Shown: piece by piece, positions 1 through 64,000 of the stretch
Layout: the number at the start of each line of letters is the position of its first letter
Numbering within the stretch: the stretch's first letter is position 1
Assembly (NCBI RefSeq): GCF_018709685.1
Contig: NZ_JABDHQ010000001.1
Coordinates: 248,001 to 312,000 of the forward strand
DNA: 64,000 nt
Origin: Akkermansia muciniphila
GTDB lineage: Bacteria > Verrucomicrobiota > Verrucomicrobiia > Verrucomicrobiales > Akkermansiaceae
Reading direction: 5' to 3'
Translations under genes and position numbers: made by a program
The notes under the pieces: generated by a model
Seen by the model: the letters and a program-made list of their open reading frames with translations, nothing else
The model's database searches: none
What the model was told of the DNA's origin: nothing

Positions 1-470
1 TCCGGGCCGTCCTCGGGTTCTTCCAGCAGGATTTTCGCCAGGTTGTGTTCCTTGCTGCCGTCCTTTCTGCTGGCCGCCTGGCCCAGAATCTTGCTGCGGA
101 AGCCGGAAACGAGCTTCTCCTTTTCCTTTTCCGTCACGGCTTTTTCCCAGAAGGCGGAATGGACGGCCTTGGAATAGGCAAGCGCCCAGCTGATGGTCTT
201 GGGATCGTTCAGGTGGTAGCCGTCCGCGATCAGCTCGGAGCTCTGCATGTTGTTGGTCAGGATTTCCTCATTGGCGTCCATGATGCGGCCGCGCTGGGGC
301 AGGAGAACCTCCCGTTCAATGATGCCGCCGCTGGGCACGCCGCCCGTTTTCCGGGGGGAAACCAGCTGAAGGTTGACCAGCGTCAGCATCAGCCAGATGA
401 CCGCAGCGCCCGCCACGCCGCACAGGACGAGGCTTCTTCTGGCAAATCTGGACTTCGTGATCGTGGTCAT
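1..470 (-). CDS. ftsI: Penicillin-binding protein FtsI (PBP3-like), N-terminal part only
   Basis: This is the first 156 residues of a septal transpeptidase; the gene runs off the left edge. A basic start (MTTITKSRFARRS) leads into one membrane helix (about residues 14-34, rich in L, V and A). The segment IIEREVLLPQRGRIMDANEEI follows, which matches the conserved RG.I.DRNG-type block at the start of the PBP dimerisation domain. The catalytic SxxK region is outside the window. It lies 15 bp downstream of the ftsL-like gene in the dcw order mraZ-rsmH-ftsL-ftsI, the best support for FtsI rather than another class B PBP. Its role would be cross-linking septal peptidoglycan in the periplasm. Confidence 0.82.
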   Translation of the reverse strand, partial: MTTITKSRFARRSLVLCGVAGAAVIWLMLTLVNLQLVSPRKTGGVPSGGIIEREVLLPQRGRIMDANEEILTNNMQSSELIADGYHLNDPKTISWALAYSKAVHSAFWEKAVTEKEKEKLVSGFRSKILGQAASRKDGSKEHNLAKILLEEPEDGP

Positions 471-485
471 GAACGGCTCAACGCA

Positions 486-830
486 TTAATTGCCTGCCGC
501 GGCAATGCGGGAGGCGTTTTCAGAGGAAATGTATTCGATGGCGGAGGGCTCAATAGGCTGCAGGCTGGACTTGTCCTGGGCCAGACGGTCGCGGATGGCC
601 CAGCGGCTGGTCAGGGAGGAAGTCTTGGAGCGGTAGTATTCCTTCGTGAGTTCGCAGGAGGCGATCTCCTCGTTCATTTGCTTGATGTCGCGGGCGACCT
701 GGATCTGGTCGTTCTTCAGCACGGCATAAGTGATGCCCGCTCCGCAGGTCAGGGCGGCGAAGGCAATGAGCCACATGATCATGCTTACGCTGATCTGGTG
801 GCCGGTGAAACGCTGTTTGAATTTTTTCAT
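486..830 (-). CDS. FtsL-like cell-division protein
   Basis: A 114-residue bitopic protein: short basic cytoplasmic start (MKKFKQRF), one membrane helix around residues 16-37 (SMIMWLIAFAALTCGAGITY), then a charged, probably coiled-coil segment of about 50 residues (DIKQMNEEIASCELTKEYYR). Size, topology and position between rsmH and ftsI are those of FtsL, which bridges the FtsQBL complex and the FtsWI synthase. FtsL sequences diverge widely, so the call rests mainly on topology and synteny. The ATG at 830 is chosen because the hydrophobic pattern begins there; the longer upstream frame overlaps rsmH and would be a shadow. Confidence 0.72.
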   Translation of the reverse strand: MKKFKQRFTGHQISVSMIMWLIAFAALTCGAGITYAVLKNDQIQVARDIKQMNEEIASCELTKEYYRSKTSSLTSRWAIRDRLAQDKSSLQPIEPSAIEYISSENASRIAAAGN

Positions 831-852
831 GGTGGTGGCGAAGGAGAGGGTG

Positions 853-2418
853 TCAGATGATTTTTTCCACGCCGCGCAATTTGGCGCTGCGGGAACGGTG
901 GTTGGTTGAAAGTTCTTCTTCTCCCGCGGTGACGGGTTTGCGGGAAAGCAGGCGGAAGCAGTAATCCGGATTGGGGCGCGGCGCCGGCCATTCCGGGCGG
1001 TCGATCTCCGGACGGCTCCGGAGGTCGAAGAACTGCTTGACCCTGCGGTCTTCCAGGCTGTGGAAGGTGATGACGGCCATGCGCCCCCCCTTGCCGAGCA
1101 GGCGCACGGAGGAATCCAGCAGGGCGTCCAGGGCGTCCAGCTCACCGTTGACGGCGATTCTCAGGGCCTGGAATGTGCGGGTGCCGGGGTGCTGCCTGCC
1201 CTTGCGGGGGAGAACGGATTCCACCACGCGGGCAAGCTGGGTAGTGGTGGTGATGGGAGCCTGGGAGCGGGCCTTCACGATGGCGCGGGCGATGGCGCGG
1301 GAGGCGCGTTCCTCGCCGAACTGCCAGAGAATGTCCGCGATCTCTTCCTCCGGAGCCTCGTTTACCAGGTTCCGGGCGGAGAAGGCGGCGCGGGTATCCA
1401 TGCGCATGTCCAGCGGGCCGTCTTCCCGGAAGGAAAAGCCGCGGGAGGCGGTGTCAAGCTGGTGGGAGGAAACGCCCAGGTCCGCCAGAAGGCCGTCCAC
1501 CCGGGAAACGCCCTGCCCGGCGAGGATGGCTTCCACATCCTGGAAATTGCCCGCGAGCACCTTGAAGCGGTCACCGAAGCGGGCCAGCTTGAGCATGGCG
1601 GCGCGGCGGGCGTCAGGATCACGGTCAATGCCCCAGACGGTAGCGCCCTGCTCCAGAAGAAGTTCCGTGTGGCCGCCGCCGCCCAGCGTGCAGTCCACGA
1701 TGAGTTTGCCGGGGCCTGCCTCCAGCATGTCCACCGTTTCATGCAGCAGGACGGTGATGTGGCTGAAGCCGCTGCCGGAGGCGGCTTCGTCCGTTTCCGC
1801 GTCAGCGGCGGCGGAAACGGCGTCATCCCCCAGCTCGGCAATCAGGGCGTCCACTTTGGCTCCGGCTTCCTGAGCCTTCAGGGCTTCCGTGTGGTACACG
1901 TTTTCCCAGGCCATGGAGGGGGCGAGCGCCTTCCAGGAGCAGACCAGTTCATCCACTCCCTTTTCCTCCGTCAGCTCCGCAACCACATGCACATGGTTGC
2001 GGCAGATGCTCCACGCCAGCACGCGGCAGGAGGTGGCGTCCGCCAGGCCGTCCGCCATGGCCTGAATCTCCTCCGGGCGGATGTGCGTACCCGCGCCCGC
2101 GCGTAAGGAAAGCTCAACGTGGCCGTCAAAAGCCCGGTTCAGGCTGGAGGACAATGCGCCCAGTTTGCCATAGGCGCCCTTCTGGCCCGCCAGGGACATT
2201 TCCCCGGTGATGCGCGTTTTTTCCTGCTGCCAGGCGATCATATCCTGCGCCGGAAGGGCGTCATGCCCCCAGAAAACAATGGAATACGCCGTGACTTCCG
2301 CATCCAGCCCGGTTCTGGCCCCGACGCCCAGGCTGGAAACAAGCCAGCCCGGGCGCAGCGCAAGCGTTGCGTAGGGACGGGCCTGATGCGTGGGCGGAAT
2401 GGTGGAGTCAGGGGGCAT
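853..2418 (-). CDS. rsmH: 16S rRNA (cytosine1402-N4)-methyltransferase RsmH with an extra N-terminal HUH/REP-transposase-like domain
   Basis: Residues about 219-521 are a complete RsmH (MraW): they begin HITVLLHETVDML, contain the SAM-binding block DCTLGGGGHT (242-251), GIDRDPDA, the LADLGVSSHQLD segment and the C-terminal LSRKPV..EE...N.RSRSAKLR block. RsmH normally starts almost directly at the HxPVL motif and is about 310 residues long. Here about 218 residues precede it. They resemble REP-associated tyrosine transposases: YSIVFWGHDALPAQDMIAW parallels the usual FRLxDSLP start, and VLAWSICRNHVHVVAEL parallels AWVVMPNHVHVL, with an HVH (HUH-type) triad at 142-144. The reading frame is continuous. 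It lies 9 bp after mraZ. Function of the extra domain is unknown; it may be an inactive RNA- or DNA-binding remnant. Confidence 0.9.
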   Translation of the reverse strand: MPPDSTIPPTHQARPYATLALRPGWLVSSLGVGARTGLDAEVTAYSIVFWGHDALPAQDMIAWQQEKTRITGEMSLAGQKGAYGKLGALSSSLNRAFDGHVELSLRAGAGTHIRPEEIQAMADGLADATSCRVLAWSICRNHVHVVAELTEEKGVDELVCSWKALAPSMAWENVYHTEALKAQEAGAKVDALIAELGDDAVSAAADAETDEAASGSGFSHITVLLHETVDMLEAGPGKLIVDCTLGGGGHTELLLEQGATVWGIDRDPDARRAAMLKLARFGDRFKVLAGNFQDVEAILAGQGVSRVDGLLADLGVSSHQLDTASRGFSFREDGPLDMRMDTRAAFSARNLVNEAPEEEIADILWQFGEERASRAIARAIVKARSQAPITTTTQLARVVESVLPRKGRQHPGTRTFQALRIAVNGELDALDALLDSSVRLLGKGGRMAVITFHSLEDRRVKQFFDLRSRPEIDRPEWPAPRPNPDYCFRLLSRKPVTAGEEELSTNHRSRSAKLRGVEKII

Positions 2419-2427
2419 GAAGGGAGA

Positions 2428-2883
2428 TTAGAGAATGCCGTAGGATTGGTTGATGTCGGAGATGCTGGCGTTTTCACGCCGGGAAACCTCTTCATAGAGG
2501 GACGGTTCCCATAATTCGAAGTATCCTCTCCGCGCGGCCAGCCTGACGGAGGAACTTAATTGTGCGTGCTCGCACATTTGTTTGGGTATCAGCAATTTAC
2601 CCTGGGCGTTAATGACGGCCTCCACGCAATTGGCGTATAATCTGCCGATGAACAGGTCAATCTGCGCTTCCGTGTATCCGGGAGTAGATTCAATCTTATC
2701 AATGATTTGCTGGAATTTTTCCCGCGTGTAGGCTTTAACGGTCGGCAGTTCAAGGCGCCGTCCGGACAACAGGAGCAGGGCGCAACCTTCGGTAGGCCTC
2801 CATTCAGTCGGAATTGCAATCCGGTTTTTGGGGTCCAGCTTGTGGGTGTATGCACCAAAAAGGTTGTCAGATACACTGCTCAT
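2428..2883 (-). CDS. mraZ: Transcriptional regulator MraZ
   Basis: A 151-residue MraZ with both SpoVT-AbrB-like halves: FGAYTHKLDPKNRIAIPTEWR near the N-terminus and VINAQGKLLIPKQMCEHAQL in the second half. It is the first gene of the dcw cluster and in studied bacteria represses or tunes that cluster by binding direct repeats upstream of itself. The ATG at 2883 is preferred; in-frame GTG codons at 2886 and 2898 would give slightly longer proteins, but the one at 2898 lies only about 8 nt after the predicted transcription start. No convincing Shine-Dalgarno sequence precedes any of the three. Matching operator repeats are present upstream. Confidence 0.93.
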   Translation of the reverse strand: MSSVSDNLFGAYTHKLDPKNRIAIPTEWRPTEGCALLLLSGRRLELPTVKAYTREKFQQIIDKIESTPGYTEAQIDLFIGRLYANCVEAVINAQGKLLIPKQMCEHAQLSSSVRLAARRGYFELWEPSLYEEVSRRENASISDINQSYGIL

Positions 2884-2901
2884 CACATGCAAGTACACTA
2901 C

Positions 2902-2931
2902 GTAGTGACTTCAATACACTTTAATGCACTT
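2902..2931 (-). promoter_or_regulatory. MraZ box: three direct repeats with 10-bp period
   Basis: Read on the minus strand, three units AAGTGCATTA, AAGTGTATTG and AAGTCACTAC follow one another without gaps. The AAGTG core and 10-bp spacing fit the published MraZ box pattern (AAAGTG-type repeats in Mollicutes, TGGG repeats every 10 bp in E. coli). The repeats cover the predicted -10 region of the mraZ promoter, which fits autorepression. Confidence 0.75.
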
Positions 2932-2941
2932 GAAATGTCAA
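2913..2941 (-). promoter_or_regulatory. Predicted sigma70-type promoter of the mraZ/dcw operon
   Basis: Minus strand: a perfect -35 TTGACA (2941-2936), 17-nt spacer, then TGTATT as -10 (2918-2913, 4 of 6 matches). The predicted start is near 2906, about 23 nt before the mraZ ATG. The spacer and -10 overlap the MraZ repeats. Confidence 0.6.
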
Positions 2942-3005
2942 CACCGTACTGGAAAAAAGTATTTTTTCTTGTGTTCATGTCGTGAAAAAAAGCATTGATC
3001 CGGTC

Positions 3006-3034
3006 TTGCGCCGCTCCGGGGCCGGTATTATATT
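3006..3034 (+). promoter_or_regulatory. Predicted promoter giving a leaderless transcript
   Basis: TTGCGC (3006-3011), 17-nt spacer, TATATT (3029-3034). The usual start site 7 nt after the -10 falls on the A of the ATG at 3041, so the transcript of the following gene may have no 5' leader. No Shine-Dalgarno sequence lies upstream. Confidence 0.45.
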
Positions 3035-3040
3035 CCGCGC

Positions 3041-3820
3041 ATGATGCAGTTTTGCGTGTTGGGCAGCGGCAGCGGAGGAAATGCCACCATCGTGAAAGCG
3101 GGGGAAACCATGCTGCTGGTGGATGCCGGGTTCAGCGCCGCCAGGCTGCGGGATAAAATGAAATCCGCCGGCGTGGAGCCGGATGATCTGGACGCCATCC
3201 TGCTCACCCACGAGCACACCGACCACATGAAAGGCGTGCACCAGTTCACCAAGAAATACACCGTGCGCGTTTATGCCACGCGCCACACGGCCATGTGCGT
3301 TCAGGAAAAGGCGCCGGAAGCCCCCTGGGCCTACTTTGAAAAAGGGCAGTCCTTTAAAATAGGGGACATTGTGGTCACCCCCTTTGCCACCTACCATGAC
3401 GCCGTGGACCCCGTGGGATTCAAGTTTGAAACGGAACAGTCCAGCCTGGGCTTCATTTCCGATACGGGGCACGCTCCCGGAAGCGTGGCGGAGCACCTCT
3501 CCATGGTGGACAGCCTGGTGGTGGAATCAAACTATGATCCGGACATGCTGGCCGCCACCCCCAAGCGGCCTTGGCCGCTGAAGCAGCGCATAGCCTCCGA
3601 GCACGGCCACCTGTCCAACGAACAGGCCTGCGACCTGCTGAGGCGCATCGCCCATGACGCCCTGAAAAACGTGGTGCTGGCCCACCTGAGTGCAGAAAGC
3701 AATTCTCCGGCATTGGCAGAAAGCCTGATGCGTGCTACCCTGCATGACATGGGGCTGGCCTCCACCTCCCTGTTCTGCGCCAGCCAGGACTCCTGCCTGC
3801 CGTGGATACGGGTCTGCTGA
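3041..3820 (+). CDS. Metallo-beta-lactamase-fold hydrolase, YycJ/WalJ-like
   Basis: 259 residues. The start MMQFCVLGSGSGGNATIV is characteristic of the YycJ/WalJ group of the MBL fold. The metal-binding block THEHTDHMKG (HxHxDH) is intact, followed by the later conserved SDTGHAPG, VESNYDPDML, SEHGHLSNEQA and LAHLSAESNSP segments. Members are 5'-exonuclease-like or associated with cell-wall signalling in Firmicutes; no walKR genes are seen here, so the role is unassigned beyond a zinc-dependent hydrolase. The gene is divergent from mraZ. Two ATG codons (3041, 3044) are possible starts. Confidence 0.88.
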   Translation: MMQFCVLGSGSGGNATIVKAGETMLLVDAGFSAARLRDKMKSAGVEPDDLDAILLTHEHTDHMKGVHQFTKKYTVRVYATRHTAMCVQEKAPEAPWAYFEKGQSFKIGDIVVTPFATYHDAVDPVGFKFETEQSSLGFISDTGHAPGSVAEHLSMVDSLVVESNYDPDMLAATPKRPWPLKQRIASEHGHLSNEQACDLLRRIAHDALKNVVLAHLSAESNSPALAESLMRATLHDMGLASTSLFCASQDSCLPWIRVC

Positions 3821-3848
3821 AGCTCTCCTCTTCCTCCTTTCCCCCGCC

Positions 3849-4502
3849 ATGTTCCTCTCCATCTGTGAAATCATGAGCACGATCATTGGAGCCCTGGCGG
3901 GGTCCATTGCTTCCTCACGGGTGAAGATGGACCTGTTCGGCGTGATTGTCTGCGGCACCCTGGCAGCCCTGGGTGGGGGAACCGTGCGCGACGTCCTGCT
4001 GGACATTCCGGTGTACTGGACGCTCCCTTCCGGGGAAATCTTCGTCCTGGCCGCCGTCGTCACCAGCCTGGGAACCTTCTACGTAGCCCAGAAATATCCG
4101 CCCCCCATGGGCACCATCCGCGTGGCGGACGCCATCGTGCTGGCCCTCTTCGGCATGATCGGCACGGAAAAATCTTATCTCCACGGTTATACCTCCACCG
4201 TTTCCGTGATGATGGGCATCTGCACCGGCGTGGCGGGCGGCCTGCTGCGCGATGTGCTCACCGGAAATGTTCCCTATGTGTTCCGTCCCGGTGAACTGTA
4301 CGCCACCGCGGCCCTGCTGGGCGGCGTGGCGTACGCGGTGCTTTACTACTTCGGGATCGACTCCTCCACCTGCTTCGTGACGGGGTTCGTAGTCACGCTC
4401 TCCGTGCGCCTGGCGGCCATCCGGTGGAACTGGAACCTGCCTTCTTACATCCCCCTGTTTTCCCCGGAAGCGGAATCTGAAGATGAAGGAAGTGAACGGT
4501 AG
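3849..4502 (+). CDS. UPF0126 / TRIC-like membrane protein
   Basis: 217 residues, mostly hydrophobic, with the internal duplication typical of the UPF0126 (YadS/YicG) family: GGGTVRDVLLDIPVYW in the first half and AGGLLRDVLTGNVPYVF in the second. Each half has three predicted helices. The family has the fold of TRIC cation channels, and one member has been linked to glycine transport; the substrate here is unknown. The start at 3849 is chosen because it opens the first hydrophobic helix; the longer frame overlaps the preceding gene. Its last 58 bp are also read on the other strand by the CBS/HEPN gene. Confidence 0.85.
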   Translation: MFLSICEIMSTIIGALAGSIASSRVKMDLFGVIVCGTLAALGGGTVRDVLLDIPVYWTLPSGEIFVLAAVVTSLGTFYVAQKYPPPMGTIRVADAIVLALFGMIGTEKSYLHGYTSTVSVMMGICTGVAGGLLRDVLTGNVPYVFRPGELYATAALLGGVAYAVLYYFGIDSSTCFVTGFVVTLSVRLAAIRWNWNLPSYIPLFSPEAESEDEGSER

Positions 4503-5269
4503 AAGATTATGGATGTGAGATAGTTATATATTTTTTCTAGTTGATTGCATTTATCATGCGTGTTTCCACTGGGTTTAAAATGCATGATACCATTTCTTAT
4601 ATTTCTAATTTCATCAAATTCTCTAAGAAATATTTCTTTATCAACATATTTGAGTTCTAATTTTTTCCAAATATTGTCTTCTTTTATTAATGAAATGTAA
4701 TTTCCAAAGGTGAGATCATTAATAGAATTTAATTGAGTATTCCTATTTAAAATTTCTTTAATTTCACAGAGTGGAATTATTTTAATTAATTTACGAATAA
4801 TTTTTTCTATTTGCTCTAGAAGAAAAAAAGGTTGTGCCATTTCAAGAAATTGAAGAGAAATATCTGTTGTAGTTATAATTCCAGATATTTTATTAGATGT
4901 ATCTGTATCCATGACACAGACAAAATCGTGTTCGTAAATAGATCTAATTGCGTTTAATAGTGGAGTATCCAATGATACCTTGATTACATGCTTATTTACA
5001 TAGTGTTTAACTATATCCAATTGCACTCCTTGTGAAAATGCTGTACCTATAGTTGTCCATGAAATATAACCGATTAACTCTTCTTCTTCAGAAAGCACAG
5101 GTAGTTGAGAATAATTGTTTATTCTCATAATAGTAATAGCTTTATCTAATTTGTCATGTTCATAAATAAATTCAGGTTTCGATATGTTGTCTTTAATTTG
5201 TTTTAACCTGATGATAGGATCTTCTGTTTCACAGCTCATTTTTTGAATATAAGGATTTGAATTTTTCAA
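4445..5269 (-). CDS. CBS-domain protein with HEPN-like C-terminal domain (probably acquired)
   Basis: 274 residues. About 30-145 form a CBS pair: PEFIYEHDKLDKAITIM with QLPVLSEEEELIGYIS, then VSLDTPLLNAIRSIYEHDF with ISGIITTTDIS. The C-terminal part (150-255) is helical and holds EIRNIRNGIMHF, where R225 and H230 fit the HEPN ribonuclease signature R-x4-H. CBS pairs usually bind adenine nucleotides, so a ligand-gated RNase is a reasonable inference, as in some toxin or anti-phage proteins. The gene is very AT-rich (roughly 30 % GC by eye) between GC-rich neighbours, a sign of horizontal transfer. Its last 18 codons run antisense into the UPF0126 gene and are GC-rich. It ends the minus-strand series 20 bp after mnmE. 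Confidence 0.78.
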   Translation of the reverse strand: MKNSNPYIQKMSCETEDPIIRLKQIKDNISKPEFIYEHDKLDKAITIMRINNYSQLPVLSEEEELIGYISWTTIGTAFSQGVQLDIVKHYVNKHVIKVSLDTPLLNAIRSIYEHDFVCVMDTDTSNKISGIITTTDISLQFLEMAQPFFLLEQIEKIIRKLIKIIPLCEIKEILNRNTQLNSINDLTFGNYISLIKEDNIWKKLELKYVDKEIFLREFDEIRNIRNGIMHFKPSGNTHDKCNQLEKIYNYLTSIIFYRSLPSSSDSASGENRGM

Positions 5270-5288
5270 ACTGCTATCTTTTTTAATA

Positions 5289-6638
5289 CTATTTGCCCAG
5301 GCAGAAGGAGGAGAAAATAGCGCCCAGGACGTCCTCCGTATCCACGGCTCCGGTGATTTCCCCCAGGTGCGTCAGGGCTTCCCTGAGTTCCAATGCCGTA
5401 AATTCCGGGCTCTCCTGCCGGGAGATGGACTCTGAAGCCAGCCGGATGTGCTCCAGGCACAGGCCCAGTTCATGCTGGTGCCGGGCGTTGATGGCCACCT
5501 GGGAGCTGCCCGTTTCACCGGGCAGGGCGGAGGCAAAGGCGCGAACGATGGCTTCTTCCAATTCCTCTCTGCCCTCTCCGGCGGCGCAGGAGAACCTGAT
5601 GCCGGGAATGGTTTTCCAGTCCGGATGGATTCCCAGGTCGCACTTGTTCAGGACCAGCAGCCGCGGCGCGGTGCGCCCGGCGGTCAGGAAGGGTTCTGTG
5701 CGGGGCGCGGAGGCGTCCGCCACTTCCAGAACCAGGTCCGCGGTTTCCAGCGCCCGGTTGGTGCGGGTGATGCCTGCCTGTTCAATCACGTCAGATGATT
5801 CCCGGACGCCTGCCGTGTCAATCAGCCGCAGGGCCAGCCCGGCGAGCTGGATGGATTCCTCCACCGTGTCCCGCGTGGTTCCGGCAATGTTGCTGACAAT
5901 GGCGCGCTCATACCCCAGCAGGGTATTCAGCAGACTGGATTTTCCGACATTGGGCGGTCCGGCGATCGCCGTGCGGATTCCTTCCCGCAGAAGGCGGCCG
6001 CCCTCGGCGGTCCGGAGGAGGGCGGAAAGTTTTTCTTCCATGCTCCGGAGACGCGCCAGCAAACCGGAGGCAGTGTCCGGGGAAATGTCTTCATCCGGAA
6101 AATCAATATAGGCTTCAATATGGGCCAGAACATGAACCAGGCACTCCTTCAGTTCGTCCACCTGGGAGCCAATGCCCCCGTCCAGCTGGCTTTGCGCGGC
6201 TTTCAGGGCCAGGTCGCTCCCGGCGGAAATCACGTCCATCACGGCCTCAGCCTGGGTCAGGTCCATGCGCCCGTTCAGGAAGGCCCTCTTTGTGAACTCG
6301 CCCGGTTCCGCCGGGGAAGCTCCGCACCGGTACAGGCGTTTCAGCAGGCGGTCCGTCACCAGCATGCCGCCATGGCAGGAAACTTCCACGGTATCTTCCC
6401 CCGTATAACTGGCCGGAGCCGGAAACCAGGTGATGAGCGCCTGGTCAATGGCGGCTCCGTCTGCGTCCAGGATGCGGGCCAGCGTCGCGCGCCGCGGCTG
6501 GAGGCGGTCCGTGAAGGCCGCGGGGGTGCATTGTTTCAGGATGGCCATGCAGCCGGGACCGCTCATGCGGATGACGGCGATGGCTCCCTGTCCTGCGGCG
6601 GTAGCCTGTGCGGCTATGGTGCGTTTCGGGTCAATCAT
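5289..6638 (-). CDS. mnmE: tRNA-5-carboxymethylaminomethyl-2-thiouridine synthesis GTPase MnmE
   Basis: 449 residues, full family length. The N-terminal tetrahydrofolate-binding domain includes GAIAVIRMSGPGC and the TGEDTVEVSCHGG block. The inserted G domain has a P-loop (GPPNVGKSSLLN), GTTRDT, DTAG (LIDTAGVRES) and NKCD. The C-terminal helix ends SSFCLGK, retaining the conserved FC(I/L)GK cysteine. With MnmG it adds the carboxymethylaminomethyl group to U34 of certain tRNAs. Its ATG overlaps the stop of mnmA by 4 bp (ATGA), so the two enzymes that modify the same wobble base are translationally coupled. Confidence 0.96.
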   Translation of the reverse strand: MIDPKRTIAAQATAAGQGAIAVIRMSGPGCMAILKQCTPAAFTDRLQPRRATLARILDADGAAIDQALITWFPAPASYTGEDTVEVSCHGGMLVTDRLLKRLYRCGASPAEPGEFTKRAFLNGRMDLTQAEAVMDVISAGSDLALKAAQSQLDGGIGSQVDELKECLVHVLAHIEAYIDFPDEDISPDTASGLLARLRSMEEKLSALLRTAEGGRLLREGIRTAIAGPPNVGKSSLLNTLLGYERAIVSNIAGTTRDTVEESIQLAGLALRLIDTAGVRESSDVIEQAGITRTNRALETADLVLEVADASAPRTEPFLTAGRTAPRLLVLNKCDLGIHPDWKTIPGIRFSCAAGEGREELEEAIVRAFASALPGETGSSQVAINARHQHELGLCLEHIRLASESISRQESPEFTALELREALTHLGEITGAVDTEDVLGAIFSSFCLGK

Positions 6639-7708
6639 GGTTCTATGGATTCAAAAAAACCGCCGCCCAGCAGCTTGCCGCCGTCGTAAAAGGCGCAGAC
6701 CTGCCCCACGGCCAGCGCCCGGAGGGGCGTGTCAAAGCTCAGGCACACCTTTCCTTCTTCCAGATATTCGCAGGAGGCCCATTCCGCCTTGGCGCGGTAG
6801 CGGGGCTGCGCCATCACGCGGGAAGGCAGGGGAACCAACGTATTGGAAATGCTGCCAACCACCGCATGGGCGGCGTACAGTCCCTGCGTGGATGCGTCTT
6901 CATACCCCAGGATCAGGCGGTTGCGCTTGACGTCCTTCCCCACCACCACATAAGCGATTCCCTCCCGGGGGGAGGCTACGCCGTGGCCTTTCCGCTGGCC
7001 CATGGTGAACAGGTGCAGGCCGTTGTGGGAGCCGAGCACTTTTCCCTCCGTATCCACGATTTTGCCGGGCTTGTCCGGCAGGTAGTGGCGCAGGAAGTCG
7101 CTCATTTTCACCTGGCCGATGAAGCAGATGCCCTGGCTGTCCTTCTTGCGCGCTGTTGGAAGGCCGTATTTCTCCGCCAGCACGCGGACTTCCGGCTTCA
7201 GCAGGTCCCCCAGGGGGAACACGGCGCGGGCTGTCTGGTCCGGGCGCATCAGGGACAGGAAGTAGGACTGGTCCTTGTTCGGGTCCCGCCCGCGCAGGAT
7301 GAAGGAGCCTTGCGGCGTATCCAGTCTGCGGGCGTAGTGGCCCGTGGCAACGCCGTCAAACCCCTGTTCTAGGGCGTAATCCAGAAAGACGCCGAACTTC
7401 ATTTCCCGGTTGCACAGCACGTCCGGGTTGGGCGTGTATCCGGCGCGGTAGCCTTCAATCAGATAATTCACGATGCGGGCGCGGTATTCGTCCACCAGGT
7501 CAATGACCCGGAATTCAATGCCGATTTTTTTGGCGACGGCCAGCGCGTCCTGAATATCCTGTTCCCACGGGCATTCGCCGGGAATGCCCTCGTCATTCAC
7601 CCAGTTTTTCATGTAAGCCCCCACCACGTCATGCCCCTGCTCCACGAGCAGGGCTGCTGCCACGGAGCTGTCCACCCCGCCGGATAAGCCTACAAGAATA
7701 CGTGCCAC
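6635..7708 (-). CDS. mnmA: tRNA-specific 2-thiouridylase MnmA
   Basis: 357 residues from a GTG at 7708, placed directly before RILVGLSGGVDSSVAA, the PP-loop of the family. Catalytic cysteines are visible in NPDVLCNREMKFG and in GICFIGQ. Other conserved blocks are TGHYAR, DQSYFL and TMGQRKG. The enzyme transfers sulfur to C2 of U34 in tRNA-Lys, -Glu and -Gln. The open frame continues to an ATG at 7801 and would add 31 residues with no family resemblance, so the GTG start is preferred. Stop overlaps the mnmE start by 4 bp. Confidence 0.95.
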   Translation of the reverse strand: MARILVGLSGGVDSSVAAALLVEQGHDVVGAYMKNWVNDEGIPGECPWEQDIQDALAVAKKIGIEFRVIDLVDEYRARIVNYLIEGYRAGYTPNPDVLCNREMKFGVFLDYALEQGFDGVATGHYARRLDTPQGSFILRGRDPNKDQSYFLSLMRPDQTARAVFPLGDLLKPEVRVLAEKYGLPTARKKDSQGICFIGQVKMSDFLRHYLPDKPGKIVDTEGKVLGSHNGLHLFTMGQRKGHGVASPREGIAYVVVGKDVKRNRLILGYEDASTQGLYAAHAVVGSISNTLVPLPSRVMAQPRYRAKAEWASCEYLEEGKVCLSFDTPLRALAVGQVCAFYDGGKLLGGGFFESIEP

Positions 7709-7928
7709 GATGTTGAAAAAGATATGGGTGTAATAGGGAACCTGCGTTTGGGAAGTCTTTCCCGCCTGCCCCTGTAAATCAAAGATGCCGCCGCAAGCCA
7801 AGACAAAAAGCGGTGAAGACGATTATTCGGACGTAACCTGGAAAAACAAGGGGATGCCTTACAGTCTTTTTATGCAGGAAAGGGTTTGCACTAGTGACGC
7901 TTTTTGTTGTTCGGATTTAGATGCCGCT

Positions 7929-8756
7929 TTAATTTTTCTGTTTGGGCAATCCCTTGTAAAGGTAGGCCGCTTTCGGCACCCGGCCGACGGTCCTGTCCAG
8001 CAGGGCCGGAATGTCCTTATCCCTGTATCCGGCCAGACGCAGGTATTTTTTGACCTCCTGGGCCTTGGTCGGGAAGCAGGTCATCAATTCCCTGATAAAT
8101 CCGCGTTCTTTGCTTTTGATGGCGAATTGAGCGTTGTTGCTTCTCGAACTCAGCGCGCTTGTCTTGTTGAACAGCTTGGTATCGTTTCCTTCGGGCATTC
8201 CGGAGGCGTAGTCGATGAGCATGTGAGCGAAGATTTCCGTAGCTTCAAAAGCATAATCCACTTGGCTGTGGAATTGTTTGATGATCAGAGCTTTTGCGGA
8301 TAAATAAAATCGAAGGGCCTCTTCCTTGCCTGGAAGGCTGCTATTCTTGTCCGTTAGGGCAAGGAAAGGGATACTGTTTGTGAAAAACTCTTTTGCGTAG
8401 TGATCAACATCAGTATATTCTGAAACCCATTCGACGTTTTCGTAATCGTTGAGGTCGATGAACGGGGCCTTGGCAATCAGATAGCACAGGAAAAGCCCCT
8501 CCGTCAATTCCTGAGAAGTGACGTCCTTTTTCCGGTAGAGGTTGGCTTCTTTCAATATCTTATCCGCCCCCTGGTAGAATGGAATGATCTGGTCACTGTC
8601 CAGCAATTTCTTGAGCCGCAGGAGTTCCGGGTTCTGCCTGTTCATATTCCTGATGGCGGAAGGAAGGGGGAGCTGGTCCTGCTCCGGAGAGGCTGAACAG
8701 GGAAAAGACAGCAGGAAAAGGACTAATAACAGAAGGAAGGGACAAGATTTATTCAT
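7929..8756 (-). CDS. Secreted protein of unknown function
   Basis: 275 residues with a clear signal peptide: MNKS, a leucine-rich core (FLLLLVLFLLSF), then PCSASPEQ. The single cysteine is not in a good lipobox, so a standard signal peptidase I site after CSA is more likely. The mature part is polar and looks helical (KKLLDSDQIIPFYQGADKI; KEFFTNSIPFLALTDKN) with no motif I recognise. It begins 17 bp after the stop of the next secreted-protein gene, so the two are probably co-transcribed. Confidence 0.72.
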   Translation of the reverse strand: MNKSCPFLLLLVLFLLSFPCSASPEQDQLPLPSAIRNMNRQNPELLRLKKLLDSDQIIPFYQGADKILKEANLYRKKDVTSQELTEGLFLCYLIAKAPFIDLNDYENVEWVSEYTDVDHYAKEFFTNSIPFLALTDKNSSLPGKEEALRFYLSAKALIIKQFHSQVDYAFEATEIFAHMLIDYASGMPEGNDTKLFNKTSALSSRSNNAQFAIKSKERGFIRELMTCFPTKAQEVKKYLRLAGYRDKDIPALLDRTVGRVPKAAYLYKGLPKQKN

Positions 8757-8773
8757 GATGCTAAAACAGGAGG

Positions 8774-9763
8774 TTATGGATTGGCGGTAGAGTCGGCATG
8801 CAGGGCGTCACCTGCTGTGCTGCGCGTGACGGTGCATCCGAATTTGGTGATGCTCACCTTGATGTTTTTCAAGCCCCTGGTGGGGGATTTCTCATTGGTT
8901 TCCCGTTCATCTTCGTATTCAAAACTGAAATCTTGGGCGTACGTGTCGTTTCCGATCTTGCAACAGTCCTTGCCGTCGGCGCGTACGTACCACCCGCAGG
9001 TCCATGAAAAGGAATACGACAGCTTCATATTCTGCAAGTGCTGCAAGCGAATATCCTTCTCCTTGTCCCATCTCCAGCCGATGTTGTCATGATGGTGGGC
9101 ATTCAGAGCATTAGGTCTCATCAACAATTTTCCCGGGGTATGCACCGGTTTGAATCCTTCCGGGTCTTCCGCCCGCTCCATGATGGAAATGTTGCTGAAA
9201 CTGACTGTCAAGGGAAGAAAAGTCACGACAAGCTTGGAGGAAGCTCCCGGTCTGTCTTTCTCCTTGTCCTGGGGATATTTTTCCACCCGTTTCCCGGAAT
9301 GTTCCGCTTTAATGTCAGAGGGAACGAGAATGCTGAAAACGGAGGGTTCCCTTTCCGGCAATTCTTCGTCAAGGCTGGTTTTGACTCGAACTTTCAGCGT
9401 GGTATTCTGGGTGAGGTTACTGCTGATCTTCAGCGTGGCTTGGTTAATATCGTCATTTGATTTCTCAATACTGGCCGCATTCTCCGGCTCCAGGGGCCAT
9501 TCAAGGGAGGCTGAGTCCACGTCCTTAACCCTCTTGCCGTTCAAGGTTAAGGTGACTACTTCTCCAATACCGACTTTGGTGCGTTTCCTGTCCTCGTCTT
9601 GGTCTCCTTGGTCGATGAGGCATTGAGGAGAGGCAACCTTCGTTTCCGATTCGATGTACAGGGAGCGGTCATCCGTGGTGGGAATATCTTCTGCATGGGC
9701 CAGTACAGCCAGGGCATGCAGAAAAATGCCGATAGAGGAAAGGCGGAAAGAGGGAAAGTTCAT
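8774..9763 (-). CDS. Secreted protein of unknown function, probably beta-rich
   Basis: 329 residues. A signal peptide (MNFPSFRLSSIGIFLHALAV, cut after LAHA) precedes a long polar domain. Segments such as VGIGEVVTLTLNGKRVKDV and VTFLPLTVSFSNISIME suggest beta-strand structure; VTLTL.G..V resembles Ig-like or adhesin-type folds, but I cannot name a family. Cysteines occur in pairs near the C-terminus (WTCGWYVRADGKDCCK), possibly disulfides in an exported protein. First gene of a two-gene unit with the neighbouring secreted protein. Confidence 0.7.
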   Translation of the reverse strand: MNFPSFRLSSIGIFLHALAVLAHAEDIPTTDDRSLYIESETKVASPQCLIDQGDQDEDRKRTKVGIGEVVTLTLNGKRVKDVDSASLEWPLEPENAASIEKSNDDINQATLKISSNLTQNTTLKVRVKTSLDEELPEREPSVFSILVPSDIKAEHSGKRVEKYPQDKEKDRPGASSKLVVTFLPLTVSFSNISIMERAEDPEGFKPVHTPGKLLMRPNALNAHHHDNIGWRWDKEKDIRLQHLQNMKLSYSFSWTCGWYVRADGKDCCKIGNDTYAQDFSFEYEDERETNEKSPTRGLKNIKVSITKFGCTVTRSTAGDALHADSTANP

Positions 9764-9935
9764 GCCAGGAAAGGAACTGCGAAGAACGATACTTATGATA
9801 ACTTTTTGTCCATTTAAATGTCAATCTATCCAAAAATATGTTAGATATAGCCTGATAAAGAAGGAGCAAGCGGGTTGCCATGGGAATAACAGGATGACGC
9901 GGCTTTCCGGATGTTTACCGCCGTGTGAAGAAGAG

Positions 9936-10844
9936 CTAACCTTCCAGTTCCCGCATGATGCGCTCCGCCAGCTCCCGGGGGGAGCCGAAGGGGGAAGCCG
10001 GAAGTTCCCGGAGCCATTGTTCCCGTTTCAGCCAGGTACGCTGCCGTTTGGCGTACTGGCGGGTGGCCAGGGCCAGTTGCGCCTGGCAGGCTTCCTGGGT
10101 GATTTCTTCGCGCAGCATGCTACGTATGATTGCCAGACCCAGGGTGCGTTCCGCCGTGGCGGAGCAGGGGCCCAGCCGCTCTACTTCCTCCACGGCTCCT
10201 TCCTGCATCATGCGGGCGGTGCGGGCGGCTATTCTGCCGTCCAGCTCCGGGACGTCCCGGGTGATGGCCCAGCCGGGGCCGCGAGGCGGTTTCAGCCAGT
10301 TCCGCTTCCAGAAGGAAAGGGGTTTTCCTCCGGCAAGGACGATTTCCAGGTTGCGTTCCACGTAACGCCGGTTGGCGGGACTGGTGGCTGCCGCGCCTTC
10401 CGGGTCCAGTGCGGAGAGCCGGGTGTATAGCTCTTCCGTAGAGTAGTCCGCAAAGGCGGCGCGCAGGGAGGCGTCTCCCGGAGGAGCTTCCGACAGGCCA
10501 TGGGAAAGGAATTTGAAGTACAGGCCGGAACCTCCCGTGACGATGGCCGTTTTTCCCCGCGCATGGATGTCTTCCACGCACCGCATGGCTCGGTGGTAGT
10601 GTTCCGTGGCGTCCCAGGGCATTTGGACGGGAATGACCGAAATCATGTGATGAGGGATGCGCGCCTGTTCTTCCGGGGAAGGAGCCGCCGTCAGGACGGG
10701 AATTTCACGGTACACCTGGTAGGCGTCCGAACTGACGATCTCCGCGCCCAGCATGTCCGCCAGTTCCACGGCCACGGCGGACTTTCCGGATCCGGTGGGA
10801 CCGGCAAGGAACAGGGTGGAGAGGGTGGCTGGGGATGGCTGCAT
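9936..10844 (-). CDS. miaA: tRNA dimethylallyltransferase MiaA
   Basis: 302 residues, usual length. P-loop GPTGSGKSAVA (about 14-24), the SSDAYQVYREIPV substrate block, PHHMISVIP and RQYAKRQRTWLKRE near the C-terminus are all conserved. It transfers a dimethylallyl group to N6 of A37 in tRNAs reading UNN codons. It is the third tRNA-modification gene in this part of the window, after mnmE and mnmA, but it is separated from them by two secreted-protein genes. Confidence 0.96.
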   Translation of the reverse strand: MQPSPATLSTLFLAGPTGSGKSAVAVELADMLGAEIVSSDAYQVYREIPVLTAAPSPEEQARIPHHMISVIPVQMPWDATEHYHRAMRCVEDIHARGKTAIVTGGSGLYFKFLSHGLSEAPPGDASLRAAFADYSTEELYTRLSALDPEGAAATSPANRRYVERNLEIVLAGGKPLSFWKRNWLKPPRGPGWAITRDVPELDGRIAARTARMMQEGAVEEVERLGPCSATAERTLGLAIIRSMLREEITQEACQAQLALATRQYAKRQRTWLKREQWLRELPASPFGSPRELAERIMRELEG

Positions 10845-10874
10845 GAAGATTCTGCGGTGGACGGAAAGGAGGGG

Positions 10875-11696
10875 TTACTTTTTCAAACAGGTCCTGACGG
10901 CGCTTTCCAGTTTTCTGGCGGTGGCGGAAAGGCCGTTTAACAGGGCATCTGCACAGGCGCCTGACGGCGGCGCTCCCTGAAGCTGAAGCCAGGCGTCCAG
11001 ATCCTTGTCAACTTCGGGCCTTTGTCCCCCTATGGAGTCCAATGCTTTTAGATGATGCTGAAAACACAGGATGGAGAAGATGGCCTGGTCGTGCCTGTGG
11101 TCCTTGAAGGAAGGGCTGTTCGGAATGTCCGTGTTTGCGTCGTAATCTCCGACCAGCGATAAATGGCGGCATTTTTCTTCCCATTCCTCCGCCAGTCTCA
11201 CAGTCGCCGGGGTTTTTCTCCAGACGGAGAAGGAGGTCTGAATGGGAGGAGAATTCAACATATCCGGCGAGAGCGATTCCATTTGGTTCAGCGTGGCGGC
11301 CTTGGTCCAATTTTCTATTGTGCCCGTATAGGGGATGTATATTCCGGGCATGATGTCCTGGCGCAGTTCTTTCAGCCATTGTTGAACAGAGCCCAGGGAA
11401 TGGTGGAACATCCGCACCCACGGCCGGCCGACGTCCGAATAGATGACCATGTCCCCGTCCTGCACCTGCCGGAGGGCATGGTGAATGATGAAGGGTTTCC
11501 ATGACCAGAATGCAAATCCTCTCTGGGAAGGGTGAGCCCAGGGATGGGTGTTATAAAACCCGAGCTTTTTTAAGTGCTTAGGCTGGAATCCATGTACTTG
11601 ATCCGCTTTTCCGGCCAGTTTGGCGGAAAGAAGCTGCAACATCTGGCGGTGCGTAAACCGGGCGGAACCGAAGTTAATGAAAACAACCTTTTTCAT
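10875..11696 (-). CDS. Glycosyltransferase-like protein of polysaccharide cluster
   Basis: 273 residues from the ATG at 11696, which opens the strand KKVVFINFGSARF; an upstream in-frame ATG at 11747 would add 17 residues with no recognisable feature. The block GDMVIYSDVGRPWV resembles the acidic nucleotide-sugar site of GT-A folds (here SDVG rather than DxD). GFYNTHPWAHPSQRGFAFWSWKPFIIHHAL and DHRHDQAIFSILC are typical of small capsule-locus transferases. Donor and acceptor are unknown. It is the last gene of a minus-strand series of three probable transferases. Confidence 0.7.
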   Translation of the reverse strand: MKKVVFINFGSARFTHRQMLQLLSAKLAGKADQVHGFQPKHLKKLGFYNTHPWAHPSQRGFAFWSWKPFIIHHALRQVQDGDMVIYSDVGRPWVRMFHHSLGSVQQWLKELRQDIMPGIYIPYTGTIENWTKAATLNQMESLSPDMLNSPPIQTSFSVWRKTPATVRLAEEWEEKCRHLSLVGDYDANTDIPNSPSFKDHRHDQAIFSILCFQHHLKALDSIGGQRPEVDKDLDAWLQLQGAPPSGACADALLNGLSATARKLESAVRTCLKK

Positions 11697-11754
11697 GGGA
11701 ACGGGGAATGGAAGAGTATGACCGGGCGCAGAGCCGGTTTCATGCATGGATGAA

Positions 11755-12924
11755 TCAATCCGGAAGAGAGGAGAGTTTGCCGTTCATCAGGGAGCCGTAC
11801 AAGGAAAGGAATTTGCTGCAAGTCAGTTCAATTTTCAGAGCTTCTCTAACCTCATCCAGCCCGTAAAGCCCCATGGTCATGTTTTTCTCCAGGGATTCAG
11901 TCAGGGAAAGGACTGCCTGGGCAATGGCTTCGCTGTCTCTGACGGGAATAATGTACCCGGATTTGCCGTCAATAACATACTGGGTCTGCCCTCCTTCGCA
12001 AGTGGTAACTACGGGAAGCCCGATGACTCTTGCTTCCTTGACGCAATTGGGAGAGGCATCACCCAGGGTGGGATGTACCAGGCACCATGCTGACGACATC
12101 CGCCTTTGCAGTTCAGGACGCTGCAAGGTGCCAACCCAATGGATATTGGGCGTGCTTGCTGGTTCCAGTTTTTCCCTTAATTCCCCTGATCCGGCAATAT
12201 AAAGTTCAACATGTTGCAGTGAGGGTTTCATAAATGCTTGAATCAGGTACCTGACGCCTTTTAATTCATTGAGGCTTCCTACAAACAAACATTCCGGAGT
12301 GGCGGAGGGTGATCTTTCGACGTGATGGAATGATTCCTCCACTCCATATTCAATGATCGAAATCTGGGCGGAAGGGGATATTTCAAGAATACGGTCATGT
12401 ATCCATGGAGATTCACAAGTGATGTGGCGGTATTCCGGAGTGGTCCGTTTTTCCCAGAAGGCCTGAATCTTCGGGAACATTTTCATTTTGGAACGTTGGC
12501 AAGAAGCAATCAGGGAGCCCTGGTAGGACAACAGCTTGATGCGTGGTTGCGTTTTGCACGCGGTCGCGTATGCCAGTTCAATACCCCAGACGTGAATCAG
12601 GTCCGGATTCAGTTGATCCAGAAGATGGCGGATTTTTCTGGAGGCGGAAAAATGATTGGTAAGCAAACCTACTGCCAGGCTGGAGTCCGGCAAAATATGG
12701 ATGGTCTGGTGATGGATGGATTTGACCGTATACTCGGAAACATATTTCTTGAGCGTGATCCAGTGGATGTCGTATTCCGCTTGGTTTGCCAGAGCCTGGA
12801 ACAGGGAAAAAATCCATGGTGTAAGGGAACGATCTTTTTCCTGAAGCTCGCTGGGAATCAGACGCCCCAAAGGCATGTCCGAGACAATGGCGAGAACGGG
12901 CCGGGTATGGTCGGAAGGGATCAT
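11755..12924 (-). CDS. Glycosyltransferase family 4 enzyme
   Basis: 389 residues with GT-B architecture. The N-terminal half includes LNPDLIHVWGIELAYATA. The donor-binding half has CLFVGSLNELKGVRYLIQAF, YIAGSGELREKLE, VHPTLGDASPNCVKEARVIG and LPVVTTCEGG, matching the GT4 (GPGTF-like) pattern with the E...G..V motif. It probably transfers an NDP- or UDP-sugar onto a growing surface polysaccharide at the cytoplasmic face of the membrane. It is 29 bp after the next GT4 gene, so they are likely one operon. Confidence 0.85.
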   Translation of the reverse strand: MIPSDHTRPVLAIVSDMPLGRLIPSELQEKDRSLTPWIFSLFQALANQAEYDIHWITLKKYVSEYTVKSIHHQTIHILPDSSLAVGLLTNHFSASRKIRHLLDQLNPDLIHVWGIELAYATACKTQPRIKLLSYQGSLIASCQRSKMKMFPKIQAFWEKRTTPEYRHITCESPWIHDRILEISPSAQISIIEYGVEESFHHVERSPSATPECLFVGSLNELKGVRYLIQAFMKPSLQHVELYIAGSGELREKLEPASTPNIHWVGTLQRPELQRRMSSAWCLVHPTLGDASPNCVKEARVIGLPVVTTCEGGQTQYVIDGKSGYIIPVRDSEAIAQAVLSLTESLEKNMTMGLYGLDEVREALKIELTCSKFLSLYGSLMNGKLSSLPD

Positions 12925-12953
12925 ATGAAGAGGAGATTCAAATCACTTGTAAT

Positions 12954-14192
12954 TCATGTGTCTGAATAGTTTTCAGATTTTTTGGCGGAACGGAACAGGG
13001 CCTCCCACTGGGTATAGACAGCATGGGGCGCATAGCGCTGCTGCCACTGCTGGAATCCGGCGGCGCCTAAACTTTTCCGGGTATCAGGAGCCAGCATGGA
13101 GGTTAGAGCCTTTTTAAGACAGCCGGGAGTTCTTCTCTTCAGCATGATGCCACCTTTCAAAACGGAAATGCAACCGATGTCCGGAGCTATCCAGGGAATG
13201 CCGCAGGACATGGCCTCCAGAATACACAAAGGCTGTTGTTCCTGGTAGGAGTAGAGGAACATGGCGTCGCTTTCCGAGATGGCGGCCTCCACTTCATGCC
13301 TTGGAAGATTGTAAAGAATGCGGAATCCGGGATGGTTCCCGATGGCCTTTTCCATTTGCTCTGCATACGAATTGCGTTGAGGGACGAGAAAAAGGAAAAC
13401 GATATTCTGCAAATCCATGCGTCTTGCCTGGCGGATGAAAAGGAGCTGTTGTTTCGTCGTGCAGGCGCTGGCCGCACAGGTGAACACGGAGACCCCGGTT
13501 AATCCGTATTTTTCCCGGAAGAACGGAGCGCCGCGTTTCAACGCCGGAAAAGTGTTGGGAATGCAGCAGGCGTTGGGAAGCTTGAGCTTGCTGGCATAAT
13601 AATAATCGAATCCTTTAAATAGGCTTCCATAGGGTTCAAGAAAAACAAGACGGTTCAAGGGCGCTTCTTTGCCCGTAAGGAGAACGGACTTCCTGGTATT
13701 GAGGAAGGAACCGATCCATTTTTTCATTCCGAAGAAGGGGGGGTAACGGAGTCGGAAGAAGGCGGAAAAATTGGTGCCTGTCCCATGTGAGCGCAGGATG
13801 AAGGGGATGTGGTGCGACTTGGCATATTCCATGAGTTCCTTCCTGCACCAATTTGACCAGGAATGATAAATGATGAAATCCGGCTGGATATCTCCCAAAT
13901 GGGTGTTCAGGTATTCCTTTAAACGCGGCCTGTCTTCCGTTAAGGAATCCGGTATGGAGGCGACGGAACAGCATACCGGGCGGGATGGATCAGCCAGTGG
14001 ATTCTGTTCCCGCGTAAGCACGTGAATGTCCCAGTCTAAAGTACCGAGCCCTTTCGCCATTTCAAAAGCTGCCATTCCTACCCCGCCTTCTCCCGGAGGA
14101 AATGTATAGGCGACAATTAAAATCCGGCCTTTGCTCACGAACTTCAATATAGATGGCAGGTGAAAATAAGGCAAGGAAGTTTTGCACCGCAT
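12954..14192 (-). CDS. Glycosyltransferase family 4 enzyme
   Basis: 412 residues from the ATG at 14192. An in-frame GTG at 14138 lies just before KGRILIVAYTFPPGEGGVG, the conserved GT4 N-terminus, and may be the true start. The C-terminal half contains SDAMFLYSYQEQQPLCILEA followed by MSCGIPWIAPDIGC, the donor-binding E-x7-E type signature. First gene of the minus-strand transferase series; the 206-bp AT-rich gap upstream separates it from the divergently read flippase gene and presumably contains both promoters. Confidence 0.85.
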   Translation of the reverse strand: MRCKTSLPYFHLPSILKFVSKGRILIVAYTFPPGEGGVGMAAFEMAKGLGTLDWDIHVLTREQNPLADPSRPVCCSVASIPDSLTEDRPRLKEYLNTHLGDIQPDFIIYHSWSNWCRKELMEYAKSHHIPFILRSHGTGTNFSAFFRLRYPPFFGMKKWIGSFLNTRKSVLLTGKEAPLNRLVFLEPYGSLFKGFDYYYASKLKLPNACCIPNTFPALKRGAPFFREKYGLTGVSVFTCAASACTTKQQLLFIRQARRMDLQNIVFLFLVPQRNSYAEQMEKAIGNHPGFRILYNLPRHEVEAAISESDAMFLYSYQEQQPLCILEAMSCGIPWIAPDIGCISVLKGGIMLKRRTPGCLKKALTSMLAPDTRKSLGAAGFQQWQQRYAPHAVYTQWEALFRSAKKSENYSDT

Positions 14193-14398
14193 TATTGAAT
14201 AATAGGAATCAAATGGATTTTTTTTTGCTAAGGTAAAAAGTGTTGATGTAGTGGAATGATGTGCTAGGGTAATGCCGCTTTCATGGGTATATGATTGGCG
14301 GAATATTTTGTTTTATTTTACAGGCTGAATAAATAAAAGCGGGTTTGTGCAATTTCTGTATTTTATATTTTCTGATAGGGTTGGGTTGAATTCATGAA

Positions 14399-15967
14399 AT
14401 GTATGAGATGAGGGAATCACGTGTAAAAAAGAGTTTGCAGAATGCCCGTGTGAATCTTGTGTTCTACATCTTGATTCTATGCATCTCCTTTTTTTCCCGG
14501 AAAATATTTTTAAACTGCCTGGGAGCCGATTTTGTCGGCTTGACGGGAACTTTATTAAATTTGCTGAATTTTCTCAATCTGGCGGAACTGGGAGTAAGCA
14601 CGGCGATAGGCTATGTGCTTTATAAACCTCTTTTTGACCAGGATAAAATCAGGATTAACGAAATCATTTCCGTCCTAGGCTACATGTACCGCTGGATAGG
14701 CCTGGTTATTATTGGCGCCGGATTGGTGCTGGCATGTTTTCTGCCGTTGATTTTTCCTTCTACGGGGTTTTCCTATGGCGTCATCTACTTTGCTTATTTT
14801 TCATTTCTGGCATCTTCCCTGATTGGCTACTTTGCCAATTACAGGCAGACTCTCCTGGGTGCGGACCAGAGAAATTACGTGGTAGCCGTCTATTTCCAAA
14901 CGGCTACCATCATCAAGATTTTATTTCAGATGCTGTCCGCCTGGTATACGGGCAGCTACTATCTATGGATCGCGATAGAACTGTTATTTGGGGGAATCTA
15001 TTCATTCATCCTGAATTGGAAAATCAACCAAGTGTACCCGTGGCTGAAAGGCAGTGTTGCCTTGGGGCGCCAGTTGTTCAGGAAATATCCGGAAGTCATC
15101 AGATACACCAGGCAGCTGTTTGTTCACAGAATTGGGGCCTTTGCCCAGTTCCAGATAACGCCGCTTCTGGTTTATGCCTTCGTTTCCCTGCAGATGGTGG
15201 CTTACTTCGGCAACTATTCCATTATTACGGACAAGCTGTTTCTCCTGGTCAACAACCTGCTGGGCAGTACGGAAGCCAGTGTAGGGAATCTGATTGCGGA
15301 GGGAAATACGGCAAAAATCCGCAGGGTGTTTAATGAACTGTTTTCCCTGCGTATGCTGATCGCCGGAACGATATGCTTCGCCCTTTACCAGTTGCTGGAG
15401 CCCTTCATTTCCCTTTGGCTGGGGTCCGGCTATATCCTCTCCCGGGAAATCATGATTCTGGTGATCATTAATCTTTTCATTGCCATTACGCGGGGAGTGA
15501 CGGATCAATTCTTGTATGGCTACGGTCTCTTCTGGGATATTTGGGCGCCGCTGGCAGAGAGTGTGATCAACATTACAGTGGCTGTCATTGGAGGCTATCT
15601 CTGGGGGCTGCCCGGCATTCTGCTGGGAGGCATTTCCAGCCTGATGCTGATCGTAGGCATCTGGAAGCCCTTTATGCTGTACACATGGGGGTTCAGGGAG
15701 AATGTGATGTTCTACTGGCTTCAATTCGGTTACCAGCTGGCGCTGATTCTGGCACCGGCCGTGCTGATGTCTTGGGTATGGAGATATATTCCCCTGCAGC
15801 CTTCCCTGTCTTTCCTGAATTGGTTTACATGCGCCTTCCTGATGGTTGTCTCCTATGGCGGCGTAACGGTGTTTTTAATGTATTGCGGTACGGCGGGCAT
15901 GCGCTCCATGGTGCACCGGGCCTGGTCCATGGCGGGCAGCCGCCTGCGCCTGCTGTGGAAAAAATGA
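14399..15967 (+). CDS. Polysaccharide (lipid-linked oligosaccharide) flippase, Wzx-like
   Basis: 522 residues, very hydrophobic, with about 12-14 predicted membrane helices. The start RVKKSLQNARVNLVFYILIL and FFSRKIFLNCLGADFVGLTG are typical of the MOP-superfamily flippases of capsule and O-antigen loci. It would move undecaprenyl-linked repeat units across the inner membrane. An ATG at 14408 gives a more usual N-terminus and is an equally good start. It lies between transferase genes, as expected for a polysaccharide locus, though no polymerase is recognisable in the window. Confidence 0.88.
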   Translation: MYEMRESRVKKSLQNARVNLVFYILILCISFFSRKIFLNCLGADFVGLTGTLLNLLNFLNLAELGVSTAIGYVLYKPLFDQDKIRINEIISVLGYMYRWIGLVIIGAGLVLACFLPLIFPSTGFSYGVIYFAYFSFLASSLIGYFANYRQTLLGADQRNYVVAVYFQTATIIKILFQMLSAWYTGSYYLWIAIELLFGGIYSFILNWKINQVYPWLKGSVALGRQLFRKYPEVIRYTRQLFVHRIGAFAQFQITPLLVYAFVSLQMVAYFGNYSIITDKLFLLVNNLLGSTEASVGNLIAEGNTAKIRRVFNELFSLRMLIAGTICFALYQLLEPFISLWLGSGYILSREIMILVIINLFIAITRGVTDQFLYGYGLFWDIWAPLAESVINITVAVIGGYLWGLPGILLGGISSLMLIVGIWKPFMLYTWGFRENVMFYWLQFGYQLALILAPAVLMSWVWRYIPLQPSLSFLNWFTCAFLMVVSYGGVTVFLMYCGTAGMRSMVHRAWSMAGSRLRLLWKK

Positions 15968-16060
15968 CCCCGGCATGCCGCAGGGCCTGTTATGCTGGTC
16001 AACTCCGCGGGATTAGGCTAAGGTCTGCCTATTGTTCTATCCCTGATCTAATCTCCCGTC

Positions 16061-17113
16061 ATGAATCATTCGGATCCTCCCTCCATCAGCATCGTTCTGA
16101 CCGGGCATAATGAAGAATACTGCATTGGAGATGCCATCCGGAGTGTGTTCCGGCAGGACTATGAGGGACCGGTGGAAATCATACTGTCCGATGACGGTTC
16201 TTCCGACCGTACGTTTGCCGTCATGCAGGAAATGGCGGCCCGGTACCGTGGGCCGTACCGGGTGGTTTTAAACCGGAATGAAACCGCCCTTGGACGCGGG
16301 CAGCACATAAGGCAGGCGGTGGAACTGGCCACCCATGAATGGATTCTCCGCCAGGATGGGGATGACTGTTCTTTTCCCTGGCGATGCAGGTTTTTCGCCC
16401 GGGCGGTGATGGAGCACCCGGATGCCGTGGCTGTGGCCAGTCAAATGACCCATGTTTATGAAGAAGCCGGGGTTCCGTTTGAGTTCCCGGCGTTTCCGGC
16501 TACTCCGGAAGGGGCATTGTCCGTTCGGCTCCAAACAGGGCCTTTTTCTTCCCGCGCCCATTACGGAGGGAGCATGATGATCCGGAAGAGCGCCTGCCAG
16601 TGGGGAAATTCCCTGCCGATGACGGCCAGCTTTGAAGATGATTTAATGGCATTTTATGCGTGGCTCCAGGGGAATATTTATGAACTGCCCGCTACTTCCC
16701 TGTACTACTACAGATTTGCTTCCAAGAACATTTGTGCCATTAACAGCGCGGCGAGATTTGCCGGCATGAAGACGGCGCTGGCCTTTGAGGAAAGAGAACG
16801 GAAAGTGCATCAGCAGTTGCGAAAAAGCAAACGGACGGGCCTGGAATTGTGCGGGGATTTGTTGAAATCCGGAAACGCGGTTTTCCGCTCCCGGGAGGAA
16901 TTGCTGGCGGAGATTGAGGAAAGAAAGAACATGGTTGAGGGCATTGACCACCTTCTGAACTGGTGGGATTATCCCTTCCGCCGGAGATGGAAGTTGAAAG
17001 GGAAAGGCTGGATGGGCATGGCCCATGCGTTGCCGCAAAGGCTCTATTTGTTCTGCATGGTTTCCTTCTTTAAGCTCAGGAAGGTTAAAAGATACCTTTC
17101 TGGTATCAGATGA
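16061..17113 (+). CDS. Glycosyltransferase family 2 enzyme
   Basis: 350 residues. GT-A fold: SISIVLTGHNEEYCIGDAI at the start, VEIILSDDGSSDRT, and the acidic block ILRQDGDD (metal and nucleotide-sugar binding). Later GSMMIRKSACQWG and ASFEDDLMAFYAW correspond to the acceptor and catalytic ED region. The C-terminal 100 residues are basic (RRRWKLKGKGW) and may associate with the membrane. It follows the flippase by 93 bp on the same strand and closes the polysaccharide cluster. Confidence 0.87.
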   Translation: MNHSDPPSISIVLTGHNEEYCIGDAIRSVFRQDYEGPVEIILSDDGSSDRTFAVMQEMAARYRGPYRVVLNRNETALGRGQHIRQAVELATHEWILRQDGDDCSFPWRCRFFARAVMEHPDAVAVASQMTHVYEEAGVPFEFPAFPATPEGALSVRLQTGPFSSRAHYGGSMMIRKSACQWGNSLPMTASFEDDLMAFYAWLQGNIYELPATSLYYYRFASKNICAINSAARFAGMKTALAFEERERKVHQQLRKSKRTGLELCGDLLKSGNAVFRSREELLAEIEERKNMVEGIDHLLNWWDYPFRRRWKLKGKGWMGMAHALPQRLYLFCMVSFFKLRKVKRYLSGIR

Positions 17114-17363
17114 ATGCTCTGTCAGGGAAAGAAAAACACCAGTCGCCAAGTAATGGCGGGTATTGCCGTGACGGTTGGAATTGGGCTTCTGGCCCGGTGA
17201 AGAGGATGGCATTGTCCCTTGTGTGGGAATGGAATCTTGAATGAGTAAAGATGCTTCCGGCGTGGTTTCGTCTGGCCGGGGGTAAACTGGAGTGGGTAGA
17301 CGGTTTGTGCGTGATGATTTTCTGGTCGATTGGTGTTTTTTTAAGCCTGATTAATTAAAATTT

Positions 17364-18569
17364 ATGAGAATTGATACTGTTAAAGGGGGCGCGTATGCGC
17401 TGACATGTACGGAGGCCTGTACCGTTCAGGCACTCCGTGCCGATGCTGCTTTTATCACCATTCTGGAGGCTGATACAGCTGGACAGTATAGTTTTGTGGC
17501 TCCCGGGGAAGCCGTGGAAGTATCTGATGAAAATGCCATGGTGACGCAGATGCTGAAACCGGCCGTGTTAGGTGCGGCTAGCCGGAGCGGAATGCAGAGC
17601 GGGGGGGACGTGGTTTTAAGAAACCTGATGGCGGAGGCGGCCGCGTTTTCCGGGATCGTCAACGCCAACGGAGGTATCAATATTCCACTGGCTGCCGGGG
17701 CTGAAACGGATACGGCGTCTGTGAACCGGGCTTACGCCATGGGAGTGGTCCAGCTGGTGCTGATGCACCAGACGCGTACCTATTGGCTCGCGTCCTCGTG
17801 CACGGCTACCAATGGGGTGACGATCAATCATGTGGTTCCAGGGTGCTACTGCGAGATGCTTTTGGGCGCCAGTGGCTGTACCTCCCTTACCTTGCCAACT
17901 ACCGGAGCAGTTGGCGGTGGCGATTACAGCAAGATCATGGGATATTCCATCCCGCTCCGGCATAACGGTGGGAGCGCCGGTGTCTGGATCAAAATGTCCA
18001 TGCTCCTGGGAGCAGGAGGAGAGTGGACGGAATTACCGGATGCGGGGATGGATGGTTACCGCTTCAGGCCCGTGGCCGGCAGCGTCCCTTCTATTGCCCG
18101 ATTAGTTGAAGTGACTCTCTATTACGATAAGGGGTGCAAAGCCCGCGTTCGCGAACTCATCGGCATTGGGACTCCACGGAGTTACGTTGTACGTACTACT
18201 GAATCCAGCCTGAATTACGACAACAACACGAATCCCTGTTCCGCGGCCTACCGTCTGGTGATCGCCCAGTCGGAGATATCTTATACCAACACGCTGGGAG
18301 CTGCGGTTTGGCTGGTCATGGGCGGAGCATCCGGAGATACGGTTGTTAAGCTGGCGGACATTAGGGGATGGGATACCTACCACATGTCAGTGTCTCCCAA
18401 ACTATACCTGGATATGCAGGCGGGGGAATATGGGGGCAGGGCGCAGCTGGAATCCCCGACAATTCTCAACGGCATAGGCGACAATACCTATGTACGTTAT
18501 GGTCTGGAACCCTACCAGCGTAGCTGGATTACCACGGAGACGGAAGTTCCGTACAAGGATCCGGAGTAG
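17364..18569 (+). CDS. Orphan protein of unknown function
   Basis: 401 residues that I cannot place in a family. There is no signal peptide or membrane helix. The N-terminal 70 residues (GGAYALTCTEACTVQALRA; YSFVAPGEAVEVSDENAMVT) look like a small beta-domain. The middle is glycine- and threonine-rich (GCYCEMLLGASGCTSLTLPT; LPTTGAVGGGDYSKIMGYS), and cysteines are frequent for a cytoplasmic protein. The style recalls phage tail or fibre accessory proteins, but no other phage gene is nearby. It stands alone between the polysaccharide cluster and a convergent flavoprotein gene. Confidence 0.65.
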   Translation: MRIDTVKGGAYALTCTEACTVQALRADAAFITILEADTAGQYSFVAPGEAVEVSDENAMVTQMLKPAVLGAASRSGMQSGGDVVLRNLMAEAAAFSGIVNANGGINIPLAAGAETDTASVNRAYAMGVVQLVLMHQTRTYWLASSCTATNGVTINHVVPGCYCEMLLGASGCTSLTLPTTGAVGGGDYSKIMGYSIPLRHNGGSAGVWIKMSMLLGAGGEWTELPDAGMDGYRFRPVAGSVPSIARLVEVTLYYDKGCKARVRELIGIGTPRSYVVRTTESSLNYDNNTNPCSAAYRLVIAQSEISYTNTLGAAVWLVMGGASGDTVVKLADIRGWDTYHMSVSPKLYLDMQAGEYGGRAQLESPTILNGIGDNTYVRYGLEPYQRSWITTETEVPYKDPE

Positions 18570-18757
18570 CCGTCCGCGTCATAGATGCGGCCCGGAAATA
18601 ATTTTTAATGACCTTCTCTGGGAGGAACGGTTTCCAATTGGAGCACATGTTTTTTCCGCATAAAAGGGAAATGACGGCATCTTTCTATGCCGGAATGTTT
18701 ATCCGGTGAAAGGCCTCTCCTAGTACCTGTAGCGGTGAAGGCCGTCCGGGTTCCCGG

Positions 18758-18793
18758 ACAAAAAGCGCTTTTCCACGGATGGTGGAAAAGCGC
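18758..18793 (-). terminator. Rho-independent terminator of the CysJ-like gene
   Basis: A perfect 12-bp stem (GCGCTTTTCCAC with GTGGAAAAGCGC, 18765-18776 and 18782-18793) and a 5-nt loop. On the minus strand it is followed by five T (18764-18760), 32 bp past the stop of the flavoprotein gene. A second small palindrome (GTCCGGG-TT-CCCGGAC, 18744-18759) lies just beyond. Confidence 0.8.
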
Positions 18794-18824
18794 GATAAAA
18801 AAGAGGAAAATCCGGAGGGCGCGA

Positions 18825-19955
18825 TTAATACACGTCCCGCTGGTAGCGGCGGTGCTCTTTCATGTCAGCCACGTATTCCGCGGCTTCTTCCGGTGACTTG
18901 CGGCCCCAGGTCTGGATTACTTCATGGAGGGCCGCGTCAACATCCTTCGCCATGCGGGAAGCGTCTCCGCAGACGTAGAAACAGGCGCCGTTTTCCAACC
19001 ATTTCCAGAGCTCTTCACCTTCCTGGACCATGAGGTGCTGCACATAGACCTTCTTCTCCTGGTCGCGGGACCAGGCTACGGACAGCTTCAATTTGCCGGC
19101 TGCCGTCAGTTTATTCAGCTCGTCTTCATAGCAGAAATCGGTAGCCTTGTACGGATTACCGAAGAACAGCCAGTTGCCACCCTTGTCTCCGGAGGCGATG
19201 CGTTCCTCCCAGAATGCCCGGAAGGGGGCGATGCCGGTACCGGGGCCAACCATAATGATGGGGGTGTTTCCATCTTCCGGCAGGCGGAAATTCTTGTTGG
19301 TATGTACAAACACCCTGGCCGTATGTCCCGGCTGGAGGCGGTCCGCCATGTAAGTGGAGCACACGCCGCCGCGCTGGCGGTCCCGGGCCGTGTAACGCAC
19401 GGCGCCCACACACAGGTGCACTTCTTCCGGGTGCGCGTTCGGGCTGGAAGCGATGGAATAAAGGCGGGGCATGATCTTTTTCAGGATGCCGACAAAAGCT
19501 TCCGCAGATTCAAAGGACACGGGGTATTCCGTCTCCAGGTCCAGCACGTCGCGGCCCCACAGGAAATTATTAAGGGCCTCCTTGTCCCCGTTCAGCAGAG
19601 CTTCCAGTTCCTGGCTGCCGGAGGCGGCGGCCCATTTGGTCAGAAGGGCCTTGTTGACGTTGGTGATGTCATAGTTATTGACCAGGGCGTCCTTCAGGCT
19701 GGCAGTTTCTCCTTCCGGAGTGGTGACCAGGGCGTCCGGACTGAGGCCCAGCTTGTTGATCAGGGTGTCCACCAGGGCATGGTCATTGGCGGGAATCACG
19801 GCCAGGGCGTCTCCGGCGATGTACACCATTCCGGCGCCGTCCAGGCTGTATTCAATATGGATCGTCTCTTTCGGGCTGCCTTCTCCGGTCAGGTGCTTCA
19901 CGGAAAGGACTGGTGCGGGGAACGGATTCTTCTTGCCGTACGGTTCGGTTGTCAT
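18825..19955 (-). CDS. CysJ-like flavoprotein reductase (FAD/NADP domains only)
   Basis: 376 residues corresponding to the C-terminal part of sulfite reductase alpha subunit or cytochrome P450 reductase. Seen in order: the connecting domain (VSFESAEAFVGILKKI), the FAD-binding RLYSIASSP block, GGVCSTYMADRL, NADP-binding VGPGTGIAPFRAF, LFFGNPYKATDFCYEDE, YVCGDASRMAKDV, and the family C-terminus ending RDVY. The N-terminal FMN flavodoxin domain of full CysJ (about 600 residues) is missing and the frame does not extend upstream. It may work with a separate flavodoxin or ferredoxin-like partner; no hemoprotein subunit (CysI) is adjacent. Confidence 0.85.
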   Translation of the reverse strand: MTTEPYGKKNPFPAPVLSVKHLTGEGSPKETIHIEYSLDGAGMVYIAGDALAVIPANDHALVDTLINKLGLSPDALVTTPEGETASLKDALVNNYDITNVNKALLTKWAAASGSQELEALLNGDKEALNNFLWGRDVLDLETEYPVSFESAEAFVGILKKIMPRLYSIASSPNAHPEEVHLCVGAVRYTARDRQRGGVCSTYMADRLQPGHTARVFVHTNKNFRLPEDGNTPIIMVGPGTGIAPFRAFWEERIASGDKGGNWLFFGNPYKATDFCYEDELNKLTAAGKLKLSVAWSRDQEKKVYVQHLMVQEGEELWKWLENGACFYVCGDASRMAKDVDAALHEVIQTWGRKSPEEAAEYVADMKEHRRYQRDVY

Positions 19956-19988
19956 GTGTAATGTAAGTTCTGGAATGGAATAACGGAA

Positions 19989-21008
19989 TTACCACCGGAT
20001 GGCTGCTGCGGCCCAGGTAAGCCCCGCGCCGAAGGTGACCAGGACGACGTTGTCCCCCTTGCCGAATCTGCCGGTGCGGCGTGCCTCGTCAAACGCGATG
20101 GCCACGGCGGCGGCGGACGTGTTGCCGTATTTTTCAATATTGATGAACACCTTGTCTTCCGGGATGGAGAGACGCTGGGCCACGGCATTGATGATGCGGA
20201 GATTGGCCTGGTGGGGGATGATCAGCTTGATCTCCTCCGCCGTGAGGCCGGCGCGTTCAATCACGCTGGCGGCGGAATCCTTCATGCGGGGAACCGCCTG
20301 GCGGAAGGTCTCCTTGCCGCGCATGGCGAGGGTAGCCAGGCGTTCATGCGCGTTTTCCGCCGTGGTGGGGCAGCGGGAACCGCCGCCGGGAATCTGAAGC
20401 AGGTCATGCAGGGAACCGTCCGTGCCGATGTCCGTGGCCAGAATGGAGCCTTCCCCTTCTTCCCCCGTGGAAGCCTGGAGCACGGCTGCGCCGGCGCCGT
20501 CCCCGAACAGGACGCAGGTGGTGCGGTCCTCCCAGTTGACGACGGTGGAAAGCTTTTCCGCGGCAATGATGAGGGCAGTTTTCATCTGGCCCGTACCGAG
20601 GAACTGGACAGCCGTCTTCATGGCGAACAGGAAGCCGGAGCACGCGGCGGAAATGTCAAAGGCGGCGGCATTCCTGGCGCCCAGGGCGTCCTGGATGTAG
20701 CAGGAGGTGGAAGGAGTGAACGTATCCGGCGTAATGGTGGAAACGATGATCAGGTCAATATCCTCCGGCTGGAGGCCGCAGGATTCCAGAGCGCGCTGGG
20801 CGGCCTTGGTCCCCATGTGGGAGGTATACTCGTCAGGGGCGGCGATGCGGCGCTCCACAATGCCCGTGCGTTCAATGATCCATTCATGGGAAGTGTCCAC
20901 CATCTTCTCCAGGTCCGCATTGGTCAGACGGCGTTCCGGAACATAGGAGCCCGTACCGATGATCTTGACGGGCAGTCTTTTAAAGGCGATATCAGAATTT
21001 GCGGCCAT
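19989..21008 (-). CDS. fabH: 3-oxoacyl-[acyl-carrier-protein] synthase III
   Basis: 339 residues. The N-terminal IIGTGSYVPERRLTNADLEK, the EWIIERTGI block and the full catalytic triad are present: Cys in SAACSGFLF, His in PHQANLRI, Asn in KYGNTSAA. FabH condenses acetyl-CoA (or a branched primer) with malonyl-ACP to start fatty acid synthesis. The usual partners plsX and rpmF are not beside it; it is 34 bp upstream of the flavoprotein gene on the same strand, so the two may be co-transcribed. Confidence 0.96.
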   Translation of the reverse strand: MAANSDIAFKRLPVKIIGTGSYVPERRLTNADLEKMVDTSHEWIIERTGIVERRIAAPDEYTSHMGTKAAQRALESCGLQPEDIDLIIVSTITPDTFTPSTSCYIQDALGARNAAAFDISAACSGFLFAMKTAVQFLGTGQMKTALIIAAEKLSTVVNWEDRTTCVLFGDGAGAAVLQASTGEEGEGSILATDIGTDGSLHDLLQIPGGGSRCPTTAENAHERLATLAMRGKETFRQAVPRMKDSAASVIERAGLTAEEIKLIIPHQANLRIINAVAQRLSIPEDKVFINIEKYGNTSAAAVAIAFDEARRTGRFGKGDNVVLVTFGAGLTWAAAAIRW

Positions 21009-21063
21009 AGCTTTGGGCGTATGATGAACAGAAAACGTCCTGACGTTTTATGTGGGAACAGTC

Positions 21064-21108
21064 TAAAAGAAAGGAGGCCCCATGACCAGCACAAAACGCG
21101 GGACTCCT
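21064..21108 (-). terminator. Probable terminator of ruvB
   Basis: On the minus strand an 8-bp stem with one mismatch (AGGAGTCCC with GGGGCCTCCT) and a 19-nt loop is followed by TTTCTTTT, 22 bp past the ruvB stop. On the plus strand the same bases look like a Shine-Dalgarno sequence with a 12-codon frame; the terminator is the better reading. Confidence 0.55.
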
Positions 21109-21129
21109 GCCATGCCGTAAACGGATGGC

Positions 21130-22149
21130 TTACAACAGCCACCCCTGGCTGTTGGCCGGCGGAGTGGCCCCCATCTTGAGATAGGCGGAGGGCATCGCCA
21201 CGCGCCCCCTGGGAGTGCGGCTGATGTACCCCTGCATGATCAGGAAAGGTTCATGCACGTCCTCCAGTGTGGAGGCGTCTTCCCCCACGGCCACGGCCAG
21301 GGAGGAGAGGCCCACGGGACCGCCGTTAAACTTGTAAATCATGGCCTCCAGCAGGCGCTTGTCCATCTCGTCCAGGCCGTCGTCGTCAATCTCGATCATG
21401 GTCAGGGCGTCATGCGCCAATTGTTCCGTAATCACGCCGTTGCCGCGCACCTGGGCGTAATCCCGCACCCAGCGCAGCAGGGAATTGGCCACGCGGGGCG
21501 TGCCGCGGGAGCGCAGGGCAATCTGAAATGCTCCTGACGCCTCCACGGGAACGTTCAGCAGCCCGGCGGAACGTTCGATAATGGAGCACAAATCCTCCTG
21601 CGTATAATAATCCAGCCGGTTCACCAAGCCGAAGCGGGAGCGCAGCGGGCTGGTCAGCATGCCGGCGCGGGTGGTGGCCCCCACCAGGGTGAACTTGGGA
21701 AGATTCAGCTGGATGGAGCGGGCGTTCGGGCCCTGGTCAATAATGATATCCAGCCGAAAATCCTCCATGGCCGGATACAGGTACTCCTCAATGGCCGGGT
21801 GCAGGCGGTGGATCTCGTCAATAAAAAGAATGTCTCCCTTTTCCAGATTGGTCAGCACGCCGGCCAGGTCTCCGGCCTTCTCAATCTGGGGTCCGGACGT
21901 CGTATGAATGCGGCAACCGACGGCATTCGCGATGATATTGGCAAGCGTCGTCTTCCCCAGGCCTGGGGGGCCGCTCAGCAGAATGTGGTCCAGCACGTCG
22001 TCGCGCTGTTTGGCGGCCTCCACCATCAGCATCAGGCGGTCCTTGATCTTCTCCTGCCCGCGGAACTCGCTGAAGGCGGGTGGTCTGAGGGACAAATCAA
22101 AAGCGGAGGGGGGTGTCTCCGTGGTGCGTGTGTAAAAGGACTCTCCCAT
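21130..22149 (-). CDS. ruvB: Holliday junction branch-migration helicase RuvB
   Basis: 339 residues from the ATG at 22149. AAA+ ATPase motifs: Walker [13 protein letters not shown], Walker [10 protein letters not shown], sensor 1 GATTRAGML, arginine finger region SPLRSRFG. The C-terminal winged helix includes [17 protein letters not shown]. It drives RuvA-bound Holliday junction migration during recombination repair. The frame stays open for 47 codons upstream without family resemblance, so the internal ATG is chosen. ruvA is not adjacent. Confidence 0.96.
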
Positions 22150-22289
22150 GCGCAGGACTAGCAAACCCGTCTTTAAGCCATCCGTCAAGATGGAAGTGCA
22201 GGCGGGGAACGCCTTTTCCGGGACATGCCGGAACCCTATGGTCTTTTTTTGATTGCGGAGGGAAAGCGGTTCCGTCAGAATCGCGCGCA

Positions 22290-23771
22290 ATGAAATGGCG
22301 TATCCTACCTCTTCTGCTGGCGATGGGCGGCAGTGTTCTTGCTGCCGGCGACGTGGAATCCCGTCCCTATCACATCATACCGGAACCGGCCGAAGTCAGC
22401 ACCTCCTCCGGCATTTGTAAATCCTCCAAAATCCTCAAGCAGGCCGCCAACAAGGCTCTGGGGCCGGAGGGGTACAAACTTACTGTCAAGCCGCAGGGCG
22501 TGGAAATTCAGGCAGGCGACCGCGCGGGCCTCTTTTACGCTAAAAACACGCTGGAACAGCTCCAGGCCCAGTACAAGGACGGCGGCATTCCCTGCGGCGT
22601 CATTGAAGACAAGCCCCGGTTTGGATGGCGCAGCATGATGATGGACACTGCGCGCCACTTCGTGCCGGTGGAGGACGTCAAAAAATTCATTGATGTGATG
22701 TCCTTCTACAAATTCAACAAGCTCCATTTCCACCTCACGGATGACCAGGGCTGGCGCCTTCCCGTCCCCGGATACCCCAAGCTGGAAAGTGTGGCCTCCA
22801 AGCGTAAGGAAACCTTTGGCAACAAAACCCCCCATGGTGGCATGTACACCAAGGAACAGCTTAAGGACCTGGTAAAATACGCCGCCGCTCGGAACATTGA
22901 AATCATCCCGGAAATAGACGTGCCCGGCCACAACCAGGCCCTTTGCACCGCCTATCCGGAATTCCTCTGCTTCCCAAACCCCAAGCTGGAAGTGCGCACG
23001 AATGCGGGCATCTCCTACACGCTGGTCTGCCCCGGCAACCCGGACGTGTGGAAATTCTACAACGCCGTCTTCAATGAGCTCAAGGACATTTTCCCGTCCC
23101 AATACGTGCATCTGGGCGGAGATGAAGCGCCGGAAGACAACTGGATGAAATGTCCCAAATGCGCGGACTTCCGCGAGAAAGCCGGCATCCGGGAGGAAAA
23201 CAAAAAGGCCGCCGCTCAAAAGGAAATGGTGGAATTCTTCACCCGGTGCGCCAAAATGCTGAAAAGCCGCGGGAAAACGGCCGTCTTCTGGTATGAGCCC
23301 ATGGGCAAATATCCGGACGGAGTGATCGTCACCACGTGGAGAGGCGGCCACACGCCTAAAACGGTAGCCAACACCACGGGCGACAAGGTGGACGTCATCT
23401 GTGCTCCCAACGGCAAATGCTACTTTGACTATCCCCAGCTTTCCGGCGACTGGCCCTCTGGTCAGCCGGACACGGGCTGGATGCCCGTCAACACGCTGGA
23501 AAACGTGTACTCCCTGGAACCGGGCCACGGCCTCTCCGCCAAGGAAATGGAACGCGTGCGCGGCGTAGACTGCTGCCTGTGGGCGGAACGCCTGCCGAAC
23601 ATTGAACGCGTCTTCTACCAGGCTTACCCACGCGCTCTGGCTCTGGTGGAAACCGCGTGGTCCCCCAAGGAGGTGAAAAACCTGAACCGCTTCAAGGACA
23701 AACTGGAATTCCACAAAAAGTTCATGCAGGAAAAATGGGGTATCGACCTCGAACGCCCGGAAAAGAAATAA
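22290..23771 (+). CDS. Secreted beta-N-acetylhexosaminidase, family GH20
   Basis: 493 residues. Signal peptide [23 protein letters not shown]20b-like N-terminal domain ([15 protein letters not shown]) precedes the catalytic barrel: [33 protein letters not shown] and HLGGDEAPE, with the catalytic Asp278-Glu279 pair. YHIIPEP near the start is standard for the family. It removes terminal GlcNAc or GalNAc from glycans outside the cytoplasm, which fits mucin use. It is divergent from ruvB, and an intrinsic terminator lies 121 bp after the stop. Confidence 0.94.
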
Positions 23772-24130
23772 TGACCTAATAGTAAGAGTCCCTTCCTGAA
23801 AGACGCAAACGCTGAAAAAAGAGGAAGAACGTCTTTTGCCTTTCTAAAAGAAGAGAGGCATCGGGCACGAAGGACTCAACCTTGTTCAATGACAGGCTTC
23901 TGTAGATAACAGAAGCCTGTTTTTTAATGGTATCATGAAGTTCTCTTGCCATCCCATTTCCAGAATTCCCTGGATACCTATGCGCTTCCCATCCTTTTCT
24001 GGCAACAGACGGAAACGCAGGAAGAGCTTGAGGAAAACAGGAAAATGCCTCCCAAGTGAAAAAAAGATTGCCAACTCCCTCTTCTACCGTTACATTACCC
24101 CCGCTTTCCTATCTAACACAATCTATCAAC
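23772..24130 (+). other. Intergenic region between the GH20 gene and tRNA-Ser
   Basis: 359 bp with no convincing gene. It holds possible weak hairpins (AAAGACG with CGTCTTT around 23808-23845; GCCTTTC...GAGAGGC around 23846-23867) and one strong terminator at 23892-23926. A short open frame at 23935-24156 runs into the tRNA and is not credible. Confidence 0.6.
23892..23926 (+). terminator. Rho-independent terminator downstream of the GH20 gene
   Basis: A perfect 12-bp stem (ACAGGCTTCTGT with ACAGAAGCCTGT), loop AGATA, then TTTTT. It lies 121 bp beyond the GH20 stop, so the mRNA would carry a long structured 3' end or a separate short RNA ends here. Confidence 0.85.
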
Positions 24131-24220
24131 GGGCAGGTGTCAGAGTGGTCGAATGAGCACGCCTGGAAAGTGTGTGTACTGGCAACAGTACCGAGGGTTC
24201 GAATCCCTCCCTGTCCGCCA
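24131..24220 (+). tRNA. tRNA-Ser (anticodon GGA)
   Basis: 90 nt including an encoded CCA. The acceptor stem GGGCAGG pairs with CCTGTCC (one G-U). The anticodon loop is CTGGAAA, giving anticodon GGA. There is a long variable arm (about 24180, TACTGGCAACAGTA) as in class II tRNAs, and the T arm GAGGG-TTCGAAT-CCCTC. The AT-rich restriction island begins immediately after it. Confidence 0.95.
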
Positions 24221-24385
24221 TCAATTTTTCGCCGCAATATATTCTTAATGAGTATATTGCGGTCTTGTTTGGAGGGATGCGGAGAAGAAATTGGAGAAAT
24301 AGCATGTAAACAATCGACTTTTCAATGTATAGGAAGTATTTTTGACTTCAAGTTTTCATCAATTCACCTCATTACTGCAAAAAAT

Positions 24386-26461
24386 ATGACTCTTTCTGAC
24401 ATTCTCAAGGACTCTGATTACAAACAATCTCAATTTTCCCCTGACCAAATACGTAATTTTGAAGATAAAATTATCGTTTCCCAAGACAAAAAAGGGAATG
24501 ATATTCCCTATTACCCATGTTCTATTCGAGGTAAAGAAATCAGGCTTACTCCTGAAGAAGCAGTTAGACAGCTCTATTTGGAAGTTCTGATGTCTCAATA
24601 TGGCTATACGGCAGACCGCATAGCATTAGAGTACATGGTTACATTCGGACGCGAAAAAAAACGCGCCGACATTGTTATTTTCGACAAAGAAAAGCTGACT
24701 GCTCCTTATATCATTATTGAGATGAAGAAGCCAAAGCTCAAAGACGGAAAGGAACAGTTAAAGTCATATTGCAATGCTACGGGGGCTCCCATCGGCGTTT
24801 GGACAAATGGAGATTCCATTTCCTACTATCATCGTAAGGATCCTAATTATTTTGAAGACATTCCGAATATCCCCAAATCAACGGAAAGGTTGTCGGATAT
24901 TCTTTCCGACCCATGGACAATCAATGATTTAATCAACAAAGATAAGTTGGTTAAAGAACGAAAATCATTGAAAGATTTGATCCTTGAAATGGAGGATGAA
25001 GTACTCGCCAATGCCGGGGTTGATGTGTTTGAAGAATTGTTCAAACTCATTTTCACCAAGCTTTACGACGAAATGGAGAGTGGCCGCAACCCTAAACGCC
25101 ATCTTCAATTCAGGAACTATGGGGATACGGAAACCGAATTGAAGACAAAGATCCAAACTCTTTTCAATGATGCCAAAAAGAAATGGGAAGGCGTTTTTTC
25201 GGACGACTCTAAAATTGAACTAACTACATCACACCTTTCCGTTTGCATATCGTCTCTTCAAGACGTTAAGTTGTTCAACAGCAATCTTGACGTCGTGGAT
25301 GACGCGTTTGAGTACCTTATCAATAAAAGCAGCAAAGGAGAAAAAGGCCAGTATTTCACTCCCCGCTATGTCATCGACATGTGCGTTAAAATGCTTAATC
25401 CGCAGGAAGATGAAACAATGATAGATACTGCTGCCGGGAGCTGCGGATTTCCTGTCCACACAATCTTCCATGTCTGGGAACAGATTATGAAAGACGAGGG
25501 ATTGGACAAGAGCCATCTCTTCACCTTGGAACAAAAACCGGCCCGATGCTGTGATTATGTAAACAACAAGGTTTTTGCTATTGATTTTGATGAAAAATCT
25601 GTCCGTGTTGCACGTACATTGAATCTGATTGCGGGAGATGGACAAACCAACGTGCTTCACTTGAATACCCTTGACTGGGAGCGGTGGGATGAAAAAACAA
25701 AAGAGGATGAAGAATGGTTAGATACCTACGGCCAGGGATGGACCAAGTTGAAAAAATTGCGCACCGATAAGAAGAGCAATCGTGAGTTCAAATTTGATAT
25801 CTTGATGGCGAATCCTCCTTTTGCTGGAGATATCAAGGAAACACGCATCCTCTCCAAATATGATCTAGGAAAAAAACCAAATGGCAAATATCAAAGCAAA
25901 GTTGGCCGTGATATTTTGTTTATTGAACGCAACCTTGATTTTTTAAAACCCGGTGGACGCATGGTTATCGTGTTACCCCAAGGACGCTTTAACAACAGCA
26001 GTGACAAATACATTCGCGAATACATAGCTAAGCAATGTCGTATTTTGGCAGTCATAGGCTTGCATGGCAACGTTTTCAAACCCCATACAGGAACAAAAAC
26101 CAGTGTCCTGCTTGTCCAAAAATGGGATGATGAACTTTGCCCTCGCCAGAAAGACTACAACATCTTCTTTGCCACCATGCAGGAACCCAGCAAAGACAAT
26201 AGCGGTGATAAAATCTACGTCCGCAAACGAGATCAAGATGAAAAGCAGGTTCCTTCATCCTTGGATAGCGGTCCACTCAAACTGAATGAACCAATAGATG
26301 CCTATACTGCCACTCCAAAAGAATATGATGAATTTCTGCTGGATTCCCACAATCACCTGATTGTAAAACATGACCTCTTTAACCATGACGGATTGACACA
26401 AGACGGCATCGCAGAAGCCTTTATCGAATTTGCTAAAAAAGAAAAACTAAGTTTTTTTTAA
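24386..26461 (+). CDS. Restriction-modification protein: HsdR-type nuclease domain fused to N6-adenine methyltransferase
   Basis: 691 residues from the ATG at 24386 (an upstream ATG at 24248 is in frame but less likely). About 45-150 form a type I R-protein N-terminal domain with a PD-(D/E)xK nuclease pattern: D95 in RADIVIFD and E112-x-K114 in IIIEMKKPK. A helical linker follows. Residues 300-640 are a type I HsdM-like methyltransferase: GQYFTPRYVIDMCVKML, motif I DTAAGSCG (347-354) and catalytic NPPF (476-479). One chain thus cuts and methylates, as in type IIG/IIB enzymes such as BcgI, with no ATP-driven translocase. It ends in a run of eight T. Confidence 0.88.
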   Translation: MTLSDILKDSDYKQSQFSPDQIRNFEDKIIVSQDKKGNDIPYYPCSIRGKEIRLTPEEAVRQLYLEVLMSQYGYTADRIALEYMVTFGREKKRADIVIFDKEKLTAPYIIIEMKKPKLKDGKEQLKSYCNATGAPIGVWTNGDSISYYHRKDPNYFEDIPNIPKSTERLSDILSDPWTINDLINKDKLVKERKSLKDLILEMEDEVLANAGVDVFEELFKLIFTKLYDEMESGRNPKRHLQFRNYGDTETELKTKIQTLFNDAKKKWEGVFSDDSKIELTTSHLSVCISSLQDVKLFNSNLDVVDDAFEYLINKSSKGEKGQYFTPRYVIDMCVKMLNPQEDETMIDTAAGSCGFPVHTIFHVWEQIMKDEGLDKSHLFTLEQKPARCCDYVNNKVFAIDFDEKSVRVARTLNLIAGDGQTNVLHLNTLDWERWDEKTKEDEEWLDTYGQGWTKLKKLRTDKKSNREFKFDILMANPPFAGDIKETRILSKYDLGKKPNGKYQSKVGRDILFIERNLDFLKPGGRMVIVLPQGRFNNSSDKYIREYIAKQCRILAVIGLHGNVFKPHTGTKTSVLLVQKWDDELCPRQKDYNIFFATMQEPSKDNSGDKIYVRKRDQDEKQVPSSLDSGPLKLNEPIDAYTATPKEYDEFLLDSHNHLIVKHDLFNHDGLTQDGIAEAFIEFAKKEKLSFF
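26452..26459 (+). repeat. T8 homopolymer at the junction of the two restriction genes
   Basis: The methyltransferase frame reads AGT TTT TTT TAA here. With one more T, or a -1 ribosomal slip on the T run, it would read AGT TTT TTT TTA ACA and continue without a stop into the specificity-subunit frame. The tract may therefore be a phase-variation switch or a programmed frameshift site. Confidence 0.6.
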
Positions 26462-26493
26462 CAAGCTCTTTCAACGAAGCGAAATACAACGCA

Positions 26494-27885
26494 TTGTTGA
26501 AAGGGCTAGAAATTACGGTTAAATCATTATCTGAGGTTCTTATTGATAATTATACAAACAGATGTGACAGTGAATTTTTCAAAAAAGAATATGTAGACAT
26601 ATTTAAAAATTTATTTTCTCACAACGTAGAAAAACTTGATGTTTTAACATCTTGGATTACTCAAGGACCAAATCCGTTTTTTGTTGGAAAAAGTAATATT
26701 CCTTGCCTAAATGGAAGAAATATAAATAATGGAAAATTAAACTATGAAAGCTCAGATTATATAAGCCCTGAAGAATATCAATTACTTAAAAGATTTCAGA
26801 TAAAATACGGCGATATTTTGATTACACTGAAAGGGAAAGGTTCCACTGGTAAAATAGCATATGTGAAAGAAGTTAGAAATGCTATTTTTAGTCGAAACAT
26901 AGGAATTATCCGTTCTAAAAAAATAATTAATCCGGCCTACTTATTTATATTTTTGTCATCAAAATATGGTCAAAAATTAATAGCTAGAGGAGAAACAGGG
27001 GGTACTGGCCAAACAACACTCACAACCACCTATTTAAAATCTTTATATATCCCTCGTTTATCATGCGAAGATAAAATTGCAAATATACAGAGCAATGCCG
27101 AAAATTTGATTCTTAAATCAGAGAAGATTTACTCTGAGGCAGAAGAAATGTTACTGAAAGAAATTGGCTTATATGCTTGGAAAATTAGCACTGAATCAAT
27201 TACGTCACAAAAATTCTCTAAATCAGTAACTACAAGCCGCCTGGATGCTGAATTTTACCATCCTAAATATGAAAACTATTTGTCTGTAATTAAAAAATAT
27301 AAAAATAGTTATGATACATTAGACAAAATATGCTATCTTAAGGATGAAAATTTTACTCCCGTTTATGGCGTTCTATATAAATATATCGAGTTGTCTAATA
27401 TCGGCTCTCAAGGAGAAATAACAGGTTATACATCAGAAAATGGTGAAGATTTACCATCACGTGCACGTCGGATAATTGGTAAAGGCGATGTAATTGTATC
27501 TTCGATAGAAGGCTCTTTAGATAAATGTGCTCTTGTTACCAATGAACATGAGAGGGCTCTCTGCTCAACAGGTTTTTACGTTATTAATTCACCAGAGATA
27601 ACCCCTGAAACTTTATTAGTGTTATTTAAAAGTCCGTTATATCAGAATATTTTAAAACGTTATTGTTCTGGAACAATTCTTACAGCAATCAATAAAATTG
27701 ATTTTCGGAATCTCCCGATTCCTTTGATTGATAACAAAGTTCAAAAAGAAATATCTTTTCTAATTCAAAATAGTTTTCGTTTAAGAGAGGAATCTGATCG
27801 TTTATTGGAACTTGCTAAGAAAGCAGTTGAAATTGCTATCGAACGAGGTGAAGAAACAGCTATGGAATTACTTAATGATGCATAA
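26494..27885 (+). CDS. HsdS-like specificity subunit (type I/IIB restriction system)
   Basis: 463 residues with the two-fold HsdS plan. Target-recognition domain 1 (about 40-200; KYGDILITLKGKGSTGKIAYV) is followed by a helical conserved region (NAENLILKSEKIYSEAEEML). Target-recognition domain 2 (about 245-420; GDVIVSSIEGSLDKCALV) is followed by a second helix ending ETAMELLNDA. It sets which DNA sequence is recognised. No ATG opens the frame: the start here is TTG at 26494, with no clear ribosome site. The frame is open upstream through SSFNEAKYNALLKGLEI to the T8 tract, so the natural product may be a fusion with the upstream protein. Strongly AT-rich. Confidence 0.85.
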   Translation: MLKGLEITVKSLSEVLIDNYTNRCDSEFFKKEYVDIFKNLFSHNVEKLDVLTSWITQGPNPFFVGKSNIPCLNGRNINNGKLNYESSDYISPEEYQLLKRFQIKYGDILITLKGKGSTGKIAYVKEVRNAIFSRNIGIIRSKKIINPAYLFIFLSSKYGQKLIARGETGGTGQTTLTTTYLKSLYIPRLSCEDKIANIQSNAENLILKSEKIYSEAEEMLLKEIGLYAWKISTESITSQKFSKSVTTSRLDAEFYHPKYENYLSVIKKYKNSYDTLDKICYLKDENFTPVYGVLYKYIELSNIGSQGEITGYTSENGEDLPSRARRIIGKGDVIVSSIEGSLDKCALVTNEHERALCSTGFYVINSPEITPETLLVLFKSPLYQNILKRYCSGTILTAINKIDFRNLPIPLIDNKVQKEISFLIQNSFRLREESDRLLELAKKAVEIAIERGEETAMELLNDA

Positions 27886-28241
27886 TTATCATCCCGAGTT
27901 ATAAGAATGGTAAAACGAGTTGAAATTAATTTTTATGCTGTATATGTTAATGCATGGATTCCTTTCAACTCTTCGTATCGTAATTAATACGGGAAACATG
28001 ATTAATATAGGCGATTTTTAAATATCATTTAAACCATCTTGAAATGAATCCTTACTTTTCCTTGTCCGGGGAGGGAGTAATTTATTTCGAATGCTGCTAG
28101 AATAATTTGTAAGGATTCCAGAGGAAAAAACTGGTTTTCCTTTTTCATACATTTCCTAGTGATGAAAAGGTTTTCATTATTACCATAAGGTAAGGTATAT
28201 CTGATACTTATTAGGAATGGACAGGAATATCGAATATCCTA
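27886..28241 (+). other. AT-rich intergenic region, right end of the restriction island
   Basis: 356 bp with no credible gene. I see no copy of the tRNA-Ser 3' end that would mark the other end of an integrated element, and no HsdR or integrase fragment. Confidence 0.6.
28122..28146 (+). terminator. Possible weak terminator after the specificity-subunit gene
   Basis: A 7-bp stem (AGGAAAA with TTTTCCT), 6-nt loop, then TTTT. It is AT-rich and 237 bp beyond the stop, so it may be chance. Confidence 0.3.
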
Positions 28242-29759
28242 TTAGCTTATTCTGGTGATATCAGTTTCAGGTTTTGGGTAGGCTTTATCGGCAATCCATT
28301 TTTTTGTTTCAGCCACCATTTCGGGAGTGACGATGAAATCGTAATTAGCATAGTCACCGATGTGGAATTGTCCGGTTTTGAAGAATCCCCATTTCTCGAA
28401 GAAGTCGGTTAGGTCGGTTTTTGTGACGTCGCAGCAGGCTTTGATGAATTCGAACTGGTATTTGATCGTTTCATTTCCGCCGTAGTTTCCCGCATTGTTG
28501 CGCAGGTACTCCATGACGTCAGGGTAGAAGTCGGGATGCCCGTTTTTGGTAAAGTAAAGATGGAGCTGCCACAGGGGGGCCAGCTTGTTGAAGACGTCCT
28601 TTGATTCCAGGTAGGCTATTTTTCCGTCGATGATTTCCTTGCGCGCTTTGTCGTAACTGCCCTGGCGCTTCAAGCGGCTTTCGTTGCCTGTTTTGGCGGC
28701 GGCTTGAACAGAGAAAATATTGTTGCTGACCTCCGTCATGCCGCCCCAGGTCATCGGGCGCATTTGCATGACGTGTCCGACTTCATGGGAGAACCCCCAG
28801 CAGGCGTCGCCCTTGAGGACGTTTTCCGGATCGGTCACCATCCGCATGGTGCCGTTGTCTCCCAGGTAGGCGACTCCGTCGCCGTCGCGGAACATGTAGT
28901 AGTTGAAGTTCACGCGGGCAAAGACACGGTTTTTCGGGATTTTGCCGTATTTATCAAGGCCCATCAATTGGTATTGAATGCCAATCAGCTTGTCATAGGC
29001 GTCGATCAGTTCGGTACCGCGGTCTCTGGTGAATTTTTTCAGGAATTCGATAGGATAGGCCACCTGGATGTATTTTCCCCGGGCGTCCATAATCGGAGAG
29101 ACGGCCTGGTCAAGCAGGCGTACCCAGTCTTCGTTGGTGTCGCCCCGGGTGGTGTCGAAATACCCGTTGACCTTGCCCGTCACGAAATGGACGGGGATTT
29201 TCGGAGCCGTATCGGCATCATTGGTGAAGTAGCTGATGTAGGCGTTGGCGGGCGTTTCCACATCAATGATATTGATTCCTTCCTTGAGGGAAATCTGCTT
29301 TTTGTGCAGTCCCCAGCCGTTGGGGTCTTTCGTCGGCTGCACTCCTTCGGCCGGCTTGCGCATCAGGTTCGGGAGCAGGAGGCTGATTCCACGTCCATCC
29401 GTCTTGCCTACCAGCACGACGTGCTGCCCTTTTTCTAGGTAGACGCCCGTCATGTTGTCGTATTTGCTGAATCCGTCGCCGATTCTGAGATTTTTGCCCG
29501 TCTGGCGGGGTGAGGGGAGGGCCTGATATTCGGCATACAGGTAGTCCGGCTTGTAGCTGCCTGCCAGGATTTTGCCCGCGAGTTCCTTCATCGCGTCAGA
29601 CTGGAAAGCGGAAGTGTCCTTAACATCCTGTTTCAGGGCCGTGCAGGAGGCATCCTTGAATAGCTGGAGGTCATTGCCGATACTTTCCGGCGTGTTGGCG
29701 GCAAATACTGTTGCGAGCGACAGCAGGGGAAGGGAGAGGAATGAAATGATCCGGTTCAT
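28242..29759 (-). CDS. Secreted M60-family (enhancin-like) metallopeptidase
   Basis: 505 residues. Signal peptide MNRIISFLSLPLLSLATVFA, cut after AFA-like AA. A carbohydrate- or mucin-binding-like N-terminal domain (MTGVYLEKGQHVVLVG; GINIIDVETPANAYISYF) precedes the M60 catalytic domain with GFSHEVGHVMQM (zinc ligands His325 and His329, catalytic Glu326) and Glu343 in GGMTEVSNN, fitting HExxH-x(8-28)-E. M60 enzymes include the O-glycopeptidases that cut mucins next to glycosylated Ser or Thr, and several are known from Akkermansia. Together with the GH20 and GH33 genes this suggests host glycoprotein breakdown. Confidence 0.9.
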   Translation of the reverse strand: MNRIISFLSLPLLSLATVFAANTPESIGNDLQLFKDASCTALKQDVKDTSAFQSDAMKELAGKILAGSYKPDYLYAEYQALPSPRQTGKNLRIGDGFSKYDNMTGVYLEKGQHVVLVGKTDGRGISLLLPNLMRKPAEGVQPTKDPNGWGLHKKQISLKEGINIIDVETPANAYISYFTNDADTAPKIPVHFVTGKVNGYFDTTRGDTNEDWVRLLDQAVSPIMDARGKYIQVAYPIEFLKKFTRDRGTELIDAYDKLIGIQYQLMGLDKYGKIPKNRVFARVNFNYYMFRDGDGVAYLGDNGTMRMVTDPENVLKGDACWGFSHEVGHVMQMRPMTWGGMTEVSNNIFSVQAAAKTGNESRLKRQGSYDKARKEIIDGKIAYLESKDVFNKLAPLWQLHLYFTKNGHPDFYPDVMEYLRNNAGNYGGNETIKYQFEFIKACCDVTKTDLTDFFEKWGFFKTGQFHIGDYANYDFIVTPEMVAETKKWIADKAYPKPETDITRIS

Positions 29760-30246
29760 AACAACGTGGGGAGTGAATGATTTTACGATGTTAGAAGTTA
29801 CACTCTCCGTTTTCCTCTTCTTTCACTATTTCTCTTTTTACCGGCAAACGGAACCCCACGCGGCTTCAACGCAAGGCCCGGGCTGTTTGATGAAGGGGAG
29901 TGCTTCAGTATTGTATCTGTCAATCTTCTCTGCGCGTGATTTTGAAGGCTTCCATTGTTTTAATCACTGGCCTCCCCCTGCTTTGGTTTCCATGACAGGG
30001 GCATCCGCTGCTGCCATGCTCGAGATATTTGCCTCGGGTGAAGCGTTTTTTGCAGGTTCAGAACCCGTTAGCAGGGCTTTCCGGTTCATGGCGTTCCATG
30101 GCGCTGGTATTTTACCTTGGGGACATTAAAGTTGTAACATGGTACACCTTTCCTTCTTCTTTGAGAGTCTTATTCTTGAACGGAGAGGCCAGGATATTGT
30201 TTTAACAGGAGAGTAGCCTTCCGCTGTTCTTCAATTCCAGTCTCTG
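29760..30246 (+). other. Intergenic region between divergent genes
   Basis: 487 bp between the M60 peptidase (minus) and the DUF2254 gene (plus). No coding frame with family resemblance. It presumably holds both promoters; I cannot pick one out with confidence. Confidence 0.5.
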
Positions 30247-31566
30247 ATGAAAGGGTCCTTCATTTTTCAAATCAAGTTATTGTTTTTGCGGGCTAACAAG
30301 CTGCTTTGGGTCAAGGCTACCTATTTTGCCCTGCTGGCTATTATTACGGCCATTGCATCAATTTATCTGGGTGAGTTTGTGCCGTTTGATATTTTCCAGA
30401 AGATCGGGGCCGATACGGTTGATACGATTTTAAACATCCTGGCTTCAAGCATGCTGGCGGTTACTACTTTTTCCTTAACTACCGTCGTTTCCGCCTATGC
30501 AGCGGCTACATCAAGCGTGACGCCACGGGCCACCAAGCTGCTGATGGAAGATTCCACGGCCCAGAATGCACTTTCCACGTTCATCGGGTCCTTCATTTTC
30601 AGTTTGATTGCGATTATTTTCCTGAATTCCGGCATGTACGACCAGAAGGGAAGAGTCGTGTTGTTCGTTGTCACGCTGGGGGTCATTGCCATTATTCTGG
30701 TCACGCTTATCCGGTGGATTGAGCATTTGTCCCGTCTTGGCCGGGTGGGCGAGACTTCAGAGCTTGTGGAGGGAGTAACGCGGAAAGCATTGCTGGAACG
30801 CGCCAGAGAGCCGTATCTGGGGGCCAATCCCCTGGCTGACCGGGAACTTGATATTCCGGAAAATGCCGTTCCCGTCAGGAGTGAACAGACAGGCAATATC
30901 CAATATATTGACATGGGGAAGATGGACCACCTTTCCAGGGACAGGGACCTTGATATTTACGTTATCTCTCTGCCGGGGGATTTCGTTTCCGTTTCCTCAA
31001 TTCTGGTTTACGTTGACAAGCCTGTGTCGTCTGAAACCCGGCGTGAGCTACTTGGAGCTTTTGTGGTCGGCCATGAGCGCAATTTTGAACAGGACCCCAG
31101 ATTCGGATTGTGCGTGCTTGCTGAAATTGCCGCCCGGGCCTTGTCCGCGGCCGTCAATGATTACGGCACAGGGATTGATATTATCAACCGGGGCGTGCGG
31201 CTCCTGACGAATTACGCCCAGGCGGAACGCCATGCCGAGGTGAAGTATGAGAGAGTCTGGGTGCCTCCTTTAACTGTCTCCAATCTGTTTTCAGATATTT
31301 TTGCCCCTATCCTTCGGGATGAAGGAGGCATTACGGTTATTGACATCAAGCTGTTGAAGGCTTTTGCCGAGCTGTATAACCTGGATAACGGGCAATTCAA
31401 GGAAGAAGCCCGGAAATACTCCCGCCAGTGCTATGAACATGCGCTCAGAACCGTAGCGCTCGACGAAGACAGGGAGACCCTGAAAAAGCTGGTCATTGAT
31501 GAGGCGATGGCCGAGAGAAAGGAGCAGCCTTTCCATTCCGGTCAAACCGGGCGGACTGATTTTTGA
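30247..31566 (+). CDS. DUF2254 family membrane protein
   Basis: 439 residues. Four membrane helices in the first 165 residues (ATYFALLAIITAIASIYLG; ILASSMLAVTTFSLTTVVSA; STFIGSFIFSLIAIIFL; VVLFVVTLGVIAIILVTL). A soluble domain follows with the conserved YIDMGKMDHLSRDRDLDIYV, DPRFGLCVLAEIAARALSAA and VNDYGTGIDII segments of DUF2254. The family is widespread and uncharacterised. The helices, and a soluble domain that looks regulatory, would suit a channel or transporter, but that is a guess. Not clearly in an operon. Confidence 0.85.
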   Translation: MKGSFIFQIKLLFLRANKLLWVKATYFALLAIITAIASIYLGEFVPFDIFQKIGADTVDTILNILASSMLAVTTFSLTTVVSAYAAATSSVTPRATKLLMEDSTAQNALSTFIGSFIFSLIAIIFLNSGMYDQKGRVVLFVVTLGVIAIILVTLIRWIEHLSRLGRVGETSELVEGVTRKALLERAREPYLGANPLADRELDIPENAVPVRSEQTGNIQYIDMGKMDHLSRDRDLDIYVISLPGDFVSVSSILVYVDKPVSSETRRELLGAFVVGHERNFEQDPRFGLCVLAEIAARALSAAVNDYGTGIDIINRGVRLLTNYAQAERHAEVKYERVWVPPLTVSNLFSDIFAPILRDEGGITVIDIKLLKAFAELYNLDNGQFKEEARKYSRQCYEHALRTVALDEDRETLKKLVIDEAMAERKEQPFHSGQTGRTDF

Positions 31567-31839
31567 GGACAGCATGAAGTTTCCCGGATGCCTGTACCGG
31601 AAAAGAAAGAATGTATTTTCCGTCAGCCTTCGTTGATAAGTCGGCAGGAAGAGGGAGCATCCCGACATTTTCATGACCGGGGGCAGGCACGGGCTGCGCC
31701 ATGTTATTGGCGCTGATGATTAATGTTTTAGAATAAGATTGTTCAGGGATGAGGCAGTTTCATCTGTTCCTTGATAGTTTTCTTCAGCAAATGGAAATTT
31801 TAATGAGCGTCCAGCCGTACATGCTCATGATTCCGTGAT

Positions 31840-33165
31840 ATGATGAAGATGAATATATGTGTCCGTTCCGGCGTTCTTTTCTGCCTGTTGATGGCGGCGA
31901 TCCCGTGCAGTTTTGCGCAGAAGCCCGTGTTGACGGCATGGAATTACGTCCCGTCTTATGGGCAGTCGCTTTCCGTAGGGTGGACGGCCAAGCCGGTCGT
32001 AACCACGGAGCAGAAGGACGGTAATTTGATGTTCAAGGGCGGCGTGCGGCCTTTTGAGGGCGGCAATGACCGGAGCGCCGTAGTTCCTCTGGTGGAGAGG
32101 GTTTCTCCGGACGGCGCCAGGGGGGAGACGCCCGTTTCCGGAGCGGCCGGTAATTTCATGCGCCTGCTGAAGAAGCGCGATGCCGGAAAGGCCGCCAGGG
32201 TCCGGTTCCTTTGCTCTGCCGACGGCGTGGGCGGTGTCAGCATAGGCGTTCTCTCCAAAGGGAAGGCTCCTTATCAACGCATTCTGGATGATTTAAAAGC
32301 GGGCCGCGAGCTGGCGGCCAAGGCCGGAAAGACCTTTTCCATGCCCTGTTTCCTGTGGACGCAGGGGGAAACCGACCAGCAGGACAGGAAAACCAGGGAG
32401 TGGTACAAGGAGAGGATGCGCGCCCTGATCCAGGATATTAACGCGGACGCCAAGGCCGTTATCGGGCAGAAGAATGACGTGCTGTGCTTCGGGTACCAGG
32501 TTTCTTCCCACCTCAATTATTTTGCCCAGAATCCCACGGATTACCCCGTGATTGCCATGGCCCAGCTGGATCTGGCCCTGGAGAAAGACAGCCGGTACAT
32601 CATGACCACGCCCATGTATCATTTCACCTATAGCGACGGGGTGCATTTGACGGCTCCCATGTCCCGGCTTTACGGGGAGTATGCCGGATACGTCATGTAT
32701 AAGGTGATGGTGGAAGGCGTGAAGTGGAAGCCCATCCATCCCGTCGCCCATGCAATCGGCAGGGAGGGGCAGGACTGGACGGTAGACGTGAAGTTTTTCG
32801 CGCCTATACCTCCTCTGGTGCTGGATACCAGGACGATTCTTGATCCGGGCAATTACGGCTTTTCCCTCGTGAACGGCCGGGAAGAGCCTTTGGAGATCAA
32901 GTCCGTCAGCTTGAACGGCAGCAATGTCGTCCGCATCGCAACATCGTCAGACCCTTCCGGCTGCCGTCTCCGGTACGGGATGACCTTGAAGGAGAAGCTT
33001 CCCTCCGGTCCGCGTACCGGAGCGCGCGGATGCCTTCGGGATTCCCAGGGGGAGAAGGTTAAGACCCGGATTCAGGACGTCGTGTACCGCATGGATAACT
33101 GGTGCCCGTTTTTCGATTATCCCCTGGAATCCCGGGGCAGGATGAACAAGATGGATTCCAGGTAG
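31840..33165 (+). CDS. Secreted SGNH-type esterase, sialate O-acetylesterase-like
   Basis: 441 residues. Signal peptide (GVLFCLLMAAIPCSFA, cut before QKP). Catalytic blocks of the SASA/SGNH fold: SYGQSLSVGW with the nucleophile Ser43, PCFLWTQGETDQQD, and YSDGVHLTAPMSRL with the Asp-x2-His pair. The C-terminal 130 residues form a second, beta-rich domain. Such enzymes remove O-acetyl groups from sialic acids or other sugars so that glycosidases can act; a sialidase gene lies 3.8 kb downstream, which supports the sialate assignment without proving it. Starts at 31840 or 31843 are equivalent. Confidence 0.8.
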   Translation: MMKMNICVRSGVLFCLLMAAIPCSFAQKPVLTAWNYVPSYGQSLSVGWTAKPVVTTEQKDGNLMFKGGVRPFEGGNDRSAVVPLVERVSPDGARGETPVSGAAGNFMRLLKKRDAGKAARVRFLCSADGVGGVSIGVLSKGKAPYQRILDDLKAGRELAAKAGKTFSMPCFLWTQGETDQQDRKTREWYKERMRALIQDINADAKAVIGQKNDVLCFGYQVSSHLNYFAQNPTDYPVIAMAQLDLALEKDSRYIMTTPMYHFTYSDGVHLTAPMSRLYGEYAGYVMYKVMVEGVKWKPIHPVAHAIGREGQDWTVDVKFFAPIPPLVLDTRTILDPGNYGFSLVNGREEPLEIKSVSLNGSNVVRIATSSDPSGCRLRYGMTLKEKLPSGPRTGARGCLRDSQGEKVKTRIQDVVYRMDNWCPFFDYPLESRGRMNKMDSR

Positions 33166-33455
33166 ATTTCATGAGGCAACCGGAGCCGCTTCCGTTCCTT
33201 TCCTCCTGCATGGCTTATCCATTCCTTTTGAAGACATGGAGCTCCTGTTCTCGTTTTAGTGACCTATACCCCAAATTGGAGCCGGTTCAAATGAGAGAGT
33301 TCTAAGGCCTGGTTATCGTTTGTAGATTATTTGTCCAGCGTATATTTAGAAAATAAGAAGGATCGAGAATTTTCCCTATTGCTGTTGCAATTTGTCTCAT
33401 TTATTTCACCCATTTTATTTATCTTCTGATGAGCCGGAATAATTTTCTGCACCAT

Positions 33456-34211
33456 CTAGGCTGGCCGGACTTTTCTACGAACGAGACAGGAAATGAATGC
33501 AAGCAAGCCAAGCATGGAGGTCGAAGGCTCCGGAATAGCATCATGCACCATGCCGTTGAGCCGTATGTTGCTAATCGCCAAACTTTCCTCAACATCTTCG
33601 GTCGTGTTGGCAAAAGCAATTCTGAATGTGACTTCATTTATGTTGCTGTAGGCTTGACTCCAGGAAGTTAAGTCGAAAGATACACTTTGATCAAAAGTTT
33701 TGAATCCTGCATCTGTTCCAACATTAATGATGCCTCGCTGGCTTGTCAGACCAAGAGGTATCCAATCCTCTCCGCCTATGTTGGCGAAAATTTCAAATCC
33801 GAACCGTGAAGTTACTGTTGTCGGTTCCAGGACAGCCGCTCCCCAATCAAACGTAATGTTATATAAATCAAGGGATTTTCCTTCTTCTGCCTTGGTTGAA
33901 AATTGAATATATGATTTGTCGTAGTGGGGGGTGTCGCTCGGCGTTGTATGATCATTGAACAGGGCCCAATAGTTGCCATCGCCACCCGATACGGTTGGGA
34001 AGTTGATCATATCCAGATTTCTGCTGTAGGTGAATGAAGTGATGGCCCCCTCATAAGTAGTCATCTGGCTGCCTCCCGAAGAGTCAATGCCGGGTACTGT
34101 GGCAGCGTGGTTATAAGGGCTTGCCTGCCCGTCAAGGAAATGGGACAGAAGTTCGGCTTGAACCGAGCTACAAGTTGCAAATGCCACCAGAATGAGGAAA
34201 AAGTTTTTCAT
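33456..34211 (-). CDS. PEP-CTERM surface protein
   Basis: 251 residues. N-terminal signal peptide (MKNFFLILVAFATCSSVQAE). The body is beta-rich (DLYNITFDWGAAVLEPTTVT; FGFEIFANIGGEDWIPLG). The C-terminus is a PEP-CTERM sorting signal: IPEPSTSMLGLLAFISCLVR followed by RKVRPA. Such proteins are processed by an exosortase and displayed outside the cell. No exosortase gene is in the window. The function of the body is unknown; it may bind glycans, given its place between the esterase and the epimerase genes. Confidence 0.82.
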   Translation of the reverse strand: MKNFFLILVAFATCSSVQAELLSHFLDGQASPYNHAATVPGIDSSGGSQMTTYEGAITSFTYSRNLDMINFPTVSGGDGNYWALFNDHTTPSDTPHYDKSYIQFSTKAEEGKSLDLYNITFDWGAAVLEPTTVTSRFGFEIFANIGGEDWIPLGLTSQRGIINVGTDAGFKTFDQSVSFDLTSWSQAYSNINEVTFRIAFANTTEDVEESLAISNIRLNGMVHDAIPEPSTSMLGLLAFISCLVRRKVRPA

Positions 34212-35036
34212 AGAAAATATTTTTTACTGTTTATATTAAAGTAAGTGCTGGTGAAAATGTTCGATATCATCTATATGTAATTTACATTAAGTGGTTTATT
34301 TTATTCTGCGCAACACTTTTTCCCATGGTGCCACAAAGCGACGAATATATTAAGTTTCTGTAGTTCAATAGACGCCCCAGTTTTTGGAATAGACATTAAC
34401 GCGCTTTTTTCCGCTTGTTCAGGATTGTCATACGTTCTCCCGAAATTGCTGTGCGGCCCCGGTCGATATCCGATTTTGTAACTTGGCTGATATTGCATGA
34501 TCGATCATGTTTTCCGCTGAAGCCGGCTTCGTTAGGCAGGCAGAATCGGGCGAGTGCGTCCAGTTGCCATATTCTCCAATGATTTCGATAAAGATCAGCA
34601 TTTTACATCCTCTGTCCCATGAAGCTTCAAATGCCTGTTTCATCTGGGAAAGCATCCATTATGTCCATTTAAATTAGCTCCATTTCCGATTTTGGGAAAT
34701 GCCCCACATCTGTAGTAAGGGTATGCGGGAAAGTTGCCGCCCCATGACAATAAAGAAGCAGACAGCATGCAGAGCCGGTTGTTTTACGGAGGTTTCAGAA
34801 GAAATTATCCGGTTTGGAATAAGAACTGAGATAGGGACCCTCTACCTTGCGGACAGGCACAAGATATCTTATTCCTTCCCGTTTGCTTTCCAATGGAAAG
34901 GGATGAAACCCTATGGTGGCTTCATCCCTTGGCGGCAAATAAACAGCCGTTTTTACCCAGTCTGCATTTCCGTTGGAACGGTTTCCTCGGAAAGAAGACT
35001 TATGCCAGTTACGGCATCTATTTCAGGAACGGTGTT
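34212..35036 (-). other. Long intergenic region with only doubtful small frames
   Basis: 825 bp. Two overlapping minus-strand frames (34301-34498, 65 codons; 34428-34655, 75 codons) have no family resemblance, signal peptide or good ribosome site. They could be remains of a broken gene but are not supported. A hairpin that may end the epimerase transcript lies at 34898-34930. Confidence 0.5.
34898..34930 (-). terminator. Possible terminator downstream of the epimerase gene
   Basis: A 10-bp perfect stem (AAGGGATGAA with TTCATCCCTT) and a 13-nt loop, about 106 bp past the epimerase stop. The T-tract on the minus strand is poor (TTTCC), so efficiency is doubtful. Confidence 0.35.
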
Positions 35037-36251
35037 TTAAGCCTGCATTTTTGCAATGCGTTCAATCAGTTCCATGCACATACGGCCGTTGTGGTAGGGG
35101 CCTTTCCAGGCGTTTACTCTGAATTCGTTGTCTCCGTCCTGGGGATCCAGGTCTCCTCTGGAGAGCCATTCCCGGAATTTCCCGCCGCTATGGTCGGAGA
35201 CATAGTTCCTGATGTAGTCGACTACGTTCATTGTCAGCGCCAGATATTTGGGATCACCCGTCAATTGGAAGGCATTAAAGAAGCCGATGACCGCTTCACT
35301 CTGCACCCACCAGGACATCTGACGGTCTACGAGTCCGTACTCGTTGGCTTCCGCATACAGGCCCCCTGTGTCCGGGTTGATGCCGTCCGCGCATGCATCG
35401 GCAATCCGCACGGAAATCGGTTTGCATTTTTCCACCAGTTCCTTGCCTCCGTAAGCTTCGGCGGCTTCCGTCAGCAGCCAGGCGCCTTCAATGTCGTGGC
35501 CGAAGGAAAACAGGGTGTCCGTTGATTTCCAGTCATCAGTCATGTAGGGCTTGTAGTGGAAGTATTCCTGGTCCAGCAGCTTGTTGGTCATGATGTCAAT
35601 GAGTTCGCCTACGGTTTTCCTCAGCTTGGGATCATCATCCACGAGCATCAGAGTCGTATAACTTTCAATCATGTGCAGATGGGTGTTGAGCGCCTTGGAC
35701 CCCAGCGAAGGGTCCGGAATATTAAAGCTGTCATCCCGCCTTTTCCAATCCCGGGTAAAGGTTTCAAAGTATCCCCTGTGTTTGGAATCCAGGGCATGTT
35801 TTTCCAACGCTTCATACATGTCCCGGGCCAGCTTCAGGCCGTCTTTGCTGCCGCTCGCTCTTGCCAGTTCCGCTCCTCCGTAGATGATGAAGGCAATGCC
35901 GTAGGGGTATTTCGACTCATCCGCGGGGTTGCCCTGGGCGTCCACCACCCAGTAGGCTCCGCCGTATTCCTTGTCTACAAAGTGTTCCTTGATGTAATCC
36001 TTCGCATGGTTGGCCATTTCCAGATAGCGGGGATCCTTCAGAATGCGGTAGGCGCTTGCAAACGTCCACATGAGTCTGGCGTTGAGCACAATGGAGCGGT
36101 CGGCGTCCTTGACCGGTTCAAGCGTCCTCAGAACGGCTCCGTAAAAACCGCCTTTGGGGTCGTAGTCATAATTGATATAAAAATCCAGAATGTCTTTCAG
36201 TTCCTGCCTGGACCATTCATCCAAAGATTGCAATGTTTCCTTAGTTTCCAT
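35037..36251 (-). CDS. AGE-family sugar 2-epimerase (cellobiose/mannobiose-epimerase-like)
   Basis: 404 residues of an alpha/alpha-barrel epimerase with no signal peptide. Conserved blocks: DRSIVLNARLMWTFASAY, NTHLHMIESYTTL, FSFGHDIEGAWLLTEAAEAY, DRQMSWWVQSEAVIGFFNA and WKGPYHNGRMCMELI. The last three are closer to cellobiose or mannobiose 2-epimerases than to the renin-binding-type N-acylglucosamine 2-epimerase, but the whole superfamily shares the catalytic histidines. The neighbouring sialidase would make N-acylglucosamine or ManNAc epimerisation a sensible alternative. Cytoplasmic. It is divergent from the sialidase gene. Confidence 0.82.
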   Translation of the reverse strand: METKETLQSLDEWSRQELKDILDFYINYDYDPKGGFYGAVLRTLEPVKDADRSIVLNARLMWTFASAYRILKDPRYLEMANHAKDYIKEHFVDKEYGGAYWVVDAQGNPADESKYPYGIAFIIYGGAELARASGSKDGLKLARDMYEALEKHALDSKHRGYFETFTRDWKRRDDSFNIPDPSLGSKALNTHLHMIESYTTLMLVDDDPKLRKTVGELIDIMTNKLLDQEYFHYKPYMTDDWKSTDTLFSFGHDIEGAWLLTEAAEAYGGKELVEKCKPISVRIADACADGINPDTGGLYAEANEYGLVDRQMSWWVQSEAVIGFFNAFQLTGDPKYLALTMNVVDYIRNYVSDHSGGKFREWLSRGDLDPQDGDNEFRVNAWKGPYHNGRMCMELIERIAKMQA

Positions 36252-36923
36252 CGTTATATATTTCGTTACATTTCATGGGCATCCCGTTTGCCGACGCCCC
36301 CTGTTTCCCGGCTGCAAATGCATTGTCGACGGGGTTTTTCCATCCGGCCGGGAGAAGCCGCGCGCTTCTGCAAGCGACATCGTTTTTCGTTTTCCCTGAA
36401 AGGGTTCCCGCCAGGAATGGGAACATGCCATGGATGCATGTTCGTACCGGTTTTGACATCCTGACATATTTCCATGTTGAGAGTATGACCTCTGGGAGAA
36501 CGGCTTCGCCAGGGAACGGGCGCTTCCCGCAGGTTCCTTTTTAACGGGTATTCGTCGCGTGCGGCGCGGCCACGGCACCCGGGCGAATTTTCTGCGGTGC
36601 CGGACACCCGTTATTTTTTATTGTTATGATGATCAGCATGTTTTGATGATATTTCATTATACACTCATGGTATTGGCCCGATTTTTTCCCATCTGAGAGT
36701 CCTGGCGTGAAATCTCTGCCAAGAGGCGGAAAAAGGAGGCGCATGATTACCGAGTCATGAATTGCCTGGAAGGCGTGTTTGGCTCCCTTCTTCCGGAAGG
36801 CGTGACGGCATCCGGGAGGCCTGCGGAAAACCGAATTGATTGCCTTCATTCCTCAAAAGTTTCCTCTGGTCTTCACTCGAATGCATGACATGGCTGTTGT
36901 GCGGAAAGAGAAAGTGGAATAGG
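36252..36923 (+). other. Intergenic region between the epimerase and sialidase genes
   Basis: 672 bp between divergent genes. Short frames on both strands show no family resemblance. The right part (36600-36680) is AT-rich and may contain the sialidase promoter, but no good -35/-10 pair stands out. Confidence 0.5.
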
Positions 36924-38144
36924 ATGAAGAGGATGATGAATTCCGTATTCAAGTGTTTGATGAGTGCCGTATGCGCCGTGGCGTTGCCGGCATTGGGGCA
37001 AGAAGAAAAGGCTGGCTTTCCCACGGACAACGCCGTGACCGTATTTAGCGCAGGGGAGGGGAATCCTTATGAATCCATCCGCATTCCCGCATTGCTCAGC
37101 CTCGGCAAGGGGCAGCTTCTGGCGTTTGCCGAAGGCCGGTACAAGAATACGGACCAGGGGGAAAATGACCTGATCATGAGCGTCAGCAAGAATGGCGGGA
37201 AGACCTGGTCACGTCCCCGGGCGATCGCCAAATCGCATGGGGCCACCTTTAATAATCCCTGCCCGGTTTATGATGCCAAAACCAAGACGGTGACTGTCGT
37301 GTTCCAGCGTTATCCCGCCGGAGTAAAGGAACGGCAGCCCAATATCCCCCAGGGATGGGATGATGAGAAGTGCATCCGCAATTTCATGATCCAGAGCAGG
37401 AACGGAGGCGCCACCTGGACGAAGCCGGAGGATATCACGAAGACGACCAAGCGCCCCACGGGTGTGGATATCATGGCTTCCGGCCCGAATGCCGGGGCGC
37501 AGTTGAGGAGCGGTCCCCACAAGGGGCGTCTGGTAATTCCGATGAATGAAGGACCGTTCGGCAAGTGGGTGATTTCCTGCATTTACAGTGATGACGGCGG
37601 CAAAAGCTGGAAGCAGAGCCAGCCAACCGCCAATATGAAGGGCCTGGTGAATGAAACGTCCATCGCGGAAACGGATAACGGGGGCGTGGTCATGGTCGCG
37701 CGCCACTGGGGCGGAGGCAATTGCCGCCGCATCGTGTGGTCGCAGGACGGCGGAGAGACATGGGGTGAAGTGGAAGATGCTCCGGAATTGTTTTGCGACA
37801 GCACGCAGAATTCCCTGATGACTTATTCTCTGACGGACCAGCCTGCCTTTGGCGGCAAGAGCCGCATTCTGTTTTCCGGACCCAGTGCCGGACGGCGCAT
37901 CAAGGGGCAGGTGGCGATGAGCTATGACAACGGCAAGACCTGGCCTGTGAAAAAATTGTTGGGCGAAGGCGGTTTTGCCTATTCCAGCCTTGCCATGGTG
38001 GAGCCCGGCGTAGTAGGCGTACTTTATGAGGAGAACCAGCCGCATATCAAAAAGTTGAAGTTCGTTCCCGTGACGATTGAGTGGCTGACCGAGGGGAAGG
38101 ACACGGGGCTGGCTGCCGGCAAGAAACCCCCGGTGTCCAAATAA
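36924..38144 (+). CDS. Secreted sialidase, family GH33
   Basis: 406 residues from the ATG at 36924, which opens the signal peptide (MNSVFKCLMSAVCAVALPAL, cut after ALG). The RIP motif (SIRIPALL, Arg53) belongs to the arginine triad that binds the sialate carboxylate. Five Asp boxes are visible: SKNGGKTW, SRNGGATW, SDDGGKSW, SQDGGETW and SYDNGKTW. QGENDLIMS near residue 80 holds the general acid Asp. VLYEEN near the C-terminus fits the nucleophile-activating Glu region. It releases terminal sialic acid from glycans outside the cytoplasm. Upstream codons of the frame (from 36840) look non-coding. A terminator follows. Confidence 0.92.
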   Translation: MKRMMNSVFKCLMSAVCAVALPALGQEEKAGFPTDNAVTVFSAGEGNPYESIRIPALLSLGKGQLLAFAEGRYKNTDQGENDLIMSVSKNGGKTWSRPRAIAKSHGATFNNPCPVYDAKTKTVTVVFQRYPAGVKERQPNIPQGWDDEKCIRNFMIQSRNGGATWTKPEDITKTTKRPTGVDIMASGPNAGAQLRSGPHKGRLVIPMNEGPFGKWVISCIYSDDGGKSWKQSQPTANMKGLVNETSIAETDNGGVVMVARHWGGGNCRRIVWSQDGGETWGEVEDAPELFCDSTQNSLMTYSLTDQPAFGGKSRILFSGPSAGRRIKGQVAMSYDNGKTWPVKKLLGEGGFAYSSLAMVEPGVVGVLYEENQPHIKKLKFVPVTIEWLTEGKDTGLAAGKKPPVSK

Positions 38145-38650
38145 GTTTTATTGAGGGAGGGCAATCCTCCCTCATTCTTCCCTTCTGCATGCTGACGGAG
38201 TCCCCGGATACGGTTCCGGGACAGTCGCGCTGTTGAATGGGGCCGTTGCTTCAACATCCCCCCATCGGCCCTACCAGCCGGACCGCTTTGCCGAGAAGGC
38301 CGCAAGGCATTAGGGAGGAGACTGCGTTCCTGTGCAGGAGGACATGCAGCAGAATGGAGCTTCCCGTGCTTTTTAGCCGGAAAGCAGGCCGGGACATCAT
38401 GGAACTCCGCGTTTTTCCCCGGAGTGATGGGGCCGCAATGCCATGCTCCCGCAGGAATGACCGGCTGCCTACTTGAACTGTCTTTTCCGTAGCTGCACCC
38501 AGGCGGATGATCAAAGGATTCCATATTTCCTCGGAGGTAAAAGAATCTTTTTTCTTTGTTAGCAAATTCGTGAGCAGGAAAGTTAATTAATTTCAATGTA
38601 CAAAAGTTGATTATATATGTTAGATTATATGTACCCAACGATATTTGCCC
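38145..38650 (+). other. Intergenic region after the sialidase gene
   Basis: 506 bp. It contains the sialidase terminator at its left end; the AT-rich right end (38560-38640) probably holds the promoter of the next gene. A long minus-strand frame across it (38024-38836) overlaps two real genes and has no family resemblance. Confidence 0.5.
38152..38180 (+). terminator. Terminator of the sialidase gene
   Basis: A 9-bp stem (TGAGGGAGG with CCTCCCTCA), loop GCAAT, then TTCTTCCCTT. It starts 8 bp after the stop codon. Confidence 0.7.
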
Positions 38651-40240
38651 ATGAACCATTTTATAAAGATCAGCTGCCTGGCGGCAGGTTTGCTGGCGTT
38701 TTCCGCTTATATATGCGCTGCCGCTTCCTCTTCTCCCAGTGAAACCTTGGGGGTCCTGTCCGTAAAAACGCTCAAGCCTTCTTCTCCCTTGGGGAAAACA
38801 TTGGCGGAAGTTGAACAGCTTTACGGAAAGAAGCACTTACCAACTTCCTGGCCCAGCAGCGGGAGAATATGGAATTTCAAGGATCACAGCATCATTGTTT
38901 ATTTCCAGGGGCCCGGAAAGGTGGCGAGCCGCCTTTCCGTAGTCGATGGAAGAAGAGCCATGACTCTTACGGAAGCGGGCCGTTATATGATGAATTATCT
39001 TCCCAAGGGATATTCGGTGGTCCGGGAGAGAACTTCCAACGTCAGCCAGCCAGTCGCGTTTGAATCGGAGAATCCTTTGAATTTGACCTCTACCGGCGGA
39101 TGGACAAGCAAGCCCGGCTGGTATTGCCTGGATTTTTCTAATGAACCTCCCAAAACAAAAACCGCTTCCCTGGAGTCCTTGTGGGCTCTGCGTGAAGAGG
39201 CTTCAGGAAACGCCGTGAAAAGGACGGAGGAGCAGATGGCCTCCTTACGCGAGAGGCCGCGTCTGGGAATGACGTTGGAGGAGTTGAAGGCCCTCTGGGG
39301 GGAAGGGAAGTTCCGTGATTTGAAGAGGTACCCCGGCACCCTGGATGGGAAGAACAGCAAAAATGACTGCGACTACGCTGTTTTCTCTTCCATTGTTTCC
39401 CGGTGCACCGCATGGCAATGGCTGTTTCCGGCCCCGCAGAATTTATCCATTACGGCGACGATGTGGAATGGGAGGTGCGTGGGGCTGGATCTTTGCCGCA
39501 AGGGAGGTTTTACGGTGGCGGAGGCCATTGAACTGGCGGAAGAAATTGTTCCCGGGATTTCCTTCGCCCTGCCGTCCGTCAAAGGAGTTGTTGACTGCAC
39601 GCTGTATTCCCGGAATTTTGAGCAGGGATACAAGCTGCAGAACTGGAGAGACAAAGGCTACTTTGAGCTGAAATCTTCGCTTCTGGTAAAAAGGCTTCAG
39701 GCCCAGCGCATTCAGGACCAGCAGACGGCTGCCCGGACGCTTGCCGCGGCCATGAAGGATTTTTCCGTCAGGGCACGAAAGCCCCTGATGGGACAGACGC
39801 TGGAAGAGGTAAGAAAAGTGCTGGGAGGGCCGGGGCGGGAAATTCAGGAACGGTGGTGGGGAGAACGGACGTGGTTCTGGAGTTACCCGAACCACGATCT
39901 GGGCTTTCTGGGTTCTTTCAAAAATGATGGGGAAAAGCAGTTCTTGCATCACCTGGTGATCGTGGAGCGCATGAAGGAATTGAACTTGAGCGCCGCCTTG
40001 GCGCTGGGTTACGGCGCCACGTTCCCTTACGGCTGGTCCAAGCTTTCCCCCCAGCAGTTCAAGTCATGGTTTAACGTCAAAAGCCGCGACGGGCAGCAAC
40101 GGTTTCTCCTGAAATGGTACAAGGACGCCCGTACGGGCCCGAGCCTGCACGTCATTGACGATCTGGCCGATCGAGTAGCCCGGCAGCGGAAACAGGAAAA
40201 AGAGGACCGGAAGCTGGATACGATTAAGAACCTACTATAG
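38651..40240 (+). CDS. Secreted protein with three SmpA/OmlA-like repeats
   Basis: 529 residues. Signal peptide MNHFIKISCLAAGLLAFSAY, cut near CAAA. Three copies of a helix-turn motif of the SmpA/OmlA (BamE-like) type recur: PLGKTLAEVEQLYGKKHLP, RLGMTLEELKALWGEGKF and LMGQTLEEVRKVLGGPGREI, each followed by a beta-rich stretch with aromatic residues. The C-terminal 60 residues are strongly basic and helical (VARQRKQEKEDRKLD). Such modules bind other proteins or envelope components; the specific role is unknown. The ATG at 38651 is preferred over the upstream TTG at 38645. Confidence 0.75.
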   Translation: MNHFIKISCLAAGLLAFSAYICAAASSSPSETLGVLSVKTLKPSSPLGKTLAEVEQLYGKKHLPTSWPSSGRIWNFKDHSIIVYFQGPGKVASRLSVVDGRRAMTLTEAGRYMMNYLPKGYSVVRERTSNVSQPVAFESENPLNLTSTGGWTSKPGWYCLDFSNEPPKTKTASLESLWALREEASGNAVKRTEEQMASLRERPRLGMTLEELKALWGEGKFRDLKRYPGTLDGKNSKNDCDYAVFSSIVSRCTAWQWLFPAPQNLSITATMWNGRCVGLDLCRKGGFTVAEAIELAEEIVPGISFALPSVKGVVDCTLYSRNFEQGYKLQNWRDKGYFELKSSLLVKRLQAQRIQDQQTAARTLAAAMKDFSVRARKPLMGQTLEEVRKVLGGPGREIQERWWGERTWFWSYPNHDLGFLGSFKNDGEKQFLHHLVIVERMKELNLSAALALGYGATFPYGWSKLSPQQFKSWFNVKSRDGQQRFLLKWYKDARTGPSLHVIDDLADRVARQRKQEKEDRKLDTIKNLL

Positions 40241-40385
40241 AAGTTGTTTAAGGATATAAATACTTGCAATGAGCCAGCAAGGAGTTGAAATACTGAAATA
40301 ACGGGTAGTTGTTTGAAATACAATGATGATATTGAGTAGGTCTTTCATAAGAAGCCGAGGACTAAAATCTCAACATTCCATCGCA

Positions 40386-40511
40386 TTGACATCAGTAGGA
40401 AACCTGTTAGCATATGGGTACGGACGCTAGGCTCTGGTGTCACTGCTTGGAATCAGAGATTAGGGTTAAAGGAGACATCAAGGAGGCTGCAACTTCCTTG
40501 ATGTTTCTTTG
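40386..40511 (+). ncRNA. Candidate small RNA 1 (promoter to terminator)
   Basis: TTGACA (40386-40391), 16-nt spacer, TAGCAT (40408-40413); predicted start near 40420. The transcript of about 90 nt could fold CTCTG with CAGAG (hairpin 1). It ends in a strong terminator: ACATCAAGGA with TCCTTGATGT (40475-40504), then TTTCTTT. It could instead be the 3' end of the upstream gene's mRNA, whose stop is 235 bp before the hairpin. Confidence 0.45.
40475..40511 (+). terminator. Rho-independent terminator
   Basis: 10-bp perfect stem ACATCAAGGA / TCCTTGATGT, 10-nt loop, followed by TTCTTTGTGTTT. Confidence 0.75.
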
Positions 40512-40586
40512 TGTTTCGATAATTACCATGAATCTCTCAAAGAACCAAGAGCTTTTTAAGGCATATTAATAACCTTTACATGAAGG

Positions 40587-40721
40587 TTGACAAAAGGGAG
40601 GTCAGGGATTATTCTCACTTCCATCGAACCCTTCATGGATTCGTGGATTGAAATATGTATAGGTTTTTAATAATCAAAGATCTAAATTTATGGCACAAAC
40701 TTTTGAGTTTGTGCCATTTTT
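40587..40721 (+). ncRNA. Candidate small RNA 2 (promoter to terminator)
   Basis: TTGACA (40587-40592), 17-nt spacer, TATTCT (40610-40615); predicted start near 40622. About 100 nt follow, with a possible 5' hairpin (CCA-CGAA with TTCG-TGG) and a strong terminator. No open frame of useful length lies between them. The arrangement mirrors candidate 1 about 200 bp upstream. Confidence 0.5.
40691..40721 (+). terminator. Rho-independent terminator
   Basis: 10-bp perfect stem TGGCACAAAC / GTTTGTGCCA, loop TTTTGA, then TTTTTC. Confidence 0.85.
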
Positions 40722-41225
40722 CAATGTAAAAGTATTCTTCGAGTTATTTTCCGCAAAGGCTTGTTAGATACTTTTCGCAATGTCAAAGTTGTTTTCAGAA
40801 TTTGTATGTTGTTAATTTTTTGATTTTAAGCCTCTTGCATTGCCTGCTTTGAATCTGAAAACAATGAAATTTTCTGATATGTTATTACAGAGCTTGAGAG
40901 TGTGTTCTTATCACAATTTTGTGATTTCTTTAGTGGCCGATTCTGATTCGTATTTTTTAGATTGTTCATTATCAAGCGATCAAGTTGATGATTTATGAGT
41001 GTAAAGAGTATCTCTTCACACATGTTTGAAGTTTGTAAATTTTATCGTTTTTTCGGTAGCGTGTGTAGCCCTTTTGATCTGGGATTCTCTGTATGACAGG
41101 GTGCGGATGGTTTGCCTGCTTGCTTCCGGGGCGGCCGCAGGTACCCTTCAGGGCATCCGTTGCCCTTGGAGCTTCTCCCAATTCGGGAAGGCCGGCGAAC
41201 GGAAGAGGATACCCTATTTCAATAT

Positions 41226-41561
41226 ATGTCCTGGATTTATCTGGTGTTGGCCGGTCTCTGCGAGATCGGATGGCCTTTGGGTTTCAAGCTTTCCCAGGCC
41301 CCCGGTACGGGGAGCGGCAGGTTTGCCGCCTGCATTGCGTTCTCCGTGTTCAGCATGGCTCTAAGCGGTTTCCTGCTGTGGCTGGCGCAGCGGAGCATCC
41401 CCATAGGCACGGCTTATGCCGTGTGGACGGGCATCGGCGCTCTGGGCACGTTCATGGTGGGCATCCTGTGGTTTGGGGATTCCTCCAATGTCTGGCGCAT
41501 GCTGGCGGCCACGTTTCTGCTGATAGGCATCATCGGCCTGAAGCTGGCTCCGGGCCATTAA
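41226..41561 (+). CDS. Small multidrug resistance family exporter, SugE/Gdx-like
   Basis: 111 residues with four membrane helices. The start MSWIYLVLAGLCEIGWPLGF carries the essential glutamate (Glu13) of SMR proteins; WLAQRSIPIGTAYAVWTGIG and GTFMVGILWFGD match the SugE/Gdx subgroup, whose members export guanidinium. It would act as a dual-topology dimer in the inner membrane, driven by protons. The ATG at 41226 opens the first helix; the longer frame upstream is GC-rich but not conserved. I looked for a guanidine riboswitch upstream and did not find one. Confidence 0.85.
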   Translation: MSWIYLVLAGLCEIGWPLGFKLSQAPGTGSGRFAACIAFSVFSMALSGFLLWLAQRSIPIGTAYAVWTGIGALGTFMVGILWFGDSSNVWRMLAATFLLIGIIGLKLAPGH

Positions 41562-41638
41562 AGGAATCCCGTGCCGTTGAACGGCACAGCCGGGAAAATG
41601 CCGCCGCTCCTTTAGCGTTCCTCCATGCCGCAGGCGCT

Positions 41639-43573
41639 TCAGCTATGGGAAAGTCCGTCTGACCAGACGGTTCCCCATGCGTCGGAGGGCATGCGCCAGT
41701 CTCCGCGCGGGGAGAGGGAGATGGTGCCCACCTTGGGGCCGTCCGGAATGCAGCTTCGCTTGAATTGCTGGCGGAAGAAGCGGCGGATGAAGATTCCCAG
41801 GCACCGGCGGATGAAGTCCGGCTGGAATTCATCCCGGAAGGCAGTTTCCGCCAGATACAGGATTTTGTCCGGCTGTGCGCCGTATTTGATGAAGTGGAAG
41901 AGGAAGAAGTCGTGCAGGTCGTAGGGCCCCAGGACGTCTTCCGTCCGCTGTTCAATAGTGCCGTCGTCCGACGGCGGCAGCAGTTCCGGGCTGACGGGGG
42001 TATTGTTGATGTCCAGGAGGGTGGCCGCCAGTTCCGGGGAGGATTGGGCGGCAATGTGTTCAATCAGGCAGCGGATCAGCGTTTTCGGGATGGAGCAGTT
42101 GACCGCATACATGGACATGTGGTCCCCGTTGTAGGTGCTCCACCCCAGGGCTATTTCAGACAGGTCTCCCGTGCCCACCACCAGGCCCCCCATCTTGTTG
42201 GCCAGGTCCATCAGGATTTGCGTGCGTTCGCGGGCCTGCACGTTTTCGTAAGTGGTGGTGCGCTCCGCCGGATCGTGCCCAATGTCGCGGAAGTGCTGGA
42301 GAGCGGCTTCAGAAATGGGTATTTCCCGGAGTTCCGCCCCCAGCAGGCGGCACATGTTCACCGCGTTCGTGTGTGTCCGGTCCGTGGTGCCGAAGCCCGG
42401 CATGGTCACGGCCAGAATGGCGGAAGCGGGCTTGTCCAGCGCCTGGCATGCTCGCGCGCAGATGAGCAGGGCCAGCGTGGAGTCCAGGCCGCCGGAGATG
42501 CCTATCACCAGCCTTTGGGCATGCGTGTGTTCCATCCTCTTGGCAAGCCCCGCCGTCTGGATGGCGATGATTTCTTCACAGCGTTCCCGGCGGTGCCGGG
42601 GCGGGGGCAGGAAGGGCCGCGCAGGATTGCAGGCGTGTTCCAGGCCGGGGGAGGGGGGAACTTCCTCCGGCAGGGTAAGATGAAGGGTGTTCCCGGAGGG
42701 GCATAACGCCTTGCTGTCGTTAAAGGAGCTTTCCGAGAGGCGCGCCGCCGCCAGCCGTTCAAAGTCCACGTCTGCCAGAATGAGGGAGCTTTCCCTGCGG
42801 AACCGTTCGCCTTCCGCCGCCAGCCTGCCGTTGTCCGCAATGAGGGAATGCCCGCCAAACACCACGTCCGTGGTGGATTCATGCACCCCGGCGGAGGCCA
42901 GGACATAGGCGCAGAGGCATCTGCCGCTTTGCTGTTTGACCAGTTCGCGACGGTAGGCGGCTTTGCCGGTGAGTTCCGTTCCGGCGGACGGGTTGAAGAC
43001 GGCCCTGGCGCCTTGAAGAGCCAGCATGGAGCTGGGGGGGATGACGCTCCAAAGGTCTTCACAGATTTCTATGCCAAAGCTGAAGGAGGAGGCTGCATCA
43101 TGAAAGATGATGTCCGTGCCGAACGGAACCAGCGCCCCATTGACCGTGGCCTCCCGGACGCCCGCGCCCAGCTCCCTGCCGGAAGTGAATTGCCGTTTTT
43201 CATAGAATTCCCGGTAGTTGGGGAGCATCGTTTTGGGAACCAGCGCCAGAACCCGGCCGCCCTGCACTACGGCGGCGGCATTATACAGGGCGTCCCCGTA
43301 CAGGAACGGCAGCCCGGCCACGGCAATGGTCCTGGTCCCTTTCGTGGCTTCCGCAAAGCGGCACAGCCCATTCAGGGCCGTCTCCCTCAGGCGCGGCTGG
43401 AAGAAGAGGTCCCCGCAGGAATAGCCCGTGATGCACAGTTCCGGGAAGACGACTGCCGCCGCCTGCTGCGCCGCAGCCTGCCGGAATCCTGCAATGAGCT
43501 GGTCAGTGTTGTAGTCCACGTCAGCTACGCGGAGCTGGGGGACGGCGGAGGCAAGTCTGTAATATCCGAACAT
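41639..43573 (-). CDS. nadE: Glutamine-dependent NAD+ synthetase
   Basis: 644 residues from the ATG at 43573 (the frame is open to 43633). N-terminal nitrilase-type glutaminase domain with the triad Glu (VVFPELCITGYS), Lys (MLPNYREFYEKRQF) and Cys (GIEICEDLWS). C-terminal ATP-pyrophosphatase domain with IGISGGLDSTLALL, followed by MPGFGTT, VGTGDLSEIALGWSTYNGDH and KTLIRCLI. It converts nicotinate adenine dinucleotide to NAD+ using glutamine as the amide source. Length and order agree with the two-domain bacterial NadE. Single gene, convergent with the SMR exporter and divergent from the methyltransferase. Confidence 0.95.
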   Translation of the reverse strand: MFGYYRLASAVPQLRVADVDYNTDQLIAGFRQAAAQQAAAVVFPELCITGYSCGDLFFQPRLRETALNGLCRFAEATKGTRTIAVAGLPFLYGDALYNAAAVVQGGRVLALVPKTMLPNYREFYEKRQFTSGRELGAGVREATVNGALVPFGTDIIFHDAASSFSFGIEICEDLWSVIPPSSMLALQGARAVFNPSAGTELTGKAAYRRELVKQQSGRCLCAYVLASAGVHESTTDVVFGGHSLIADNGRLAAEGERFRRESSLILADVDFERLAAARLSESSFNDSKALCPSGNTLHLTLPEEVPPSPGLEHACNPARPFLPPPRHRRERCEEIIAIQTAGLAKRMEHTHAQRLVIGISGGLDSTLALLICARACQALDKPASAILAVTMPGFGTTDRTHTNAVNMCRLLGAELREIPISEAALQHFRDIGHDPAERTTTYENVQARERTQILMDLANKMGGLVVGTGDLSEIALGWSTYNGDHMSMYAVNCSIPKTLIRCLIEHIAAQSSPELAATLLDINNTPVSPELLPPSDDGTIEQRTEDVLGPYDLHDFFLFHFIKYGAQPDKILYLAETAFRDEFQPDFIRRCLGIFIRRFFRQQFKRSCIPDGPKVGTISLSPRGDWRMPSDAWGTVWSDGLSHS

Positions 43574-43885
43574 GGGCGGCACGGTCTGAAGATAAAGCCC
43601 GCCAACGCTTTGTTTCCCCGGAGCAGGGGGCAAGCCGGAAGGTGCGGGGGCCTGGTCCCGATACTAAAAGCTCCTGAAAGACTTGTAAAGCCGGGAGTGG
43701 GACCCGCCGCTACTCCTGCCAGGCTTATAATGCGGGCACGGGAAGCTGTGGAAAGGGGAGGCGGAAGATTCTGTTCAGGATGCCGGCGGAAAGATTTTTC
43801 TGCGGCGTAGAACGGGATTGGCGCTGGCAAGGCGGTACGGCGGCGTTTTACCTTTGACCCGGAAAAGACATTTTCCGCCAGAGTG

Positions 43886-44629
43886 ATGGACAATACAGGC
43901 AAATTCACCGGAAAAGCCGCTTCCTACACCCAGGGCCGCCGCGGTTATCCGGAGGGGCTCCTTGACCTGCTGGCGCAGGAAGGAGGGCGCGAGCCCCTCC
44001 GCGCAGCGGATGCGGGTTCCGGCACGGGCATTCTGTCCCGCGCCATGCTGGAGCGCGGCTGGACCGTGTACGGCGTGGAACCCAATAATGACATGAGGGA
44101 AGAAGCGGAGAAGCTGTTGAGGGAGTTCCCGCTTTTCCATTCCGTGCCCGGCACGGCGGAACATACCCTGCTTCCGGATGCTTCCGTGGACCTGGTGACG
44201 GCGGCGCAGGCGTTCCACTGGTTTGACGCCGCCGCGTTCAAACGGGAATGCCGCCGCATCCTGGCTCCGGGAGGAAAGATTGCCCTGATCTGGAATTCCA
44301 GGGCAGAAGACTCTCCGGCGGTTCTGGAAGAAGGGCGCATCCATCGCCTGTATTGCCCGCGGTTTTACGGCTTCAGCGGGGGACTGGCGGATATCCAGGG
44401 GAGGATAGCCGATTTCTTTGACCATCATTTCCAGGTCTTCCGTTTCCCGAACGAGCTGTCCTATACGCGGGAACAGTACATCCGGCGCATGCTTTCCTCT
44501 TCCTATTCCCCCGGAGAGCTGGAAGAGGGCCATGCCGCGTGGCTGGAAGCGCTCAACCATCTGTTTGACCGCTTCCAGACGGGCGGAAAGCTCACGATTC
44601 CCCATGAAACCGTTGCCTATCTCGGGTAG
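43886..44629 (+). CDS. SAM-dependent methyltransferase, class I
   Basis: 247 residues. Motif I ADAGSGTGILSRAMLE (about 37-52), acidic motif after beta-2 (VYGVEPNNDMREEA), then ASVDLVTAAQAFHWFD and RRILAPGGKIALIWNS. It belongs to the Methyltransf_11/UbiE-like group; substrate not evident. KFTGKAASYTQGRRGYPEGL at the start is common to a set of small-molecule methyltransferases. The ATG at 43886 is chosen over an in-frame GTG at 43883. Confidence 0.85.
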   Translation: MDNTGKFTGKAASYTQGRRGYPEGLLDLLAQEGGREPLRAADAGSGTGILSRAMLERGWTVYGVEPNNDMREEAEKLLREFPLFHSVPGTAEHTLLPDASVDLVTAAQAFHWFDAAAFKRECRRILAPGGKIALIWNSRAEDSPAVLEEGRIHRLYCPRFYGFSGGLADIQGRIADFFDHHFQVFRFPNELSYTREQYIRRMLSSSYSPGELEEGHAAWLEALNHLFDRFQTGGKLTIPHETVAYLG

Positions 44630-44764
44630 TTCCCCGGTGGCTCCGGATGATGAATGGAAAGTTTTTCTTGTCTGGTTCGGAGAGGCGCGCCGGTGCGGCA
44701 ACTGCTTCCTTCGCCATCTTCCCGCTTTCTTCAGGAAAAGGGGTATGTTAGAATAAACTTCCAC

Positions 44765-45547
44765 ATGATGCAGCAGCCTTCTTCTCAAGAACCTTTCCTG
44801 GTGTCCGGATTGCATGGGGACCAGATTCTGGGCGCACGGAGCAATCAGCAGGACTCCTTTTCCATCCTGGCGGCGGATGATGCGCTGGTGATTGTCCTGG
44901 CGGACGGCATGGGGGGCTATACCGGAGGGGAGCTGGCCAGCCGTGCCGCCGTGGAAGGATTTTCACGGACGTTTGAACGGGAGGGACGCGCCGCTCCCGG
45001 GAAGAGGCTGAAAAACGCCGTGCACGCGGCCAATGAACAGGTGCGGATTGTCCGGAAGAAGCGAGGCTCCGACGATGAAATGGGCACTACCCTGGTAGCC
45101 GCCTGGATTGGCGCAGATGGGCTGCGCTGGGCCAGCGTGGGGGATTCCCTTCTCCTACTGGTCCGGGAGGAGCAAATGTTTTTGCTCAATGCGCTGCATC
45201 AATATTCCGCGGAGCTGGAACAGATGGTGGCGGAAGGTTCCATCACCAGGGAAGAGGCTTTGTGCCATCCCGCCCGCCATTCCCTGACTTCCGCCCTGAT
45301 GGGGAAGGAGGTGCCCCACGTGGATCTGCGGGTTGATTGTTTCCCCCTGTTGCCGGGAGACCGCCTGCTGGTGGCCAGTGACGGAGTGGGGCCTTACCTG
45401 GACTCCCTGGGCCCTGTCGGCATGCGTTACCTGTCCATGTTGTCTGCGGAGGAACTGGTGCGTTCCGTGCTGGACGGCATCACCAGGGACGGAGCTCCCA
45501 ATCAGGACAACGCTACGCTTGTGTGCATGGAGATTACCGGAGCGTAA
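44765..45547 (+). CDS. PP2C-family serine/threonine protein phosphatase
   Basis: 260 residues. Metal-binding aspartates are visible in ARSNQQDSFSILA, VLADGMGGYTGGELAS, SVGDSLLLL, VASDGVGPYLD and PNQDNATLVC, covering the PP2C (PPM) motifs. It dephosphorylates Ser/Thr residues in the cytoplasm, usually opposing a Hanks-type kinase; no kinase gene is in the window. The ATG at 44765 (or 44768) is chosen because upstream codons are not conserved and overlap the gap after the methyltransferase gene. Confidence 0.9.
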   Translation: MMQQPSSQEPFLVSGLHGDQILGARSNQQDSFSILAADDALVIVLADGMGGYTGGELASRAAVEGFSRTFEREGRAAPGKRLKNAVHAANEQVRIVRKKRGSDDEMGTTLVAAWIGADGLRWASVGDSLLLLVREEQMFLLNALHQYSAELEQMVAEGSITREEALCHPARHSLTSALMGKEVPHVDLRVDCFPLLPGDRLLVASDGVGPYLDSLGPVGMRYLSMLSAEELVRSVLDGITRDGAPNQDNATLVCMEITGA

Positions 45548-45974
45548 TTTCCTGAGGAAATGCCGTAAGAGAAGCGCTGGAAACGGTTAGCGGCATGGGA
45601 CGGATTTTTAATCCGGCGTCAAGGGTTGATTTTAAGGGAAAGGAGGTTGTGAAAAAACTTCCCGGACTATGGCGGGGAGAAAGACCGGGGGAAGGGGAAG
45701 GCTGGCAGGAGTTTGTTCATTCATTTATTCCGGGAGGTCCGTGTTCCCGACAGCGCGGTCATCAGAGGTTACGGTGGAAGGACTTTTTCCCACGGTTTGG
45801 AGGGAAAACAGCCAGTGGGGAATGAAAGGCCGATTCGTTCATCTTTCCGATTCACTCTCCCTGCGGGCTTCATGCTTCGCATTCCGTTCAACCGGACACG
45901 CCCGGTTTTCGAGCCTTCACAGTTGAATCTGAACAAGCGCCCCGGATTAAAAATCCGCTAAGAATTAGACCGCC
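45548..45974 (+). other. Intergenic region bounded by a 16-nt inverted repeat
   Basis: 427 bp with only spurious short frames. Its ends carry CGGATTTTTAATCCGG (45601-45616) and the exact reverse complement (45942-45957). The second copy is 18 bp before the start of the LamG/PEP-CTERM gene. Confidence 0.55.
45601..45957. repeat. 16-nt inverted repeat pair 325 bp apart
   Basis: Copies at 45601-45616 and 45942-45957 are perfect reverse complements; each is itself partly palindromic (CGGATT...AATCCG). They may be a paired operator or a hairpin-forming element upstream of the surface-protein genes. Confidence 0.5.
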
Positions 45975-46781
45975 ATGAGAATATTATCCATGATTCTAGT
46001 AACATCCGGAATGTCTTCCATGGGAATTTCCCATGGCGCTTCCCTTGCGGTTTCTTCTCCTCTTCAGGAAGGACTGGCCATCCACATGGGATTTGATACT
46101 GCCGCGGCCGAATACGACAGCTACACCGGGTATACCGGGGGCATCAGTGCGTGGGGAGGAACGGGAATCGCGCCAAGCGGAGCTTTCGGCAGCGCGGGGC
46201 ACTTGAATTTGGCCGGAGCTTCCGGCGCGCATCCGGGAACATCCGCGTTAAGTGCGGCCAATATCAGCGCGAACCATTTTTCCGTTAATTTTCAATTCAA
46301 GGACGTTTCCCTGAACGGCAATTATGTCCTGCGCATGACGACGGATACTGGCCGGACGTTTCAGTTTGAAACCATCGGCAATTCCATTCAACTGTTCGTG
46401 AGTTCCTCCCAGGGGAATTTTTATGCTGGGAATGTAGGCACATTGACCAGCAATACCTCCAACTGGCAGAATTTTACGATGACGACCGGGAACGGCGCCA
46501 TTTCCCTGTATCTGGACGGCACGAGAACGGCGACTTACAATTTTGGAGACGCCGATCTCGGAACGCTTAATTTTTTCCAATTGGGCTGCGGGAATAACGG
46601 CGTGAATGCGGGTACGCTGAAAATGGATGATTTCAGCCTGTGGAACAGGGAACTGAGTGCGGAAGAGGTGCAATTCCTGGCAGAGCATCCCGCTTCGGAC
46701 GCCATGGTTCCGGAAGCTTCTGCCGCCTCTCTGGAGCTGTTCGGCCTTCTTGGCCTCCTGATCCGGCGCAGACGGCGTTGA
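45975..46781 (+). CDS. LamG-like surface protein with PEP-CTERM signal
   Basis: 268 residues. An N-terminal signal peptide (MRILSMILVTSGMSSMGISHGA) leads into a concanavalin/LamG-type jellyroll: LAIHMGFDTAA, HFSVNFQFKD, NWQNFTMTTGNGAISLYLDG and MDDFSLWNRELSAEEVQFL. The C-terminus is a PEP-CTERM-like anchor, VPEASAASLELFGLLGLL followed by IRRRRR; note VPEA instead of VPEP. Such proteins bind glycans or act as adhesins on the surface. It is the first of three adjacent exported proteins on this strand. Confidence 0.82.
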   Translation: MRILSMILVTSGMSSMGISHGASLAVSSPLQEGLAIHMGFDTAAAEYDSYTGYTGGISAWGGTGIAPSGAFGSAGHLNLAGASGAHPGTSALSAANISANHFSVNFQFKDVSLNGNYVLRMTTDTGRTFQFETIGNSIQLFVSSSQGNFYAGNVGTLTSNTSNWQNFTMTTGNGAISLYLDGTRTATYNFGDADLGTLNFFQLGCGNNGVNAGTLKMDDFSLWNRELSAEEVQFLAEHPASDAMVPEASAASLELFGLLGLLIRRRRR

Positions 46782-46848
46782 GCCGCCTCATTCTTTCCCG
46801 TTTATTTGCTCGCTCCGGGAGGCTTTTCATTTCAGAATCCGGTTGATC

Positions 46849-48258
46849 ATGATGGCGAAACTACTCTACTTGGCGGCGGTCCTCTGCCTTTGTAATCAAT
46901 TGCATGCGGATTTATCAACCAACCAGTTGATCTATCTTCTGGATTTTGACGCGGCAGGCACTCCGGAGAAGCTTACCGCCGGTACGGGCAACGTGCCGTT
47001 TACGAGAGGGACTCCGGTGATGATTACCCCGGGCGGCCTCGTGCATCATGAAACGGGCGGCGTGAACAATTCCGGTTATGTACGCGCTGCGGGCGGAACC
47101 GGGAACAGCCTGCAAATTTCCAATGGGAATGGGTTGCCCCTGTCCAGCAGGGATTTTTCCATTTCATTCAATGTCCGCCGTTATACGGGGGGAAGCGCTT
47201 TGTTTGCCATTGACGGGGCTACCGTCAACAGCGGCTGGACCATCTGGGGAGCAGGCGGTACGAGTTCCAGCTCCTGGAAAGATGAATCCGGCAATTCCAG
47301 CGCATCCCCTCCGGCGGTTCCCGCCGGGGACGAGTGGCATTCCGTGGTGTATTCCATCCGTAATACGTCCGTGAACCTCTTTATTGACGGCAGGCACAGG
47401 GGAACCTGCACCATTGCGGGGAATTTCCAGTTCGCGCCCCGAATTCGTTTGATAGGGCTGGGGTGCACGGGCAACAATGCCAATGAGGCCGCGGCGGCTG
47501 ATTTTGACAATATCGCGTTGTGGGGGAAGGCCATTACGACGGAAGAGGAAGCCAGGGTGGTCATGGAGGCCGTCCGCCCCGATCTCCTGGACCCGGCGCA
47601 CCCTTCCGCGCCTCCCGTTGACGTGCGGCACAGGACGTGGGATTTCAATGAGATGGAGGACTGGCAGCATATGAACCAGAATACCCCCCATGATCCTGAC
47701 CCGAATCCCGAACCGAGGACCGTTACGGAAAACGGCCTCCTGGCCATTCATGTGCGCAAGGGAACGCAGGACCGCCGTAAAGTACTGACGAAGGACAAGA
47801 TTTATACCACAGGGCGTTATAAATGGCGCCTTTACCTGCCCAAACTGGACAAGTGCGGAAGAACGAGCATAGGCGCCTGGATTTACTGCGACGACCAGCA
47901 TGAACTGGATTTTGAAATAGGTTCCGGCACCCAGGCGGAGAGAACCAGGCTGGGCGCCGGAGATGACGACCTGGTCGTCGCGATGACTTCCCAGGCCAAT
48001 CCCTACGTATCCGGAAGACAGCTTGTCAAGACGGGCTGGCATACCGTGGAGATGGATTTGACGCTGGTCAACGGCAATTATGAAGTAAAATGGCTGATAG
48101 ACGGTGAAGTCCGGCAGACCCAGCGGGTGACGTTTGGAACAAGTTTCCCGTTCTTCATTTATTGCAGCGTGGAAAACCTGGTGTTCATGGGGGACCATCT
48201 CCCCACGCAGGACAATACCGCCTATTATGACCGTGTGGAGTATTATTACCATCCCTGA
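46849..48258 (+). CDS. Secreted protein: LamG-like domain plus GH16-like domain
   Basis: 469 residues. Signal peptide (AKLLYLAAVLCLCNQLHA). About 20-240 form a LamG-like jellyroll (FSISFNVRRYTGGSALFAID; DEWHSVVYSIRNTSVNLFIDG; ADFDNIALWGKAITTEEE). About 255-469 resemble GH16: TWDFNEMEDWQH, GRYKWRLYLPK and, at the centre, HELDFEIGS, in which ELDFE fits the catalytic E-x-D-x-E signature of GH16. If active it would cut a beta-glucan or galactan-type polymer. No PEP-CTERM signal. ATGs at 46849 and 46852 are equally good starts. It is 68 bp after the PEP-CTERM gene. Confidence 0.75.
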   Translation: MMAKLLYLAAVLCLCNQLHADLSTNQLIYLLDFDAAGTPEKLTAGTGNVPFTRGTPVMITPGGLVHHETGGVNNSGYVRAAGGTGNSLQISNGNGLPLSSRDFSISFNVRRYTGGSALFAIDGATVNSGWTIWGAGGTSSSSWKDESGNSSASPPAVPAGDEWHSVVYSIRNTSVNLFIDGRHRGTCTIAGNFQFAPRIRLIGLGCTGNNANEAAAADFDNIALWGKAITTEEEARVVMEAVRPDLLDPAHPSAPPVDVRHRTWDFNEMEDWQHMNQNTPHDPDPNPEPRTVTENGLLAIHVRKGTQDRRKVLTKDKIYTTGRYKWRLYLPKLDKCGRTSIGAWIYCDDQHELDFEIGSGTQAERTRLGAGDDDLVVAMTSQANPYVSGRQLVKTGWHTVEMDLTLVNGNYEVKWLIDGEVRQTQRVTFGTSFPFFIYCSVENLVFMGDHLPTQDNTAYYDRVEYYYHP

Positions 48259-48262
48259 TGCC

Positions 48263-50533
48263 ATGCAGCGTCTCCTTTCCCTGTTTTTCTCCGGTGGGTT
48301 CCGCTCATCCCTTTTCCGTGCGGGGCTGTTCCTGATGGCCGCTCTTGCCGTTCCTCCGGTCTGCGGGGCGTCCAGTTTTGACGGCGGGGACGGCAGCCGG
48401 GAGGCCCCCTACCTGATTTCCAGTCCGGAGGGGCTGGCCGCGCTGGGCGGTTATTGCGGACCGGCGCACAGGGACAAGCACTTTATCCTGACCGGGGACA
48501 TTGTTCTGAAAGGAGCCTGGACGCCCATCGGCTCCTCTTCCGCCGTGGAAGACGGGACCGGAGCCTTCCAGGGGAAGCTGGACGGTCGCGGGCATACCAT
48601 TTCCAATGTCTCCGTGCAAACGGACGGTCTTGCCCATGCAGGGCTTTTTGCGGCATTGCATGAGGCGGATATCCGGGACATCCATCTCAGGAACGTTTCC
48701 GTCTCCCAGACTGTCAGGGCTGTTTCATCCGCCGGCGCCCTGGCGGCTTTTTCCAGGGGAACCCGGTTCCTGTATTGCACGGTGGAAGGGAGCGTCAGCT
48801 CCCTTTATGAAGCAGGCGGCCTGGTAGGGCGGGACGGCGGCGGTTCCACCTTTGTGCGGTGCGGCGCCGCGTGCTCCGTTTCCGCCTCCTTTTTTGCCGG
48901 GGGCTTCCTGGGCACGGGGCATGCCGGAAGTTCCCTGGAGGGCTGTTATTCCCAAGGCCGCGTGGTGGTGACGCGGGAAAGCGGCGTGGAATTTGACTCC
49001 TTTTTCCATGGCTACGGAGGCGGGATGGCGGCTTTTCTGCCGGAGGCGGATGACGGCGTATCCTCCACGTTCCGGAATTGTTTTTCCACCTGTACCGTGG
49101 AGGCCGATGATGAAGGCAAGACATTTACGCTGGGCGGTTTCATGGGGTTTGCCTCCTGCGCCGGGTTCATGAACTGCGCTGCCTCCGGCAGCGTGCGGAT
49201 TCTTCATTCCGCCAAGGGCTGGGCCGGAGGATTCACCGGAGACAGCGTGCGCTGCCGGTACGTGAACTGCGCCGCCAGAGGGGCGGAAGTAAGTGTTTAC
49301 TCTTCCCAGGATTATGCCTGTGCGGGCGGATTTTCAGGAAGGAACGGCCTGGGAAGCAGCGAGAATTGCCGCTCCGTCTCCAGGGTGGCGGCGCACGCCG
49401 CGGCAGCCTCCGGAGCCTGTACGGCCATGGCGGGCGGGTTCACCGGGTACAACCACCGGGGAGGCACGTTTTCACGCTGCTACGGGGCCGGGAACGTGGA
49501 AGGAACGGCGGGTTCCTATTATGCCATGGCGGGAGGGTTTTGCGGCTATGACATGGGAGGGAGCTATACCGGGTGCGCGGCTTCCGGGTCTGTCGCGGGC
49601 ACGGCGGCCAGCGTTTATGCAGGGGGCATTCTGGGATACATGGCGGATTCCGTCCTGGAAAACAATGCCTTCAACAGCGCCTCCGCCATTTCCGCGCATG
49701 GGGAGGACATTTCCGCCGTCCACCGCGCCAACAACAGGAATGGCGCCTCCGCGTCCGTGGACGGTTCCGGAAATGTGTGGAACGGGCTGGGCTTTTCCTT
49801 TGGGGAGGATGACTCCTCTCCGTGGAAGATGGGGCAGGATTCCCTGCCGGAGCTGTACTTTGAATCTTCCCAGAAGGCGGTGACTGTTTTCCGCGTTTCT
49901 CCCGAACAGCTTTCCTTGGGCAGGGAAGGCGCCGGGGGCGTGCGGATAGACGTTGTTTGTGAGGGTGCATGGAACGTTGCTTCCCATGCGTCCTGGGCCG
50001 TGCCGGAAACCCTCTCCGGCCATGGAGACGGAAGTTTCACCGTGACGGCTGCTCCCAACAATTCTCCCGCTTCCAGAAGCGGCTCCATGGAGGTGGCCAC
50101 GCCGGAAGGGCTGACCCGCCTGCTTTCCATCACCCAGGCCGGGAGCCCGTATGACCAATGGAAGAAAGACCGTTTTCCGGTCGGAACGCCGGAGGACCAA
50201 ATGGCTCCGGACGCATGCCCGGTCGGGGACGGCATTTCCAACCTGATGAAGTACGCCACGGGACTTGACCCGCTCAAGCCATGCGGAAGCGTTACCCGGC
50301 TCACGGTCAGGGAAAAGGAGAACGGCGGCAAATGCCTTGTGCTTGAATGGCCCGTTAATCCGCAGGCCGTTGACGTGGAGCATTCCGTGGAGTGTTCCCC
50401 TGATCTGGAAACGTGGGCGCCCGTCCAAGTTATGGAGACAAAGGGAAAAACGGAAGCGGTTTTTGAAGACCCGGAGCCCGTGCACGGCGGGAACGCGCGC
50501 CGCTTCCTGCGCCTGAAAGTCACCCGGCAATAG
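48263..50533 (+). CDS. Secreted GLUG-repeat protein with BACON-like domain
   Basis: 756 residues from the ATG at 48263 (4 bp after the previous stop). Signal peptide (AGLFLMAALAVPPVCG). Residues about 60-530 hold a run of GLUG-type repeats with G.l.G......nc...g pattern, for instance YEAGGLVGRDGGGSTFVRC, FAGGFLGTGHAG and MAGGFCGYDMGG, which form a beta-helix. Then a BACON-like Ig domain (VSPEQLSLGREGAGG...VASHASWAVPETLSG) and a C-terminal domain (GDGISNLMKYATGLDPLKP) of the type found at the ends of verrucomicrobial exported proteins. Probably a surface adhesin or glycan binder. A strong terminator follows. Confidence 0.8.
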   Translation: MQRLLSLFFSGGFRSSLFRAGLFLMAALAVPPVCGASSFDGGDGSREAPYLISSPEGLAALGGYCGPAHRDKHFILTGDIVLKGAWTPIGSSSAVEDGTGAFQGKLDGRGHTISNVSVQTDGLAHAGLFAALHEADIRDIHLRNVSVSQTVRAVSSAGALAAFSRGTRFLYCTVEGSVSSLYEAGGLVGRDGGGSTFVRCGAACSVSASFFAGGFLGTGHAGSSLEGCYSQGRVVVTRESGVEFDSFFHGYGGGMAAFLPEADDGVSSTFRNCFSTCTVEADDEGKTFTLGGFMGFASCAGFMNCAASGSVRILHSAKGWAGGFTGDSVRCRYVNCAARGAEVSVYSSQDYACAGGFSGRNGLGSSENCRSVSRVAAHAAAASGACTAMAGGFTGYNHRGGTFSRCYGAGNVEGTAGSYYAMAGGFCGYDMGGSYTGCAASGSVAGTAASVYAGGILGYMADSVLENNAFNSASAISAHGEDISAVHRANNRNGASASVDGSGNVWNGLGFSFGEDDSSPWKMGQDSLPELYFESSQKAVTVFRVSPEQLSLGREGAGGVRIDVVCEGAWNVASHASWAVPETLSGHGDGSFTVTAAPNNSPASRSGSMEVATPEGLTRLLSITQAGSPYDQWKKDRFPVGTPEDQMAPDACPVGDGISNLMKYATGLDPLKPCGSVTRLTVREKENGGKCLVLEWPVNPQAVDVEHSVECSPDLETWAPVQVMETKGKTEAVFEDPEPVHGGNARRFLRLKVTRQ

Positions 50534-50544
50534 GGTTTCCGGTT

Positions 50545-50590
50545 AAAAAATGCCCCGCATGCTTTTCCGGCATGCGGGGCATTCCTTTTA
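50545..50590. terminator. Bidirectional terminator between the GLUG gene and carB
   Basis: A 12-bp stem TGCCCCGCATGC / GCATGCGGGGCA (50551-50562 and 50570-50581). A-tract on the left (AAAAAA) and TTCCTTTT on the right, so it can stop transcription from both sides. It sits between convergent genes. Confidence 0.85.
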
Positions 50591-50611
50591 AACGGCTGGA
50601 GCTGTCCGCGT

Positions 50612-53806
<3,195 letters not shown>

Positions 53807-54062
53807 GGTATGATGCCTCTATGTGGTCCGTGGTGGTTAAAAATAAATACCGGAAACAAGGTCCGCCCAAGGTGCGTTGCCTCTCCGCTCCGCATACCCG
53901 GCGCGTGACCTGACGCACAGTAAGGGACGTTGTGCGATAAGTCCAGACAAAACAACAGGAATTCCGGGGAAAAGGCTATGGCCTTCTTCCCTTTCCGTAC
54001 AGCGCTGCGCGCGCAATCCGCCCTTGATATTTTCCGCCGCCCGTATACCCTGTGGGGCAAGG

Positions 54063-54872
54063 ATGAGGAACGCCCTGACATTGATTTGCTGCCTCGGGCT
54101 GCTGTGTTCCGCAGCCGTTACGGCTGCGGAACACGCCCCCGCGCGGCGCGGCGCGGCTATGACTCCCGGAGAGGCCGCATGGTACCAGTCCCTGCGCGCC
54201 GGGCTTTCCCAATTCCGGACCGGCGGCGGATACAAGACCAACAGGCAGGCCATGGAAGCCCTGGCGGAGAAAACCTGCCGCTGGGACCCCCGCACGCGCC
54301 GTCCCGTCTTCCTCCTCCGGGAGGCCACGCCCTCCTTCTGTTCCTCCGCCTGCTACCTGCTCCTTTTAAAATCCCTGCAGCTATGGGACGCCGCCCAGCC
54401 GCAGCCCGTTATTTCCGAGCGCGCATGGCTGGCCCTCATTCCCCGCCTGGGCCAGCATGACGGCGAAGGGCCGTGGGGCTGGGCGAATGCCAACGGTCCC
54501 GGCCTGGCCGTGCTGGTGCACAGGCTGGGGGCCGGCGTCAACTTTGAAGACTGGCGGAAGGCCCGCCCCGGAGACTTCATGAAAATATTCTGGACGGACC
54601 ACATCGGGCGCCGGGAATCCGGCCACCTGACCGTTCTGGTGAAGGACGGCGGGGACACGGTCACCTTCTGGTCCTCCAACATGCCGGACGGCTACGGAGC
54701 CAAAACGGTGCCCAAATCCCAGATCAGGCGCGTCATCTTCACGCGCATCACCAGGCCGGAGCGGTTCAACCTGGCCCCGGCGGTGGGAAGCCACCCGTGG
54801 CTCTCCTCACTGCTCCGGCAGGAGGTGGGCATCAAGGAAGTGCGCAGGTACTCCGGCATGCAGAACCCCTGA
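54063..54872 (+). CDS. Exported protein with possible NlpC/P60- or CHAP-like fold
   Basis: 269 residues from the ATG at 54063, which opens a signal peptide (MRNALTLICCLGLLCSAAVT, cut after TAA). SFCSSACYLLLLKSLQL (a Cys at a helix start), then WGWANANGPGLAVLV, GDFMKIFWTDHIG and SGHLTVLVKDGGDTVTFWSS. This order resembles the Cys and His pair of papain-like cell-wall amidases, but I cannot confirm a family. A 14-bp perfect inverted repeat lies within the signal-peptide codons. Divergent from carB. Confidence 0.68.
   Translation: MRNALTLICCLGLLCSAAVTAAEHAPARRGAAMTPGEAAWYQSLRAGLSQFRTGGGYKTNRQAMEALAEKTCRWDPRTRRPVFLLREATPSFCSSACYLLLLKSLQLWDAAQPQPVISERAWLALIPRLGQHDGEGPWGWANANGPGLAVLVHRLGAGVNFEDWRKARPGDFMKIFWTDHIGRRESGHLTVLVKDGGDTVTFWSSNMPDGYGAKTVPKSQIRRVIFTRITRPERFNLAPAVGSHPWLSSLLRQEVGIKEVRRYSGMQNP
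54104..54134. repeat. 14-bp perfect inverted repeat inside a signal-peptide coding region
   Basis: Arms GTGTTCCGCAGCCG and CGGCTGCGGAACAC separated by TTA. In RNA this would be a very stable hairpin starting 41 nt after the ATG. Confidence 0.75.
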
Positions 54873-54884
54873 CTATTTCCTGCT

Positions 54885-55403
54885 GTGAAGAAATGCTCCT
54901 TCCCTCCCTCCGTCACGCCGGAATGCTCCGTGCTGGTGCTCGGCTCCCTGCCGGGAGACGAATCCCTGCGGCAGGCGCAATATTACGCCCACCCCCGCAA
55001 CGCCTTCTGGAAAATCATGGGAACCCTGCTGGGCTTTGACCCTTCCCTGCCGTATGGGGAACGCCTGTCTCTCCTCAACCGGGGCGGGGTGGGGCTGTGG
55101 GACGTGGTGGCCTCCGGCGTCAGGCCCGGCAGCCTGGACCAGCACATCTCCCAGGAACAGCCCAATGACATTGCCGCCCTGCTGGAATGCTTTCCCGGCA
55201 TCGGCACCGTCTGCTGCAACGGCACCGCCTCCCATAAATACCTCAAACGGTATTTTCCGGAACTATTTCTCCGGGAAACCCCTGCCATCATCCAGATGCC
55301 CTCCACCAGCCCGGCGGCGGCGCGGCTGACGTATGAGCAGAAATTCCGCGCTTATGAGGAAATTCTTCTCCCCCGCCTCTGGCAGGGAAGGGAAAAAGGC
55401 TGA
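54885..55403 (+). CDS. Hypoxanthine/uracil-DNA glycosylase, family 6 UDG-like
   Basis: 172 residues from a GTG at 54885, 13 bp after the previous stop. VLVLGSLPGDESLRQAQYYA followed by HPRNAFWKIM is the motif A region of the DNA-deoxyinosine glycosylase group, and MPSTSPAAARLTYEQK corresponds to the C-terminal motif B. These enzymes remove deaminated bases (hypoxanthine, some also uracil or xanthine) from DNA as the first step of base-excision repair. Cytoplasmic. The GTG start is required by the conserved N-terminus. Confidence 0.85.
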   Translation: MKKCSFPPSVTPECSVLVLGSLPGDESLRQAQYYAHPRNAFWKIMGTLLGFDPSLPYGERLSLLNRGGVGLWDVVASGVRPGSLDQHISQEQPNDIAALLECFPGIGTVCCNGTASHKYLKRYFPELFLRETPAIIQMPSTSPAAARLTYEQKFRAYEEILLPRLWQGREKG

Positions 55404-55414
55404 GCTTCCGCGCC

Positions 55415-56506
55415 TTATTTGCCGTCTAATTCCCTGGAGGTTTTGGCCCCCGCTTCTTTCAGGAGGCGCGCCAGGCTGCTCTTTCCGGTGGCGATGGCGC
55501 GGTCCAGGGGAGTGGCCCCGCCCCTGGCGCGGAAATTTACGTCCGCCTTGTGCTCAATCAACAATTTGGCGGCGGCGTTTATGGAATTTTCCTGAAGGCC
55601 GGAAACGTCCGCGAGCACCCACAGGGCCGTTTCCGAATGGGCCGGCTTGTAATGGCCTAGCCGCGGCTTGCCGTTGGGTTTATTGGGGTCCGCGCCGTTT
55701 TCCAGCAGGACCCTGACGCTCTCCTCATTCCCGTACCTGGCGGCGGAAATCAGCAGCGTTCTGCCGTCATTGCACACGTAATCCGGGTCCGCCCCATGTT
55801 CCAGCAGATAGGCCGCCTGCGGAGCCCTGGGATTGAAATAATGCCTGGAAAGAAGGGAGGAAGAGGCGTTTTTATACTCGTCAGACCGGCCAATTTCCAG
55901 ATTGACGTCCGCCCCATTGGCAATCAGGAGGTCCGCCAATTCAAAAAACTGCATGTCCAGCGCCAGGGCCAGCGCGCAGGAATTATCCCCCCTGATGCCC
56001 TCCCCCTGGTAATTCACATCCGCTCCGGCGCGGATGAAGGCGCTCACTTTGGAAAGGTCCGGCTTTGTCCCCTGTTCCGGCAGCTTGTCATACTTTTTCT
56101 TGCCGTTAATGGTGACGGAGGAGGTTGTGCTTTCCCGCGCGGGCCTGTAATCCTTCAGCTTGTACAGGTACTCATACAATTCCAGCCCTTTCTTCTCCCG
56201 GGTGGCCCGGTCGGCGGAAGGGTCCACGGGCAGGGGGGCCTTTTGGGGAACCAGGCGCAGGGAGCGTTCCGCCGTGCGGTGCCCCTGCCTGGCCGCCTTG
56301 GAAAACCAGAATTTGGCCTGGGAGAGGCTGCGCTTCACGCCGTCTCCCTTCAGGAAGCACAGGCCCAGGCGGTACTGGGATTCCGCGTTTCCTTCCTTCG
56401 CTTCCAGGTAAATGCGCCTTCCTTCTTCCGGGGTGACGGCGCGGACGGCGGACGAACAGCCGAGGAAGAGGGCGGCTGACAACAGCAGGCAGGGGTAGCA
56501 GGTCAT
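55415..56506 (-). CDS. Lipoprotein with Sel1-like and ankyrin repeats
   Basis: 363 residues. The N-terminus has a good lipobox (LFLGC at residues 13-17), so it is probably a lipid-anchored exported protein. One or two Sel1-like helical repeats follow (NAESQYRLGLCFLKGDGVKR; AKFWFSKAARQGHRTAERSL). From about residue 150 there are ankyrin repeats: VSAFIRAGADVNYQGEG, LADLLIANGADVNL, YLLEHGADPDYVCNDGRTLL, VRVLLENGADPNK and KLLIEHKADVNFRARGG. Both repeat types bind proteins; the partner is unknown. It ends 11 bp from the convergent glycosylase gene. Confidence 0.83.
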   Translation of the reverse strand: MTCYPCLLLSAALFLGCSSAVRAVTPEEGRRIYLEAKEGNAESQYRLGLCFLKGDGVKRSLSQAKFWFSKAARQGHRTAERSLRLVPQKAPLPVDPSADRATREKKGLELYEYLYKLKDYRPARESTTSSVTINGKKKYDKLPEQGTKPDLSKVSAFIRAGADVNYQGEGIRGDNSCALALALDMQFFELADLLIANGADVNLEIGRSDEYKNASSSLLSRHYFNPRAPQAAYLLEHGADPDYVCNDGRTLLISAARYGNEESVRVLLENGADPNKPNGKPRLGHYKPAHSETALWVLADVSGLQENSINAAAKLLIEHKADVNFRARGGATPLDRAIATGKSSLARLLKEAGAKTSRELDGK

Positions 56507-56535
56507 AGTGGGGTAGGGGGTGAGGGAGTCTTCAT

Positions 56536-57504
56536 TCAGGAAGACCCGACGGCAGCCAGCAGGTGGACGTCCAGCGCCAGGGCTTCATGAATGTTGAAAT
56601 TCAAATCGTCGCGAAGCCTGTTGAGGGCTTCCATGCGCTTCAGCAATTCGTTCACGGGCATCTGTGCGGCCAGCGTGCGCACCTCCGGATGAATCGGCGT
56701 GACCTCCGGGGCTCCGGAGGCGATCAGGGCCGCCTGGCCGAACCAGCTGATGAGCAGTTCCAGGGCCTGGTTGCGCTGTTCCAGGTACTCCGTCTCTATC
56801 TGGGCGGCATTCGCGTCCTTGTTGCGGGACTCCCAGTCGGAGGTGTCCGTGCCCTGGGCGGCTTCCTTAGCCTCATCCTTCAGGGCCTGGTTCAGGTTTT
56901 TGGTGATGGCGGCCTTGGCCTCCGTCATGACGTCCACGAACTTGCTGCGGAAGGCCAGCGCGGCCAGGTCATTGTCCAGGTTGCGGCAGGTCTCCAGCCA
57001 GTGGGGCAGCAGGGCCTCCTGGATGGGGGTGAGCCTGAATTCCGCGGATTGCAGCAGGTTGACGCGCACGCAGCGGGAAATGATGGTCTGGAGAAGCTGG
57101 TCCGGCTGGGAGGTGGCCAGAATCAGCAGGCACTGGCTGGGCGGCTCCTCCAGGGTTTTCAGGAAGGCGTTGGCGGCCTCGTCATTCATGCGCTCCGCAT
57201 CCATGAACACGGCGATCTTCCATTTCCCCTCCGCCGCGCGCTGCTGGAGGAAAGGCTCCACCGCGCGGATGTCGTCCCGCAGGATGCGGCGCGACTTGGA
57301 CTTGGGGCGCACCAGGCGGCAGTACTCGTCCCGCACGCCGTCCAGGTGGTCTGCCCGGATGCCGTTCATCAGCTCCAGCAGTTGAAGAATCAGGCGGGAG
57401 GCTCCCTGGTGTTCGTCTCCCACAATGAGCAGGGCGTGGGGAAGCCGGTTGCGGGAGAAGGCGGTGCGGAGCAGGTCGAACGCTTGGGATGCCGTGAATG
57501 CCAT
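56536..57504 (-). CDS. holB: DNA polymerase III delta' subunit (HolB-like)
   Basis: 322 residues from the ATG at 57504; the frame is open for 23 more codons without resemblance. [20 protein letters not shown] is a degenerate P-loop, as in delta' subunits that do not hydrolyse ATP. The core [20 protein letters not shown] and [19 protein letters not shown] and the sensor ISRCVRVNL follow. It is part of the clamp loader that puts the beta clamp on DNA. The usual partner tmk is not next to it; the neighbours are the ankyrin lipoprotein and hisI. Confidence 0.9.
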
Positions 57505-57591
57505 ACGCTCCCTATGAAACCATTTCGTTGCGTCAGGGCAACAGAAAAGATTGGTATATGTCGGATATTTCATGTACTAAAGGGGCCGGTT

Positions 57592-58083
57592 ATGGAACAA
57601 AATGACATCTCATCCCGGATTGTCTTTGCCGACCGCGGCAAGGTGAATGTGGAAAAAGGCGTGGAATTCGCCCCCAAATTTGACCAGAACGGCCTCATTC
57701 CGGCCCTCGCCATGGACTACGTTACCCATGAACCGCTGATGCTGGCCTACATGAATGCGGAATCTCTGCGCATGACCATGGAGCTGGGAGAAGCCGTTTA
57801 CTACTCCCGCAGCCGCCAGGAAATCTGGCACAAGGGCGCGACCAGCGGCCACGTGCAGAAAGTAAAGCAAATCCTGATTGACTGTGACCAGGACGCCCTG
57901 ATCGTGCTGGTGGACCAGTGCGGCGCCGGAGCCTGCCACACCGGGCACCACTCCTGCTTCTACCGTTCCGTGCCCTTTGGCGAGGAACTGAAGGCGCAGC
58001 CGCAGGGGGAACCCGTCACGCTGCGCGAAGCGGACGGAGGCGTTGTTTTTGACGCTGAGGCCGTATACGGCAAGGGCCATTAA
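57592..58083 (+). CDS. hisI: Phosphoribosyl-AMP cyclohydrolase
   Basis: 163 residues. [20 protein letters not shown] then [48 protein letters not shown] and the zinc-binding [16 protein letters not shown] are diagnostic. It opens the ring of PR-AMP in histidine synthesis. This is the stand-alone HisI without the HisE pyrophosphohydrolase domain. No other his gene is in the window. A terminator follows directly. Confidence 0.95.
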
Positions 58084-58091
58084 CTCTTTTT

Positions 58092-58134
58092 GCGCGTCAA
58101 TCTGCGTTCACCGGGTTGACGCGCCCTCTTTTTC
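58092..58134 (+). terminator. Terminator of hisI
   Basis: A 9-bp stem GCGCGTCAA / TTGACGCGC, 15-nt loop, then CCTCTTTTTC. It begins 8 bp after the hisI stop. Confidence 0.75.
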
Positions 58135-58146
58135 TGCTGTAAAGTC

Positions 58147-59097
58147 ATGAATGTGAAAAAGCTGCTTGTCATGATGGCCGCCGTCTCCGGAACGCTGGTG
58201 CTGTGCCAGTGCTCTTCGGAAGCGCCCCCGCCCCCCGGAACCGTCCGCATGGTGGACCAGCAGGCGATTGCCCTGATGCAGGAAGCCAAGGCGAAGGAAG
58301 CGAAAAACGACCTGTCCGGCGCCATCAAGAAATACAAGCGCGTGGTGGAAAAGCACCCCCTTTCCAAGGAAGCGCCGCAGGCCCGGTTCAGAATGGCGGA
58401 ACTCTATGAAGCCCGCAAGGAACCCGCGGATGCCTTTGACCAGTACCAGAAGCTCATTGACCGGCACCCGGACAGCCCGCTGTACAAGCAGGCCATGGAG
58501 CGGCAGAAGGAAATGGCCTTCGGCGCCGCGAGCGGCGCGCTGACCAACCGCGTGCTATGGATGTTTGACGTCAGGATGGACCCCAAGAACGTCACGGAAT
58601 GGCTGAACCACGTGCGCGACAACGCCCCGTACGCACCCACCGCCCCGCAGGCCATGAATGTGCTGGGCAGCTACCTGGCCGCCCGCGGCCGGATGAAGGA
58701 GGCCATTGAAGCGTACCAGAACCTGGTGGACAACCACCCGCATTCTCCGCTGGCCCCCACGGCCCAGCTCCAGATAGCCACCCTTTACCGCCAGGCCGCC
58801 GCTGACGGGGACCGCAACCACGTCAATGTGGCCCGCGCCCAGGAAGCGTATGAAGACTATCTCCAGCGCTACCCCAACAGCTCCCGCGCCGGGGCCGCCC
58901 GTTCCGACCTGGCCGCCATGAAGCGTGAACTGGTATCCCAGCAGCTGGAAGTGGCGGAATACTACCTTACCAAGATGAAGGACACCAATGCGGCCATCTT
59001 CTGCTACCAGGAAGTGGCCTCCAAGGGCAACATCAATCCCGCCGCCGCCGCTACGGCGAAGGCGCGCCTGAAAAAACTGGGCGTCACCAGCAAATAA
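58147..59097 (+). CDS. BamD-like TPR lipoprotein
   Basis: 316 residues. N-terminal signal ending LVLCQCSSEAPPP; the Cys at 20 or 22 may be lipidated. Five or six TPR helices follow: AIKKYKRVVEKHPLSKEAPQ, AFDQYQKLIDRHPDSPLYKQ, AIEAYQNLVDNHPHSPLAPT and AYEDYLQRYPNSSRAGAARSDL. The repeat class and anchor are those of BamD/YfiO outer-membrane assembly lipoproteins or related tol-pal partners. It forms a plus-strand unit with lptE and rsmI, 18 bp before lptE, supporting an outer-membrane assembly role. Confidence 0.8.
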   Translation: MNVKKLLVMMAAVSGTLVLCQCSSEAPPPPGTVRMVDQQAIALMQEAKAKEAKNDLSGAIKKYKRVVEKHPLSKEAPQARFRMAELYEARKEPADAFDQYQKLIDRHPDSPLYKQAMERQKEMAFGAASGALTNRVLWMFDVRMDPKNVTEWLNHVRDNAPYAPTAPQAMNVLGSYLAARGRMKEAIEAYQNLVDNHPHSPLAPTAQLQIATLYRQAAADGDRNHVNVARAQEAYEDYLQRYPNSSRAGAARSDLAAMKRELVSQQLEVAEYYLTKMKDTNAAIFCYQEVASKGNINPAAAATAKARLKKLGVTSK

Positions 59098-59115
59098 CAG
59101 GAACCCTCCCTCCGC

Positions 59116-59631
59116 ATGAACCGCCTCCGGCACCTGTTTAAACTTCTTCTGCCCGCGCTGTGCCTGCTGGCCGGCTCCTGCGGCTACCAGCTGGGGGGCA
59201 CCAAGCCGCCCAAGCTGGAATTTGCGAAAACCGTCCAGGTCTGCCTCTTTGCCAACAACTCCCTGGAACCCCGCGCCGCCACGCTGGTGACCGGCGCTCT
59301 GGCGGATGAACTCCAGCGGGACGGCACCTACAAGCTGAGCTCCCGCTCCGGGGCGGACATCCGGGTGGAGGGGGAAGTGTACTCCATCACCTTTGACCAG
59401 TTGCGTTCCAGCCGGGAAGACACCTATAAAAGTACGGAACTGGGCCTGCGCCTGGCCGTCAAATACCGTGTGGTGGACGGCAGGACGAACGAGGTTCTGT
59501 ATGCCAGCTCTGCCGAGGAAGTGGGCCAGTTCTTTGATCTGGGCAACATCCAGACGGCCCGGACCAACGCCCTCTCCTATGCGGCGCGGCTGGTAGCCAC
59601 CTCCATAGCGGAAACCCTTACCAACGGATAG
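59116..59631 (+). CDS. lptE: LPS-assembly lipoprotein LptE
   Basis: 171 residues. Lipoprotein signal (LLPALCLLAGSCGYQLGG; lipobox LAGSC), immediately followed by GYQLGGTKPP, the standard start of mature LptE. Conserved later blocks are VCLFANNSLEPRAATLVTGA, RVEGEVYSITFDQ and AARLVATSIAETL. LptE plugs the LptD barrel that inserts lipopolysaccharide in the outer membrane. The family is short and diverges widely, but this start is distinctive. Neighbours suggest outer-membrane assembly as well. Confidence 0.85.
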   Translation: MNRLRHLFKLLLPALCLLAGSCGYQLGGTKPPKLEFAKTVQVCLFANNSLEPRAATLVTGALADELQRDGTYKLSSRSGADIRVEGEVYSITFDQLRSSREDTYKSTELGLRLAVKYRVVDGRTNEVLYASSAEEVGQFFDLGNIQTARTNALSYAARLVATSIAETLTNG

Positions 59632-59660
59632 GCCTTTACTGTTCCGGAGAATCCTTGCTT

Positions 59661-60362
59661 ATGGCGGAAGTGGAATACAGCGTTTACTTTGTCCCGGTAC
59701 CGATCGGCAACCGGGCGGACATCACCCTGCGGGCGCTGGACGTGCTGCGCAAGGTAGACGTCATAGCGTGTGAAGACACCCGCCATTCCGGCCTGCTGCT
59801 CTCCCATTATGAAATCCGGAAGCCGCTGATGAGCATGCATGACCACAACGAGCAGTCCCGCGCCGGGGAAATTGCCGCCCGTGCCGCCGGAGGGGAAAGC
59901 TTCGCCGTGATCAGTGATGCGGGAATGCCGGGCGTGAGTGATCCGGGGTACCGCCTCATCCAGACGCTCAAGGAAAAGGAAGTCAGCTTCACCGTGCTGC
60001 CCGGACCGTCCGCCGTGGTGACGGCGCTGGTGGGTTCCGGACTGCCTACGGACGCCTTCTTCTTTGGCGGCTTTCTTCCTGTCAAATCCGGCAGGAAAGG
60101 GGCCATGCTCCAGGCGGCGGTGGAAGCCAGCCACACGAGCATCTTTTATGAATCCCCCCACCGCATCGTCAAAACCGTGCAGGCGCTGGCGGCGCTGGAT
60201 CCGGACGTACCCGTCTGCGTAGCCAGGGAACTCACTAAAACCTTTGAAACCTACCACCGCGGCCCCGCTGCACGCCTGGCGGCGGAATTTGCGGAACGCG
60301 CCCCCAAAGGGGAAATCGTGCTGCTGGTGGGCGGCGTGAACGCGCCAAGAACCGCCCATTGA
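59661..60362 (+). CDS. rsmI: 16S rRNA (cytidine1402-2'-O)-methyltransferase
   Basis: 233 residues from the ATG at 59661 (a TTG at 59655 lies closer to the GGAGA ribosome site and is possible). Blocks: VPVPIGNRADITLRALDVL, IACEDTRHSGLLLSHY, VISDAGMPGVSDPG, IFYESPHRIVKT and VCVARELTKTFET. It methylates the same base (C1402) as RsmH, whose gene opens this window. Tetrapyrrole-methylase fold. Confidence 0.96.
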   Translation: MAEVEYSVYFVPVPIGNRADITLRALDVLRKVDVIACEDTRHSGLLLSHYEIRKPLMSMHDHNEQSRAGEIAARAAGGESFAVISDAGMPGVSDPGYRLIQTLKEKEVSFTVLPGPSAVVTALVGSGLPTDAFFFGGFLPVKSGRKGAMLQAAVEASHTSIFYESPHRIVKTVQALAALDPDVPVCVARELTKTFETYHRGPAARLAAEFAERAPKGEIVLLVGGVNAPRTAH

Positions 60363-60375
60363 CGGGCCGAAGGCA

Positions 60376-61131
60376 TTAATAGCGGACCACTACTTTAACC
60401 GGGCGGTGGTCGGAAGTGGCAGGTTCTTCAATCACCCTGCGTTCCGCCACCTTGAACGCCTCCGCCTTTCTCCCCCTGTACATCCAGATGTAATCAATAC
60501 ATTCCGCCGGATGGTCGGCAGGGAACGTCTTTTGGGAAGAATCGCTCAGCAGGATGAAGTGCTTCTTCATCCTGGCCACCGGTTCCGAGTCCGGCGTCAA
60601 ATTGAAATCTCCCGCAATGAAAAAGGGCTTCCTGCATTCCGCGGCCAGGGCGGCAATTATGTCAATGGAGGCGTTGCTGTCCTCCTGTGTCAGGGACAAA
60701 TGCGTGACGCAAAAACAATAATCCTTGAACTCGGCCATCAGCAGCACGCGCGCCTCCTCCCTGCCGGGCAAAGGAATTCGCCGGACGCTCAAAGGCTTCT
60801 CCCGGGACAAAAGGCCCACTCCATAGGAACCGCCCGAATAATCAATGGCCTTGGCGTACGTCCCCGTCAACTTTGTCCTTACGGCCAATTCCTGCAAAGT
60901 GTCCTTGCCGCCGCTCCTTTTTGTCTTGCTGTCCAGTTCCTGAAGGGCCGCGACGTCCGGTTTCGCCGCCATGATTACCCGCGCCGTGCGGTCATCATCC
61001 CGCCTGCCGTCCATGCCGGTGCCGTTCTTCACATTGTAGGTCATGAATACGGCTTCCCCGGCCCACAGGGAAAAAGGGGCCAGAAAAACCGCGGCGGCTA
61101 TGCATGGACAGAAAATGAACGGGTTCATCAC
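60376..61131 (-). CDS. Exported endonuclease/exonuclease/phosphatase-family protein
   Basis: 251 residues. Signal peptide (MMNPFIFCPCIAAAVFLAPF, cut after LWA). EEP-fold motifs in order: FMTYNVKNGTG, ALQELDSKTK, CVTHLSLTQ, FIAGDFNLTPDSEP and ATSDHRPVKVVV, with the catalytic Asp-x-Asn and terminal Ser-Asp-His. The substrate may be DNA, RNA or a phosphoester lipid; export makes a phosphodiesterase or nuclease acting outside the cytoplasm likely. Confidence 0.86.
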   Translation of the reverse strand: MMNPFIFCPCIAAAVFLAPFSLWAGEAVFMTYNVKNGTGMDGRRDDDRTARVIMAAKPDVAALQELDSKTKRSGGKDTLQELAVRTKLTGTYAKAIDYSGGSYGVGLLSREKPLSVRRIPLPGREEARVLLMAEFKDYCFCVTHLSLTQEDSNASIDIIAALAAECRKPFFIAGDFNLTPDSEPVARMKKHFILLSDSSQKTFPADHPAECIDYIWMYRGRKAEAFKVAERRVIEEPATSDHRPVKVVVRY

Positions 61132-61361
61132 TTCTCCGCTGTAAAAATGAAATTCCGGGGCTGTTATTCCGAATGGCCCGGATTACAGGTAATACGTATC
61201 CCTTTTCCCCGCTTCTTGCAGAATATCTTTCCGGTGAATCCCGCGGATGGGGAAATAAGCGCATCTTCGGCCCCAGGGAAATTCCTTATCCGTTTCCGGA
61301 TGTTCGCCTCTCATGCTCTTCCTGTCCCGCGCCGGGGGAAAATGACGCAAGTCTTATCAAC

Positions 61362-61391
61362 TTGACGCCTGGAAGTGTGTCATGATAGTAT
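61362..61391 (+). promoter_or_regulatory. Predicted promoter of the small regulator-like gene
   Basis: TTGACG (61362-61367), 18-nt spacer, TAGTAT (61386-61391). Predicted start near 61398, only a few bases before the ATG at 61401, so the transcript would be nearly leaderless. Confidence 0.5.
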
Positions 61392-61399
61392 CCTATCAT
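61382..61399. promoter_or_regulatory. Palindrome over the -10 and start region (possible operator)
   Basis: ATGATAG-TATC-CTATCAT, a perfect 7-bp inverted repeat with a 4-nt centre. It covers the -10 element and ends 1 bp before the ATG, a position expected for autorepression. Confidence 0.5.
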
Positions 61400-61400
61400 C

Positions 61401-61712
61401 ATGCTGGAGGATAGGAGATCACGTTCCTCGCGCAAGACACCGGATTTGGTGACTGATGAGCTTATTGTCATTCTTCATGAGGCGGGCATGCTGGAATTCA
61501 ACGATATCTTCCAGCGTACCGTTATCGTGATGAAGGAGAAGCACATGTCCCTGGGCGGCGAGGAAATCCTGAGGCTGCGCATTTATGAAAAGCTCCAGTC
61601 CCTGGTGAGCGCCGGAGGCCTGGTAAAAAAAGGCCGTGAATACACCGCCCAGCCCAAGCTGATGACCTTAAGATCATCAGCAAGCGATGGCAAGTTTGGA
61701 TTACCCCGATAA
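61401..61712 (+). CDS. Small basic protein, possibly winged-helix
   Basis: 103 residues. The body looks helical, then LVSAGGLVKKGREYTAQPKL resembles the wing of a small winged-helix domain (DELIVILHEAGML; EEILRLRIYEKLQSLVS as helices). A role as a DNA-binding regulator is inferred from this pattern and from the palindrome at its promoter; no family name can be given. RSRSSRKT at the start is strongly basic. Confidence 0.65.
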   Translation: MLEDRRSRSSRKTPDLVTDELIVILHEAGMLEFNDIFQRTVIVMKEKHMSLGGEEILRLRIYEKLQSLVSAGGLVKKGREYTAQPKLMTLRSSASDGKFGLPR

Positions 61713-61782
61713 AAGGGAAATATTGGTTTGCGTTTCTTCTGGAACTGCGTCCTGAAGGAGAGAGGGCGTTTTTGTGAAAAAA

Positions 61783-62826
61783 TCAGGGCTTCAAGGTCCC
61801 TTCCTGGAATGGTCCGCGGCAGTCGTAAGGAATAATGAGAAGCAGGTTGTTAACCCGGGCCACTATTTTCTGTTGTTTGATTTCCTGGATATTGAACAAG
61901 TGAACACTACCGTTCAAGGAACGTATATACTCGAAAGTTATGTTTTCCTTATCCACTAGGAATTTTTTCGGATCCTTGATTCGGATAGTGCCTGAAGGGA
62001 AATCCCATGTTCCGATAATGTCCTGGAGCTGTTGTTTCTCCTTGTTATTTCCCTTTTGCAATCCTTGGGCGCGTTTGCGTGCCCAGATAGCCGCTTCCAG
62101 ATGGCCGGAAACACCCCATTCCTTACTTTTTTTTTGCAGGGCTTGCACGTATTGCCGGGCCAGTTTTTCCTTTCCGGCTTCCATATCGGCATGAATTTTT
62201 TCAGAAAGAAGGTCGAATTTCGGGAAAGATGAGGTGTTGGCGGGGTGATCCGCTTCTTTCTCGCTTCCTCCCTTCCGCTTCAAAAGGGAAACCAGTTTGG
62301 TAGCATGGTTTACCTGGAAAATACGATCGTCGCGGTCCGTTCTGAGCCAGTAGAACCATACCGTCCGGGTTTCATTAAGCCTGATGATGTCGGAGGATGA
62401 AAAATCCTTGTCCACTCCGCCCTTATCCAGCCATGCGGTATTGCCGGACTTTTGCTGAGCCTGCTTTCCATTGAAGCGGCTTAAATAAACGTAGCCGCCG
62501 GCAACTTCTTCCCATTGCCCGATGAAGTGTGAGTAATCATCTTCTTTCTCTTCCTGAATGCCGAGAAGGATCTTTTGCTCAAGAATATCTTTGATATGCT
62601 TGGCCTGTTCAAAATCCTCGTTTCTGACACATTCATTCATAAGCCTGGTCAGCTCCGGCTTGTATTTGGTAAAAGCTGCATCGTTTATTTTCCTTTCTTG
62701 TTCCCGAAAGGTTAATTCCAGCATTTTTACTTCCGGGGGAATTTGCGCTGATGCCGGTAAGGAAAGAAAAACGAATGCGGTAGCTCGAATAATATTGATG
62801 GATGCCTTTGTGATATTCATATGCAT
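61783..62826 (-). CDS. Exported protein of unknown function
   Basis: 347 residues. N-terminal signal peptide (INIIRATAFVFLSLPASA, cut before QIPP). Helical, charged mature part (FREQERKINDAAFTKYKPEL; NEDFEQAKHIKDILEQK), then two similar beta-rich segments: HFIGQWEEVAGGYVYLSRF near residue 105 and DIIGTWDFPSGTIRIKDPKK near residue 275, each followed by an aromatic-rich stretch. The GxW...G pattern suggests a repeated small beta-domain. Function unknown. Confidence 0.72.
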   Translation of the reverse strand: MHMNITKASINIIRATAFVFLSLPASAQIPPEVKMLELTFREQERKINDAAFTKYKPELTRLMNECVRNEDFEQAKHIKDILEQKILLGIQEEKEDDYSHFIGQWEEVAGGYVYLSRFNGKQAQQKSGNTAWLDKGGVDKDFSSSDIIRLNETRTVWFYWLRTDRDDRIFQVNHATKLVSLLKRKGGSEKEADHPANTSSFPKFDLLSEKIHADMEAGKEKLARQYVQALQKKSKEWGVSGHLEAAIWARKRAQGLQKGNNKEKQQLQDIIGTWDFPSGTIRIKDPKKFLVDKENITFEYIRSLNGSVHLFNIQEIKQQKIVARVNNLLLIIPYDCRGPFQEGTLKP

Positions 62827-62859
62827 CTAATATGGTAGTAGTTGATAATTTTCGTCCGG

Positions 62860-62946
62860 TTAAAAGCCGTTCATCTTGATAGTGTCCAGCAGTTCTTTCA
62901 GGGTGCGGCAATACCACTCGGTGGCATCGCAGTTCAGGCGCCCCAT
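62860..62946 (-). CDS. Very small frame, possibly the end of a lost gene
   Basis: 28 codons from ATG 62946 (MGRLNCDATEWYCRTLKELL...NGF). The codons look like those of real genes (GC-rich), but there is no family resemblance. It could be the remnant of a gene cut short, or chance. It lies 7 bp after the stop of the next small gene. Confidence 0.25.
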   Translation of the reverse strand: MGRLNCDATEWYCRTLKELLDTIKMNGF

Positions 62947-62953
62947 GTTAAAC

Positions 62954-63166
62954 TCAAATCATTGGCTGTTTTGTTCTTTTTAATCCTCCTACGTCAGGCA
63001 TGCGGCATATGCCCCCCTCCAGGGAATCCAGGAAGCTTGCCCAGCCGCTTTGTGCCGTCTTTAGTTTTTGCGCTATGGCAGGAACATTGGAATACTGTTC
63101 TATGAGGGACGAATACGCTTTATTGAGCCGTTCCCGCATTTCAGAGAAGAAGTTTAGAGAACTCAT
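62954..63166 (-). CDS. Small protein of unknown function
   Basis: 70 residues: helical (NFFSEMRERLNKAYSSLIEQ; VPAIAQKLKTAQSGWASFLD) with a basic tail. No signal peptide, no family recognised. The composition is that of a real protein, and it is followed by another small frame. No clear ribosome site. Confidence 0.45.
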   Translation of the reverse strand: MSSLNFFSEMRERLNKAYSSLIEQYSNVPAIAQKLKTAQSGWASFLDSLEGGICRMPDVGGLKRTKQPMI

Positions 63167-63258
63167 TTGGGGGATTACGGCAGGACGATCATAATACTAA
63201 GAAGTTTTTCTTTGTTCCCAATAAACCAAGAATTCTTCCCTGATTTTATTGGCTTGTC

Positions 63259-64000
63259 TTACTTGTTGCCCAGATAATTTCTGAAAAAGCTGCAAATATT
63301 GTTAAGCATGAACAGGAACGGAGAGAGTACGAGTACAAAACAGGCAATAATTGCGCCAAGCAGACATCCCGTACCATCATCTCTTTCTTTATACAGATTT
63401 CCGTAAGAGTCGCGGTAAACACGGCCATATTCGTTGGCTGCTATGGAGGCGGCCACGGCCAGAGAACCTAACCCAGTCAATTTCAGAATGAATACAAAGA
63501 TTTTCTGATAAACCGGTTCCGGATTAGCCAACTTGTATGCAGGGCATAACGTGGACAAGTAGTAAATAATCGCAAAGCCGAACCATGTAATCGCCCCTAA
63601 GATAGAGTTACCGACGGTGTACATCATGAAGCCTATAAAGCAGAAGACGACGACTGCGCCAATCAGCGTCCAAATGCTGCCGCTGCGGTAACGGTGCTGG
63701 GCTTCATTCAGATTAGCACCGAGTTCATTAATCAGCTCAATCTGTTCGGCAGTTTTGTGCGGCAGAGCAATCAGTCTGGCAAGAAGCTCATAGCCCTTAT
63801 TTACTTCCGTGCGTTTGGTGTAGAAGGCAATCGATTCCCCGTCAACATCTCTGCACACCAGAGTGTTCAAGAAGTTGCCCGTTTCTTCGAAAAGCTTGTC
63901 GGCATTCTCCATGTTCGGCGCTACATTGCCGATGCTACTATTGCTTTCCGATGAGGTTAAAGGAACAAAACGACGCTTTGATTCCTGATACAGAACCCAA
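63259..64000 (-). CDS. Membrane protein of unknown function, N-terminus beyond the window
   Basis: The frame stays open from an ATG at 63912 up to the right edge of the window (WVLYQESKRRFVPLTSSESN...), so the true start is probably outside. The visible C-terminal 246 residues have a soluble helical part (NKGYELLARLIALPHKTAEQ; LINELGANLNEAQHRYRSG), then helices IGAVVVFCFIGFMMYTVGN, AITWFGFAIIYYLSTL, IFVFILKLTGLGSLAVAASI and CLLGAIIACFVLVLSPFLFM. No family can be named. Confidence 0.65.
   Translation of the reverse strand, partial: WVLYQESKRRFVPLTSSESNSSIGNVAPNMENADKLFEETGNFLNTLVCRDVDGESIAFYTKRTEVNKGYELLARLIALPHKTAEQIELINELGANLNEAQHRYRSGSIWTLIGAVVVFCFIGFMMYTVGNSILGAITWFGFAIIYYLSTLCPAYKLANPEPVYQKIFVFILKLTGLGSLAVAASIAANEYGRVYRDSYGNLYKERDDGTGCLLGAIIACFVLVLSPFLFMLNNICSFFRNYLGNK

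Follow-up and report, generated by a model that had tools for sequence, protein, structure and literature searches.

A probable programmed -1 ribosomal frameshift joining the RM and S reading frames of a BcgI/BsaXI-like restriction-modification system in Akkermansia muciniphila and in related loci

Restriction-modification genes downstream of a tRNA-Ser gene

The window analysed here, a stretch of 64,000 nucleotides of the Akkermansia muciniphila genome, contains a restriction-modification locus that consists of a nuclease-methyltransferase gene (RM) and a specificity reading frame (S), with the following features:

24131..24220, + strand: tRNA-Ser(GGA), upstream of RM
24386..26461, + strand: RM subunit, 691 aa, PD-(D/E)xK nuclease and N6-adenine methyltransferase (Pfam HSDR_N_2 and N6_Mtase; motifs ADIVIF/IIEMKK and NPPF)
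24551..24874, + strand: HSDR_N_2 nuclease domain (Pfam), RM residues 56-163
25286..26203, + strand: N6_Mtase domain (Pfam), RM residues 301-606
26452..26458, + strand: putative slippery heptamer, T_TTT_TTT in phase with RM, kept in relatives as T_TTT_TTY or G_GGA_AAR
26459..26461, + strand: TAA stop of RM, immediately following the heptamer
26458..27885, + strand: S reading frame as entered by a -1 shift (475 codons), with two target-recognition domains (TRDs)
26464..26481, + strand: 5' arm of a predicted hairpin, after a 5-nt spacer (26459-26463)
26490..26507, + strand: 3' arm of the hairpin, covering the TTG codons at 26494 and 26497

The longest ORF that contains RM begins at 24056 and crosses the tRNA-Ser gene; the predicted start of RM is the conserved ATG at 24386, which corrects the longest-ORF start. 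The RM motifs are intact, and the nuclease and a gamma-type N6 methyltransferase reside in the same polypeptide, as in Type IIB enzymes. By sequence, the nearest PDB entry to RM is RM.BsaXI; the AlphaFold model of RM is poor (pLDDT 53) and was left out of the structural argument. The model of S (pLDDT 85) has two TRDs, and its best PDB match is the BsaXI S subunit. No HsdR gene adjoins the locus in the window, nor was one found in the ORFs of 12 relatives or in the Pfam matches of the large neighbours included in this non-exhaustive search. Given these nearest matches for RM and S and the lack of an adjoining HsdR, the predicted RM-S enzyme is BcgI/BsaXI-like (Type IIB). Membership of the MADS defence systems was considered and rejected, MAD2 scoring 318 bits against a curated cut-off of 720 bits and MAD5 126 bits against one of 400 bits.

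An A8 run within the nuclease domain of RM (24654-24661, GAA AAA AAA) constitutes an in-phase A_AAA_AAA. Gene content at the tRNA-Ser site (24131-28242) varies: in a second genome of the species (G009, locus L137) the place is taken by a Dam-like methyltransferase gene and an ATPase-like gene, so that the site may be a defence hotspot.

The junction between RM and S

RM ends in AGT TTT TTT TAA, and the run of eight T on which the earlier note had placed the end of the methyltransferase is indeed present, at 26452-26459. By itself T8 is unremarkable in the window (6 overlapping matches versus 6.9 expected). The S ORF, which ends at 27885, is in the -1 frame relative to RM and is open from 26437, through T8; upstream of the TTG codons it translates as KFFLTSSFNEAKYNALLKG. 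Within this stretch the residues P, F and Y are nearly invariant among relatives, the third codon position of the S frame is the most variable, and the P/F/Y segment begins a helix (S residues 5-13) in the AlphaFold model. The description of the S frame as open and protein-like back to the tract is therefore upheld, and so is the remark that S has no ATG, only TTG without a ribosome site: the first ATG in the S frame lies 689 nt beyond the RM stop, and among 73 junctions compared the TTG codons are inside the stem of the hairpin in 56 and follow a Shine-Dalgarno-like sequence in 8. A conserved -1 ORF that lacks a start codon of its own is a pattern expected of frameshifting. No S start overlaps or adjoins the RM stop, as it would in the coupling of Type I hsdM and hsdS, in contrast to a distant RM homologue (L127) that has an ordinary TGATG overlap. 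A -1 shift at the heptamer would yield an RM-S fusion of a predicted 1166 aa, with the junction peptide ...LSFFLTSSFNEAK spanning ...LSFF-LTSS..., and the annotated S proteins of the RM-S family are probably too short.

Downstream of S there is often a third gene, encoding about 270 aa (9549-10361 in L018, 9544-10368 in L035, 9547-10377 in L047 and 8386-9177 in L126); one of these resembles HipA, the rest match nothing in Pfam, and the window has no such gene. In L080 (8124-10250), the S frame runs on into a DUF6577 domain. RefSeq starts the S protein of L126 at a TTG (6995) inside the hairpin.

Conservation of the heptamer and the frame relation

The junction was compared in 93 loci, namely that of the window, 80 from genome contigs and the rest from related genomes, plasmids, and phage and viral collections (viral contigs contributed only 4 loci); 89 have RM and S as two ORFs and 4 have them in one ORF. 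Many of the relatives are contigs of metagenome-assembled genomes (MAGs), and isolates and complete genomes are also included. They represent about a dozen phyla, among them Bacteroidota, Bacillota, Pseudomonadota, Verrucomicrobiota, Fibrobacterota, Spirochaetota, Chloroflexota, Thermodesulfobacteriota, Ignavibacteriota, Campylobacterota, Myxococcota and, for a fused form, Cyanobacteriota.

In 86 of the 89 two-ORF loci, the -1 frame holds S and the 3' end of RM carries an X_XXY_YYZ heptamer in phase, either T_TTT_TTT or T_TTT_TTC (61 loci) or G_GGA_AAG or G_GGA_AAA (25 loci). What goes beyond chance, judged by this comparison, is the conserved trio of in-phase heptamer, -1 S frame and predicted downstream hairpin in these 86 loci. 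The heptamer abuts the RM stop or lies one codon earlier in most loci; in a few, among them L053, L081 and L126, the RM frame continues several codons past it. Changes between T-type and G-type heptamers occurred at least six times on a quick tree of 95 RM proteins, and tracts of six, seven and eight T all hold the same -1 relation to S. At the heptamer the codons depart strongly from the usage of the genes, and the Shine-Dalgarno-like Lys-Glu codon pair AAG-GAR is present about 9 nt upstream of 30 of 50 T-type heptamers (12.5 expected), with p-values that in both cases ignore shared ancestry. The enrichment of AAG-GAR is not seen at G-type sites, and the pair is absent from the window itself. 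The most shift-prone motifs in E. coli are V_VV.A_AA.R and H_HH.U_UU.Y (PMC4066793); another source (PMC5009743) also reports G_GGA_AAG as shift-prone and U_UUU_UUU as weaker than A_AAA_AAG in E. coli. As sequence motifs, T_TTT_TTY and G_GGA_AAR fall in the classes most prone to shifting in E. coli.

There are three exceptions. Two sister MAGs (L016, 8040-8130; L018, 8043-8133) have T5 with S in the +1 frame; they may undergo +1 frameshifting, be in an off state or contain an error. In Sediminibacillus (L054, 8052-8110), there is neither heptamer nor hairpin, and S has a Shine-Dalgarno-like sequence and start of its own. No junction of this kind with S is present in the more distant RM homologues L118, L119 and L122.

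A covarying hairpin downstream of the heptamer

The hairpin in the window has a predicted free energy of -24.0 kcal/mol and is more stable than expected from shuffling of synonymous codons (z -4.1). In the same comparison, z was below -2 at all 73 junctions, with a median of -4.4, the shuffles taking no account of shared ancestry; when the codon usage of each gene itself was applied, the mean z was -4.0 at 25 junctions versus -0.10 in control windows of the same S genes. The first paired base is 4-6 nt from the heptamer at 52 of the 73 junctions. In an ungapped alignment of 74 sequences, 89% of the pairs in the 18-pair stem are standard, and covariation between the arms is 0.224, compared with 0.158 +/- 0.006 after shuffling, with none of 500 shuffles attaining the observed value (shared ancestry again ignored); it falls to 0.10 or less when the partner is shifted by one to three columns. 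Pair 12-45 is found as UA, CG, AU, GC or UG and is unbroken in all 74 sequences; where it changes, the encoded residue is sometimes altered as well (E to D or N), indicating that RNA pairing rather than the peptide is kept. The junction therefore appears to possess a downstream stimulatory RNA structure under selection, a feature by which programmed frameshifting is recognized. An intrinsic terminator was rejected as the identity of this element: on the + strand the hairpin comes after the T run, and on the - strand the run downstream of it is of A.

Proposed translation of RM and RM-S

Consistent with these features, the RM-S junction is very probably a -1 programmed ribosomal frameshift cassette that yields both RM and RM-S from a BcgI/BsaXI-like (Type IIB) system. 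Ribosomes translating the RM mRNA would reach T_TTT_TTT and pause at the hairpin 5 nt downstream; a fraction of them would slip back by one base, bypass the RM stop and enter S to make the RM-S fusion, and the remainder would stop at TAA and release RM alone. One RM and one RM-S could then assemble into (RM)2S, with the slip rate setting the ratio of RM to S. Comparison shows that the heptamer, the frame relation, the hairpin and the N-terminus of S are conserved; that slipping occurs in the cell, that both products are needed and that they assemble into (RM)2S we infer. The known complexes of BcgI (PMC3874165) and BsaXI (PMC11997821) are (RM)2S, and an engineered EcoKI M-S fusion required added M for activity in vitro (PMC3510504). 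The wider proposition, that the slip rate sets subunit stoichiometry across a widespread family, that the enzyme is (RM)2S with a tethered S, and that lineages with fused genes kept a mirror-image slip site as a source of free RM, we regard as evenly balanced between right and wrong.

These lineages comprise L049, L056 and L057 (Methylococcales) and L125 (plasmid pAQ6 of Picosynechococcus PCC 7002, 1179 aa), in which RM and S are one ORF as a result of at least two fusions on the tree. All four keep TTTTTTTGA (TTTTTTT then GA) and a downstream hairpin (z -3.0 to -5.1), so that a -1 slip would meet TGA at once and release RM alone. This pattern is suggestive of free RM as a second product and is not proof, because an immediate -1 stop has roughly a one-in-four chance per event by a rough estimate. 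At the junctions of L049, L056 and L057, an inserted palindromic sequence now forms the hairpin.

Alternative explanations

The earlier note had proposed that the natural product is a nuclease-methyltransferase-specificity fusion made by phase variation or programmed frameshifting. Of these two routes, frameshifting is favoured by the heptamer, the covarying hairpin and the lack of an S start, and phase variation is disfavoured by the G_GGA_AAR members and the T6-T8 tracts; the fusion itself is retained as a probable product, although it is unlikely to be the sole one, since the gene architecture and the mirror-image relatives point to RM together with RM-S. A homopolymer tract at the junction of restriction-system genes is a classic setting for phase variation, in which changes of tract length in the DNA would toggle the fusion. 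However, the suggestion that tract length acts as a frame switch did not survive the comparison of relatives, in which the -1 relation is constant over T6, T7, T8 and G_GGA_AAR and the T9 'fused' state never occurs, and the RM gene is 100% identical between three E. coli genomes and a Klebsiella plasmid; phase variation is therefore highly improbable as the main mechanism. Slippage of RNA polymerase on the T tract could likewise produce a fused mRNA without ribosomal slipping, as T8 is near the length at which the polymerase slips (PMC5009743 cites runs of 9), and may add some product in T8 members. As the main mechanism it is also rejected, having a slim chance at best, because seven T-type members of one of the sets compared have only T6 and 25 relatives have the non-homopolymeric G_GGA_AAR; moreover, the hairpin is conserved in T-type and G-type junctions alike.

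Separate translation of S, through re-initiation at, or coupling to, the TTG codons that lie 35-38 nt beyond the RM stop, with the tract and the hairpin incidental or serving as aids to coupling, is unlikely, if slightly less so than polymerase slippage. RefSeq begins the S protein of a Klebsiella homologue at such a TTG, the Sediminibacillus S has its own Shine-Dalgarno-like start, and the TGATG overlap of L127 provides a precedent at a distance. Against this, residues upstream of the TTG are conserved, the TTG lies within the stem, few relatives have a Shine-Dalgarno-like sequence, and both the in-phase conservation of the heptamer and the switches between T and G types would be left unexplained. 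Homopolymers are error-prone, and L016 and L018 may be instances of a broken gene or an assembly error, in which an ordinary fused or two-start system has been hit by an indel; as an account of the junction in general this is scarcely credible, given that 86 loci, isolates and complete genomes included, share the frame relation with intact long ORFs and that the hairpin is under selection.

Comparison with known systems

Programmed frameshifting at the RM-S junction would most closely resemble that of E. coli dnaX (tau/gamma), which likewise combines a heptamer with a downstream hairpin to make two products with a common N-terminus, and whose upstream Shine-Dalgarno-like stimulator resembles that of many T-type RM members. 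The four fused RM-S relatives have the same layout as dnaX, in which a slip leads to an immediate stop. The RM-S junction differs from dnaX in gene family and heptamers, and in most RM-S members the slip would make the longer product. BcgI and BsaXI likewise have a nuclease-methyltransferase RM and a separate S with two TRDs; in the passages on BsaXI that were compared, RM and S are two reading frames and a frameshift goes unmentioned. The adjacent M and S genes of EcoKI are also in different frames, and removal of the frame change gave a working fusion that still needed free M (PMC3510504), but translation of EcoKI S begins, by coupling, at an overlapping start codon of its own, and S in the window has no usable start.

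AloI, CjeI and PpiI are single-chain Type IIG/IIB enzymes, in which a single polypeptide of about 1200 aa comprises both RM and S, a layout like that of L049, L056, L057 and L125. These four relatives retain the slip site and the -1 stop, which predict RM alone as a second product.

Implications for the RM-S family

A search of the main texts of open-access papers found no account of an RM-S junction with frameshifting, and no such case is given in the main text of the GeneTack paper (PMC3711429) or in the accessible part of the Atkins 2016 review. A C-REase fusion tested for frameshifting gave a negative result (PMC3850674). The slip site with a hairpin and the RM-S system are each known, and their combination appears to be new. 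The candidate frameshift spans about a dozen phyla; its slippery motif is of two interchangeable types, its hairpin covaries, and mirror-image versions occur naturally. To our knowledge, well-supported -1 frameshifting in bacteria outside mobile elements and dnaX is rare. If the proposed frameshift is real, the S subunits of the RM-S family carry a wrong, truncated annotated start, and the question of how the 2:1 ratio of RM to S is set would have a translational answer, one that might also be relevant to the puzzling stoichiometry of single-chain Type IIB enzymes.
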